Part shown: piece after piece, positions 1 to 55,405 of the stretch | Layout of the letters: every line of letters starts with the position of its first letter | Position numbering within the stretch: position 1 is the stretch's first letter | Assembly (NCBI GenBank): GCA_026416295.1 | Contig: JAOAFL010000138.1 | Coordinates: 1 to 55,405, forward strand | Direction of reading: 5' to 3' | Length of the DNA stretch: 55,405 nt | Source of the DNA: Burkholderiales bacterium | GTDB taxonomy: Bacteria; Pseudomonadota; Gammaproteobacteria; Burkholderiales; SG8-39 | Notes under the pieces: generated by a model | The model's input: the letters and a program-made list of their open reading frames with translations, nothing else | What the model was told of the DNA's origin: nothing | The model's database searches: none | Translations under genes and position numbers: made by a program

Positions 1-87
1 GCCGGAATGGCGGAACTGGCAGACGCAGCGGACTCAAAATCCGCCGCCCGCGAGGGCATGAGAGTTCGAGTCTCTCTTCCGGCACCA
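1..87 (+). tRNA. tRNA-Leu, anticodon CAA
   Basis: The acceptor stem pairs positions 1–7 (GCCGGAA) with 77–83 (TTCCGGC), followed by discriminator A84 and an encoded CCA at 85–87. The anticodon stem is 28–32 with 40–44, the seven-base loop is 33–39 and the anticodon CAA is 35–37, reading the UUG codon. A T-arm of five pairs (60–64 with 72–76) carries the TTCGAGT loop. The long variable region between 45 and 59 is the extra arm expected of a class II leucine tRNA. No integrase and no second copy of the 3' end is seen here, so it does not mark an island boundary in this window. Confidence 0.97.
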
Positions 88-147
88 GAACGCGCAAGGC
101 GTCGCCGCCCGGCACGCGGAGCGAATGCGGTGTCGCCGCGCAGCCGA

Positions 148-153
148 TATAAT
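148..153 (+). promoter_or_regulatory. -10 box for the acyl carrier protein gene
   Basis: A perfect TATAAT stands in otherwise GC-rich DNA, 25 bases before the ATG at 179. No good -35 box is seen at the right distance. The expected start of transcription near 160 would leave a leader of about 18 bases. Confidence 0.5.
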
Positions 154-178
154 CGGCGCCCGATCCTTGCGGCCGCCT

Positions 179-424
179 ATGGACACGCTCGCACGAATCA
201 AGGACCTTGCGGCGAAAGAGCTGGGAATCGACGTCGGCAAGCTCGACCCCAACGCGACGTTCGACACGCTCGGCGTCGATTCGCTCTCGTTCGTCGAGTT
301 CATGTTCAAGGTCGAAGACGAGTTCGGCATCAAGGTCTCCGACGAAGAGCTGAACGGCATCAAGTGCTTCGCCGATCTGGAGCGGCTCATCTCGGCCGCG
401 CTCGCCGCCGCCGGCAAGGCCTAG
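179..424 (+). CDS. acyl carrier protein, stand-alone
   Basis: An 81-residue acidic helical protein of usual acyl carrier protein length. The GVDSL motif holds Ser35, which takes the 4'-phosphopantetheine arm, and the following helix (SFVEFMFKVEDEFGI) is the normal partner-binding helix II. It carries growing acyl chains as thioesters in the cytoplasm. The ATG at 179 is preferred over an earlier in-frame ATG at 125 because homology begins at MDTLARIKDLA and a TATAAT box lies between the two. It is followed after 28 bases by a ketoacyl-ACP synthase, and the two probably form an operon closed by the terminator at 1703. The absence of fabD and fabG nearby suggests an accessory ACP rather than the main one of fatty acid synthesis; that is inference. 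Confidence 0.93.
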   Translation: MDTLARIKDLAAKELGIDVGKLDPNATFDTLGVDSLSFVEFMFKVEDEFGIKVSDEELNGIKCFADLERLISAALAAAGKA

Positions 425-452
425 CCGCCGAGCGCGCCGCCGTCCGGTCGGC

Positions 453-1688
453 ATGAACGGGCGGCGCGTCGTCATCACCGGAGTCGGCGTCGTCTCGCCG
501 ATCGGTTGCGACCTCGAGTCGTTCTGGCGCTCGCTCGCGCAGGCGCGCTCCGGGATTCGCCGGCTCCCGCCGGAGGTCGCAGCAAGCGGCGGCGTGCAGG
601 TCGCCGCGCCGGTCGACTGGGACCCGAGTGCGCACTTCCGGGGACCGGAGGCCGCCTCGCTCGACCGGGTTTCGCAGTTTTCGCTCGTCGCCGCAGGGCA
701 GGCGCTCGCGGCCGCCGGCTTCGACCCGGCGCAGGCCGACCGCGACCGCGTCGGCGTCTACTGGGGCACCGGCCTCGGGGGGGCGAACACCCTCGAGACG
801 GCGTACGCGCAGATCTACGGGCGCGGGGACTATCGCCTGCGGCCGCTCACGGTCGTGATGGCGATGAACAACGCCGCCGGCTCGAACGTCGCGCTGCGCT
901 GGGGACTGCGCGGGCCGTTCGCGAACTTTTCGACCGCGTGCTCGTCCTCGGCGATGGCGCTCGGCGAAGCGATGCGCGCGATCCGCGACGGCCGCGCCGA
1001 CGCGATCGTCGCCGGCGGCGCCGAGGCGCTGCTCACGCCCGGCACGCTCGCCGCGTGGCTCGCGGTGCGAACGCTCGCGCCGGCCGATGCGGCAGATCCG
1101 GCCGCCTCGTGCCGGCCGTTTCACCGGCGCCGCGCGGGGCTCGTGCTCGGCGAGGGCGCGGCGGCGTTCGTGCTCGAGGACGAGGCGCACGCGCGCCGGC
1201 GCGGTGCGCCGGTGCTTGCGCGGCTTTCCGGCTACGGCAATACGTGCGACGCGATGCACCTGTCCAAGCCCGACCGCGACGGCCAGATCCGGGCGATGCG
1301 CGCGGCGCTCGCCGATGCGCGCCTTGCGCCGCAGGCGATCGGCTACGTGAACGCCCACGGCACCGCGACGGTCGTCGGCGACCCGATCGAATGCGAGGCG
1401 ATCCGCGCGGTGCTCGGCGAGGCGGCCGAGCGCGTGCCGGTCAGCTCGACCAAGTCGATGCACGGTCACCTGATCGGGGCGGCGGGGGCGCTCGAGCTCG
1501 CGGCGGCGCTGCTCGCGCTCTGCAAGGGGCTGCTTCCGCCGACGGCCTTTCTCGACGATCCGGATCCCGCGTGCGCGGTGCGGCACGTCGCGTGCGCGGC
1601 CGAGCCCGCCGAAGCGGCCCAGGCGGTGATGTCCAGTTCGTTCGCCTTCGGGGGCTCGAACGTCGTGCTGATCGCAGAGCGCGCCTAG
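453..1688 (+). CDS. beta-ketoacyl-ACP synthase, FabF type
   Basis: A 411-residue condensing enzyme of FabF (KAS II) length, which joins malonyl-ACP to an acyl chain by decarboxylative Claisen condensation. The catalytic triad is in place: Cys163 in FSTACSSS, His302 in NAHGTAT and His339 in SMHGHLIGAAG. The N-terminus RRVVITGVGVVSPIG is typical, and the C-terminal SSSFAFGGSN glycine loop is intact. It follows the stand-alone ACP by 28 bases and is followed by a hairpin terminator. The pair probably serves one dedicated acyl product; in this position a role in feeding the RpfF signal synthase is attractive but unproven. The FabF family also contains secondary-metabolite synthases, and sequence alone does not decide which applies. 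Confidence 0.9.
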   Translation: MNGRRVVITGVGVVSPIGCDLESFWRSLAQARSGIRRLPPEVAASGGVQVAAPVDWDPSAHFRGPEAASLDRVSQFSLVAAGQALAAAGFDPAQADRDRVGVYWGTGLGGANTLETAYAQIYGRGDYRLRPLTVVMAMNNAAGSNVALRWGLRGPFANFSTACSSSAMALGEAMRAIRDGRADAIVAGGAEALLTPGTLAAWLAVRTLAPADAADPAASCRPFHRRRAGLVLGEGAAAFVLEDEAHARRRGAPVLARLSGYGNTCDAMHLSKPDRDGQIRAMRAALADARLAPQAIGYVNAHGTATVVGDPIECEAIRAVLGEAAERVPVSSTKSMHGHLIGAAGALELAAALLALCKGLLPPTAFLDDPDPACAVRHVACAAEPAEAAQAVMSSSFAFGGSNVVLIAERA

Positions 1689-1702
1689 CGGCGCGCGCCG
1701 CG

Positions 1703-1731
1703 CCGCCGCCCCCGGGCCTGCGGCGGTTTTT
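1703..1731 (+). terminator. Rho-independent terminator after the ketoacyl synthase gene
   Basis: CCGCCGC at 1703–1709 pairs with GCGGCGG at 1720–1726 across a ten-base loop and is followed directly by five T (1727–1731). It lies 15 bases past the synthase stop codon and separates the ACP/synthase pair from rpfGC. Confidence 0.65.
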
Positions 1732-1758
1732 CCTGCGCCGGCGTCGGAAATTCTTGGC

Positions 1759-1788
1759 TGGACACCGCCGCCCCGCCGGGCGTAGGCT
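1759..1788 (+). promoter_or_regulatory. candidate sigma-70 promoter for rpfGC
   Basis: TGGACA at 1759–1764 and TAGGCT at 1783–1788 are 18 bases apart. The rpfG start codon is at 1824 with a GGGAGG ribosome site. The match is moderate, and the preceding terminator makes a promoter here necessary. Confidence 0.4.
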
Positions 1789-1823
1789 CTCGCGGCGCAC
1801 CAGATCGCCCGGGAGGAAAACGC

Positions 1824-2917
1824 ATGGCCAAGGCACGGCTCCTGCTGCTGCCCAACGCTCGCAACACGATCATGATCGTGGACGACCAGTCCACCGGGCG
1901 CGCGATCCTCGAGCAGATGGTGCGCAGCCTGGACGACAGGGTCGTCGTCGAGGGCTTCGCGCGGCCGGTCGACGCGGTGGTATGGGCGACGCGCAACGTC
2001 GCCGACCTGGTGCTCGTCGATTACCTCATGCCCGAGATCAACGGCATCGAGCTCGCCGAGCGGCTGCGGGCACTGCCCGGCTACGAGCACGTGCCGATCG
2101 TGATGGTCACCGCGCAGGAAGACAAGGCGGTGCGCTACGCGGCGCTCGATGCCGGCATCACCGACTTCCTGATCAAGCCGGTCGATGCGCGCGAGTGCCT
2201 CGCGCGCTGCCGCAACCTGCTCACTCTGCGGCGCCAGCAGCTCGCGCTCGAGGACCGGCGCAAGCTGCTCGAGGGCATGGTGGACGAGGCGACGCGCGAG
2301 ATCCGCGAACGCGAAAAGGAGACGCTGCTGCGCCTTGCGCGCGCCGGCGAGTTCCGCGACGAGGAAACCGGCTTTCACCTCATCCGCATGGCGCGCTACT
2401 CGCGGCTGATCGCCAACGCGATCGGGCTGGAGCGCGACGAAGCCGAAACGATCGAGCTCGCCGCGCCGCTGCACGACATCGGCAAGATCGGCATCCCGGA
2501 CGGCATCCTGCTCAAGCCCGGACGGCTGGACGAGCCCGACTGGACGGTCATGAAGCGCCATCCGCTGATCGGGCACGAGATCCTGAAAGGCAGCGCGTCG
2601 AAATACGTGCGCATGGGCGCGCTGATCGCGCTCGGGCACCACGAGCGCTACGACGGCAAGGGCTATCCGAGCGGGCTGGACGGCGACCATATCCCGCTCT
2701 GCGCCCGCATTGTCGCGGTCGCCGACGTCTACGACGCGCTCACCTCGCGCCGCCCGTACAAGAAGGCGTGGCGCCCGGAGGAGGCGTTCGAGTACCTGCG
2801 CGCGCAGCGCGGCAAGCATTTCGATCCGGCGCTCGTGGACGCCTTCCTCGGCATGAAGGAAAAAGTGCTCGAGGTGCAGCGCGACCTGCAGGACGTCGCC
2901 TCCGAGGCGGGGGGCTG

Positions 2918-2918
<1 letters not shown>
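1824..2918 (+). CDS. rpfG: RpfG-type response regulator with HD-GYP cyclic-di-GMP phosphodiesterase domain
   Basis: A 364-residue two-domain protein. Residues 14–130 form a receiver with acidic pocket Asp20/Asp21, phospho-acceptor Asp66 (VLVDYLMP) and Lys118. After a helical linker, residues 170–355 form an HD-GYP domain with His217-Asp218 in PLHDIGKIGIP and GYP at 280–282 in HHERYDGKGYP. HD-GYP enzymes hydrolyse cyclic-di-GMP in the cytoplasm; in the DSF pathway the kinase RpfC switches RpfG on by phosphorylation. The stop codon overlaps the rpfC start (ATGA), so the two are translationally coupled. RpfG lies before RpfC here, the reverse of the Xanthomonas order. A generic HD-GYP regulator is the alternative, but the coupled RpfC and the nearby RpfF make RpfG likely. 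Confidence 0.9.
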
Positions 2919-5421
<2,503 letters not shown>

Positions 5422-5425
<4 letters not shown>

Positions 5426-6348
5426 CGCGCCGCCACCGCGAGCCGGGGGGCGCCGACAGCGGCACGAGCGCTGCGCTCGAGGCGCTCCTGCTGGGCGCGC
5501 ACCAGCCGCTCCATCATGCGCAGGTCGCGCTCCTCCAGGCGCATCGCGCACTCGACCCAGGTGCCGACCACCGCGTCGAGTTCGGCGCGCGTGAGCGGAA
5601 ACACCTGCTTGCGCGCCTGCATCACCGCCTGGAACCCGACCCGCCGGCGCGCGTTCTTCAGGATCCAGTCGCGCACCGCCGCCTCGCCTTCGCCCTCTTT
5701 TGCGAGCACGTCGACGATGCCCATCTCGTGCAGGCGCGCCGCCGGCAGCACGCGCCCGGAGAGAATCAGCTCCTCGGCGAGCCGCGGGCCGACGCGCCGC
5801 GCAAGCAGGCTGTAGGCGCCCATGCCGGGAAACAGGTTGAACAGGATCTCCGGCAGTCCCATCGTCGCCGATTCCTCGGCGACGATGACGTCGGAGGCGA
5901 GCGCGGTCTCGAAGCCGCCGCCCAGCGCTTCGCCCTGCACGAGCGAAATCGTCGTCAGCTCCGGGCAGCCGTAGTTCTGCACGCGCGCGTGGATGTTGTC
6001 GATGCACAGCGCGGCATAGCGCGCGAGCGCGTCGCGATCGCGCGCCTTGATGAGCAGCAGAAACAGGCCGATGTCGCCGCCGAGGTTGAACACGCGCGGC
6101 ACGCGCGAGGCGGCGACGTAGTAGTGCACCTTGTAGCGCGTGCCCTCGCATTCGACGGTGCCGCCGCCGGCGCGCAGCGCATCGCCGAAATCGCGGATCG
6201 ACTTCAGCAGCCCGGGCGTGAAGCACGGGATGCCGCGCTGGCGCATGTAGCCCCAGACGGTGCCGATCGCCGGCTCGAACTCGTATTCCAGCTCCGGATA
6301 TGTCGCGCAGGCGAGCCGCAGACCCGCGACGTCGTTCATGCTCGTCAT
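5422..6348 (-). CDS. rpfF: DSF synthase RpfF, crotonase family
   Basis: 308 residues of crotonase fold. RpfF converts a 3-hydroxyacyl-ACP to the cis-2-unsaturated fatty acid signal by dehydration followed by thioester cleavage. The two catalytic glutamates of the family are present with the correct spacing of 20: Glu147 in GGGFE and Glu167 in MGLPE, followed by the RpfF signature ILFNLFPGMGAYS. The start at 6348 is chosen over an in-frame ATG at 6423 because GGGAGG lies just ahead of it and homology begins there. The gene is convergent with rpfC and shares its stop palindrome. Upstream is a 204-base divergent space towards the hydrolase gene. No rpfB (acyl-CoA ligase) is seen nearby. Confidence 0.93.
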
Positions 6349-6490
6349 GGCTGTCCTCCCAAGTGCTCGTACGGAAACGACCGATCCCTCGGCGCCGGTC
6401 CGCCCGACGCCGTCGGGATCCATTAGACGCCGCCGATGTTACCGGCGCAAATGCGCGCGCCGGCGCAAAGCGCGCGTGCGAAGGCCCTTG

Positions 6491-6496
6491 TATCAT
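6491..6496 (+). promoter_or_regulatory. -10 box in the rpfF/hydrolase intergenic space
   Basis: TATCAT, an AT-rich island on the hydrolase side of the 204-base divergent space 6349–6552, about 57 bases before the hydrolase start. No convincing -35 box is seen. On the minus strand TCTAAT near 6421–6426 could serve rpfF. Nothing else is recognisable in this space. Confidence 0.35.
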
Positions 6497-6552
6497 TCGC
6501 ACCACGCGCGCGGGCGAGCGTTCGCGACGCCGGTGCGCGGCTCTCGCAAACG

Positions 6553-7518
6553 ATGCGGCCGGTGTCAGCGGATTTCGACGACGCGCCCGATCCGGCGGTC
6601 GAGGAACAGCCCGTGCGGCTGACCGCCGCCGACGGCTGTGCGCTCGGTGCCTGTCTGTATCGGCCGCGCGCCGAGGCGCCCGCGCAGCGGGTCGCGGTCG
6701 TGCACGGGGGCGCAGGCATCCCCGCGCGCTACTACCGGCGGTTCGCGCGCTTCCTCGCGCGCGAAGGCATCGCGGTGCTGCTCTACGACTACCGCGGGAT
6801 CGGCGCCTCGCGCCCGCCGACGCTGCGCGGATTTTGCGCGCAGGTCGAAGACTGGGCCGAATACGACTGCAGCGCCGCGATCGCCTGGCTGCGCGCGCGC
6901 TATCCGAGCGCGGAGCTGATCGGCATCGCGCATTCGGTCGGCGCGCTGCTCTTCGGCGGCGCGGACAACGCCGGCGAGCAGGCGCGCCTCGTCCTCGTCG
7001 GCGCGCACACCGGCTACTACGGCGACTACCGCCCGCTCTACCGCCTGCCGATGGCGCTGCTCTGGCACGGCGTGATGCCGGTGCTCACGCGCTTCGTCGG
7101 CTATTTCCCGGCGCGCCGGCTGGGGCTCGGCGACGACATACCCGCCGGCGTCGCGCTGCAGTGGGCCTCGCGCCGCCGCGCCGAAGTGCGCTCGGCCGCC
7201 GGCGCCGGCGAGCGCACCGAGCGGTTGCTCGCGCGCTGCGCATCGCTCGCGCGCCCGGCGCTCGTGCTGCGCTTCAGCGACGACGCGTTCGCGACCGCCG
7301 CCGGCACCCGCCGGCTGCTCGGCTATTACCCGAGGCTTTCGCCCGAGCACGTCGAGTGGCGGCCCGAGGAGCTCGGCGTGCGCCGGATCGGCCATTTCGG
7401 GTTCTTCGGTCGGCGCGTCGGCGCGCTCGCCTGGCCCCGGCTGCGCGACTGGGTGCGCGCGCCGCACGGCGCGCTCGCCGTCCCGCGCGCGGCGCCGCTC
7501 GCGGCGCGCCCGGCGTGA
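6553..7518 (+). CDS. alpha/beta hydrolase
   Basis: 321 residues with an alpha/beta hydrolase core. The strand and oxyanion region VAVVHGGAGIPARYY (47–61) is followed by YDYRGIGAS and a nucleophile elbow AHSVGAL with Ser128, where the usual first Gly of GxSxG is Ala. Late Asp (FSDDAF) and His (IGHFGFFG) complete a plausible triad. No signal peptide. The start at 6553 is chosen because the in-frame extension to 6436 is low-complexity. The stop overlaps the GTG start of the gamma-glutamyltransferase-like gene (GTGA), so they are co-translated. It is divergent from rpfF; a role in handling the fatty-acid signal or its thioesters is possible but only a guess. The substrate is unknown. Confidence 0.8.
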   Translation: MRPVSADFDDAPDPAVEEQPVRLTAADGCALGACLYRPRAEAPAQRVAVVHGGAGIPARYYRRFARFLAREGIAVLLYDYRGIGASRPPTLRGFCAQVEDWAEYDCSAAIAWLRARYPSAELIGIAHSVGALLFGGADNAGEQARLVLVGAHTGYYGDYRPLYRLPMALLWHGVMPVLTRFVGYFPARRLGLGDDIPAGVALQWASRRRAEVRSAAGAGERTERLLARCASLARPALVLRFSDDAFATAAGTRRLLGYYPRLSPEHVEWRPEELGVRRIGHFGFFGRRVGALAWPRLRDWVRAPHGALAVPRAAPLAARPA

Positions 7519-9116
7519 TTGCCGCGAGCTACGCGCGGCGCGGCGTCGCGGTAGCGCCGCATGCGCTCGCGGCGCAGTCCGCGCTCGCGGTGCTGCGCGA
7601 AGGCGGCAACGCGGTCGAGGCGATGGTGGCGGCGGCGGCGACGATCGCCGTCGTCTATCCGCACATGAACGGGATAGGCGGCGACGCGTTCTGGCTGATC
7701 CTTTCGCCCGATCGGCCGCCGGTCGCGATCGACGCGAGCGGCCCGGCGGCGCGGGCAGCGAGCGTCGCGTTCTACCGCGCGCAGGGGTTCGACGCCGTTC
7801 CGGTGCGCGGCCCGCTCGCGGCGAACACCGTCGCCGGCGCGGTCGCCGGCTGGGATTGCGCGCTCGCTCTCGCGCGCGCGTGCTGGGGCGCGCGCCTGCC
7901 GCTCGCGCGGCTCCTCGAAGACGCGATCCATTACGCCGAGCAGGGCGTGCCGGTCGCCGCGAGTCTCGCCGCGAGCCTCGGCGCAAAGGGCGCCGAGCTC
8001 GCGCCGTTGCCGGGCTTTGCGGCGCGGTTTCTTCCCGGCGGCGAGGCGCCCCGCGCCGGCACGCTGCTTCGCCAGCCGATGCTCGGTGCGACGCTGCGGC
8101 GCCTCGCCGAGGCGGGGCTTGCGGATTTCTACCGGGGCGAGGTCGCGCGCTCGATCGCGCAGGACCTCGCCGCGCTCGGCAGCCCGCTCGCGCTCGCGGA
8201 CCTGGAGGACTACCGCGCGCGCGAGACCCGGCCGCTCGAGCTCGCGCACTCGGCCGGCACGCTCTACAACACGAGCGCGCCGACGCAAGGGGCCGTCTCG
8301 CTCGCGATCCTCGGCATCCTCGACCGCGTCGGCCTGGAGCGCCTGCGCTGCGACAGCGCCGATCACGTGCACGCGGTCGTCGAGGCGACCAAGGCGGCGT
8401 TCGTCGACATCCGCGACCCGCACCTGACGGATCCGGCGGACATGACGGTCGAGCCGCAGGCGCTCCTTGACCCGGCGCGGCTTGCGCGCCTTGCCGCCGG
8501 CATCGATCCTGCGCGCGCGCGCCCCTGGCCCGGCGCGACCGCGCCCGGCGGCACGATCTGGATGGGCGTTATCGACAGCGCCGGGCGCGCCGTGAGCTTC
8601 ATCCAGAGCCTCTATCACGAGTTCGGCTCCGGGGTGGTGCTCGCCGGCACGCACGTCAACTGGCAGAACCGCGGCGCGAGCTTTTCGCTCGCCGAGACGC
8701 ATGTCAACCGGCTGCGCCCGGGCAAGAAGCCGTTTCACACGCTCAACCCGGCGGCGGCACGCCTTCGCGACGGTCGCACCATGGTCTACGGCACGATGGG
8801 CGGCGACGGGCAGCCGCAGACGCAGGCGGCGGTGTTTACGCGCTACGCGGTCTTCGGCCGGCCGCTCGGCGAGGCGATCTGGGCGCCGCGCTGGCTGCTC
8901 GGGCGCACCTGGGGTTCGGCCTCCGAGACGCTCAAGCTGGAAGCGCGGTTCGGGGCGGACGTCGTCGCGGCGCTGCGCGCGCGCGGGCACGCGCTCGAGC
9001 TGCTCGGCGAGTTCGACGAGCGCATGGGGCACGCGGGGGCGGCGGTGCGCGACGCCGACGGCGTCCTCGAAGCCGCGGCCGACCCGCGCGGCGACGGCGC
9101 CGTCGCCGGCTTCTGA
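7515..9116 (+). CDS. gamma-glutamyltransferase family Ntn hydrolase
   Basis: 533 residues with GTG start overlapping the hydrolase stop (GTGA). The N-terminal part (ALAVLREGGNAVEAMVAAA, GIGGDAFWL) and the C-terminal MGGDGQPQTQA segment are hallmarks of the gamma-glutamyltranspeptidase family. The autocatalytic nucleophile is most likely Thr347 in PGGTIWMGVID; classical enzymes have Thr-Thr-His at this point, so this is a divergent subfamily. There is no signal peptide, whereas the glutathione-degrading enzymes are periplasmic, so a cytoplasmic role on another gamma-glutamyl or cephalosporin-like amide is likely. Length fits the family. Function beyond amide hydrolysis or transfer cannot be set from sequence. 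Confidence 0.85.
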   Translation: MIAASYARRGVAVAPHALAAQSALAVLREGGNAVEAMVAAAATIAVVYPHMNGIGGDAFWLILSPDRPPVAIDASGPAARAASVAFYRAQGFDAVPVRGPLAANTVAGAVAGWDCALALARACWGARLPLARLLEDAIHYAEQGVPVAASLAASLGAKGAELAPLPGFAARFLPGGEAPRAGTLLRQPMLGATLRRLAEAGLADFYRGEVARSIAQDLAALGSPLALADLEDYRARETRPLELAHSAGTLYNTSAPTQGAVSLAILGILDRVGLERLRCDSADHVHAVVEATKAAFVDIRDPHLTDPADMTVEPQALLDPARLARLAAGIDPARARPWPGATAPGGTIWMGVIDSAGRAVSFIQSLYHEFGSGVVLAGTHVNWQNRGASFSLAETHVNRLRPGKKPFHTLNPAAARLRDGRTMVYGTMGGDGQPQTQAAVFTRYAVFGRPLGEAIWAPRWLLGRTWGSASETLKLEARFGADVVAALRARGHALELLGEFDERMGHAGAAVRDADGVLEAAADPRGDGAVAGF

Positions 9117-9202
9117 GCGCGCGCGGGGACGCCCGGTAGCGGCGCCGCGCGACATCGGTTAGAGTTCCGCCGATTCCCAGCGCAGCGTGGCACGAGGCGC
9201 GC

Positions 9203-10878
<1,676 letters not shown>

Positions 10879-10882
<4 letters not shown>

Positions 10883-11358
10883 GGCAACCGCTCGATGCGC
10901 TGGCCGGCGCAGGCCGCGAGCAGCGCGAGCACCGGTCCGCGGCCCGGCACGTGCGCCTCGCGCGCGATCTCGGCGAGCGGGGCGAGCACGAACGCGCGCT
11001 CGTGCATCCGCGGGTGCGGCACCGCCAGCTCGGCGCTCGCGACCGTTTCCTCGCCGTAGAGCAGAAGGTCGAGGTCGAGCGTGCGCGGGGCGCCGGGAAA
11101 CGGCCGCGTGCGGCCGTGGCGCTCCTCGATCGCGCGCAGCGCCGCGAGCAGCGCGTGCGCGTCGAGCCCGGTGTCGAGCGCGGCGACCGCGTTCAGGAAG
11201 TCCGGCTGTTCGGGGCAGCCGAGCGGCGCGCTGCGATAGACGCTCGAGCGCGCCGCGAGCCGCGTGCGCGGCAGGCGCGCGAGCGCCTCGAACGCGCGCT
11301 CGATCTGCGCGCGCGGATCCTCGAGGTTGGATCCGAGGCCGACGTAGGCGCGCGTCAC
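10879..11358 (-). CDS. folK: HPPK, 6-hydroxymethyl-7,8-dihydropterin pyrophosphokinase
   Basis: 159 residues with GTG start at 11358 overlapping the pcnB stop (GTGA). It transfers pyrophosphate from ATP to hydroxymethyl-dihydropterin in folate synthesis. Motifs are YVGLGSNLEDPRAQI, SSVYRSAPLG, FLNAV and PRTLDLDLLLYG (metal and pterin site), then VPHPRMHERAFVLAPL. A longer open frame upstream is an extension into pcnB without homology. It lies inside the hda–panC operon. Confidence 0.95.
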
Positions 11359-12701
11359 GGGGCCGGGGCCGGGGCGGCGGCCGCCTTGCGCGCGCGTCGG
11401 CGCCGGCGGCGACGCTTCGCGGGCGCGGGCGCCGGCGCGAGCATCGCGCGGCGCGTCTCGGCGTCGGCGCTCTGGAACGCGCGCCACCAGTTCTCCAGTT
11501 CCGCCGGCACTTCGCCGCTCGCCGCGCGCAACGCGAGAAAGTCGTACCCCATGCGAAAGCGCGGCGCCTCGAGCAGGCGCAGCGGCCGGCTGCCGGTGCG
11601 CTGCTCGAAGCGCGGCTGCATCGCCCAGATCTCGCGCATCGTCGCGGTGAAACGCCGCGGGATCGCCAGCTTCTCGCATTGCGTGTCGAGCACCTCGTCC
11701 ATCGCCGCCGCGAGCGCCGGAATCGGCCGCAGCCCCGCGCGCTCGCGCGCCCGCCAGGCCGCGAGCACCTGATGCCAGAGCAGCGCGGCGAACAGAAACG
11801 CCGGCGACACCGGGCGCCCGGTCTGCACGCGCTCGTCGGTCTGCGCGAGCGCGAGCGTCACGAACCGCTCGCCGAGCGGCTGCTCGAGGATGACGTCAAG
11901 GAGCGGCAGCAGCCCGTGCGACAGGCCCTCGTCGCGCAGCTGCCGCAGGCAGGCGCTCGCGTGCCCCGAAAGGAGCAGCTTCAGCATCTCCTCGAACAGG
12001 CGCGCCGCCGGCACGTGCTCAAGGAGCGGCGCCAAGCGCCGGATCGGCGCGCGCGTCGCCGGGTCGATCGTCAGGCCGAGCTTCGCCGCAAGGCGCACCG
12101 CGCGCAGCATCCGCACCGGATCCTCGCGGTAGCGTGCCTCCGGATCGCCGATCATGCGCAGCACCCGCTTTTTCAGGTCGGCGAGGCCGCCGTGGGAATC
12201 GACCACCTCCTCGGTCGCCGGGTCGTAATAGAGCGCGTTGACGGTGAAGTCGCGCCGCCGCGCGTCCTCTTCCTGCGTGCCGAAGACGTTGTCGCGCAGC
12301 ACGCGCCCGTGCTCGTCGCGGACCAGGCCGTCGTCGTCGCCCTGCGCGTCGCCGTTCGCGATGCCGCGGAAGGTCGACACTTCGACCGTCTCGCCGCCGA
12401 CGATCACGTGCACCAGGCGGAAGCGCCGGCCGATCAGCAGCGCGCGGCGAAAGAGGGGTTTCACCTGCTCGGGGCGCGCGTCGGTCGCCACGTCGAAGTC
12501 CTTCGGCGCGATGCCGAGCAGCAGGTCGCGCACCGCACCGCCGACGATGTAGGCGGCGTAGCCGTGCGCGGCGAGCACCTCGCAGACCTTGCGCGCGGCC
12601 GGGCTGATGCGTTCGCGGGCGATGCCGTGGCGCGCACGCGGCACGCGCGCGGGCACCGCCTCGTCCAGGCCGAGCACGCGCCGGATAAAGCGCCGGATCA
12701 T
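11355..12701 (-). CDS. pcnB: poly(A) polymerase I
   Basis: 448 residues. It adds 3' poly(A) tails that mark RNAs for decay. The nucleotidyltransferase signature YIVGGAVRDLLLG followed by PKDFDVATDA supplies the catalytic Asp pair; the RRDFTVNALYYD and RYREDPVRMLRAVR regions follow. The C-terminal end is a lysine/arginine-rich tail (KRRRRRRRARK), as in proteobacterial PcnB. Cognate tRNA nucleotidyltransferase is the alternative, but the length and basic tail favour PcnB. A GATAAT box on the minus strand at 12713–12718, only 11 bases from the ATG, suggests an internal promoter. Confidence 0.94.
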   Translation of the reverse strand: MIRRFIRRVLGLDEAVPARVPRARHGIARERISPAARKVCEVLAAHGYAAYIVGGAVRDLLLGIAPKDFDVATDARPEQVKPLFRRALLIGRRFRLVHVIVGGETVEVSTFRGIANGDAQGDDDGLVRDEHGRVLRDNVFGTQEEDARRRDFTVNALYYDPATEEVVDSHGGLADLKKRVLRMIGDPEARYREDPVRMLRAVRLAAKLGLTIDPATRAPIRRLAPLLEHVPAARLFEEMLKLLLSGHASACLRQLRDEGLSHGLLPLLDVILEQPLGERFVTLALAQTDERVQTGRPVSPAFLFAALLWHQVLAAWRARERAGLRPIPALAAAMDEVLDTQCEKLAIPRRFTATMREIWAMQPRFEQRTGSRPLRLLEAPRFRMGYDFLALRAASGEVPAELENWWRAFQSADAETRRAMLAPAPAPAKRRRRRRRARKAAAAPAPAP

Positions 12702-12713
12702 CGCGGGCGCGGA

Positions 12714-13376
12714 TTATCGCAGGGAAATCACCGGCCAGCCGCGCGCGCGCGCGACCGCGGCAAGCCGCGGGTCGGGGTCCACGGCGACCGGGCGCGTCAC
12801 GCGCTCAAGGAGCGGCAGATCGTTGTGCGAATCGCTGTAGAACGCGCTTTCGGCGAAGTCGGCGAGCGTCTGGCCGCGGGCGGCGAGCCACTCCTCGACG
12901 CGACGCACCTTGCCCTCGCGAAAGCAGGGCGTGCCGGCGACGCGGCCGGTGTAGCGGCCGTTCGCGCGCTCCGGTTCGGTCGCCACCAGATGCGGTACGC
13001 CGAACTCGCGCGCGATCGGCGCGGTGACGAAGCGGTTCGTCGCGGTGACGATCGCGCACAGGTCGCCCGCGTCCAGGTGCGCGCGCACGAGCGCGCGCGC
13101 GCGCGCCGAGATCATCGGCCGGATGCGCTCGGCCATGAACTCGCCGTGCCAGCGCGCAAGGTCCGCCTCGCTGTGGTCGGCGAGCGGGCGCAGCGCGAAG
13201 CCGAGAAATTCGTGGATGTCGAGCGTGCCCGCCTTGTACTGCTCGTAGAACGCGGCGTTCTGCGCTTCGTATTCCGCGCGCGCGAGCACCCCGCGATCGA
13301 CCAGGAACTGGCCCCATTCGTAGTCGCTGTCGCCCGCGAGCAGCGTGTGATCGAGGTCGAAGAGCGCGAGCCTCAT
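12714..13376 (-). CDS. HAD-superfamily phosphatase, SerB/CicA-like
   Basis: 220 residues. HAD motif I is FDLDHTLLAGDSD at the very N-terminus (nucleophile Asp and acid Asp), motif II is IVTATNRF, and motif IV is FYSDSHNDLPLL. The helical cap follows motif I, as in HAD subclass IB (phosphoserine phosphatase, CicA). It dephosphorylates a small molecule in the cytoplasm. Its start overlaps the hda stop (ATGA). The partner position between hda and pcnB is conserved in betaproteobacteria as I know them. The substrate is unassigned. Confidence 0.9.
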   Translation of the reverse strand: MRLALFDLDHTLLAGDSDYEWGQFLVDRGVLARAEYEAQNAAFYEQYKAGTLDIHEFLGFALRPLADHSEADLARWHGEFMAERIRPMISARARALVRAHLDAGDLCAIVTATNRFVTAPIAREFGVPHLVATEPERANGRYTGRVAGTPCFREGKVRRVEEWLAARGQTLADFAESAFYSDSHNDLPLLERVTRPVAVDPDPRLAAVARARGWPVISLR

Positions 13377-13972
13377 GCGAGCGTCCTGAGCGCCTCGCGC
13401 ACGAGCGCGAGCGTGAGCGGCCGCTGCCGTTCGAGCGCGGTGCGGTCGAGCCGTTCCATCAGCGCGACGAGCGTCGGCAGGTCGCGGCGCGCGTGCGCGA
13501 GCAGGTAGCGCACCACCTCGTCGCCGACGCGAAGGCCGCGGCGCGCGCCCTCGGCCCGCAGGTACGCCGCGCGCTGCTCGTCGTCGAGCGGCTTCACTTC
13601 GTACACGAGCCCCCAGGCGAGGCGGCTGCGCACGTCGGCGCGCAGCGGAAGTTGCGCGGGCGGCGCGGCGCCGGCGGCGAGCACCGTGCCGCCCTCGGCG
13701 CGCGCGGCGTCGATCGCGCCGAGCAGCGCGATCTGCGCCGGCTCGTCGAGCGTCTCGACGTCGTCGGCGACCGCGCGCGCCGCGCGCGCGCAGGCGCGCA
13801 GCAGGTGCGTGCGGCCGCTGCCGGGCGCGCCCCAGAGGTAGAGCACGCTCTCGGCGAGACGGCCCTCGAGGAGCGCGCGCAGCCGCGCGAGCAGTTCGGC
13901 GTTCGCGCCCGGCACGAAGTTCTCGAGCGTCGGCTCGCCCGGCGGCGACAGCGGAAGCGCGAGCTGGCGCAT
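13373..13972 (-). CDS. hda: DnaA regulatory inactivator Hda
   Basis: 199 residues, DnaA-like AAA+ protein without the DNA-binding domain. The N-terminal QLALPL hexapeptide is the expected clamp-binding motif, through which Hda sits on the replication sliding clamp and drives ATP hydrolysis by DnaA. The P-loop is GAPGSGRTHLL, and arginine-rich RSRLAWGLVYEV plus RRDLPTLVALMERLD complete the fold. Start at 13972 is chosen because the clamp motif must be at the N-terminus; an in-frame ATG at 14017 would bury it. First gene of a six-gene minus-strand operon and divergent from purM. Confidence 0.93.
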   Translation of the reverse strand: MRQLALPLSPPGEPTLENFVPGANAELLARLRALLEGRLAESVLYLWGAPGSGRTHLLRACARAARAVADDVETLDEPAQIALLGAIDAARAEGGTVLAAGAAPPAQLPLRADVRSRLAWGLVYEVKPLDDEQRAAYLRAEGARRGLRVGDEVVRYLLAHARRDLPTLVALMERLDRTALERQRPLTLALVREALRTLA

Positions 13973-14030
13973 CGCCCGTGCGCTACGCCTGCGCGCGCCG
14001 CGGTCCGGCAGCCGCACCGGTCATTTCACG

Positions 14031-14036
14031 TAGAAT
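14031..14036 (+). promoter_or_regulatory. -10 box for purM
   Basis: TAGAAT, 32 bases before the purM ATG at 14069, in the 96-base space between hda and purM. Transcription would start near 14043. A five-codon frame (14048–14062, Met-Ala-Glu-Phe-stop) lies in the short leader; I attach no meaning to it. Confidence 0.4.
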
Positions 14037-14068
14037 CGCCCGCGGCCATGGCCGAATTCTAGCCCGCG

Positions 14069-15070
14069 ATGCCCGACGGACTTTCCTACCGCGACGCCGG
14101 CGTGGACATCGAGGCGGGCGATCGCCTCGTCGAGGCGATCCGGCCGTTCGCTGCGCGCACGATGCGCCCCGAGGTGCTCGCCGGCATCGGCGGCTTCGGC
14201 GCGCTCTGTCGCGTCCCGGCCCGCTACCGCGAGCCGGTGCTGGTCGCCGGCACCGACGGCGTGGGCACCAAGCTCAAGCTCGCGTTCGCCGCCGGGCGCC
14301 ACGACACCGTCGGCGTGGACCTCGTCGCGATGAGCGCGAACGACGTGCTCGTGCAGGGCGCCGAACCGCTGTTCTTCCTCGACTATTTCGCCTGCGGGCG
14401 GCTCGAGCCGGGCGTCGCCGCCGAGGTGATCCGCGGCATCGCGCGCGGCTGCGAACTCGCGGGCTGCGCGCTCGTGGGCGGGGAGACGGCCGAGATGCCG
14501 GGCATGTACGCACCGGGCGAATACGATCTCGCCGGCTTCTGCGTCGGCGTGGTCGAGGCGAGCCGCATCGTCGACGGGCGCGCGATCGCGCCGGGCGATA
14601 CCGTGCTCGGGCTCGCCTCGAGCGGCGCGCATTCGAACGGCTATTCGCTCATCCGACGCGTGCTCGAGCGCAGCGCACCGCCCGACGGCGTGGATCTCCT
14701 TGCGCCGACGCGCATCTACGTCAGGCCCGTCCTCGCGCTGCTCGAGGCGGTGCCGGTGAAGGGGCTTGCGCACATCACCGGCGGCGGCATTCCCGGCAAC
14801 CTGCCGCGCATCCTGCCGGCGGGCACGCGCGCGGTGATCGAAAAGCGCGCCTGGCCGCGGCCGCCGCTGTTCGACTGGCTCGAGCGCGCAGGCGGCATCG
14901 CCGAAGACGAGATGTGGCGCGTGTTCAACTGCGGCATCGGCATGGCGGTGGTGGTCGATGCCGCGCACGCCGAGCGCGCCGCAGCGCTCCTTTCGGCCGC
15001 GGGCGAAACGGTGTACGCGATCGGCCGCATCGAGCGTCACGACGGCGTGCCGCAGGCGCTCCTCGTCTGA
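14069..15070 (+). CDS. purM: phosphoribosylformylglycinamidine cyclo-ligase (AIR synthetase)
   Basis: 333 residues of usual PurM length; step five of purine synthesis, closing the imidazole ring with ATP. Motifs: [13 protein letters not shown] at the N-terminus, [47 protein letters not shown] and [13 protein letters not shown]. The purM–hda divergent pair is a common betaproteobacterial arrangement. Single gene, followed 7 bases later by the end of the convergent EamA transporter. Confidence 0.97.
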
Positions 15071-15077
15071 CCGGGCG

Positions 15078-15932
15078 CTAGGCCGAGCCGCGCCGCGCGA
15101 GCCAAATGCCGGCGAGCACGACCGCGCCGCCGGCGACCTGAAGCGGCGCGAGCGGCTCGGCAAGCAGCACCCAGGCGAACGCCGCCGCCATCACCGGCTG
15201 AAAAAGCAGGCTCACCGAGGAGAACGCCGCCGGCAGGTGCGCGAGCGACCAGGCGATCAGGCCCTGGCCGCCGGCGTGCGAGATCCAGGCGAGCCCCGCG
15301 AGCACGAGCCAGCCTTCGCGCGTACGCGGCAGCAGCGCCTCGCCCGAGGCGAGCGCGACCGGAAGGAGCGCGAGCGCGGTGATCGAGCTCGTGACCGCCA
15401 TCAGGCGCACGGTCGGCGCGCCGCGGTCGCGTACCGACTTCATCGCGAGCAGGTACCCGGCGTAGAACGCTGCGGTGAGCACGCCGAGCGCATCGCCAAG
15501 GAGCGCGCTCGGCGACCACGCGAGGCTCGCGCGCACGAGCATCGCGACGCCGGCGAGCGCCGCGACGAGGCCGGCGAGAAAAAGCGGCGTCGGCCGCTCG
15601 CGCCAGAAAAGCCAGGCGGCGAGCGTGACGAACAGCGTCGCGAGATTGGCGAGCAGCGTCGAATTGGCGACCGAGGTGAGCGCGATCGACCAGTGCCAGA
15701 ACGCGAGGTCGCCGGCAAAAGCGAGTCCCGCGAGCGCGCAGCCGCGCGCCGGCAGGCGCGGCGCGGCTCGCGGGCGTTCGGCGGCGGCGGCGAGCAGCCA
15801 CAGCAGCGGCGCGGCGAGCGCGACGCGCCAGAACGCGCTCGCGGTCGGCCCGACGTCGGCGAGCCGCACCCAGATCGGCGAGAGCGCGATGCAGGTCGCG
15901 CCGGCAAGGAGCGCGGCGAGCGCCAGATTCAT
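15078..15932 (-). CDS. EamA/DMT family inner-membrane transporter
   Basis: 284 residues with about ten hydrophobic spans and two EamA repeats (roughly 1–135 and 145–284). The first repeat has FWRVALAAPLLW and WSIALTSVANSTLLANLATLFV; the second ends LLAEPLAPLQVAGGAVVLAGIWL. Such proteins export amino acids or metabolites, but the substrate cannot be read from sequence. Start at 15932 is chosen because homology begins at MNLALAALLAG and a minus-strand TACCAT box sits 9 bases before it (15942–15947), so the mRNA may be leaderless. Confidence 0.9.
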   Translation of the reverse strand: MNLALAALLAGATCIALSPIWVRLADVGPTASAFWRVALAAPLLWLLAAAAERPRAAPRLPARGCALAGLAFAGDLAFWHWSIALTSVANSTLLANLATLFVTLAAWLFWRERPTPLFLAGLVAALAGVAMLVRASLAWSPSALLGDALGVLTAAFYAGYLLAMKSVRDRGAPTVRLMAVTSSITALALLPVALASGEALLPRTREGWLVLAGLAWISHAGGQGLIAWSLAHLPAAFSSVSLLFQPVMAAAFAWVLLAEPLAPLQVAGGAVVLAGIWLARRGSA

Positions 15933-15972
15933 GCGCTGCCGATGGTAGCAGCGCGACCGTGCCGCGGCGCCG

Positions 15973-16299
15973 CTACTTGAGCGCGTTCCAGCGCTCGTAG
16001 GCGCGCGCAAGGCGCGCCTCGGCCGCGCGCACCTCGTCCTCGAGCGCTCGCTGGCGCGCGAAGTACGCCTCGGTGAGGCGGCTCCGGCCGCCGACCGTGC
16101 CGAGCCGCTCGCCCGGCTGCGGCTCGACGCCCTCGTCGCGCCGGCGCCGCGCCTCGTCGAGCGCTTTCTGCGCGGCGATCACCTCGCTCCAGGCGCGCTC
16201 GCGTTCTTCGCGCAGGGACTGCGCCGGCGCGAGCGCAGCGCTCGCCCACGCGAGGAGCGCGCCGAGGGCGACGATCGCGAGCCTTGCGCGTCTGCGCAT
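15973..16299 (-). CDS. small exported coiled-coil protein
   Basis: 108 residues. The first 27 form a signal peptide (arginine-rich start, then IVALGALLAWASAALAPAQ with a likely cut after Ala). The mature part is charged and alpha-helical, with heptad-like segments AWSEVIAAQKALDEARRRRD and RQRALEDEVRAAEARLARAYERW separated by a Gly/Pro turn, suggesting a helical hairpin in the periplasm. Divergent from dnaE. I do not recognise the family. Confidence 0.7.
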   Translation of the reverse strand: MRRRARLAIVALGALLAWASAALAPAQSLREERERAWSEVIAAQKALDEARRRRDEGVEPQPGERLGTVGGRSRLTEAYFARQRALEDEVRAAEARLARAYERWNALK

Positions 16300-16348
16300 A
16301 CCGTCTTCGACCGCGGCGCGCGCGAACGGTTCGCGGCGGACCGGGTGC

Positions 16349-16354
16349 TAGAAT
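16349..16354 (+). promoter_or_regulatory. -10 box for dnaE, almost touching the start codon
   Basis: TAGAAT ends 9 bases before the dnaE ATG at 16364, with an AT-rich stretch between. Transcription would begin near 16361, giving a leader of about three bases and no room for a ribosome site. Confidence 0.5.
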
Positions 16355-16363
16355 TTTTTCGCG

Positions 16364-19300
16364 ATGCCCGCTCCGCGCTTCGTCCACCTGCGGCTGCACA
16401 GCGAGTACTCGATTACCGACAGCGTGGTGAGGATCGAAGCGGCGGTCGCGCGCGCGGCGGCCGACGGCATGGCAGCGCTCGCGCTCACCGACAGCGCGAA
16501 CCTCTTCGGCATGGTGAAGTTCTACGGCGCGGCGCGCGCCGCCGGCGTAAAGCCGATCGTCGGTGCCGACTGCTGGCTGCAGAACGACGCCGATCGCGAA
16601 AAGCCGTATCGGCTCCTGCTTCTCTGCGCGTCGCAACCGGGCTACCGGCGGCTGTGCGAACTGCTGACGCGCGCCTGGCTGAAGAACGCGTACCGCGGGC
16701 GCGGCGAGATCGCCGCCGCGTGGTTCGAGGAGCTCGGCACCGACGGCCTGATCGCGCTCTCGGGATTCGCCGCCGGCGACGTCGGCCATGCGCTTGCCGC
16801 CGGCCAGGAGGCCGCCGCAGAGCGCCTTGCCCCCCCCCCCGCCCAGCGCTTTCCGGACCGCTACTACCTCGAGGTCCAGCGCGCCGGCGCCCCGCAGGGG
16901 GAGGCGCTCGTTGCGCGCACGCTCGCGCTCGCCGCGCGCACCGGCCTGCCGGTGGTCGCGACGCACCCGGTGCAGTTCCTCGCGCCCGAGGATTTCAAGG
17001 CGCACGAGGCGCGCGTGTGCATCGCGCACGGCTACGCGCTCGGCGACCAGCGCCGGCCGCGTCTTTTCACGCCGGAGCAGTACTTCAAGACGCAGCAGGA
17101 GATGGCGCGGCTGTTCGCCGACGTGCCGCAGGCGCTCGAAAACGCGGTCGAGATCGCGCGCCGCTGCAACCTCGCGATCGAACTCGGCCGCAACCGCCTG
17201 CCCGAGTTTCCGACGCCGGGGGGCGTCGGCGTCGAGCGCTATCTGCGCGAGCAGGCCGAGCGCGGGCTCGAGGCGCGCCTTGCGCGGCTCTATCCGGATG
17301 CAGCGCGGCGCGGCGCCGAGGCGCCGCGCTATCGCGCGCGCCTCGAATTCGAGCTCGCGACCATCGTCGCGATGGGTTTTGCGGGCTACTTCCTGATCGT
17401 CGCCGACTTCATCGGCTGGGCGCGCGCGAACGGCGTGCCGGTCGGCCCCGGGCGCGGCTCGGGCGCCGGCTCGCTCGTCGCCTACGCGCTCGGCATCACC
17501 GACCTCGATCCGCTGCGCTACGACCTTCTGTTCGAGCGCTTCCTCAATCCCGAGCGCGTCTCGATGCCGGACTTCGACATCGATTTCTGCCAGGCGGGCC
17601 GCGACCGCGTGATCGAGTACGTGCGCAAAAAGTACGGCGAGCAATCGGTCGCGCAGATCGCCACCTTCGGCACGATGGCCGCACGCGCGGTGGTGCGCGA
17701 CGTCGGCCGCGTGCTCGACCTCGGCTACAGCTTCTGCGACCAGATCGCGAAGCTCGTGCCGTTTCAGCCGGGCCGCGCGATCACGCTCGCCGAGGCGCGC
17801 GAAATGGAGCCGCTCCTTGCCGAGCGCGAGCGCAACGAGGAGGAGGTGCGCGACCTCCTTGCGCTCGCGGAAAAGCTCGAAGGGCTCGTGCGCAACGTCG
17901 GCATGCACGCCGGCGGCGTGCTGATCGCGCCGGGGCGGCTCACCGACTTCTGTCCGCTCTACGCCGCCGAGGGCGGCGCGCAGGCGATCTCGCAGTTCGA
18001 CAAGGACGACGTCGAAAAGATCGGCCTGGTGAAGTTCGATTTTCTCGGCCTTGCGACGCTCACCATTCTCGACCGCGCGCAGCGCCACGTGCGCCGGCTC
18101 GGGCAGCCGGAGTTCGCGCTCGAGGCGATCCCGCTCGACGATGCCGAGACCTATCGGCTCCTCGCCTCGGGCAACACCACCGCGGTGTTCCAGCTGGAAT
18201 CGCGCGGCATGCGCGACCTGCTCAAGCGCGCGCGCCCGGACCGGTTCGAGGACGTGATCGCGCTGGTGGCGCTCTACCGTCCCGGACCGATGGATCTGAT
18301 TCCCGACTTCATCCGGCGCAAGCACGGCGAAGAGCGCGTCGAGTACCTCGATCCGCGGCTCGAGCCGATCCTTGCGCCGACCTACGGGATCATGGTGTAT
18401 CAGGAGCAGGTGATGCAGATCGCGCAGGCGATCGCCGGCTACACGCTCGGCGGCGCGGATCTGCTGCGCCGCGCGATGGGCAAGAAAAACCAGCAGGAGA
18501 TGGACGCGCAGCGCGACACGTTCGTCGCCGGCGCGGAGCGAAACGGCATGCCGCGCGCAAAAGCGATGCAGCTTTTCGACCTGATGGCGAAGTTCGCCGG
18601 CTACGGCTTCAACAAGTCGCACGCCGCGGCCTACGCGCTGCTCGCCTACCAGACCGCGTACATGAAGCGCCATCACGCGGCCGCGTTCATGGCGGCGAAC
18701 CTTTCGGCGGTGATGGACGACACCGACAAGGTGCGCCAGTTCTACGACGACGCGCTCGCCAACGGCCTGCGCGTGCTGCCGCCCGACATCAACGCCTCGG
18801 AATACGAGTTCGTGCCGGTGGACGCCGCCACGATCCGCTACGGCCTCGGGGCGGTGCGCGGCACCGGCGAGGCCGCGGTGCAGGCGATCCTCGCGGCGCG
18901 CCGCGCCGGCCCGTTCGTCGATCTGTACGACTTCTGCCGGCGCGTGGACAAGCGCATCGTCAACCGGCGCGCGATCGAGGCGCTCGTGCGCGCCGGGGCG
19001 TTCGATGCGCTCGACTCGAACCGCGCGAGCCTGCTCGCCTCGGTCGGCCGGGCGCTCGAGGCTGCCGAGCGGGATGCGCGCGCCGCGGGGCAGGCGAGCC
19101 TGTTCGGCGAGCCCGAGGGTCCGCAGGCGGGGCGGCTTGCACTCGTCGAGGCGCCGGCCTGGTCGCTCGAGCGCACGCTCGCGGAGGAAAAAGCGGCGCT
19201 CGGCTTCTGCCTGTCGGCGCACCCGTTCTCGGTGCACGCGCGGGCGCTCGCCGGCTTTCCGCGCACGCCGCTCGGCAGGCTCGCGACCGCGGAGCGCGCC

Positions 19301-19813
19301 TGGATCGCGGGGGTCGCCGCGTCGCTGCGCGTCCAGATGACGCGCCGCGGGCGCATGGCCTCGGTCGTGCTCGAGGACGGCACCGGACAGGTCGAGGTGA
19401 GCGTGTTCGGCGAGCTGTTCGAGCAGCACCGCGAGCGGCTGAAGGAGGATGCGCTGCTCGTCGTCGCCGGCCGCGTGCAGCGCGACGAGTTCGCCGGCGG
19501 CGTACGCGTGATCGCCGAGGAGCTCTACGACCTTGCGACGCTGCGCGAGCGGTTCGGTGCGCGGCTGCGCATCGCGCTCGACGGCGCGGCGCGCGCGCCG
19601 AGCGTCGCCGCGCGGCTGCGCGAGGCGCTCGCGCCGTATCGCGCCCCGGGCGGCTGCGCGGTGCTCGTGCGCTACGAAAACGGCGCGGCCCGCTGCGAGC
19701 TCGCGCTCGGCGACGCCTGGCGCGTGCGACCGGAGGCGCGCCTCATCGAAGAGCTTTCGTCGTGGCTTGCGCCGGAGAACGTCGCGCTCGAGTACGCGCC
19801 CGCCACGCGCTGA
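16364..19813 (+). CDS. dnaE: DNA polymerase III alpha subunit
   Basis: 1149 residues, full DnaE length. Order: PHP domain (HLRLHSEYSITDSVVRI, GMVKFY), polymerase core with PGRGSGAGSLVAY and the catalytic Asp pair in MPDFDIDFCQ, the NVGMHAGGVLI and GYGFNKSHAAAYALLAYQTAYMK segments, helix-hairpin-helix, OB fold (GRMASVVLEDGTGQVEVSVF) and C-terminal tau-binding region. It replicates the chromosome. A run of 11 C (16830–16840) encodes a Pro stretch near residue 157 and stays in frame. No SD is visible; a TAGAAT box lies 9 bases before the ATG. The 3' end overlaps the convergent AllH-like gene by 71 bases. Confidence 0.98.
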   Translation: MPAPRFVHLRLHSEYSITDSVVRIEAAVARAAADGMAALALTDSANLFGMVKFYGAARAAGVKPIVGADCWLQNDADREKPYRLLLLCASQPGYRRLCELLTRAWLKNAYRGRGEIAAAWFEELGTDGLIALSGFAAGDVGHALAAGQEAAAERLAPPPAQRFPDRYYLEVQRAGAPQGEALVARTLALAARTGLPVVATHPVQFLAPEDFKAHEARVCIAHGYALGDQRRPRLFTPEQYFKTQQEMARLFADVPQALENAVEIARRCNLAIELGRNRLPEFPTPGGVGVERYLREQAERGLEARLARLYPDAARRGAEAPRYRARLEFELATIVAMGFAGYFLIVADFIGWARANGVPVGPGRGSGAGSLVAYALGITDLDPLRYDLLFERFLNPERVSMPDFDIDFCQAGRDRVIEYVRKKYGEQSVAQIATFGTMAARAVVRDVGRVLDLGYSFCDQIAKLVPFQPGRAITLAEAREMEPLLAERERNEEEVRDLLALAEKLEGLVRNVGMHAGGVLIAPGRLTDFCPLYAAEGGAQAISQFDKDDVEKIGLVKFDFLGLATLTILDRAQRHVRRLGQPEFALEAIPLDDAETYRLLASGNTTAVFQLESRGMRDLLKRARPDRFEDVIALVALYRPGPMDLIPDFIRRKHGEERVEYLDPRLEPILAPTYGIMVYQEQVMQIAQAIAGYTLGGADLLRRAMGKKNQQEMDAQRDTFVAGAERNGMPRAKAMQLFDLMAKFAGYGFNKSHAAAYALLAYQTAYMKRHHAAAFMAANLSAVMDDTDKVRQFYDDALANGLRVLPPDINASEYEFVPVDAATIRYGLGAVRGTGEAAVQAILAARRAGPFVDLYDFCRRVDKRIVNRRAIEALVRAGAFDALDSNRASLLASVGRALEAAERDARAAGQASLFGEPEGPQAGRLALVEAPAWSLERTLAEEKAALGFCLSAHPFSVHARALAGFPRTPLGRLATAERAWIAGVAASLRVQMTRRGRMASVVLEDGTGQVEVSVFGELFEQHRERLKEDALLVVAGRVQRDEFAGGVRVIAEELYDLATLRERFGARLRIALDGAARAPSVAARLREALAPYRAPGGCAVLVRYENGAARCELALGDAWRVRPEARLIEELSSWLAPENVALEYAPATR

Positions 19814-20588
19814 GGGCAAGGAGCGCGCCCGCGAGCGCGTCGCGCCCCGAGGTGTGACCGACGCGCGCGAGCGCGGCGAGCGCGCGCCCTAGCCCTCGGC
19901 CGCCGTCGAGGATCGCCGCGAGCGCCGCATGCAGCGCCTCGTGCCCTGCGCCTTGCGCGGCGCACGCGAGGTGCGCGCGGCTGATGCGGCTCGTGCCGGC
20001 GCGCGCGGCGGCGAGCACCGGCCGTGCGAGGCGACGCGCGAGCGCGCGCTCGCCGAGCGCGCAAAGCGCGACGAGCGCGCCGCCGAGCAGGTCGTCGCCG
20101 GCCGGCGTCAGCCCGTCGCCCCGGCCGACCACGCCGGCGACCGCCGGCGGAAGCGGCCCGCGGCCGCCCGCCTGCAGCCACGCCTTGAGCGCCGCGGCGG
20201 CCTCGGGAAACGGCGGCGCGATCCGGGGCAGGCGCAGGCGCGCGCGGCGCGCCAGCGGTGGCGGCGGCGGCGTCCAGGTGCTCGCGCCCGCGAGCGCGAG
20301 CGCAAGCCCGCCGGAAAATCGCACGGTGCCGCGCCCGCAGGCGACGCGCTCGCCCGGCTCGGGCAGCGCCTTTCCGAGGCGCGCGATCAGGTTGAGCGGG
20401 CCGCGACCGATCGCCGGCGAGCCGATACAGGCGAGCCCGCCGCCGGTCGCCACATAGACGCTGCGCGCAAAGCGCGCGATCACGCGGCCGCGGCGGCCGG
20501 GCGCGAGCGCGCGGCGCGCCGCGCGCCCGAGCGCCTCAGTCCGGAAAGATCTGCGTGCCGCGGGCGCCTTCGAACGCCGCGAGCGCAT
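19743..20588 (-). CDS. DUF2877 protein, AllH-like subunit of oxamate carbamoyltransferase
   Basis: 281 residues as drawn. The family signature VGRGDGLTPAGDDLLGGAL lies mid-protein, with the N-terminal YVATGGGLACIG..GPLNLI strand and TSRISRAHLACAAQG region. DUF2877 proteins include AllH (YlbF), which together with AllF and AllG forms oxamate carbamoyltransferase in allantoin breakdown. Here it follows carbamate kinase on the minus strand with a 53-base overlap; a GTG at 20483 is an alternative start but would cut 35 residues near the domain edge. The C-terminal end overlaps dnaE by 71 bases and looks low-complexity. The role rests on family and context. Confidence 0.78.
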   Translation of the reverse strand: MRSRRSKAPAARRSFRTEALGRAARRALAPGRRGRVIARFARSVYVATGGGLACIGSPAIGRGPLNLIARLGKALPEPGERVACGRGTVRFSGGLALALAGASTWTPPPPPLARRARLRLPRIAPPFPEAAAALKAWLQAGGRGPLPPAVAGVVGRGDGLTPAGDDLLGGALVALCALGERALARRLARPVLAAARAGTSRISRAHLACAAQGAGHEALHAALAAILDGGRGLGRALAALARVGHTSGRDALAGALLALSAWRARTRARRSPAQATTKALR

Positions 20589-21492
20589 CGTCGAGGTGGG
20601 CGATCACCGCGCGCTTGCCGCCGCGCGCGAGAAACCAGAGCGCCGCCTCCACCTTCGGCGCCATGCTTCCGGCGGCGAAATGGCCCTGCTTTTCGTACGC
20701 CGCGAGGGCCGACGCGCTCACGCGCGCGAGCGCGCGCGCACGGGGCTTGCCGTAGTCGAGCATCACGTTCGGCACCGCGGTGAGGATGAGGAGCGTCGCC
20801 GCGCCGAGCGCGTGCGCAAGGAGCGCGGAGGTGAGGTCCTTGTCGACCACCGCCGGCACGCCGGCGTAGGAGCCGTCGGCGCGCGCGACCATCGGGATGC
20901 CGCCGCCGCCCGCCGCGATCACCGCGACGCCCTGCGCGGCGAGCGCCGCGATCACGTCGAGGTCGAGGATGCGCTTCGGGCGCGGCGAGGCGACGACGTA
21001 GCGCCAGCCGCGGCCGGCGTCCTCGCGCAGATTCCAGCCGAGCGTGCGCCGCAGGTGTTCGGCCTCTTCGGCGGTGAAGAACGGCCCGATCGGTTTCGTG
21101 GGGCGCGCGAACGCCGGGTCGTCGGCGCTCACCGCGACGCGGGTGATCACGCAGGCGACGCGGCGCTCGACCTCGGCGCGCGCCAGTTCGTCCTCCAGGC
21201 CCTGCATCAGCAGGTGCCCGATGCCGCCCTGGCTGTGCGCGACGCAGACGTCGAGCCGCATCGGCGGGATGTGCTCGCGCGCATAGTACTGGCGCAGCAG
21301 GATCTTGCCGACCACCGGCCCGTTGCCGTGCGTGATCACGAGCTCGCCCGCACGCTCGACCAGCGGCCGCAGCGCCCGCGCCGCGCGCGCCGCCACCTCT
21401 TCCTGTTCCTCGGTCGTGCCCCGGATGTTTTCCGGGTGCGTCGCGTTGCCGCCGATCGCGATCACCAGGCGCTCGCTCGCGGCTTCGCTCAT
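20536..21492 (-). CDS. carbamate kinase
   Basis: 318 residues of amino-acid-kinase fold. It transfers phosphate from carbamoyl phosphate to ADP, gaining ATP. Motifs: VIAIGGNATHPEN, VITHGNGPVVGKILL, AHSQGGIGHLLMQGL, SPRPKRILDLDVI, VIAAGGGGIPMV and VDKDLTSALLAHALGA. In the all (ylb) cluster of E. coli the equivalent kinase acts on carbamoyl phosphate released by AllFGH. The start at 21492 is 21 bases from the divergent AllG-like start; a minus-strand TATTAT box (21499–21504) lies 6 bases before the ATG. The overlap with the AllH-like gene suggests coupling. Confidence 0.93.
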   Translation of the reverse strand: MSEAASERLVIAIGGNATHPENIRGTTEEQEEVAARAARALRPLVERAGELVITHGNGPVVGKILLRQYYAREHIPPMRLDVCVAHSQGGIGHLLMQGLEDELARAEVERRVACVITRVAVSADDPAFARPTKPIGPFFTAEEAEHLRRTLGWNLREDAGRGWRYVVASPRPKRILDLDVIAALAAQGVAVIAAGGGGIPMVARADGSYAGVPAVVDKDLTSALLAHALGAATLLILTAVPNVMLDYGKPRARALARVSASALAAYEKQGHFAAGSMAPKVEAALWFLARGGKRAVIAHLDDALAAFEGARGTQIFPD

Positions 21493-21513
21493 GGCGCGAT
21501 AATAGCGCCCCGC
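21493..21513. promoter_or_regulatory. 21-base divergent promoter region with a two-way -10 box
   Basis: The whole space between two divergent start codons. GATAAT (plus, 21498–21503) and TATTAT (minus, 21499–21504) are one and the same AT island, flanked by GGCGC and GCGCC arms. Both mRNAs would start at or next to their start codons, and the -35 regions would lie inside the opposite gene. Confidence 0.5.
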
Positions 21514-22944
21514 ATGCCCGCGTCTTCGCTGCTCGCGGCCCCCCCGCGGGTGCTCAACATCGGCCTGGAGGGTTTCGCCCGCGAACTGGCGGCGCGCGGC
21601 GTCGCCGTCGTGCAGGTCGACTGGCGGCCGCCGGCGGGAGGGCGGCGCGAGCTCGCGGCGCTGCTCGCTGCCCTCGGCCGGCACGAACGGCGCATCGCGC
21701 GCGCGAACGCCGAGGCGCTGCGGCGCATGTTCGCCGCCGTGCCGGTGCTCGTCGACGTCGTGCCCGCGGCGCAGGCGATCCCGGCGCTCAGAAGGCGGGT
21801 GGTGCTGCACGCCGGGCCGCCGATCGACTGGGCGCGCATGTGCGGGCCCCTGCGCGGCGCGATCGCCGGCGCGATCGTGTTCGAGGGCTGGGCGCCCGAC
21901 CTGCGCGCGGCGGCGCGCCTTGCGGCCTCCGGCGCGATCGAATTCCAGCCGAACCACCGTTTCGCCGCGGTCGGGCCGATGACCGGCGTCACCACCGGCT
22001 CGATGCCGGTGCTCGTGGTCGAGAACCGGGCGAAGGGTGCGCGCAACCGCGCCTACTGCACGATCAACGAAGGGCTGGGCAAAGTCCTGCGGTTCGGCGC
22101 GAACGACGCCTCGGTGCTCGAGCGGCTCGCCTGGCTGCGGGACGAATTCGGGCCGGCGCTCGGGGCGGCGCTGCGCGCAGGCGGCGGCCTGGAGCTCGCG
22201 CCGCTCGTTGCGCGCGGCCTCGCGATGGGCGACGAGATGCACCAGCGCAACGTCGCCTGTTCGGCGCTTTTCCTTCGCGCGCTCGCGCCGCGGCTCGCGA
22301 GCGCCGCGCGCGCGCCGCAGGCGGCCGCGCGCGCGCTCGCGTTCATCGCCGGAAACGAGCAGTTCTTCCTCAACGTCGGGATGGCGATGGCCAAGGCGAT
22401 CATGGATCCGGTCTGCGGCATCGAAGGCTGCAGCCTCGTCACCGCGATGTGTCGCAACGGCACCGAGTTCGCGATTCGCGTTTCGGCGACCGGCGAGGCA
22501 TGGTTCGTCGCGCCGGCCGAACGCCCGCAGGGGCTCTATTTCGCCGGTTACTCGGAGAAGGACGCCAACCCCGACATGGGCGATTCGGCGATCCTCGAGA
22601 CGGTCGGCCTCGGCGCTTTCGCGATGGCCGCATCGCCCGCCGTCGCCGGGTTCGTCGGCGCCGGCTCGGCGGCCGATGCGACGCGCTACACGCGCTCGAT
22701 GTCCGAAATCGCGATCGGCCGCAACGCGCGCTGGCCGATCCCGGCGCTCGACATGGCGGGCGTGCCGTGCGGGATCGACATCCGGCGGGTGATCGAGACC
22801 GGCATCGCGCCGGCGATCAACACCGGCATTGCGCACCGCGAGGCGGGCGTCGGCCAGGTGGGCGCAGGGATCGCGCGCGCGCCGCTCGCCTGCTTCGAGA
22901 AGGCGCTCGTCGCGTTCGCGCGCTCGCTCGGAGTGCGGCCCTGA
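21514..22944 (+). CDS. DUF1116 protein, AllG-like subunit of oxamate carbamoyltransferase
   Basis: 476 residues. Recognised as the YlbE/AllG (DUF1116) family by the N-terminal VLNIGLEGFARELAARGVAVVQVDWRPP, the GPMTGVTTGSMPVLVVENR segment, MGDEMHQRNVACSALF, and NTGIAHREAGVGQVGAGI near the C-terminus. With AllF and AllH it exchanges a carbamoyl group between oxalurate and phosphate. No ribosome site is seen; the GATAAT box ends 10 bases before the ATG. The stop overlaps the putative CTG start of the AllF-like gene. Confidence 0.85.
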   Translation: MPASSLLAAPPRVLNIGLEGFARELAARGVAVVQVDWRPPAGGRRELAALLAALGRHERRIARANAEALRRMFAAVPVLVDVVPAAQAIPALRRRVVLHAGPPIDWARMCGPLRGAIAGAIVFEGWAPDLRAAARLAASGAIEFQPNHRFAAVGPMTGVTTGSMPVLVVENRAKGARNRAYCTINEGLGKVLRFGANDASVLERLAWLRDEFGPALGAALRAGGGLELAPLVARGLAMGDEMHQRNVACSALFLRALAPRLASAARAPQAAARALAFIAGNEQFFLNVGMAMAKAIMDPVCGIEGCSLVTAMCRNGTEFAIRVSATGEAWFVAPAERPQGLYFAGYSEKDANPDMGDSAILETVGLGAFAMAASPAVAGFVGAGSAADATRYTRSMSEIAIGRNARWPIPALDMAGVPCGIDIRRVIETGIAPAINTGIAHREAGVGQVGAGIARAPLACFEKALVAFARSLGVRP

Positions 22945-24513
22945 GCGCGGTCGCGAACCTCGTCCGGCGCGGCTGGTACGCCGATTCGGTCGCGCTGATG
23001 CGCGCCGCGCGCGCGCTCGGCGCCCTGCCCGGCGTCGAGGCCGCCTCGCTCGTCATCGGCACGCCGTCGAACAAGGCGCAGCTGCGCGAGGCGGGACTGC
23101 TTGCCGCCTCGGGCGCCGACGCCCGCCCCGACGATCTCGTGATCGCGGTGCGCGCCCGCGACGCCCGCACCGCGAGCCGGGCGCTCGCCGAGGCCGAGCG
23201 GCTGCTCGTCGCGCAGGCGGCCCCTGCCGCGCCGGCGGGGGTTTCGCGCGCGCACGGCTTCGCCGCAGCGCGCGAGGCGCTGCCGGAGGCGAACCTCGCG
23301 CTCGTCTCGGTGCCGGGGGCTTTCGCCGCCGCCGAGGCGCGCCGGGCGCTCGAAGCCGGCATGCACGCGATGGTTTTTTCCGACAACGTGCCGCTCGAGG
23401 AGGAGGTGGCGCTCAAGCGGCTTGCGCGCCGCCGAGGGCTGTTGCTGATGGGGCCGGACTGCGGCAGCGCGATCGTCGGCGGTGCGCCGCTCGGCTTCGC
23501 GAACGCGGTGCCGCGCGGCGACGTCGGCATCGTGTCCGCTTCCGGCACCGGACTGCAGGAGGTGAGCACGCTGCTTGCGCGCGCGGGCCGCGGCGTGTCG
23601 CACGCGATCGGCGTGGGCGGGCGTGACCTGAGCGAGGCGGTCGGGGGGCTCACCACGTTCGCGGCGCTCGAGGCGCTGGAGGCCGATCGCGCGACACGCC
23701 ACGTGGTGGTGATCTCGAAGCCGCCGGCGCCCGCGGTCGCGCGCAGGCTGCTCGCGCGCATCGGGCGCAGCCGCAAGCGCGCGACGCTCTGCCTGCTCGG
23801 CGCGCGCGCTGCGGCTTCCGCGCAACGCCGAGTTCGCGCCGACGTTGCTCGAGGCGGCCGAACGCGTCGCCGGCCGCAGCCTGCGAAGCGATGCGATCGA
23901 TCCGCCTGCGGTGCGGGGCGGCGCGATCCGGGGCCTATTCTGCGGCGGGACGCTTTGCGCCGAAGCGCAGCTCGTGCTGCTGCGGGCGGGGCTCGCGGTG
24001 CGATCGAACGTGCCGGTGCCGGGCGCACGGCGAGCCGCGCGCGACGGCAGCGGACACCTTCTCCTCGACCTCGGCGAGGACGCCTACACGCGCGGACGGC
24101 CGCATCCGATGATCGAGCCCGAACTGCGGGCGCCGCGCATCGTCGAGGCGCTCGCCGATCCGCGCGTCGCGGTGCTGCTGCTCGACGTCGTGATCGGCTA
24201 CGGGGCGCACCCGGACCCGGCCGGCGCGGTGGCGGAGGCGCTCGCGCGCGCGCGCCGGCGCCGCGCGTTCGTCGTCGCCTCGGTCACCGGCACCGACGCC
24301 GACCCGCAAGGCTACGCCCGGCAGGTGGCGCGACTGCGCGAGGCCGGCGTGCGGGTCGCCGCCTCCAACGCCGAGGCGGCCGCGCTCGCCGCCGCTTGCG
24401 TCGGTGCGGGCGCACGCGCCGCCGTCAGCCGCGCAGAATCGCCTGCGCCCGACGCAGCCAGGCGTTCTGCAGCCGCTCGCCCGGATCGGCGCGGCGCTTC
24501 TCGGCGAGGATGA
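22941..24513 (+). pseudogene. FdrA/AllF-like subunit of oxamate carbamoyltransferase, frameshifted
   Basis: Two frames together give about 524 residues of FdrA-type sequence, related to succinyl-CoA synthetase alpha. The first (from 22941) has WYADSVALMR, GPDCGSAIVGGAPLGFANAVPRG and VSASGTGLQEVSTLLARAG. The second runs from about 23803 with LRLPRNAEFAPTLLEAAERVAG, GLFCGGTLCAEAQLVLL and LLDVVIGYGAHPDPAGA. The break lies in the alternating GC tract 23802–23810; restoring one lost GC pair rejoins the frames perfectly. No ATG, GTG or TTG begins the gene; the CTG at 22941 overlapping the AllG-like stop (CTGA) is the best start. It may be an inactivated gene, a slippage-switched gene or a sequencing error. 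The 3' end overlaps the convergent FAD-protein gene by about 89 bases. Confidence 0.72.
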
Positions 24514-25411
24514 GCGGCAGCATCGGATAGCAGCGTTCGAGTTGCGCGCGCGAGACGTCGCGCAGGTCGCGCACCGGGAACGACCCGCCGCAATCGAGCG
24601 CGAGCGCGAGCAGCGCGCGCCGGACTTCGGCGGCGAACACCGCCGCGCAGAGCGAGCGGCGCACGCGGAAACCGATCGTCACCGCGGCCCACGCGCGGCT
24701 CGCCCAGCGAAGACGCGTGTCGGATTCAGGCAGCGTGCGCCGCACCGAGAAGCGATCGAGGGCGATGCGGCGCTCGGCGGCGAGCGCGCGAACGCCGGCG
24801 ACGAAGCGCTCGAGCGACTCGGGCGGCGCGAGCAGCTCCAGGCGGCTCGCCTCGGGGACCGCGCCGGCTTCGGCCCCGGCGCCGAGCTCGAGCGGCGCGC
24901 ACCGTGCGCTGGCCGAAGCGGCGAGCGAGCGCAGGTCGAGCGTCACGCTGTAGAGGAAGCCGAAGATCCCCTGGCCGCCGACGGCGAGCGCGAACAGCTC
25001 GGGGTGCGACTGGCGGTCGGCGCGGCGCAGCTCGCCGTCGGCGGTGACGAGCGTGACGGCGAGCAGATGGCGCGAAAGCGGCGCACCGTCCGGTCCGGCG
25101 CCGTTCACGTGCACGCTCTCGGCGATCGTGTCGGCGCCGACGCCGTCGGCGAGCGCGGAAAGGCTGAACGGGGCGAGCGCCGGATGAGCGGCGAACGCCG
25201 CCCAGCGCGCGGCCGCCTGCACCTCGACGCGGCCGCGCTCGCGATCGACGGCGAGCACGCGATCGAGCGCCGAGCCGTCGAGCGTGAGCGGCGCGCTGCG
25301 CGCCTGACGAAACGCGCGCCGCAGCTCGTCGGCCGAGCGAACCGCGACCGTGGTCTTGCGCGGCGCGACGCCCGGGTCCCAGGGACATGGGAGGCTGAAT
25401 TCGACGTACAT
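24425..25411 (-). CDS. FAD-linked oxidase-like protein, divergent
   Basis: 328 residues. The middle resembles an FAD_binding_4 (PCMH) domain: DGVGADTIAESVHVNGAG, a strand with TADGELRRADRQSHPELFALAVGGQGIFGFLYSVTLDL. The N-terminal third is reduced and no covalent-FAD His is visible. The C-terminal third is arginine-rich and matches nothing I know. ATG at 25411 is the first in-frame Met before clear coding. It may be a relative of glycolate oxidase or lactone oxidases with altered flavin binding. A link to the oxamate cluster, which it meets tail to tail, is unsupported. Confidence 0.6.
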   Translation of the reverse strand: MYVEFSLPCPWDPGVAPRKTTVAVRSADELRRAFRQARSAPLTLDGSALDRVLAVDRERGRVEVQAAARWAAFAAHPALAPFSLSALADGVGADTIAESVHVNGAGPDGAPLSRHLLAVTLVTADGELRRADRQSHPELFALAVGGQGIFGFLYSVTLDLRSLAASASARCAPLELGAGAEAGAVPEASRLELLAPPESLERFVAGVRALAAERRIALDRFSVRRTLPESDTRLRWASRAWAAVTIGFRVRRSLCAAVFAAEVRRALLALALDCGGSFPVRDLRDVSRAQLERCYPMLPLILAEKRRADPGERLQNAWLRRAQAILRG

Positions 25412-25509
25412 GGCGGCGCGGCTCGAGAAACGAAGGCGCGCGCCATTCTCGGCGGGCGCGCGCGCCGCGCAAGCAGCGCGGCGCAGGTGGCTTCGGGCGA
25501 TACGCCCGG

Positions 25510-25797
25510 TCACGCCGTCGGCAACCAGTCGAAGCTCGCGTATTCGCGCGCGGCCTCGCCCTCGGCGGCGGATTCGCGCAGCTCGTCGACGCGCGCCGCG
25601 GGCGGACCGCGCCGCGCCCAGGCGACGAGCGACTCGACCGCCTCCGGAGCGCCCTGAACGACCGCCTCGACGCTTCCGTCGCGGCGGTTGCGCACCCACC
25701 CGGTGCAGCCGCGGGCGAGCGCCTCGCGCTGCATCGCCTGGCGAAAGCCGACGCCTTGGACGCGGCCGCGCAGGACGAGGTGTCGCGTCACGGTCAT
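25510..25797 (-). CDS. acyP: acylphosphatase
   Basis: 95 residues, the usual length. The catalytic Arg is in [16 protein letters not shown] and the catalytic Asn in [17 protein letters not shown]. It hydrolyses acyl phosphates such as carbamoyl phosphate and acetyl phosphate in the cytoplasm. The 98 bases between its stop and the start of the FAD-protein gene hold nothing recognisable. Divergent from the pilin-like gene. Confidence 0.95.
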
Positions 25798-25908
25798 GAC
25801 GCGATTTTGCCTTCGGCGCGGCGCCCTCGGCAGGGCGTCCGGCTGACCGTTGCCGGAGGCCGTGATAAGCTCGCGCCAAGAAGAACCACAATCGACCCGG
25901 GGGATGAG

Positions 25909-26304
25909 ATGAGGACGGTCCTGATCGTCATCGCGGTTCTCGCGCTCGTCGGCTTCCTCGTCGTCGCCTACGTCCTTCCGGGCATGTCCGGCGCCGAGGC
26001 GAAGGAAGCGGCGCGGGCGCTCGTTTCCGGCGCCGACCCGGCGAAGGCGCAGGTGAGCGCCGCGGCCGAGAAATCCGGCAGCCTCGCCGGTGCCGGCGCC
26101 GGCGTGAAGCTCGCGCCGCGCAACGACCCGAAGGCGGGGGAACTGAAGTGGCTCGTCGAACCGAACGGCGCGATCCGCGGCTGGAACGAGAAGAACGCGA
26201 TCGAGATCGCGCTGATCCCGAACCTGCAAGGCGGAAAGGTCACTTGGAACTGCCGCGGGTATCCGATCTCGGCGATGCCGGCGGCCTGCGGCGGAAAGGA
26301 CTGA
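25909..26304 (+). CDS. membrane-anchored pilin-like protein
   Basis: 131 residues. One N-terminal membrane span ([25 protein letters not shown]), then a short Ala/Gly-rich linker, then a C-terminal domain whose end, [24 protein letters not shown], resembles the disulfide loop of type IV pilins (tryptophan-x-cysteine, a proline, final cysteine). The two cysteines would form the usual D-loop. No prepilin peptidase site (Gly-Phe with Glu5) is present, so it is probably not assembled as a classical pilin. The start at 25909 is preceded by a GGGGGA ribosome site. It ends 12 bases from the metG stop, convergent. Confidence 0.65.
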
Positions 26305-26316
26305 TCGTCCGGTCGG

Positions 26317-28413
26317 TTACCGGACCTTCATTCCCGGCTGCGCGCCCTCGTCGGCCGAGAGGAGGAACACGCCCGGACCATCGCCGGAGGCGGCGAGCAC
26401 CATCCCTTCGGAGACGCCGAACCTCATTTTGCGCGGCGCGAGGTTCGCGACGACGACGGTCAGCCGGCCCTCCAAAGCTTCGGGCGCGTAGGACGACTTG
26501 ATGCCGGCGAACACCGTGCGGCGGTGATCGCCGAGGTCGAGGGTGAGCTTGAGCAGCTTGTCGGCGCCTTCGACCGCTTCCGCCTTGACGATCCTCGCCA
26601 CCCGCAGGTCGAGGCGCGCGAATTCGTCGATCGTGATCTCGCGGGCCGCGGCGCGGTCGTCGCCGGTCTGTTGCGCCGGCGCGGCAGGGCGCGCAGGCGC
26701 CGCCTGCGGCGGCAGGGGCGCGCCGGAGAGCAGCGTCTCGAGCTGGCGTTCCTGCACCCGGGTGAGCAGGTGCCGATACGGCAGGATGCGGGCCGGACGC
26801 GCCTCAAGGTCGTCCCAGACGAAATCGCGCCTCATGCCGAACAGTTCGCGCGCGACGCGCGCCGCGGTCGCCGGAAGGATCGGCGCGAGAAGGACGGTGA
26901 GCGCGTGGAACGCGAGCATCGCCTCGCTGCAGACCCGGTGCAGCTCTTCGCGCCGCAGCGGGTCCTTGGCGAGCTCCCAGGGCCGCGCCCGGTCGTAGCG
27001 CTGGTTGGCGAGGTCGGCGAGCCGCATCGCCTCGCGCACCACTTTCCCGAATTCGCGCTGTTCGTAGTCGTCGGCGATCTGCGCCGAGGCGGCCGCGGCG
27101 GCGGCCGCGCTGTGCTGCGCGCCGAGCTGATCGGGCCGGAAATCGTAGAGCCGGCCGTCGAAGTGGCGCTCGAGGAACCCGGCGGCGCGGCTCGCGATGT
27201 TGACGTATTTCCCGACGAGGTCGCTGTTTACCCGCGCGACGAAGTCCTGCGGGCTGAAGTCGAGGTCCTCGACGTTGGCGTTCAGCTTCGCGGCGATGTA
27301 GTAGCGCAGCCACTCCGGGTTCATGCCGAGCTCGAGGTAGCGCAGCGGATCGATCCCGGTGCCGCGCGACTTCGACATCTTGTCGCCCGAAACGGTGATG
27401 AAGCCGTGCACCCAGACGTGATCGGGCACGCGGTACGGCAGGCCGGCGAAGTGCAGCATCGCTGGCCAGAACAGCGTGTGGAAGTAGATGATGTCCTTGC
27501 CGATGAAGTGGATCTGGCGCGTCTGCGGATCGGCGAGGAATTCCTCGAACGAGCGCGGCTCGCCGCGCGCGCGCGCCTTGCCGGTGTCGAAGTAGTGCTT
27601 GAGCGCGGCAAGGTACCCGATCGGCGCGTCGAGCCAGACGTAGAGGTATTTTTCCTCGGCGATGTCGGGCACGCGGATGCCGAAGTAGGGCGGATCGCGC
27701 GAGATGTCCCAGTCGGCAAGCGCCCGCTCGCCTTCGCCCTCGAGCCACTCGCGCGCCTTGTTCGCCACCTGCGGCTGCAGCCGCCCCGGGGTCGCGATCC
27801 AGTCGCGCAGGAACCGCTTGCAGCGCTCGTCCGAGAGCCGGAAAAAATAGTGTTCGGAGGCGCGCAGCACCGGCCGCGCGCCCGAGAGCGTCGAATACGG
27901 GTTCTTCAGCTCGGTCGCCGCGTACACCGACCCGCAGCGCTCGCAGGCGTCGCCGTACTGCTCCGGCGCGCCGCAGCGCGGACATTCGCCCTTCACGTAG
28001 CGGTCGGCGAGGAACATGCCCTTCGCCGGGTCGTAGAGCTGCTCGATCGGCCGGGTGTAGATCAGCCCGGCGCGCTTCAGCCGACGGAAGATGTCCTGCG
28101 AAAGCGCCGTGTTCTCGGGCGAATGGGTCGAATGCCAGTGGTCGAAGGCGATGTGAAAGCCGTCCAGATAGGCCTTGCGGCCGCGCGCGATCTCGGCGAC
28201 GAACGCCTCCGGGGTCTTTCCCGCCTTTTCCGCCGCGAGCATGATCGGCGCGCCGTGCGCGTCGTCGGCGCAGACGAAGTGCACCTCGCGGCCGCGCATG
28301 CGCTGAAACCGCACCCACACGTCGGCCTGGATGTATTCCATGATGTGGCCGATGTGAAAGGCCCCGTTCGCGTACGGGAGGGCGGTGGTGACGAAGAGCT
28401 TGCCGTGCGGCAT
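26317..28413 (-). CDS. metG: methionyl-tRNA synthetase
   Basis: 698 residues, the long bacterial form. HIGH motif in [18 protein letters not shown], zinc knuckle [19 protein letters not shown], catalytic lysine loop [11 protein letters not shown], anticodon-binding helical domain, and a C-terminal tRNA-binding EMAP-like domain ([22 protein letters not shown]) that usually mediates dimerisation. It charges initiator and elongator tRNA-Met. Divergent from mrp over 71 bases. Confidence 0.98.
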
Positions 28414-28435
28414 CGAGCGGCGCCGAAAGGCGCGG

Positions 28436-28450
28436 ATTTTAGCTTACACT
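28436..28450. promoter_or_regulatory. overlapping divergent -10 boxes for metG and mrp
   Basis: On the minus strand TAAAAT (28436–28441) lies 22 bases before the metG start. On the plus strand TACACT (28445–28450) lies 34 bases before the mrp start. No good -35 boxes are seen for either. Confidence 0.4.
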
Positions 28451-28484
28451 TGTCGGCCCCTTCTTTCCTCTGCGAAGGCGCGTC

Positions 28485-29570
28485 ATGGCGATCAGCGAAG
28501 CCGATGCCCGGGCGATTCTCTCCCGGCTCGTCGATCCGAACACCGGCAAGGACTACGTGAGCGCCCGCGCCGTGCGCGCGCTGCGCGTCGAGGGCGACAG
28601 CGTCGCGGTGGAGATCGAGCTCGGCTACCCCGGTCGCAGCCAGTTCGAGACGATCCGCCGTCAGGTCATCGAGGCGCTGCGCGCCGGCGGCGCGGCGAAC
28701 GCCGCGGTCTCGGTGCGCTCGAAGGTCGTCGCGCACGCGGTGCAGCGCGGCCTGAAGCTCGTGCCGGGCGTCAAGAACATCGTCGCGGTCGCTTCCGCGA
28801 AGGGCGGCGTCGGCAAATCGACCACCGCGGCGAACCTCGCGCTCGCGCTCGCGGCCGAGGGCGCCGCGGCCGGCGTGCTGGATGCCGACATCTACGGCCC
28901 GTCGCAGCCGACGATGCTCGGCATCGCCGGGCGCCCGGAATCGAAGGACGGCAAGACGCTCGAGCCGATGGAGGGCCACGGCCTGCAGGTGATCTCGATC
29001 GGTTTCCTGATCGACGTGGACACGCCGATGATCTGGCGCGGCCCGATGGTCACCCAGGCGCTCGAGCAGCTGTTGCGCGAGACGCGCTGGCGCGACCTCG
29101 ACTATCTGGTGGTCGATCTGCCGCCGGGCACCGGCGACATCCAGCTCACGCTCGCCCAGCGCGTGCCGGTCACCGGTGCGGTGATCGTCACCACGCCGCA
29201 GGACATCGCGCTGATCGACGCGCGCAAGGGTCTCAAGATGTTCGAGAAGGTCGGCATCCCGATCCTCGGAGTGGTCGAGAACATGTCGGTGCACGTCTGC
29301 CCGAACTGCGGTCACCAGAGCCACATCTTCGGCGAAGGGGGCGCGGCGCGCATGTGCGCCGACTACGGCGTCGAGCTGCTCGGCCAGCTGCCGCTCGATC
29401 CGGCGATCCGCGAGCAGGCCGATTCCGGCCGCCCGACCCTCGTCGCCGACCCCGACGGGCCGGCGGCGGCGATCTACAAGAAGATCGCGCGCCGCGTCGC
29501 GGTCAAGATCGCCGAGCTGCAGAAGGACATGAGCGGGAAGTTCCCCAACATCGTCGTGCAGAACACCTGA
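28485..29570 (+). CDS. mrp: Mrp/ApbC iron-sulfur cluster carrier ATPase
   Basis: 361 residues. N-terminal DUF59 (MIP18-like) domain about 1–90, then a MinD/ParA-type P-loop ATPase with deviant Walker A (KGGVGKSTTAANLALALA), Switch region VLDADIYGPSQPTMLG, and a CxxC cluster ligand (VCPNCGHQSH). It delivers Fe-S clusters to apo-proteins; in this window CoxS is a possible client. The metG–mrp divergent pair and the following dcd (21 bases) are a common proteobacterial order. Confidence 0.96.
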   Translation: MAISEADARAILSRLVDPNTGKDYVSARAVRALRVEGDSVAVEIELGYPGRSQFETIRRQVIEALRAGGAANAAVSVRSKVVAHAVQRGLKLVPGVKNIVAVASAKGGVGKSTTAANLALALAAEGAAAGVLDADIYGPSQPTMLGIAGRPESKDGKTLEPMEGHGLQVISIGFLIDVDTPMIWRGPMVTQALEQLLRETRWRDLDYLVVDLPPGTGDIQLTLAQRVPVTGAVIVTTPQDIALIDARKGLKMFEKVGIPILGVVENMSVHVCPNCGHQSHIFGEGGAARMCADYGVELLGQLPLDPAIREQADSGRPTLVADPDGPAAAIYKKIARRVAVKIAELQKDMSGKFPNIVVQNT

Positions 29571-29591
29571 GCGGCGGGGCGACGGGCGCCG

Positions 29592-30158
29592 ATGGCGATC
29601 AAGTCGGACCGCTGGATCCGCCGCATGGCGCGGGAGCGCCGCATGATCGAGCCGTTCGAGCCGGACCAGGTGAAGGCGGTCGAGGGCCGCCCGGTCGTGT
29701 CCTACGGCACCTCGAGCTACGGCTACGACATCCGCTGCTCGACCGAATTCAAGATCTTCACCAACATCAACTCGACCATCGTCGATCCGAAGGCGTTCGA
29801 CGCGAAGAGCTTCGTCGACTTCGAGGGCGAGGTGTGCATCATTCCGCCGAATTCGTTCGCGCTCGCGCGCACGGTCGAATACTTCCGCATCCCGCGCAAC
29901 GTGCTCACGATCTGCCTCGGCAAGTCTACCTACGCGCGCTGCGGGATCATCGTCAACGTGACGCCGCTCGAGCCGGAGTGGGAGGGGCACGTGACGCTCG
30001 AATTCTCGAACACCACGCCGCTGCCGGCGAAGATCTACGCGAACGAAGGCGTCGCGCAGGTGATCTTCCTCGAGGCCGACGAGCCCTGCGAGACCTCGTA
30101 CCGCGACCGCGGCGGAAAATACCAGGGCCAGCGCGGCGTCACCCCGCCGCGCATCTGA
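29592..30158 (+). CDS. dcd: dCTP deaminase
   Basis: 188 residues, standard length. It makes dUTP from dCTP for dTMP synthesis, matching thyA and folA further right. Motifs: [52 protein letters not shown] (catalytic Glu in the last part) and the C-terminal [12 protein letters not shown] lid. Probably co-transcribed with mrp. Confidence 0.97.
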
Positions 30159-30232
30159 ACCCCAGCGGTCGCGCTCGCGCGGGCGCGGCGCCCTGGCGGT
30201 TGTGGTCGCGAGCGCGCGCGGCGCGCGAACGC

Positions 30233-30260
30233 TTGACACCGGGGGGGTCGTCCCTATAAT
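30233..30260 (+). promoter_or_regulatory. strong sigma-70 promoter of the decarboxylase gene
   Basis: TTGACA (30233–30238) and TATAAT (30255–30260), both perfect consensus, are 16 bases apart. It is the best promoter in the window. Transcription is expected near 30267, leaving a 128-base leader before the decarboxylase ATG. Upstream, 30159–30232 after dcd holds GC-rich inverted sequence (CGCGCTCGCG / CGCGAGCGCG) without a T run, not called as a terminator. Confidence 0.85.
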
Positions 30261-30275
30261 CGCCGCAGACGTTTT

Positions 30276-30393
30276 TTCTCCGTGCGCAGCGCGAACCGGA
30301 ACGAGGAGGTCATCATGACAGGCAAAAGGAACTCGGGCGGCTTCTTCTGCTCTCTCGACCTTCCCGAAACCTAGCTCGCAAGGAGAACGCACG
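30276..30393 (+). promoter_or_regulatory. possible RNA switch in the decarboxylase leader
   Basis: TTCTCC at 30276–30281 is the exact complement of GGAGAA at 30382–30387, the decarboxylase ribosome site. The overlapping CGTGCG at 30281–30286 is the exact complement of CGCACG at 30388–30393, directly before its ATG. Either pairing would close the ribosome site, and translation of the leader ORF between them could decide the fold. Six-base complements can occur by chance; no folding was computed. Confidence 0.35.
30315..30374 (+). CDS. 19-residue leader peptide ORF ahead of the decarboxylase
   Basis: Twenty codons, Met to TAG, encoding MTGKRNSGGFFCSLDLPET. An ideal ribosome site, GAGGAGG at 30303–30309, lies five bases before the ATG, stronger than that of most genes here. 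It sits between a consensus promoter and the decarboxylase, and ends 20 bases before that gene's ATG, so ribosomes finishing here stop next to the AAGGAG site of the decarboxylase. Leader peptides that sense ornithine or polyamines control decarboxylase genes elsewhere (speFL ahead of E. coli speF), but this sequence does not resemble SpeFL. It may be a regulatory leader or a functional microprotein. Confidence 0.6.
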   Translation: MTGKRNSGGFFCSLDLPET

Positions 30394-30394
30394 A

Positions 30395-31612
30395 ATGGGC
30401 GCTCGCCCTCCGAGTAGCATCGCGCGCAACAGCAAGCCGACCCCGGAACCGCAAGAACAGCTCTTCGACACGCATCCCGAAGCGAGCCTCGACTTCGAGA
30501 TCGTGCGCCAGGCCGCCCGACAGCGCTACACGCGGCCGTTCCTGATCCTCGACACCGCCATCGTGCGCCAGAAGCTCGAGCGCTTTCGCGCCGCCATGCC
30601 GCGCGTGCGTCCGCACTACGCGGTGAAGGCGAATCCCGACCGCCGCGTGCTGAAGGCGCTCGTGCAGGAGGGCTGCGGCTTCGAGATCGCCTCGACCGCG
30701 GAGCTCGACCTGCTGCTCGCGCTCGGTGTCCCCGCGCACGAGGTCCTCTATTCCAATCCGATGAAGCCGCGCGCGGCGATCGCCTACGCGGCGGCGAAGG
30801 GCGTGCAGTGGTTCGCGGTCGACAGCGTCGACGAGCTGCGCCGGGTGCACGAGACGTGCGCCGGCGCGCAGCTCTACGTGCGGATCGCGACCCCCAACAT
30901 CGGCAGCGACTGGCCGCTGTCGGGCAAGTTCGGCGCCGGCGCGTCGGAGACGCGCGAGATCGTCGCCACCGCGGCGCGCCTCGGGGCCGATCTTGCCGGC
31001 GTGACGTTTCACGTCGGCTCGCAGTGCCGCAACCCGGAGAACTGGCGCGTCGGCATCGAAAAGGCGCGCGGCGTGTTCGACGCGATGCTGAAGGCGGGGC
31101 TCAAGCCGCGCATGCTCGACATCGGCGGCGGCTTTCCGGTGCGTCACGTCAAGCCGATTCCCTCGATCGAGGTGATCGGCGCGGTGGTGAACGAGGCGCT
31201 CAAGGCGTTTCCGGAGGACGTGCAGGTGGTCGCCGAGCCGGGCCGCTACATGACCTCGGACGCCGGCTACTTCGTCTGTCGCGTGGTCGGCACCACGGTC
31301 CGCGGCGGCAAGCGCTGGATGCACTGGGACGCGGGCCTGTTCGGCGGGATCATCGAAACCACCGAGGGGCTGAAGTACCGGATCCGCTGCGACCGCGCCG
31401 GGCCGGACGTGCCGTGGAACGTCGCGGGGCCGACGTGCGACTCGGTGGACGTCGTGCTGCGCGACGAGCCGTTGCCGTCCGACCTGCAGGAAGGCGACTT
31501 CATCTACATTCGCAACGCGGGCGCCTACACCACCGCCTACGCGAGCGAATTCAACGGCTTTCCGCTGCCCGAGGTGCGGGTCTTCGACTCGTCGCGGCGC
31601 GAGGCGCGCTAG
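30395..31612 (+). CDS. ornithine/lysine decarboxylase, alanine-racemase fold
   Basis: 405 residues of the eukaryotic-ODC-like, PLP-dependent class. The PLP lysine is Lys78 in HYAVKANPD, glycine loop DIGGGFPV, phosphate site EPGRYM, and catalytic Cys348-Asp349 in GPTCDSVD. The GPTCDS form fits ornithine or lysine decarboxylases rather than diaminopimelate decarboxylase. It makes putrescine (or cadaverine) in the cytoplasm as a homodimer whose active sites lie at the interface. AAGGAG precedes the ATG. Expression is probably set by the strong promoter and leader peptide. The stop TAG shares CTAG with the convergent folA stop. Confidence 0.93.
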   Translation: MGARPPSSIARNSKPTPEPQEQLFDTHPEASLDFEIVRQAARQRYTRPFLILDTAIVRQKLERFRAAMPRVRPHYAVKANPDRRVLKALVQEGCGFEIASTAELDLLLALGVPAHEVLYSNPMKPRAAIAYAAAKGVQWFAVDSVDELRRVHETCAGAQLYVRIATPNIGSDWPLSGKFGAGASETREIVATAARLGADLAGVTFHVGSQCRNPENWRVGIEKARGVFDAMLKAGLKPRMLDIGGGFPVRHVKPIPSIEVIGAVVNEALKAFPEDVQVVAEPGRYMTSDAGYFVCRVVGTTVRGGKRWMHWDAGLFGGIIETTEGLKYRIRCDRAGPDVPWNVAGPTCDSVDVVLRDEPLPSDLQEGDFIYIRNAGAYTTAYASEFNGFPLPEVRVFDSSRREAR

Positions 31613-32136
31613 GCCCGCTCGTAGAGCACGAAGTCGAACCGCACGCCGTCGGCGCCGACGTGCGGCTTGCGCTGCGTCTCGCGCCAGCGCGCGCGGTCCC
31701 ATGCGGGAAAACGCACGTCGCCGTCGTAGTCGCGGTGGATCTCGGTGAGCACCAGCCCGTCGGCGATCGGCAGCGCCGCGGCGTAGAGCTCCGCGCCGCC
31801 GATCACGAACACGACCGGCTCGCCCGCACAGAGCGCGATCGCCGCCTCGAGCGAGGCGGCGACGCTCGCGCCCGGCGCCTCGTAGCCGGGCCGGCGGGTA
31901 ACGACGATGTTTTCGCGCCCGGGCAGCGCTCGGCCGAGCGACTCCCAGGTGCGCCGGCCCATGATCACCGGGTGGCCGAGGGTGAGCGACTTGAAGTGCT
32001 TCAGGTCCTCGGGCAGGTGCCAGGGCACCCGGCCGCCGGCGCCGATCACCCCGTTCGCCGCGACCGCGGCGACGAGGTAGATGCGCGGGCCGCACCACGC
32101 GGCGGCGCGCGCCGACGCGCTCGCATTCTGTGACAT
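31609..32136 (-). CDS. folA: dihydrofolate reductase
   Basis: 175 residues, with a short N-terminal extension (about 18 residues) before the family start IYLVAAVAANGVIG. Motifs: VPWHLPEDLKHFK (catalytic Asp is replaced by Glu within LPEDL, as in several DHFRs, or supplied by the next Asp), VIMGRRTWESLG, and FVIGGAELYAAAL. It regenerates tetrahydrofolate used by ThyA, encoded 1 kb away. Ribosome site GAGG precedes the ATG; a perfect TATAAT lies 30 bases upstream. Confidence 0.95.
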   Translation of the reverse strand: MSQNASASARAAAWCGPRIYLVAAVAANGVIGAGGRVPWHLPEDLKHFKSLTLGHPVIMGRRTWESLGRALPGRENIVVTRRPGYEAPGASVAASLEAAIALCAGEPVVFVIGGAELYAAALPIADGLVLTEIHRDYDGDVRFPAWDRARWRETQRKPHVGADGVRFDFVLYERA

Positions 32137-32166
32137 AGATCCTCGCGCGGACGACGGTCGGCGCGG

Positions 32167-32172
32167 ATTATA
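32167..32172 (-). promoter_or_regulatory. -10 box for folA
   Basis: TATAAT on the minus strand, 30 bases before the folA start at 32136, in a 47-base divergent space. A TTGACG is too far away (22 bases) to be its -35. The same island is also close to the start (32184) of the AAA+ gene. Confidence 0.5.
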
Positions 32173-32183
32173 GAAGCCCGTCG

Positions 32184-33179
32184 ATGGTCTCCCGCGTCAA
32201 TCTCGCCGCGCTCCTTCGCTCTGCCGACGGCGCGCCTGCGCAGGCGGCGTCGTGGAACGCCGGGATCGTCGCGCGATCGCGCGCGATGCAGGCCCTGCTT
32301 GCGCGCGCGCGCGAGGCGGCCGCCTCCGACGTCGCGGTGTCCATCGTCGGGCCGGCGGGTTCGGGCAAGCAGACGCTCGCGCGCGCGATCCACCGCGCGA
32401 GCGCGCGCGCGGCGCAGCCGTTCGCGGTGCTCGTCTGCGCGCACGCGGGCGAGGCCGAGCTGCGCGCCGCGCTCGCCGGCGACCCGCGCCCGGCCGGCCC
32501 GCGCGGGGCGGGCGCGGGAACCCTCTATCTCGAAGGGATCGATGCGCTTTCGCCGGCGCTGCAAGCCGCGCTCCTCGAGACGCTCGAAGCGCAGTCGCCG
32601 CACGCCGTGCGGGTACGGCTGATCAGCGCGTCGCGCGAGCCGCTCCAGACGTGCGTCGCGGCCGGCCTCCTGCGCGAAGACCTCGGCTACCGGCTCGCGA
32701 TCGTGCGGCTCGTCGTGCCTGCGCTCGCCGAGCGGCGCGAGGACATCGCACCGCTCGTCGCGCACGCGCTCGCACGGTTCGCCGCGCAGCGGCGCGCGCA
32801 GCCGCCCGCGCTCGAGGCCGACGCGCTCGAGCTGCTGGTCGCGGCCCCCTGGCCGGGCAACGTGCGCCAGCTGCTCGCGACGGTGGAAGCGCTCGCGGCG
32901 ACGGCGGGCGCGGACCCGATCACCCGCGCGCGTGTCGAGCAGGCGCTCGGCGAGGCGCCTCGGCTGCCGACGCTCGACGAGGCGCGGCGCGCGTTCGAGC
33001 GCGACTATCTCGAGCGCGTGCTCGCGATCGCCGGCGGCAGCGTCACGCGCGCGGCGCGTCTGGCCGGCCGCAATCGCACCGAGTTCTACCGGCTGCTTGC
33101 GCGCCACCGGCTCGCGCCGGCGGCGTTCAAGCCGCCAGCGGCACCGCGCGCGGGCGCGGACGACCCCGCGCCGCGCTAG
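32184..33179 (+). CDS. AAA+/Fis-type regulator lacking the sigma-54 contact loop
   Basis: 331 residues built like the C-terminal part of a sigma-54 activator. Walker A is GPAGSGKQT (56–64), Walker B-like GTLYLEGID (112–120), then ALAERREDIAPLV, PWPGNVRQL and a Fis-type helix-turn-helix (about 280–311, VTRAARLAGRNRTEFYRLL). The stretch between Walker A and B is shortened, and the ELFGH and GAFTGA elements that contact sigma-54 are missing. Walker B has Leu-Glu-Gly in place of the usual Leu-Asp-Glu. It therefore probably binds DNA but may not open sigma-54 promoters, much like TyrR. It lies between the divergent folA and convergent thyA. Targets unknown. Confidence 0.8.
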   Translation: MVSRVNLAALLRSADGAPAQAASWNAGIVARSRAMQALLARAREAAASDVAVSIVGPAGSGKQTLARAIHRASARAAQPFAVLVCAHAGEAELRAALAGDPRPAGPRGAGAGTLYLEGIDALSPALQAALLETLEAQSPHAVRVRLISASREPLQTCVAAGLLREDLGYRLAIVRLVVPALAERREDIAPLVAHALARFAAQRRAQPPALEADALELLVAAPWPGNVRQLLATVEALAATAGADPITRARVEQALGEAPRLPTLDEARRAFERDYLERVLAIAGGSVTRAARLAGRNRTEFYRLLARHRLAPAAFKPPAAPRAGADDPAPR

Positions 33180-33182
33180 CGT

Positions 33183-33995
33183 TCAGACCGCGATCGGCGC
33201 GGGAATCGCCGGGTGCGGGTCGTAGTCCTCGACGACGAAATCCTCGTAGCGGAACGCGAAAAGGTCGCGGACCTCGGGATTGAGCCGCAGGCGCGGAAAC
33301 GGGCGCGGCGCGCGGGCGATCTGGGTACGCGCCTGCTCGAGGTGGTTGAGGTAGAGGTGCGCATCCCCGAGCGTCAGCACGAACTCGCCCGGCGCAAGTC
33401 CGGTCGCCTGCGCCACCATGCGCGTGAGCAAGGCGTAGGAGGCGATGTTGAACGGCACGCCGAGAAAGAGGTCGGCGCTGCGCTGGTACAGCTGACACGA
33501 GAGCCGCCCGTCGGCGACGTAGAACTGAAAGAGCGCGTGGCAGGGCGCAAGCGCCATGTGCGGCAGATCGGCCGGGTTCCAGGCGCTCACGACGTGCCGG
33601 CGCGAGTGCGGGTCGCGCCGGATCGCCTCGACGACCTCGCCGAGCTGGTCGATGTCGCGCCCGTCGGGCGCGCGCCAGCGGCGCCACTGGTGGCCGTAGA
33701 CCGGCCCGAGGTCGCCGTTCGCGTCCGCCCACTCGTTCCAGATCGTCACCCCGTGCGCCTGCAGCCAGCGCACGTTCGTGTCGCCGCGCAGGAACCACAG
33801 CAGCTCGTAGGCGACCGACTTGAAGTGCACGCGCTTGGTGGTGAGCAGCGGAAAGCGGTCCGCGAGCGAAAAGCGCATCTGCCGGCCGAACACCGACAGC
33901 GTGCCGGTACCGGTGCGGTCGGGCTTGCGCGTGCCGCGCTCGAGCACCTCGGCGAGCAGGTCGAGGTACTGCTGTTCCTCGCGGTTCGCGCTCAT
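33183..33995 (-). CDS. thyA: thymidylate synthase
   Basis: 270 residues, typical of the short bacterial form. Catalytic Cys152 in [23 protein letters not shown] at the N-terminus, [23 protein letters not shown] and GDAHLYLNH. It methylates dUMP with methylene-tetrahydrofolate, producing dihydrofolate for FolA. A minus-strand TACCAT box (34002–34007) ends six bases before the ATG, predicting a leaderless mRNA. The start overlaps the end of a kinase relic by four bases. Confidence 0.98.
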
Positions 33996-34305
33996 ACCGC
34001 GATGGTAGCGAAAAGCGCGCGCGCGCTCCGGAAGCGCTGAGCAGGTTCCTTCGCGAGCCGCCGATCGCGCACCGGCCGGTCGCCGGCGAGCCGCGCGGGC
34101 AGCCGCGGCACGTCGTCGTGCGCCTGGCGCAACCTCGGGTCGGCGCGCGCGGCGTCGCCGACGAGCCGCCCGCGGGTCAGCATCTCGTGGAGAATCACCG
34201 CGAGGCTGTGGGGGGCCGAGCGCGCACCGAGCGGCCGCTCGCCGAGCGGAACACGATGTTCCGGGGCTTCAGGTCCCGGTGCACGATGCCGCGGCGATGG
34301 CGCGA
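33992..34305 (-). pseudogene. relic of a Hanks-type Ser/Thr protein kinase
   Basis: Two broken pieces of a kinase in different minus-strand frames. The piece at about 34230–34305 reads [17 protein letters not shown], the catalytic loop. The piece at 33992–34210 reads [18 protein letters not shown] and ends [16 protein letters not shown], the F-helix and C-terminal end of the kinase domain. The N-lobe, the DFG loop and the APE segment are absent, so 40 or more residues were deleted between them. The relic fills most of the 404-base space between thyA and the PilZ-like gene. The remaining piece (34306–34399) holds a TAAAGT box near 34340 and short AGGCAGGCGAG-type repeats ahead of the next ATG. 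Confidence 0.7.
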
Positions 34306-34399
34306 CCCTTGCCCTATGGTGTCGGGCCCGGACGAAATGATAAAGTCCGGCGCAGGCCGCTTTATCGCAGGCGAGACAGGCAGGCGAGGCAGGCGCACC

Positions 34400-35902
34400 A
34401 TGCTCCGGCTCTTCGGCGGCAGGTCCGACCATCCGATGGCCGACGCGAAGGAGGCGCGGCGGATCCTGGACGGCCTCGACGCGCAGGATCCCACGAAGGC
34501 GCTCGAAGAGGTGGTGCACTGGCTCGAGTCGGTGAGCGCGGCCGAGGGGTTCCGGCCCGAGGCGCGGCTGCGGGCGCTCTTCGCGCTGGACGAGGCGGCG
34601 CAAACGCGGCTTCGCAAGCTCGCGCGAGACTATTTCGCCGCCGCGCGGCGGTCGCCCTTTCAGGAGACGAGGCTCTGGGGCGCGCTGCACGGCTATTACC
34701 GGCAGGCCGGCGCCTCGCTCTCGCGCGTTGTCGATCTCCTCGCGCAGGACGCGCAAGCCGCCGGGCGGGTGCGGGCCGAAGCGGCGCTCCTCGTCGTGCG
34801 CACGCTGCGCAACCTCGCGCAGCAGCTCAAATGGGCGCATCTGCGCTACGGTCCGATCGAGCCGGCGCTTTATGCGGCGCTCAACCGCGTGTACGCGTTC
34901 GCCGAAGCGCGTCAGCTCGCGAATGCGCAGGTGAGCGCCTATCCGGGCGTCGCGGGAAACTGCAGCCCGCAGAGCGAATTCCTGACGGCGGCGCTCTTCA
35001 GTGCCGCAGGCCCCGATGCGCTGCTGCCCGCCGAGATCGATCTCGCCGACCGGCTGATCGGGCATTTCGCGGCGCATTTCACGATCGGCGCAAAACCCGA
35101 CGCGGCGGCGCCGTTCTGGCTCGATCTGGCGCAGCCGATGGCGCCTCGCCGCGCGCACGCGGGGCTCGCGCTCGGGCCCGGGGTGCGCTGGCTCGGCGCC
35201 GGCGTCGCGCTCGCGCAGATCGAGCACTTCGCGGAGCGCCTCGCCGCAGGCGGTTCGCTGCCGCAAGAGCTCGCCGCCCTCGCGCCGGGCGAGCCGCAGG
35301 CGCTGCTTGCGGTGCTGCAGCACCTTGCGCGGGCATGGGCGCGCCAGCCGCCGCTGCGCCGATCGACGCGCCACGCGGTCAAAACGCGGGTGTCGGTCAT
35401 CCACGGCTACGCCGCCGTCCTCGCCGCGTTCGGCGGCGGGGGGCAGCTCTCGTTCGCCGCCGAGGGCGCCGAGCACTGGGTGGTCGAGAACGTGAGCGTC
35501 GGCGGCTTCGGCGCGCGGGTGCCGCAGCTGAAGGGCGACTGGCTGCGCGTCGGCGCGCTGGTCGCGCTTCAGCCCGAGGGCGGCGACAACTGGCTGATCG
35601 GCACCGTGCGCCGGGTGCAAAAGACCGGGGCGCGCGAGGCCTGCGTCGGCATCCAGACGCAGGCGCGCGCGGCCGCGGCGGAGCGCTTTCGCGCGGGCGC
35701 GGCGATCGAAGAAGGCATCCTCGTTCGCGGACCGGCGGCGGGAGAGGCGCGCATCGTGCTCGCGCCCGGGATTTACGCGCCGCTGCAGAACCTCGAGCTC
35801 GAGCGCGACGGGCGCACGTTCGTCTACATCCCGCAGGGGATCGTCGCGCGCGGCGAGGACTACGAAATCGGCCGCTACCGCGAGATGGTCAGAGAATCCT
35901 GA
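34400..35902 (+). CDS. large PilZ-like domain protein
   Basis: 500 residues, soluble. About 370 N-terminal residues are helical without a domain I can name. The C-terminal part (about 330–430) looks like a PilZ fold: RVSVIHGY, then WVVENVSVGGFGARV, then VGALVALQPEGGDNWLIGTVRRVQK and ACVGIQTQ. PilZ proteins bind cyclic-di-GMP through an RxxxR box and a D/NxSxxG motif; NVSVGG is visible and the arginines (RRSTRHAVKTR) are plausible. ATG 34400 is chosen because upstream frame overlaps the kinase relic. The nucleotide controlled by RpfG could be its ligand; inference only. Confidence 0.6.
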   Translation: MLRLFGGRSDHPMADAKEARRILDGLDAQDPTKALEEVVHWLESVSAAEGFRPEARLRALFALDEAAQTRLRKLARDYFAAARRSPFQETRLWGALHGYYRQAGASLSRVVDLLAQDAQAAGRVRAEAALLVVRTLRNLAQQLKWAHLRYGPIEPALYAALNRVYAFAEARQLANAQVSAYPGVAGNCSPQSEFLTAALFSAAGPDALLPAEIDLADRLIGHFAAHFTIGAKPDAAAPFWLDLAQPMAPRRAHAGLALGPGVRWLGAGVALAQIEHFAERLAAGGSLPQELAALAPGEPQALLAVLQHLARAWARQPPLRRSTRHAVKTRVSVIHGYAAVLAAFGGGGQLSFAAEGAEHWVVENVSVGGFGARVPQLKGDWLRVGALVALQPEGGDNWLIGTVRRVQKTGAREACVGIQTQARAAAAERFRAGAAIEEGILVRGPAAGEARIVLAPGIYAPLQNLELERDGRTFVYIPQGIVARGEDYEIGRYREMVRES

Positions 35903-36542
35903 CGAGGAACGCGGCGACGTCGGCGATTTCCTCGGCGCAGACTGCGTGTTCCATCGGATACGCGCGCCATTCGACCGTGTAGCCGAGGCGCGCGAGCGTC
36001 GCGCGCGCCGCCTGCGCGAGCGCGAGGGGCACGAGCGGATCGTCGCTGCCGTGCGCGAGAAAGATCGGCGTCGCGGCGTTCGCGGGGCTCGCCTGCGCCG
36101 GGAGCGTCGCCGCGAGCGGCAGCCAGGTCGAGAGCGCGATCACGCCGGCGAGCCGCTCACGGTAGCGCAGCGCCGTGTGCAGTGCGAGCGCCCCGCCCTG
36201 CGAGAAGCCGGCGAGCACGATGCGGCCGCTCGCCACGCCGCGGTCGCGCTCGCGCGCGATCAGCGCCTCGATCTCGCGCTGCGAGGCGCAAAGGCCCGCC
36301 TCGTCCTCGTGCGTGCCCTCGAGCGCCGCGATGTCGAACCAGGCGCGCATGCGCGCGCCGGCGTTGATCGTCACCGGGCGCACCGGCGCGTGCGGAAAGA
36401 CGAACCGCGCCCGCAGCCGCGCCGCAAGCCGCAGCTCGGGCACGATCGGCACGAAGTCGCTGCCGTCGGCCCCGAGCCCGTGCAGCCACACGATGGCGGC
36501 GTCGGGCTGCGGGGCGGTCTCGATCTCGATCGCCTCGAGCAC
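35889..36542 (-). CDS. carboxylesterase/phospholipase family hydrolase
   Basis: 217 residues. Family motifs: VWLHGLGADGSDFVPIVPEL, nucleophile elbow GFSQGGALAL (Ser), acid in HGSDDPLVPL, and catalytic His in PMEHAVCAEEI. This is the Est/YpfH carboxylesterase group, cytoplasmic esterases of broad range. The GTG at 36542 is chosen because it lies just after the mog stop (5 bases) and starts the homology. It overlaps the end of the convergent PilZ-like gene by 14 bases. Last gene of a four-gene minus-strand operon. Confidence 0.9.
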   Translation of the reverse strand: MLEAIEIETAPQPDAAIVWLHGLGADGSDFVPIVPELRLAARLRARFVFPHAPVRPVTINAGARMRAWFDIAALEGTHEDEAGLCASQREIEALIARERDRGVASGRIVLAGFSQGGALALHTALRYRERLAGVIALSTWLPLAATLPAQASPANAATPIFLAHGSDDPLVPLALAQAARATLARLGYTVEWRAYPMEHAVCAEEIADVAAFLVRIL

Positions 36543-36547
36543 CGCGC

Positions 36548-37138
36548 CTACGGCGACCGGCGCAGCGCCGACTTCGGGCGAAAGGCCCGCACCACCGCCT
36601 CGTCGGTCTCGATGTAGGGGCCGCCGATGAGGTCGATGCAGTAGGGGATCGCGGCGAAGATCCCGGGCACGATCGGCTTGCCGTCGGCGTCCTTCAGTCC
36701 TTCGAGCGTCTCGCGGATCGATTTCGGCTGGCCGGGAAGGTTGACGATCAGGCAACCCTTGCGGATCACGGCCACCTGCCGCGACAGGATCGCCGTCGGC
36801 ACGAACTCGAGGCTGATGCGACGCATCTGCTCGCCGAAGCCCGGCATGACCTTGTCGGCGACCGCGAGCGTCGCCTCGGGCGTCACGTCGCGCGGCGCCG
36901 GTCCGGTGCCGCCGGTGGTGAGTACGAGATGGCAGCCGCGCGCATCCACGAGCTCGCGCAGCGTCGCTTCGATTTGCGGCTGCTCGTCCGGAATCAGCCG
37001 CTCTTCGAAGTGCACCGCCGGTGCCCGGATCGCGCGCGCAAGCCACCCCCGCAGCGCCGGCAGCCCCTCGTCGCGATACTCGCCGCGCGAGGCGCGGTCG
37101 CTCACCGACACCAGCCCGACGCGCAGCTCGCCGCTCAT
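36548..37138 (-). CDS. mog: molybdopterin adenylyltransferase Mog
   Basis: 196 residues of the MoaB/Mog fold. The signature TTGGTGPAPRDVTPEATLAVADKVMPGFGEQMR is complete, preceded by VGLVSVSDRASRGEY. It adenylylates molybdopterin before molybdenum is inserted. The cox hydroxylase encoded further right needs such a cofactor (as its cytosine dinucleotide form), so the gene is functionally linked. Start overlaps the DUF3237 stop (ATGA). Confidence 0.94.
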   Translation of the reverse strand: MSGELRVGLVSVSDRASRGEYRDEGLPALRGWLARAIRAPAVHFEERLIPDEQPQIEATLRELVDARGCHLVLTTGGTGPAPRDVTPEATLAVADKVMPGFGEQMRRISLEFVPTAILSRQVAVIRKGCLIVNLPGQPKSIRETLEGLKDADGKPIVPGIFAAIPYCIDLIGGPYIETDEAVVRAFRPKSALRRSP

Positions 37139-37587
37139 CGCACGAGGTAGAAATCCTGCACCACGGCCTGCGGCTCGCGCCAGCCGGTCGCGACGCACAC
37201 CGTGCGGTTCAGCCACGCGTAGGAGGGCGCGGCGGTCTCGAACCAAGGCGTCGCGCGCTGGTAGTAGGCGCCGGGCTCGACCGGCTCGCCGCGCGCAAGC
37301 CGCGCCATCACCTCCGGCGGGCCGTGGCGATAGCCGCGGTTGCGAACGTACACGAGCGCGCCGTCGTGCGTCTGGAGCGTGTAACGCGCGTCCAGATACG
37401 CGACGCCGTCGGCGCGCACGAGCTGCCAGTCGGCGCCGCCCGGGAGCACCCGACCCGAAAAGCGCGGCCCCTCGAACTCGCCGCCGGCGATCGCGACGAT
37501 GCGCCGGCGCCCGAGCGGCGTCTCGCCCAGCTCGCGCGCCGGCTCGAGCGCGACGCGAATGCGGCAGAGAAACTCGGTTTCGATCAC
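37135..37587 (-). CDS. DUF3237 family protein
   Basis: 150 residues with GTG start overlapping the darP stop (GTGA). Small beta-barrel-like protein with RVALEPARELGETPLGRRRIVAIAGGEFEGPRFSGRVLPGGADWQ and YLDARYTLQTHDGALVYVRNRGYRHGP, the DUF3237 pattern. Function unknown for the family. Sits in the operon darP–DUF3237–mog–esterase. Confidence 0.85.
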   Translation of the reverse strand: MIETEFLCRIRVALEPARELGETPLGRRRIVAIAGGEFEGPRFSGRVLPGGADWQLVRADGVAYLDARYTLQTHDGALVYVRNRGYRHGPPEVMARLARGEPVEPGAYYQRATPWFETAAPSYAWLNRTVCVATGWREPQAVVQDFYLVR

Positions 37588-38069
37588 GGCGCGCCCGTCG
37601 CCTCGCGCAGGAGCCGGTAAAGCGCGCGCTGGGCGTGCGGCGCGCCGCCGGTGGCGATCTCGCGACGCGCGTTGCGGATCGCCGCGCGCAGCGCCTGAAG
37701 CGGCGCCCCCGGATGCGCGCGCGCGAACTCGGTGAGCGCGGCATCGTCGGCGATCAGGCGCGCGCGCCAGTCGCGCAGCTGACGCTCTCTCGCGCGCGCG
37801 GCCGCCGATCGCCCCTCGGCCTCGGCGATCGCGGCGCGGATCGGCGCCGGATCGACCGTGCGCATCAGCCGGCCGATGTACTGGAGCTGCCGACGACGCG
37901 CTTCCCGGCTCGCGATTCGGCGCGCGGCCGCAAGGGCGTCGGCGAGCGGCTCGGGCAGCGCGAGCGCCGAAACGCGCGCGCTCGGCAGCGCGAGCAGCGA
38001 CTCGCCGAGCGACTGCAGCTCGGCCATCGCGCGCTTGCGCTGCGTCTTGCTGGGCAGATCGGGCTGCAT
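37584..38069 (-). CDS. darP: DarP/YjgA, 50S ribosome-associated protein (DUF615)
   Basis: 161 residues, basic and helical. N-terminal SKTQRKRAMAELQSLGESLLALP and the RQLQYIGRLMRTVD segment mark the YjgA family, which binds late 50S subunits. It is divergent from pmbA, a pairing conserved in many proteobacteria. A minus-strand TATCAT box (38079–38084) lies nine bases before its ATG. Confidence 0.93.
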   Translation of the reverse strand: MQPDLPSKTQRKRAMAELQSLGESLLALPSARVSALALPEPLADALAAARRIASREARRRQLQYIGRLMRTVDPAPIRAAIAEAEGRSAAARARERQLRDWRARLIADDAALTEFARAHPGAPLQALRAAIRNARREIATGGAPHAQRALYRLLREATGAP

Positions 38070-38075
38070 GCCGCT

Positions 38076-38086
38076 GCTATGATAGC
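38076..38086. promoter_or_regulatory. symmetric -10 box between darP and pmbA
   Basis: The perfect inverted repeat GCTATGATAGC lies in the middle of a 22-base divergent space. It reads TATGAT on the plus strand (38078–38083) and TATCAT on the minus strand (38079–38084), 8 and 9 bases from the two start codons. One element can thus serve both genes. Confidence 0.55.
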
Positions 38087-38091
38087 GCGCG

Positions 38092-39483
38092 ATGAGCGCG
38101 CTGCTCCCCGTTCCCAGGCGCGCGGCGCGGCCGGCGCGCGCGCGTTTCGCGTACACCGACGCGCAGCTGCGCGAATTCGCCGCGCACGCGCTGGAACTTG
38201 CGCGCCGCGGGGGCGCCGCCGCCTGCGAGTGCGAAGTCTCCGAAGGGCACGGCCTGTCGGTCACGGTGCGCAAGGGCGAGGTCGAGACGATCGAGCACAA
38301 CCGCGACAAGGCGATCGCGGTGACCGTGTACCTCGGCGAGCGGCCGGCGGTGCGCCGCGGGCACGCGAGCACGTCGGATTTCTCGACGGCGGCGCTTGAG
38401 CGCACGGTCGAGGCGGCGCTCGCGATCGCGCGGCGCACCGCGCCCGACCCGTACGCCGGGCCGCCGGAGCCGGAGCTGCTCGCGCGCGGCGCGCCCGACC
38501 TCGACCTCTTTCACCCCTGGTCGATCGGCGTGGACGAGGCGATTCGGCTTGCGCGGCGCATCGAGCGCGCGGCGTTCGCGCTCTCGCCGAAGATCCGCAA
38601 TTCCGAGGGCGCGATGGTGAGCGCGCAGCACGGCCAGTTCGTGTTCGCGAACAGTCTCGGCTTCATGCACGGCTATCCGAGCTCGCGCCACAGCCTGTCG
38701 CTCGCGGTGATCGCCGAGGACGGCGGCCAGATGCAGCGCGACGACTGGTACAGCGCCGCGCGCTCGCCCGCGCGGCTCGCCGATCCGGAGGCGCTCGGCC
38801 GCTACGCCGGCGAGCGGGCGCTCGCGCGGCTCGGGGCGAGAAAGATCGCCACCTGCCAGGCGCCGGTGCTCTTCGAGGCCCCGGTCGCCACCGGGCTGCT
38901 CGCGGCGTTCGCGAACGCCGCAAGCGGCGGCAACCTCTATCGCCGGGCGTCTTTTCTCGTCGATGCGCTCGGACAGGCGGTGTTCGCGCCGAACGTCACG
39001 ATCGAGGAGCGACCGCACGAACCGCAGGGGCTCGCGAGCGCCCCGTTCGACGAAGAGGGCGTCGCGACGCGGACGCGCGCGGTGGTCGCCGGCGGCGAGC
39101 TGCGCGGCTATTTTCTCGGCTGCTACGCCGCGCGCAAACTCGGCCTGCAGAGCACCGGCAACGCGGGCGGCCCGCACAACCTCGGCGCGCGCGCCGACGG
39201 CCCCGATCTCGCCGGCATGCTGAAAAAGCTCGGGCGCGGCCTGCTCGTCACCGAGCTGCTCGGCCACGGCATCAACCTCGTGACCGGCGACTATTCGCGC
39301 GGGGCCGCCGGCTACTGGGTCGAGGGCGGCGAGATCGCGTACCCGGTCGAGGAGATCACCGTCGCCGGAAACCTGAAGGACATGTTCCGCGGCATCGTCG
39401 CGATCGGAAGCGACGAGGTCGTGCGCGGTGCCTACCGCTGCGGCTCGATCCTCGTCGACCGCATGACCATCGCAGGCAACTAG
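38092..39483 (+). CDS. pmbA: PmbA/TldE, metalloprotease TldD partner
   Basis: 463 residues. TldD/PmbA family: ECEVSEGHGLSVTVRKGEVETIEHNRDK near the N-terminus, LGLQSTGNAGGPHNL in the middle, and GYWVEGGEIAYPVEEITVAGNLKDMF near the C-terminus. PmbA lacks the zinc HExxxH site and works with TldD in peptide processing (microcin B17, CcdA). The darP neighbour points to PmbA rather than TldD. Probable leaderless mRNA: the -10 box is 8 bases before the ATG. Confidence 0.94.
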   Translation: MSALLPVPRRAARPARARFAYTDAQLREFAAHALELARRGGAAACECEVSEGHGLSVTVRKGEVETIEHNRDKAIAVTVYLGERPAVRRGHASTSDFSTAALERTVEAALAIARRTAPDPYAGPPEPELLARGAPDLDLFHPWSIGVDEAIRLARRIERAAFALSPKIRNSEGAMVSAQHGQFVFANSLGFMHGYPSSRHSLSLAVIAEDGGQMQRDDWYSAARSPARLADPEALGRYAGERALARLGARKIATCQAPVLFEAPVATGLLAAFANAASGGNLYRRASFLVDALGQAVFAPNVTIEERPHEPQGLASAPFDEEGVATRTRAVVAGGELRGYFLGCYAARKLGLQSTGNAGGPHNLGARADGPDLAGMLKKLGRGLLVTELLGHGINLVTGDYSRGAAGYWVEGGEIAYPVEEITVAGNLKDMFRGIVAIGSDEVVRGAYRCGSILVDRMTIAGN

Positions 39484-39501
39484 ACAAAGGAGGATTCCCC
39501 G

Positions 39502-40038
39502 ATGCTTCGCGCTGTCGCGCTCGCCGCCTTGCTCGTCTTCGGCTCGCCGCTCGCCGCCCAGCCGGGGCGCGCGCCCGACGTGATGTTCGTGCCGACGCCG
39601 CAGGAGGTGGTCGACGACATGCTGTGTCTGGCCGGCGTGAAGAAGGGCGACGTGCTCTACGACCTCGGCTCCGGCGACGGGCGCATCCCGATCACCGCGG
39701 CCCGCCGCTTCGGCGTGCGCGCCGTCGGCATCGACATCGATCCCGACCGCATCCGCGAGGCGAACGAGAACGCGCGCAAGGCGGGGGTTTCGCACCTCGT
39801 CGAGTTCCGCAACGAGGACCTGTTCCTCGCCAACTGGCGCGAGGCGACCGTGATCACGCTCTACCTGCTGCCCGAGCTGAACCTCCGGTTGCGGCCGCGG
39901 CTATTGAAGGAACTGAAGCCCGGCACCCGCATCGTCTCGCACCAGTTCGACATGGGCGACTGGAAGCCCGACAAGAAGCTCGAGGTGAACGGCCGAACGG
40001 TATACGTCTGGACGGTGCCCGCCCCGGCGAAACGCTGA
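39502..40038 (+). CDS. exported SAM-methyltransferase-like protein
   Basis: 178 residues. The first 20 (MLRAVALAALLVFGSPLAAQ) form a clear signal peptide. The mature part is a Rossmann-type methyltransferase with motif I VLYDLGSGDGRIPI, acidic VGIDIDPDRI (motif II) and NEDLF. Most methyltransferases need cytoplasmic SAM, so an exported copy is unusual, though secreted proteins of this kind are known in proteobacteria without a clear role. AAAGGAGG precedes the ATG at good distance. Follows pmbA by 18 bases. Confidence 0.85.
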   Translation: MLRAVALAALLVFGSPLAAQPGRAPDVMFVPTPQEVVDDMLCLAGVKKGDVLYDLGSGDGRIPITAARRFGVRAVGIDIDPDRIREANENARKAGVSHLVEFRNEDLFLANWREATVITLYLLPELNLRLRPRLLKELKPGTRIVSHQFDMGDWKPDKKLEVNGRTVYVWTVPAPAKR

Positions 40039-40047
40039 CGCGCGCGG

Positions 40048-40743
40048 TCAGTCGATGAGCGCGATCGTCACGCGCCGGTTGTGCCGGCCTTCGGAGCGGA
40101 TGCGGGTGACCGCGACCGCACCGATCTCGCCGGTGCGCGCGACGTGCGTGCCGCCGCAGGCCTGAAGGTCCACGCCCGGGATCTCGACCAGGCGCACGCG
40201 CCCGGCGCCGCGCGGCGGAGCGACCGACATCGTGCGCACGAGTTCCGGGCGAGCGTCGAGCTCGGCGTCCGAGATCCAGCGCGTGCGCGTCGGGTAATCG
40301 GCCCGCACGAGCGCGTTCAGGCGTTCCTCGATCGCGTCCTTCGCCAGCCGCTCCATCTCGATGTCGAAGTCGAGATGCGCCTTGTCCTCGGCGATCCGGC
40401 CGCCGGTGACCGGCGCGCCGACCACCGCGCCGAGCAGGTGAAGCGCGGTGTGCAGGCGCATCAGGCGGTAGCGCCGCGGCCAGTCGATTTCGGCGCGCAC
40501 GCGCGTGCCCGGCGCAGGCAGCGGCGCATCGGGCTCGACGATGTGCAGCACCGTCTCGCCCTCGCCCTTGCGGGTGTCGACGACGCGCAGGCCGCCGATG
40601 CGTCCGGTGTCGCCGGGCTGCCCGCCGCCGAGCGGATAGAACACGGTCCGGTCGAGCACGAGGACGTTCGCGCGCGCCTCGAGCACCGTCGCGTCGCAGG
40701 CGCGCGCGTACGCGTCCTCGCGGAAAACGAGCGCCGTGCTCAC
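40048..40743 (-). CDS. AlaX-type alanyl-tRNA editing protein
   Basis: 231 residues, AlaRS editing domain without the synthetase. Zinc ligands: HTALH (HxxxH) in RLHTALHLLGAVV, and CGGTHV towards the C-terminus. N-terminal FYPLGGGQPGDTG is typical. It removes Ser or Gly mis-attached to tRNA-Ala. Its start overlaps the coxG stop (ATGA), so it is read with the cox genes. Confidence 0.93.
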   Translation of the reverse strand: MSTALVFREDAYARACDATVLEARANVLVLDRTVFYPLGGGQPGDTGRIGGLRVVDTRKGEGETVLHIVEPDAPLPAPGTRVRAEIDWPRRYRLMRLHTALHLLGAVVGAPVTGGRIAEDKAHLDFDIEMERLAKDAIEERLNALVRADYPTRTRWISDAELDARPELVRTMSVAPPRGAGRVRLVEIPGVDLQACGGTHVARTGEIGAVAVTRIRSEGRHNRRVTIALID

Positions 40744-41339
40744 AGCAACGTCGCGAGCGCGACGGCGACCACGACGAGCACGCTGGCGGCGAAAAAGGCG
40801 AGCGTCTCCTGCGACACGTCCGGCAGCTCGGGATCGCGCGGGATCGGTTCGGGGAAATGGGGTTCGTGGAACGCTTCGGCCGGGGCCGGCGCCGCACGGC
40901 GCGCGCTCAGCTTCTCGTTGAACGCGGCGAAGAAGTCGTTCGCGACCTTTTGCGCGGCGGCGTCCACCAGGCGCGAGCCGATCTGCGCGAGCTTTCCGCC
41001 GACGCTCGCCTTCACCTGGAAGACGAGGCGCGTGTGCGCGCCGTCGGGCTCGAGCCGCACGCGGGCGCTGCCGCGCGCAAACCCCGCGACCCCGCCTTGG
41101 CCCTCGAAGGCGATCGTGTAGGCGCGCGGCGGGTCGAGGTCGGACAGCGTCAGCCGCCCGTTGAACTTCGCGCTCACGGGTCCGACGCGCGCGGTCATCC
41201 GCACGGTGTAGGCGTTCGCCCCGGCCGGCTCGATCGCCTCGCAGCCGGGTACGCAGGCCTTCAGGAATTCGGTGTCGTTCAGCGCCGCCCAGGTCTCCTG
41301 CGGCGAGGCCGGAATGCGCTGTTCGCCGGTCATTTCCAT
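40740..41339 (-). CDS. coxG: CoxG, SRPBCC protein with C-terminal membrane anchor
   Basis: 199 residues. Residues 1–145 form the SRPBCC/CoxG fold (IPASPQETWAALNDTEFLKACVPGCE, then FEGQGGVAGFARGSARVRL and QIGSRLVDAAAQKVANDFFAAFNEKL). The last 22 (TLAFFAASVLVVVAVALATLL) form one membrane span. In Oligotropha, CoxG tethers CO dehydrogenase to the inner membrane. The gene overlaps coxE by 10 bases. Confidence 0.92.
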   Translation of the reverse strand: MEMTGEQRIPASPQETWAALNDTEFLKACVPGCEAIEPAGANAYTVRMTARVGPVSAKFNGRLTLSDLDPPRAYTIAFEGQGGVAGFARGSARVRLEPDGAHTRLVFQVKASVGGKLAQIGSRLVDAAAQKVANDFFAAFNEKLSARRAAPAPAEAFHEPHFPEPIPRDPELPDVSQETLAFFAASVLVVVAVALATLL

Positions 41340-42535
41340 GCGCGTTTCTCCAGGTGCCGCGGCGCCGGCTGCGCGAGCGCGTGCGCGAGGTCGCCGAGGC
41401 TTTTCAGGTTGTGCACCGGAAGAACCCGGTCCACATGCGGCAGCATCGCGCGCACGCCCGCCGGCCGCGCCTCGAATTTCTCGTAGCGCAGGAGCGGGTT
41501 GAGCCAGACGAGTTCCCGGCAGGACTTGTGCAGCCGCTCCATTTCCTCGGCGAGCCCTTCGCCCGCCTCGCGGTCGAGGCCGTCCGAGACGAGCAGCACG
41601 CAGGCGTTCTGCCCGAGCACGCGCCGCGACCAGCGCCAGTTGAATTCACGCAGGCACGCGCCGATGCGCGTGCCGCCCGACCAGTCCTTGATCGCGTCCG
41701 CCACGCGCGCCATCGCGACGTCGACGTCGCGGTGGCGAAGCTGGCGGGTGATGTTCGTGAGGCGCGTGCCGAAGACGAAGACGCTCACGCGATCCCGGTC
41801 GTTGGTGATCGCGTGCAGGAAGTGCAGGAACATGCGCGCGTACGGGTTCATCGAGCCGGAGATGTCGCACAGCACCACGAGCGGCGGATGCACCTCGAGG
41901 GGCGCCGCGCGCACGAGCGGGATCAGGTCGCCGCCGGCGCGCAGGCTGCGGCGCAGCGTCGCGCGCATGTGCACCCGCGGCCCCCGCGCGCACGGCGCAA
42001 GGCGCCGGGTGCGCACCATCGGCAGCGGCAGGCGCAGTTCCGCGAGCATCTTCTTCGCTTCGGCGAGCTCGGCGGCCGACATGGTGTCGAAGTCCATGCG
42101 CTGCAGCACCTCGCGCGAGGAGAAGGTGAGGCGCGCATCCGTTTCGATCCGTCGCTCCTCGCGCGGCTCGGGTTTCTTCCGGCCGAAGAGCGCGTCGGTG
42201 AGCCGCTGGCTCTGTTCGCGGGGCCTTTCGGTGCGGCCGTAGGTCTTCGGCAGCAGCGCGTGCATCATGCGCTCGACAAGGCGCGGGTCGCGCCAGAACA
42301 GGCGAAACGCCTGGTCGAAGATCGGGCGCTGCTCCTCGCGCGAAAGCAGCACCGCCGACATCGTCCAGTACCAGTCCTCGCGCCGCTCGCAGCCGGCGAG
42401 CTCGAGCGCCCGCACGCAGTCGAGCACGCGGTCCGGGCCGATGCGCAGCCCCGCGGCGCGCAGCAGGCGCGCAAAGTGCACGACGTTCTCCGCGAGCCTG
42501 CCCTCGCGGTCGGCGCGCGCCGCCGCCGCGTTCAT
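41330..42535 (-). CDS. coxE: CoxE, von Willebrand A domain maturation factor
   Basis: 401 residues. The C-terminal half is a VWA domain with a MIDAS motif DISGSMNPYAR and TRLTNITRQLRHRDVD; the N-terminal half is helical. CoxE works with the MoxR ATPase CoxD to insert copper and sulfur at the molybdenum site of CO dehydrogenases. Separated by one base from malonyl-CoA decarboxylase and overlapping coxG. Confidence 0.93.
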   Translation of the reverse strand: MNAAAARADREGRLAENVVHFARLLRAAGLRIGPDRVLDCVRALELAGCERREDWYWTMSAVLLSREEQRPIFDQAFRLFWRDPRLVERMMHALLPKTYGRTERPREQSQRLTDALFGRKKPEPREERRIETDARLTFSSREVLQRMDFDTMSAAELAEAKKMLAELRLPLPMVRTRRLAPCARGPRVHMRATLRRSLRAGGDLIPLVRAAPLEVHPPLVVLCDISGSMNPYARMFLHFLHAITNDRDRVSVFVFGTRLTNITRQLRHRDVDVAMARVADAIKDWSGGTRIGACLREFNWRWSRRVLGQNACVLLVSDGLDREAGEGLAEEMERLHKSCRELVWLNPLLRYEKFEARPAGVRAMLPHVDRVLPVHNLKSLGDLAHALAQPAPRHLEKRAWK

Positions 42536-42536
42536 C

Positions 42537-43880
42537 TCAATTCGCCTCGCGCGGCGCGGCCGCCGGCGCCTCCTGCGCGAGCGCGCAGCGGCGCGCGAGC
42601 TTCTTCACGGCGCGCGAGGCGACCACTTCATGCGCCGCGAAGTACAGTTCGTGGTTGCGCTCGAGGTCCCCGGGCCGGTACACGTAGTTCACCATCAGGC
42701 CGGCCGAGCGCGCCATGCCGGCCTCCGACGTGTCGCCGAGCCAGTTGATGCGCTCGAGCGCCGCGCCGTTGCCGAGATGAAAGCGCGCGACCGGATCGTA
42801 CGGTTCGCTGCCGCGCCGGGCGTGAAGCAGATACCAGGCGCCCAGTTCGAGGAGCAGGTTCTTCAGCGCCGCCGGCACCTCGCCCCGGTGCCAGTCGGGC
42901 GCCTCGATCTGCGCGAGCAGCGCGGTGCGCGCTGCGCCCTGCGGGCCGGCGGCGAGCCGCGCGCGCGTGGCCGGCGCGGCGAGCCAGGCGCGAAAGCCGG
43001 GGACCGGGGACAGCGTCGCGAACGTGCGCACGTGCGGCAGCTCGCGCCGCAGGTCTTCGACTACCTGCTTGATGAGCAGGTTGCCGAACGAGATGCCGCG
43101 CAGGCCCTCCTGGCAGTTGGTGATCGAGTAGAACGTCGCGCAGTTCGCCTGCGCCGGCGGAAACACCGGCGCGGCGACCTCGAGCAGCGGCTGCACGCGG
43201 GCGCTCATGCCGCGGGTGAGCGCCACCTCGATGAAGATGAGCGGCTCGTCGGGGAGCTGCGGATGGAAAAAAGCGAAGCAGCGCCGGTCGGCCTCCAGGC
43301 GCCGGCGCAGGTCGCCCCAACCGTGGATCGCGTGCACGGCTTCGTATTCGATCAGCTTTTCGAGCACGATCGCCGGCGTGCGCCAGTCGATGCGCTCAAG
43401 GCGCAAAAACCCGCGGTTGAACCACGAGCGAAAGAGGTGCAGCAGGTCCGATTCGATCGCCTTCCAGGCGGGGTGGGCCTGCAGGCCGCGGAGCGCGAGG
43501 CGGCGCATCTCGACGAGCGCCGCGGTGCCGCCGGGGGCCATGTTGAGCCGGCGAAAGAGCTCCTGGCGCGGCGATTCGACCGCCTGCTGCAGCCGCACGA
43601 GGTTGTGCGGCGACGGGTCTTCGCGCCAGGCGTCGGCGGCGCGCCGCACCGCTTCGGGCGACGGCGAGAACGCCTCGGCGAGCAGGTCGAAGAACTGTTC
43701 CCGCGCACGCTCGTCGAGCGCGTGCCAGGCGTCGAGCGCTTCGCGCGCCGACGCAAGACCCGAGACCTCGCCGCGCTCGCCGAGCAGCGCCTGACAGAGC
43801 TCGAGCAGGCGCCGCGCGCGAGGGTCCGTCTGCGGGCGCCGGTCGCCGAGCAACCGGCGCAGGAACGACACCGCCCCCAT
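42537..43880 (-). CDS. malonyl-CoA decarboxylase
   Basis: 447 residues, helical N-domain plus a GNAT-like catalytic domain. The signature SITNCQEGLRGISFGNLLIKQVVEDL is present, followed by LSPVPGFRAWL and a C-terminal FHLGNGAALERINWLGD (catalytic His in FHLGNGA). It converts malonyl-CoA to acetyl-CoA. Standing between coxD and coxE, with 6 and 1 base gaps, it is clearly in the same transcript, which is unusual. It may deal with malonyl-CoA from the substrate of the hydroxylase, but that is inference. Confidence 0.94.
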   Translation of the reverse strand: MGAVSFLRRLLGDRRPQTDPRARRLLELCQALLGERGEVSGLASAREALDAWHALDERAREQFFDLLAEAFSPSPEAVRRAADAWREDPSPHNLVRLQQAVESPRQELFRRLNMAPGGTAALVEMRRLALRGLQAHPAWKAIESDLLHLFRSWFNRGFLRLERIDWRTPAIVLEKLIEYEAVHAIHGWGDLRRRLEADRRCFAFFHPQLPDEPLIFIEVALTRGMSARVQPLLEVAAPVFPPAQANCATFYSITNCQEGLRGISFGNLLIKQVVEDLRRELPHVRTFATLSPVPGFRAWLAAPATRARLAAGPQGAARTALLAQIEAPDWHRGEVPAALKNLLLELGAWYLLHARRGSEPYDPVARFHLGNGAALERINWLGDTSEAGMARSAGLMVNYVYRPGDLERNHELYFAAHEVVASRAVKKLARRCALAQEAPAAAPREAN

Positions 43881-43886
43881 CGGGGT

Positions 43887-44804
43887 TCAGGCCCCCGAGG
43901 CCGCGCGCGCCTCGGCGACGAGCCGCTCGGCCTCGGCCCCCGCGATACGCTCGATGTCGTCGCGGTACTTGAGCAGCACGCCGAGCGTGTGATTGACCGT
44001 CTCCGGATCGAGCGCGATGCGGTCGAGCGCGGCGAGGCAATTGGCCCAATCGATCGTTTCGGCGACCCCCGGCAGCTTGAAGAGATCCATCTTGCGCAGC
44101 CGCTGCACGAACGCGACCACCTCGCGCGAGAGCGCCGCGGCCGCGCGCGGCGCCTTGCGCCGCAGGATCTCCAGCTCGCGCGCGGCGTCCGGGTAGTCCA
44201 CCCAGTAGTAGAAGCAGCGGCGCTTCACCGCGTCGTGGATCTCGCGCGTGCGGTTGGAGGTGAGCACCACCACCGGCGGCTCGGCGGCGGCGAGCGTACC
44301 GATCTCGGGGATGGTGATCTGCCAGTCGGAGAGCACCTCGAGCAGGTACGCCTCGAACGGCTCGTCGGTGCGGTCCAGTTCGTCGATGAGGAGCACGGGC
44401 GCGGCGCCCGGCTTTCCCTCCAGCGCGCGCGCGAGCGGCCGCTTGACGAGAAAGCGCTCGCCGTAGATGTCCTGCGCGAGTCGCTCGCGCGAACGCTCGC
44501 CCGCGGCCTCGGCGAGCCGGATCTCGATCATCTGGCGCGAGTAGTTCCACTCGTAGGCCGCCTGCGCGATGTCCAGGCCCTCGTAGCACTGCAGACGGAT
44601 CAGCTCGCGGCCGAGGGTGGCGGCGAGCACTTTTGCGACCTCGGTCTTGCCGACGCCCGCCTCGCCCTCGAGAAAGAGCGGCCGCTGCATCGCGAGCGCG
44701 AGGTACACCGCGGTCGCGAGGCTGCGGTCGGCGACGTAGTCCGCGCCGCCGAGCATCGCGAGCGTTTCGTCGATCGACTTCGGCAGCGGTCGCGGGGTCG
44801 GCAT
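43887..44804 (-). CDS. coxD: CoxD, MoxR-type AAA+ ATPase
   Basis: 305 residues. Walker A GEAGVGKTEVAKVLA, Walker B VLLIDELDRTDEPFEAYLLE, sensor 1 VVVLTSNRTREIHDA, and a C-terminal lid. MoxR proteins act with VWA partners as chaperones, and CoxD with CoxE matures the CO dehydrogenase cofactor. 44805–44936 towards coxM holds a terminator and no gene. Confidence 0.94.
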   Translation of the reverse strand: MPTPRPLPKSIDETLAMLGGADYVADRSLATAVYLALAMQRPLFLEGEAGVGKTEVAKVLAATLGRELIRLQCYEGLDIAQAAYEWNYSRQMIEIRLAEAAGERSRERLAQDIYGERFLVKRPLARALEGKPGAAPVLLIDELDRTDEPFEAYLLEVLSDWQITIPEIGTLAAAEPPVVVLTSNRTREIHDAVKRRCFYYWVDYPDAARELEILRRKAPRAAAALSREVVAFVQRLRKMDLFKLPGVAETIDWANCLAALDRIALDPETVNHTLGVLLKYRDDIERIAGAEAERLVAEARAASGA

Positions 44805-44880
44805 CGGGTTTCGCGGTGCAGAAAGCGCGCATTTTCCGGGATTTGGCGCACGCGCGCCACTGTGGCGCGGCGCAGGCGCG

Positions 44881-44906
44881 AAAAAAAGCCCGCGCCGCGC
44901 GCGGGC
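44881..44906 (-). terminator. Rho-independent terminator after coxM
   Basis: On the minus strand GCCCGCGC pairs with GCGCGGGC around a three-base loop (44888–44906), followed by seven or more T (44887–44881). It lies 31 bases past the coxM stop and separates coxSLM from coxD onward. Confidence 0.85.
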
Positions 44907-44936
44907 CTGCCTCCCCCGCTCCTCCTGAAAGCCGCG

Positions 44937-45734
44937 TTATTTCAGTGCCGCCTCCACCGCGCGCTTCGCCATCACGGTGACGAGGTGCGCCCGGTATTCG
45001 GCGCTCGCGTGCAGGTCGCTGTTCAGCCCCGCCGGACTCACCTTGATCGAGGCGACCGAGGCCGGATCGAACTTCGCCGCGAGCGCTTTTTCCATCTCGG
45101 TCTGGCGAAACACGCACGGCCCCGCGCCGGTGACCGCGACGCGCACGTTGCCGCCGCCGAAGTCGGCGACGAAGACGCCGACGATCGCGAAGCGCGACGC
45201 CGGATTCTTGAACTTCATGTAGGCCGCGCGCTGCGGGATCCGGAACTCGACCGCGGTGATGATCTCGCCCGGCGCGAGCGCCGTCTCGTAAAGCCCCTTG
45301 AAGAATGTGCCGACGTCGTGCCGACCCTTGTTCGTGTGGATCACGGCGTCCAGCGCGAGCACCGCGGCCGGGTAATCGGCCGCCGGGTCGTTGTTCGCGA
45401 TCGAACCGCCGAGCGTGCCCATCGCGCGCACCTGGCGGTCGCCGATCATGCCGGCGAGCTGCGCGAGCGCCGGGATCGCCTTCTTCACCTCGGCCGATTC
45501 CGCCACCTCGGCGTGCCGCGTCATCGCGCCGATCGTGAGCGTGCGGCCGTCCGTCTTGATGCCCGCCAGATCCTTCAACGCGCCGAGATCGACGACGTCC
45601 GAGGGCGAGGCGAGCCGCAGCTTCATCGCCTGAACGAGCGATTGGCCGCCTGCGAGCAGCTTCGCCTCGGGCCGGGCGGCGAGCGCCGCCGCCTCCGCGA
45701 GGCTCGCCGGGCGGTGGTACTGGAATGCGCGCAT
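44937..45734 (-). CDS. coxM: CoxM-like FAD subunit of a molybdenum hydroxylase
   Basis: 265 residues. FAD-binding motifs [16 protein letters not shown] and [19 protein letters not shown] are intact, and the C-terminal domain ([22 protein letters not shown]) is that of the CO dehydrogenase medium subunit. It passes electrons from the Fe-S subunit to the acceptor. Third gene of coxSLM. Confidence 0.93.
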
Positions 45735-45749
45735 GTGCGGTTCTCCTTT

Positions 45750-48095
<2,346 letters not shown>

Positions 48096-48105
48096 GGCGT
48101 CCTCC

Positions 48106-48585
<480 letters not shown>

Positions 48586-48633
48586 GGCGCCTCCTCGCGA
48601 GTGTCGATGTTGTCTGCTTCTTCGGGGAGCCGA

Positions 48634-48662
48634 ATGCTAGCGAAGCGGCCTTATGGCGGCAA
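48634..48662 (-). promoter_or_regulatory. promoter of the coxSLM operon
   Basis: On the minus strand TTGCCG (48657–48662) and TAGCAT (48634–48639) are 17 bases apart. The start of transcription would be near 48627, giving a leader of about 42 bases. The other half of the 170-base space, 48663–48755, has a TACGCT box (48739–48744) 11 bases before czcC and nothing else recognisable. Confidence 0.55.
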
Positions 48663-48755
48663 TGTTGCGCCGCGCAAACGCCGCCCCGGGGGCAGGGTCC
48701 TGAAAGCTTTGCGCAAGGCGCGCGACAAGCGGCGCGACTACGCTGCCCGGCCCCG

Positions 48756-50015
48756 ATGCTTCGTCGCTGCCTCGCCGTTTTGCTCGCCGCCTCGACCGGC
48801 ATCGCCTGCGCGCGCGATCTGACGCTCGCGGAAGCCGAGCGGATGCTCGTCGCGCGCAACCCGGAGCTGCTCGCCGCGCGGCGCGCGGTGGAAGCGGCCG
48901 GCGCCCAGCGGCTGATCGCCGCGGCGCGACCGAACCCGATCGTCTCGGTCGCCGCAAGCGGCGTCTCGGTGTCGCCGGAGGCGGTCGGCCCGGGGCCGAT
49001 GCGCACGCAGCGGCTCGACACGACGCTTCGCATCGAGCGGCTGCTCGAGCGCGGCAACAAGCGCGAGCTGCGCATGGACGCGGCCGAGGGGCTGGAAAGC
49101 GCCGCGCGCAGCGACGCGCTCGAGGTGCTGCGCGGCCAGCTCGCGCAGCTGCGCGCCGCCTACTACGACCTGCGCCAGGCGCAGGAGAAAGCCGCACTTC
49201 TCGACGAGCTCGCGCAGCTCTTCGAGCGCACGCTCGCGGCTGCCCGCGCGCGGCTTGCGGCGGGCGATCTCGCCGAAGCCGACTTCGCCAAGGTGCAGGT
49301 CGACGTCGAGCGCGCGCAGAACGAGGCGCGCGCGGCGCAGGCCGAGCTTGCGCGCGCGCGCTTTGCGCTCGCGTACCTGATCGGCGAAGAGCGCGCGCCG
49401 GCGGCGCTGCGGGCGGCCGACGACTGGCCAGCGCCCGAGCCGCCCGATCCGGCGGTGCTCGAGCGCGCGGTCGAATCGCGCCCGGATGTGGCCGCCGCGC
49501 GCGCGCGCGTCGCTGCCGCGGAGAAACTGCGCGACCTCGCGCGCAGCCTGCGCACGCGCGACCTCACGGTCGGCGCGCAGCTCTACCGGTTTCCGGCCTC
49601 GCCGGCGTCCTACGCGATCGGCGTCGGCGTCTCGTTTCCGCTTTTTACCGGCTACGACTACGGGGGCGACATCCGGCGCGCCGAGGTCGAGCGCGACGCC
49701 GCGCTCGATGCGCTCGCGAAGGCGCGCGCGGCGGCGCGCAACGACATCGGCCGCGCCGAGGCGGCGCTCGCCTCGGCCGCCGAGCGGCTCGCGCGCTACG
49801 ACCGCGCGCTGCTCGCGGCCGCCGAGCGCAGCGCGCAGGCGGCCGAGTTCGCGTTCTCGCGCGGTGCGAGCTCGGTGCTCGAGGTGCTCGAGGCGCGCCG
49901 CACGCTGCGTGCGGTGCGGCTCGAGGCGCTCGCCGCCCGCGCCGATCACGCGAGGGCCCTCGTCGCCTGGCGCGCGGCGACGGCCACCGTCGAAACGCTG
50001 GAGTCGGCCCTGTGA
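48756..50015 (+). CDS. TolC-family outer-membrane channel of a metal efflux system
   Basis: 419 residues. Signal peptide (MLRRCLAVLLAASTGIACA), then two OEP repeats of long amphipathic helices (e.g. RSDALEVLRGQLAQLRAAYY and RARVAAAEKLRDLARSL). Forms a trimeric channel reaching the outer membrane. Downstream adaptor and pump genes overlap, so it is CzcC/CusC-like. Divergent from coxS. No metal-sensing regulator is next to it. Confidence 0.9.
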   Translation: MLRRCLAVLLAASTGIACARDLTLAEAERMLVARNPELLAARRAVEAAGAQRLIAAARPNPIVSVAASGVSVSPEAVGPGPMRTQRLDTTLRIERLLERGNKRELRMDAAEGLESAARSDALEVLRGQLAQLRAAYYDLRQAQEKAALLDELAQLFERTLAAARARLAAGDLAEADFAKVQVDVERAQNEARAAQAELARARFALAYLIGEERAPAALRAADDWPAPEPPDPAVLERAVESRPDVAAARARVAAAEKLRDLARSLRTRDLTVGAQLYRFPASPASYAIGVGVSFPLFTGYDYGGDIRRAEVERDAALDALAKARAAARNDIGRAEAALASAAERLARYDRALLAAAERSAQAAEFAFSRGASSVLEVLEARRTLRAVRLEALAARADHARALVAWRAATATVETLESAL

Positions 50016-51145
50016 TCAGCGGGGCGGCGCGACTCGCGCGCTGCGCGCTGATCGGTGCGCTCGGCCTTGCCGCCTGCGGGGAGCCGGAACAGAAGACGAC
50101 GATCGCGCAGCCGCGCATCGAGGGCCAGACCGTGGTCTTTGCGCCCGGAAGCCCGCAGATCGCCTCGCTCGCGCTCGCCCCGGTCGAGCCGCGGCGCGAG
50201 GCGGTACTGCGCTTTCCCGGGCGCCTCGTCTGGGACGAGGACCGTACGGTGCGCGTCTTCAGCCCGCTCGGCGGACGCGTCACCGCGATCGCGGTGCGCG
50301 CGGGCGATCGCGTGCGCGCCGGCGACACGCTCGCCGTCGTCGCCTCGCCCGAGCTCGGCGCGGCGCAGGCCGAGGCGCGCAAGGCCGCCGAAGACGAGGC
50401 GCTCGCGCGGCGCAACCTCGCGCGCATCGAGGAGCTGCACGCCGCGGGCGTCTCGCCGGCGAAAGATCTGCTCGCCGCGCGTGCCGAGGCCGCGCGCGCC
50501 GCCGCCGAGCACGAGCGCTCGCTCGCGCGCCTGCGCCTCTACGGCGCATCGGCGCGCGCGGTCGATCAGCGCTTTGCGCTCGCTGCGCCGATCGGCGGCG
50601 TCGTCGTCGAGCGAAACCTCAACCCCGGCCAGGAGCTGCGGCCCGAGGGACAGCCCGAGAAGGGCCTTTTCGTGATCTCCGACCCGAGCCGCCTCTGGTT
50701 CGTGCTCGACGTCGCCGAGGCCGACGTCGGGGCGGTGCGGGTCGGCGCGCAGGTCGCGCTGCGCGCGACGCTGCTCGGCGAGGAGGCGCTCCTCGGGCGC
50801 ATCGCCGCGATCGCCGATTTCGTCGATCCGCAGACGCGCACGGTCAAGGTGCGGGGGACGGTCGAAAACCCCGAGCGGCGCGCGAAAGCCGAGATGTTCG
50901 TCGCCGCCGAGCTGCGCGTTCCGGCCGCCGGCGGGTTCCTCGTGCCCTCGCGCGCGGTGTACCTGCGCGGCGAGCAGCACTACGTGTTCGTCGAGGCAGG
51001 CGAAGGCCGCTACGAGCGTCGCCGGGTGCGGCTCGGGCCATCGACGAACGGCCATCAGGTCGTGCTCGCGGGGCTCGCGCCCGGGGACCGCGTGGTGGTG
51101 GACGGCAACCTGCTCCTTGAGCGGCTGCTCGCGGCGAAGGACTGA
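50012..51145 (+). CDS. periplasmic adaptor lipoprotein (CzcB/CusB-like)
   Basis: 377 residues with GTG start overlapping the stop before it (GTGA). Lipobox LGLAAC puts the acylated Cys at residue 22. A barrel-sandwich lipoyl-like domain (GGRVTAIAVRAGDRVRAGDTL), a helical hairpin (EARKAAEDEALARRNLARIEEL) and beta-barrel follow. It links pump and channel. No metal-binding His or Met cluster is visible at the N-terminus. Confidence 0.9.
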   Translation: MISGAARLARCALIGALGLAACGEPEQKTTIAQPRIEGQTVVFAPGSPQIASLALAPVEPRREAVLRFPGRLVWDEDRTVRVFSPLGGRVTAIAVRAGDRVRAGDTLAVVASPELGAAQAEARKAAEDEALARRNLARIEELHAAGVSPAKDLLAARAEAARAAAEHERSLARLRLYGASARAVDQRFALAAPIGGVVVERNLNPGQELRPEGQPEKGLFVISDPSRLWFVLDVAEADVGAVRVGAQVALRATLLGEEALLGRIAAIADFVDPQTRTVKVRGTVENPERRAKAEMFVAAELRVPAAGGFLVPSRAVYLRGEQHYVFVEAGEGRYERRRVRLGPSTNGHQVVLAGLAPGDRVVVDGNLLLERLLAAKD

Positions 51146-51146
51146 G

Positions 51147-54100
51147 GTGATCAAGCGCATCGTCGCGTTCGCGCTCGACCAGCCGCTCTTCGTCGTGCTG
51201 GGCGTGATCCTTTTCGTCGGCGCCGGCATCGCGGCGTTCAGCCGCCTGCCGGTCGAGGCGTTTCCCGACGTCACCGACACGCAGGTGACGGTGATCTCGC
51301 TCTACCCCGGACGCGCCGCCGAGGAGGTGGAAAAGCAGGTGACGATCCCGCTCGAGGTCGCCCTCTCGGGGCTGCCGGGCGCGGTGCGCATGTTCGTGCA
51401 CACGCAGTTCGGGCTGTCGTTCCTGATCATCACCTTCGACGACGGCGTGAACGGCTATTTCGCCCGCCAGCAGGTCGTCGAACGGCTGCGCGAGGTGGAG
51501 CTGCCGCCGGGGGTGCATTCGGAGCTCGCGCCGTTTTCCACCGCGATCGGCGAGATCTACCGCTATCGCCTGCGCGGCCACGGGGTCGGGCCGCGCGAGC
51601 TGCGCACCTATCAGGACTGGGTGGTGCAGCGCAGCCTCAAGCAGGTGCCCGGGGTCGCCGACGTGGTGAGCCTCGGGGGCCTCGTCAAGCAGTACGAGGT
51701 GCGCCCGGACCTCGCGCGCATGCGCGACTACCGCATCACGCTCGCGCAGCTCGCGCAGGCGATCGAGCGCGGCAACCAGAACGCCGGCGGAAGCTACATC
51801 GAGCAGGGACGCCAGCAGTACCTCATCCGCGGGATCGGCCTCTTTCACGGCCCGGAGGACATCGCCCACGTCGTCGTCGCCGAGCGCGGCGGCACGCCGA
51901 TTCTCGTACGCGACATCGCGCGCGTCGAGGTCGGCGCGGTGCCGCGCCAGGGCGTCGCGGGCGAAGACGACGAGGACGACGTGGTGACCGGCGTGGTGCT
52001 GATGCGCCGCGGCGAGAACCCGTCGGACGTGCTCAAGCGCGTGCGCGAGCGGGTCGACAGCCTGAACCGCGGCGGGCTGCCGGCGGGCGTGAGGATCGAG
52101 CCGATCTACGACCGCACCTGGCTGATCGGCCGGACGCTGAAGACCGTGTTCACGAACCTTCTCGAGGGAGCCCTGCTCGTCTCGATCGTGCTGTGGCTCT
52201 TCCTCGGCAACTTCCGCGCTGCGGCGATCGTCGCGCTGACGATGCCGCTCGCGCTTCTGGCCACCTTCCTCGGGCTCACCTGGATCGGCATCCCGGCGAA
52301 CCTGCTCTCGCTCGGCGCGATGGACTTCGGGATCATCGTGGACGGCGCGGTGATCGTGGTCGAGAACGTGTTCCGCCGGCTCGCCGAGGCGAGCCACGGG
52401 CACAAGGTCCTTTCCGAGACCCGGCGCCGGCACCTCGTCCTCGACGCCGCGGTCGAGGTGGGGCGGCCGACCCTTTTTTCGATGCTGATCATCATCGCCG
52501 CGCACATCCCGATCTTCACGCTGACGCGCCACGAAGGCCGCATCTTCGCGCCGATGGCCTACTCGGTCGTCTCGGCGCTGGTCGGCGCGCTCGTGCTCTC
52601 GCTCACGCTCGTGCCGCTGCTCTGCGCCGTGCTGCTCAGGCGCAACCTGCCCGAACGCGAGAACGCCCTCGTGCTCGCGGCGCGGCGTGCCTACGCGCCG
52701 GCGCTGCGCTGGGCGCTCGCGCACCGGCGCACGGTGCTCGCGCTCGCGGTCGCGGCGCTCGCCGCGAGCCTCGCGCTCGTGCCGCGCCTCGGCACCGAGT
52801 TCCTGCCGGAACTGAACGAGGGCGCGGTATGGGTGAACGTCACCCTGCCCACCAGCGTCTCGGTATCCGAGGCGCAGGAAATGGCGGGCAAGATCCGCGC
52901 CGCGATCCGCCGGTTTCCCGAGGTCGCGCGGGTGAACTCGAAGGTCGGCCGCCCCGAGGACGGCACCGACCCGAAGCTCATCAACATGGCCGAGTTCCTC
53001 GTGGACCTGAAGCCCGAATCCGAATGGAAGCGCGGCGTGGACAAGGCGCGGCTGCTGCGCGAGATCGAGGCCGAGATCGTCAAGCTGCCGGGCGTCGCGC
53101 CGACGTTTTCGCAGCCGATCCGCGACAACGTGCTCGAGTCCATCTCGCAGATCGACGGGCAGATCGTGATCAAGGTGTTCGGCGAGGACCTCGAGACGCT
53201 GCGCGAACTCGCGCTCGCGGTGCTGCGCGAGGTGCAGGACGTGCCCGGGGTCGCGCGCGCGTTCGTGGACCGCCTGGGCGAGCTGCCGCAGATCCAGGTG
53301 CGGGTGGATCGCGCGCGCGCGGCGCGCTACGGGCTGAACGTCGCCGACATCCAGGACGTGATCGAGACCGCGCTCGGCGGCAAGCAGGTGACGCAGATCT
53401 GGGAGGGCGAGCAGCGCTTCGGCGTCGCGGTGCGGCTGGAGGAGACCGAACGCACGCTGACGCGCATCGAGGGGCTGCTCGTCGCGACCCCGACGGGCGC
53501 CTACGTGCCGCTGTCGGAGGTGGCGAGCTTTCGTACCGTCGGCGGGATGATGAACATCGCGCGCGAGAACGGCCGACGCGTGCTCGCCGTCGGCGTCTTC
53601 ATCCGCGGCCGCGACATGGGCGGGGTGGTCGCCGACATGCAGGCGCGCGTCGGCCGGCACGTGCCGCTGCCCGAGGGCTACACGATCACCTGGTCGGGCG
53701 AGTTCGAGAACCAGGAGCGCGCGATGGCGCGCCTGTCGGTGATCGTTCCGGTCTCGATCCTCGTCATCTTCCTGCTGCTCTTCGACGCGTTCAAGTCGTT
53801 CCGCAACGCGCTCCTCATCGTCGCGAACATTCCGTTCTCGGTGATCGGCGGCATCCTCGCCCTGTGGGCGACCGGGATCTATCTCTCGGTGTCGGCGGCG
53901 ATCGGCTTCATCGCGCTGTTCGGCCAGGCGGTGCTGAACGGCGTGGTGATGGTGTCGCTCTTCAACGAGCTGCGCAATCACGGCGCCTCGCCCGAGGAGG
54001 CGGTGCTGCAGGGCGCGCTCACGCGGCTGCGCACGGTGCTGATGACGGCGCTCCTTGCCTCGCTGGGACTGCTGCCGATGGCGCTTTCGACCGGCATCGG

Positions 54101-54239
54101 CGCCGAGACGCAGAAGCCGCTCGCGGTGGTGGTGATCGGCGGGCTCGTCTCGGCGACGCTGCTCGTGCTTTTCGTGCTGCCCGTGCTCTACGTGATGATG
54201 GCGGGCTGGCGCGGCCGGCGGCGCGCGCAGGCCGCATGA
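51147..54239 (+). CDS. heavy-metal RND efflux pump (CzcA/CusA family)
   Basis: 1030 residues, twelve predicted membrane spans with two large periplasmic loops. The proton-relay motif in TM4 is DFGIIVDGAVIVVEN with Asp393, Asp399 and Glu406, matching the divalent-cation type (CzcA Asp402/Asp408/Glu415) rather than CusA, which lacks the first Asp. GTG start one base after the adaptor stop. Likely exports Zn, Co, Cd or Ni; the metal cannot be fixed from sequence. The operon ends at the terminator at 54382. Confidence 0.92.
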   Translation: MIKRIVAFALDQPLFVVLGVILFVGAGIAAFSRLPVEAFPDVTDTQVTVISLYPGRAAEEVEKQVTIPLEVALSGLPGAVRMFVHTQFGLSFLIITFDDGVNGYFARQQVVERLREVELPPGVHSELAPFSTAIGEIYRYRLRGHGVGPRELRTYQDWVVQRSLKQVPGVADVVSLGGLVKQYEVRPDLARMRDYRITLAQLAQAIERGNQNAGGSYIEQGRQQYLIRGIGLFHGPEDIAHVVVAERGGTPILVRDIARVEVGAVPRQGVAGEDDEDDVVTGVVLMRRGENPSDVLKRVRERVDSLNRGGLPAGVRIEPIYDRTWLIGRTLKTVFTNLLEGALLVSIVLWLFLGNFRAAAIVALTMPLALLATFLGLTWIGIPANLLSLGAMDFGIIVDGAVIVVENVFRRLAEASHGHKVLSETRRRHLVLDAAVEVGRPTLFSMLIIIAAHIPIFTLTRHEGRIFAPMAYSVVSALVGALVLSLTLVPLLCAVLLRRNLPERENALVLAARRAYAPALRWALAHRRTVLALAVAALAASLALVPRLGTEFLPELNEGAVWVNVTLPTSVSVSEAQEMAGKIRAAIRRFPEVARVNSKVGRPEDGTDPKLINMAEFLVDLKPESEWKRGVDKARLLREIEAEIVKLPGVAPTFSQPIRDNVLESISQIDGQIVIKVFGEDLETLRELALAVLREVQDVPGVARAFVDRLGELPQIQVRVDRARAARYGLNVADIQDVIETALGGKQVTQIWEGEQRFGVAVRLEETERTLTRIEGLLVATPTGAYVPLSEVASFRTVGGMMNIARENGRRVLAVGVFIRGRDMGGVVADMQARVGRHVPLPEGYTITWSGEFENQERAMARLSVIVPVSILVIFLLLFDAFKSFRNALLIVANIPFSVIGGILALWATGIYLSVSAAIGFIALFGQAVLNGVVMVSLFNELRNHGASPEEAVLQGALTRLRTVLMTALLASLGLLPMALSTGIGAETQKPLAVVVIGGLVSATLLVLFVLPVLYVMMAGWRGRRRAQAA

Positions 54240-55405
54240 ACCGCGCGGCGAAAGCCCGCCGCAAGCCGCATGCAAGGCTCCCGACAGCCCGCCGAGGCAT
54301 GCTCGCGCCGGTCATGGCGCTCGTTCCCTGAGTTCTGCGAGCCGTTCGCCGGGTCCTTCCTCCGCCCGGCGGGCGCTCCCCGAGCCCGCGCTTGCGCGGG
54401 CTCTTTTTTTTCGTCGCCGCGCGCGCGGCAGGGGGCGACGGCGTCGAGCGCCGGCCGGTACGCGGCCGTGTCGAGACCGAGCAGGCCGGCGACGGTGTGA
54501 AACAGATGGTCGTGGCTGAGGGGCGTTGCGCGCCGCTCGCGCAGGCAGTCGAGGTCGACCGCGCGCGCCGAGGCGGCGCGCGGCGCAAGCCACAGGATCA
54601 TCGGCACGTGCGTCTGTTCGCGCGGCGCGATCGCGAGCGGCAGGCCGTGCAGGAACACGTTTCCCTCGCCGAGCGATTCGCCGTGGTCCGACACGTAGAG
54701 GAGCATCGGGTCGTAGTCCTCGCTCTGGCGCTCGAGCCAGGCGATCGTGCGCGCGAGCACGCGGTCGGTATAGACGATCGAGTTGTCGTAGGCGTTCACG
54801 ATCGCGGCGGTGTCGCAGCGCGCGAGCGCGTTCGTCGCGCACTCGGGCTGGAAAGGCTTCGCGTCCGCCGGCGAGCGGCGGAAATAGGCCGGACCGTGGC
54901 TGCCGATCTGGTGCAGCACGAGCAGCACGCCGCGCGCGCGCCGCTCGGGCGCGAGCGCGGCAAGGCGCGCCTGCAGCCCCTCGAGGAGCGCTTCGTCGAG
55001 GCACTCGCCGTCGGCGCACAGGTGCGCCGCGACCGGGCCGGCGCCGGGCGCCGGCTCGCGCGTGCTCGCGTGCGGGACGCGATCGCACACGCCTTTGCAG
55101 CCGGCCTGGTTGTCCACCCACAGCACCGCCAGCCCGGCGCGCTGCGCGAGGTCGAGCAGGTTCTCGTGTTCGCGCTCGCGCCGCGCGAACGCATCGCGTC
55201 CGAGGGGCGAGAACATGCAGGGCAGCGAGGCGGCGGTGCTCGTTGCGCAGGCGGTCACGTCGGAGAAGCTGACGACCGGCAGGCGCGCGAGCGCCGGGTT
55301 GGTGTTGCGCGCGTAGCCGTTCAGCGAAAAATGATCGGCGCGCGCGGTTTCGCCGACGACGAGCGCAAGCAGCGGCGGCCGCGCGCCGCGGGGCAGGGGG
55401 GCGAG
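54188..55405 (-). CDS. lipid A phosphoethanolamine transferase, EptA-like, N-terminus beyond the window
   Basis: Partial: 405 codons of the catalytic C-terminal domain. The open frame reaches the right edge, so the membrane domain lies outside. Visible: VVGETARADHFSLNGYARNTNP, the nucleophile region ACATSTAASLPCMFS (Thr), LHQIGSHGPAYF, and the zinc site YVSDHGESLGEGNVFLHG. It adds phosphoethanolamine to lipid A on the outer face of the inner membrane. After the expected end (near 54430) the frame runs on for about 75 low-similarity residues, crosses the terminator and overlaps the end of the pump gene by 52 bases, suggesting loss of the original stop. Confidence 0.88.
   Translation of the reverse strand, partial: LAPLPRGARPPLLALVVGETARADHFSLNGYARNTNPALARLPVVSFSDVTACATSTAASLPCMFSPLGRDAFARREREHENLLDLAQRAGLAVLWVDNQAGCKGVCDRVPHASTREPAPGAGPVAAHLCADGECLDEALLEGLQARLAALAPERRARGVLLVLHQIGSHGPAYFRRSPADAKPFQPECATNALARCDTAAIVNAYDNSIVYTDRVLARTIAWLERQSEDYDPMLLYVSDHGESLGEGNVFLHGLPLAIAPREQTHVPMILWLAPRAASARAVDLDCLRERRATPLSHDHLFHTVAGLLGLDTAAYRPALDAVAPCRARGDEKKEPAQARARGAPAGRRKDPANGSQNSGNERHDRREHASAGCREPCMRLAAGFRRAVHAACARRRPRQPAIIT
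54382..54411 (+). terminator. Rho-independent terminator of the czcCBA-type operon
   Basis: GAGCCCGCG (54382–54390) pairs with CGCGGGCTC (54395–54403) around CTTG, followed by eight T (54404–54411). It lies 143 bases past the pump stop codon and within the reading frame of the convergent transferase gene. Confidence 0.88.

Follow-up and report, generated by a model that had tools for sequence, protein, structure and literature searches.

A probable recent inactivation of AllF by a frame break between its two domains in an AllFGH–carbamate kinase gene set of a Burkholderiales bacterium

In Escherichia coli, AllF, AllG, and AllH are reported to constitute the oxamic transcarbamylase (PMC11326118). 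According to Table 1 of the same paper, the deletion of allF stops oxamate formation. The paper also describes a triple mutant in which 16% of the oxamate level was restored by AllG and AllH together. Changes in AllF are also reported to shift the allantoin flux in this organism (PMC8550087; PMC11326118). Furthermore, an fdrA D296Y variant, coming from a coculture, has been reported to favour oxamate. Sets lacking the known upstream purine genes have been reported in nitrifier genomes (PMC12625717).

The window analysed in the present work, i.e., the whole stretch of 55,405 nucleotides, is contig 18 of a draft genome of 2.87 Mb, which consists of 140 contigs and is 94% complete. Between positions 19743 and 24513, it harbors a four-gene set predicted to serve in the use of a nitrogen-rich breakdown product, of which the minus strand carries AllH and a carbamate kinase, and the plus strand AllG and AllF (Table 1). 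As in the E. coli system (AllFGH with AllK), the genes for AllG, AllH, and the kinase adjoin that for AllF; all three are open, as the initial annotation of this DNA had stated, and have matches to their families, and on the basis of these neighbours the AllF-like gene can be assigned to the set. Moreover, the same FdrA profile to which E. coli AllF (FdrA) belongs matches both halves of the gene, and the best PDB match of the N-terminal half is the solved FdrA structure 3dmy. The locus differs from that of E. coli in its organization, since the four genes of the latter are described as one operon (PMC11326118), whereas here two divergent pairs are found, the kinase with AllH and AllG with AllF. 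It differs also in AllF itself, the frame of which is broken in the middle of the gene; while the E. coli changes (the fdrA deletions and D296Y) are laboratory deletions or a missense change, this one would be a natural frameshift. Like the nitrifier sets reported in PMC12625717, the set occurs in a genome with neither an allantoinase nor an AllD above the cut-off: the respective models retrieved matches of 201 bits (cut-off 358) and 170 bits (cut-off 496) only. The AllF gene is the sole strong AllF match in the assembly; a second, weak one shares 33% identity over residues 84–235 (E = 1.3e-11). The last 89 bases of the C-terminal part of AllF overlap a convergent ORF (24425–25891).

Table 1. 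Position of the features of the AllFGH–carbamate kinase set and of the AllF frame break in the window.
Feature	Coordinates	Strand	Remarks
AllH (DUF2877)	19743..20588	-	Open, 281 aa
Carbamate kinase (AllK-like)	20536..21492	-	Open, 318 aa; divergent from AllG
AllG (DUF1116)	21514..22944	+	Open, 476 aa; PF06545 match, 2.5e-87
GGAG, Shine-Dalgarno-like	22930..22933	+	7 bases 5' of CTG; recognised by eye
AllF (FdrA) N-terminal part, CoA_binding domain	22941..23813	+	Frame 0; starts with CTG; profile and Pfam matches
Alternating GC run, ten bases (five units)	23800..23809	+	From the sequence
Interval possible for the AllF frame break, net minus two	23801..23822	+	Best summed score after 23813
Out-of-frame continuation of AllF frame 0	23814..24530	+	About 238 missense residues, then first stop
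AllF C-terminal part, Ligase_CoA domain	23815..24513	+	Frame 1; profile and Pfam matches

The frameshift that the initial annotation had proposed for the AllF-like gene is truly present in the given sequence. When the gene was compared with the NCBIfam FdrA profile (555 positions), frame 0 from 22941 covered profile positions 4–291 with 302 bits, and frame 1 from about 23815 covered positions 298–495 with 164 bits, each half alone scoring below the curated cut-off of 433 bits. The Pfam domains CoA_binding and Ligase_CoA were found in the first and in the second half, respectively, and in different frames. A codon model that makes no use of homology called the switch at 23800, after which frame 0 runs on without a stop for another 728 bases. 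The 38 relative loci used for comparison (L003–L040, of which L011 and L032, equal in length, are apparently one contig) all have the matches flanking the junction in one frame. The gene thus has a disrupted frame where its relatives share a single one, as expected of a pseudogene; the conservation of the break that would mark a programmed frameshift was observed in none of the 38 loci. Compared to the two closest homologues, those of G001 (73% identical) and G007 (72%), the net change at the break is minus two bases. The locus L039 (UBA6904) was considered as a second broken AllF and discarded, its frame changes sitting at runs of N.

The break had been attributed to a two-base contraction by slippage in an alternating GC tract, placed at 23802–23810. 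The tract does exist, its actual span being 23800–23809, and the net loss of two bases agrees with the proposal; slippage itself is not established, and the best score for the break falls after the run. The position was scored with seven relatives of similar spacing, picked by us, considering only the net minus two form. The summed score has a plateau from 23801 to 23816 and reaches its top (452) just past the GC run, the placements within the run scoring barely lower (419–449). Taken one by one, the relatives place the break at 23804–23807 (L047, L048, and L051), at 23813 (L041 and L042), or at 23819–23822 (L045 and L046). Since the position is resolved no finer than about 23801–23822, slippage in the GC run is a possible rather than an established cause. 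It is mildly favoured by the proximity of the break to a run, because only 4.1% of the AllF positions fall within five bases of a run of at least 10 bases. The run is an ordinary one here, given that 44 runs with a length of at least 10 bases occur in the window. AllF contains two longer GC runs (23006–23016 and 24243–24255), which are free of breaks, and neither of the two closest homologues has an uninterrupted GC run of ten bases at the site.

The explanation that we consider probable is a recent inactivation of AllF by one net two-base loss in the inter-domain linker, within the AllFGH–carbamate kinase set. According to this model, the gene would code for the AllF subunit of a predicted AllFGH oxamic transcarbamylase accompanied by a carbamate kinase; the loss would hit the linker between CoA_binding and Ligase_CoA, and translation would proceed through the first domain and continue with about 238 wrong residues. 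This, in turn, would imply that the Ligase_CoA domain is missing and that the enzyme is left without AllF, with AllG, AllH, and the kinase still open. We infer that the living cells carry the break, that its origin is recent, and that the activity is lost or strongly reduced by it. Some activity may nevertheless persist without AllF, and the loss may not be total, in view of the partial restoration of oxamate by AllG and AllH in the E. coli triple mutant. A fresh inactivation was one of the three options of the initial annotation, and it represents the best reading in light of the rarity of such breaks, of the two halves being consecutive on the FdrA profile, and of the conservation of the C-terminal half.

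This last half has no inner stop, a GC3 of 0.85–0.89 (versus 0.93 in the N-terminal half), and no changes at 33 otherwise invariant columns (14 taxa). Having kept its coding character, it suggests either that the break is recent or that the sequence is wrong. The N-terminal half has private changes at 5 of 81 otherwise invariant columns, the highest value among 16 taxa. The corresponding values are 7 of 156 for AllG (tied highest of 15 taxa), 5 of 165 for the carbamate kinase (second of 10 taxa), and 1 of 37 for AllH. Since AllG and the kinase are high as well as the N-terminal half of AllF, the whole lineage appears to be fast, and the private changes in the AllF halves, AllG, AllH, and the kinase gave no signal of a relaxed selection specific to AllF.

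An error in the assembly or in the consensus, according to which the AllF of the organism is intact and a GC-rich stretch was recorded two bases too short, is the alternative to be taken most seriously, even if we judge it rather unlikely. It would be in agreement with the draft state of the genome and with both AllF halves looking conserved, as in an intact gene. However, the assembly contains few such breaks. We surveyed 41 stretches of the same genome, the window included, for a total of 648 kb, 544 coding segments, and 299 same-strand frame switches, with the codon model trained on the first 21 stretches (the window among them); a switch was flagged when the first frame stayed open past it for more than 60 bases in a 318 kb part and 45 bases in the rest. 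Five of the 299 switches passed these limits, and only two, AllF and one near position 11557 of contig C37, are followed by more than 250 bases of open first frame. Among the 137 same-strand switches of the 318 kb part, to which the window belongs, AllF alone exceeds 100 bases. The flags in L074, L076, and L102, where the first frame is open for 72, 61, and 47 bases, respectively, look like ordinary overlaps between genes. Extrapolating from two breaks in 648 kb, about nine would be expected per genome, a rate compatible with a normal load of broken genes or with rare errors; a generally faulty assembly would not agree with it, only one other such switch having been found in the 648 kb. The longer GC runs of the same gene, which are unbroken, also argue against an error, and an error would leave the altered start codon of AllF (see below) unexplained, though a CTG may be harmless. 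The switch near 11557 (L100) lies in a nucleotidyltransferase-like gene, split over two frames.

It is very unlikely that AllF works despite the break, either by recoding at the junction or as two chains split at the linker. The break does fall between the two Pfam domains, the relatives differ in length at the linker, and a TTG at 23845 opens an ORF in the second frame; however, the break is absent from the relative loci and hence not conserved, frame 0 has no stop near the junction, so that a restart after termination is not expected, and no GGAG-like motif was recognised by eye directly before that TTG. The remaining option of the initial annotation, a reversible on/off switch by slippage in the GC run (phase variation), found no support, and we regard it as equally improbable: even if the break coincides with an alternating run or lies no more than a few bases from it, this run has only five units and is just one of the many of at least 10 bases in the window, the two closest homologues are devoid of an uninterrupted run of that length, and AllF is a metabolic gene. 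That the species toggles oxalurate use through the length of the GC run, with a metabolic contingency gene turned off in the sequenced cell, is more improbable still.

Concerning the phylogenetic distribution of the set, AllF was retrieved from 38 and AllG from 39 out of 121 genomes (E up to 1e-30, own genome counted), which reveals a patchy occurrence. Of the 11 loci holding both the kinase and AllG, 10 show the two in divergent orientation, the exception being an alphaproteobacterial locus (L037). Seven more distant loci (L018, L021, L024, L025, L027, L029, and L030) have the kinase and AllF on one strand, which points to another arrangement of the set. In G001, which belongs to the same genus, AllH (L041:7624–7899) matches residues 172–259 only and does so in two frames, with about 155 residues missing as judged by eye; this suggests that the set is damaged elsewhere in the genus too. 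As in the locus studied here, one subunit is broken, and AllG and the kinase are open; the G001 damage differs in affecting AllH and in combining a large internal loss with a frame change. The AllF of G001 runs off the contig end, and this genome carries a second, divergent AllF and AllG. If the inactivation of AllF is real, it would add an example of an oxamic transcarbamylase set in which one subunit is lost and the neighbouring genes remain open, and this in a genus with damage to the AllH of another member. As a caution, AllFGH capacity calls from draft genomes may count a broken set as present.

A feature that had escaped the initial annotation is the beginning of AllF, which has no ATG, GTG, or TTG: a CTG stands at the start position and shares bases with the AllG stop (CTGA), and none of the three standard codons occurs in the AllF frame within 22860–22997. 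In L003, a GGAG at equal spacing precedes the ATG of AllF. Of 38 loci submitted to a reading of the AllF start, 36 include it (L040 and L055 are without the N-terminal end), and all 36 have a standard start within about five codons of the equivalent place. In the range of -60 to +30 around the upstream stop, a standard codon is lacking at 12 of the 137 same-strand junctions. Six of these have a standard start just outside this range, and among the other six, L064, L069, and L075 have one further downstream according to our reading, so that AllF, L058, and L061 are left.

In L058 (position 6601, contig C2 of the same genome), a DUF4147 gene, which we take to be glycerate-2-kinase-like, starts with CTG, likewise in a CTGA overlap. 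Sixteen relatives had a match, and the CTG is common to all nine relatives of the genus that were examined (L106–L114), i.e., to 10 out of 10 genomes when its own is included. In eight of the nine, no standard codon lies from -30 to +15 of the CTG; the ninth has a TTG at +15. The comparison of these sequences indicates a conserved non-standard start codon in the glycerate-2-kinase-like gene, and CTG plausibly works as a start in this genus. For this reason, the CTG was rejected as an independent proof of AllF decay, and as a sign of it we consider it weak evidence. As for L061, a gene that looks ligase-like by eye lies on the minus strand, at about position 13930 of the reverse complement; it has no standard start near its apparent beginning, and the candidates are an ATT or a later TTG.
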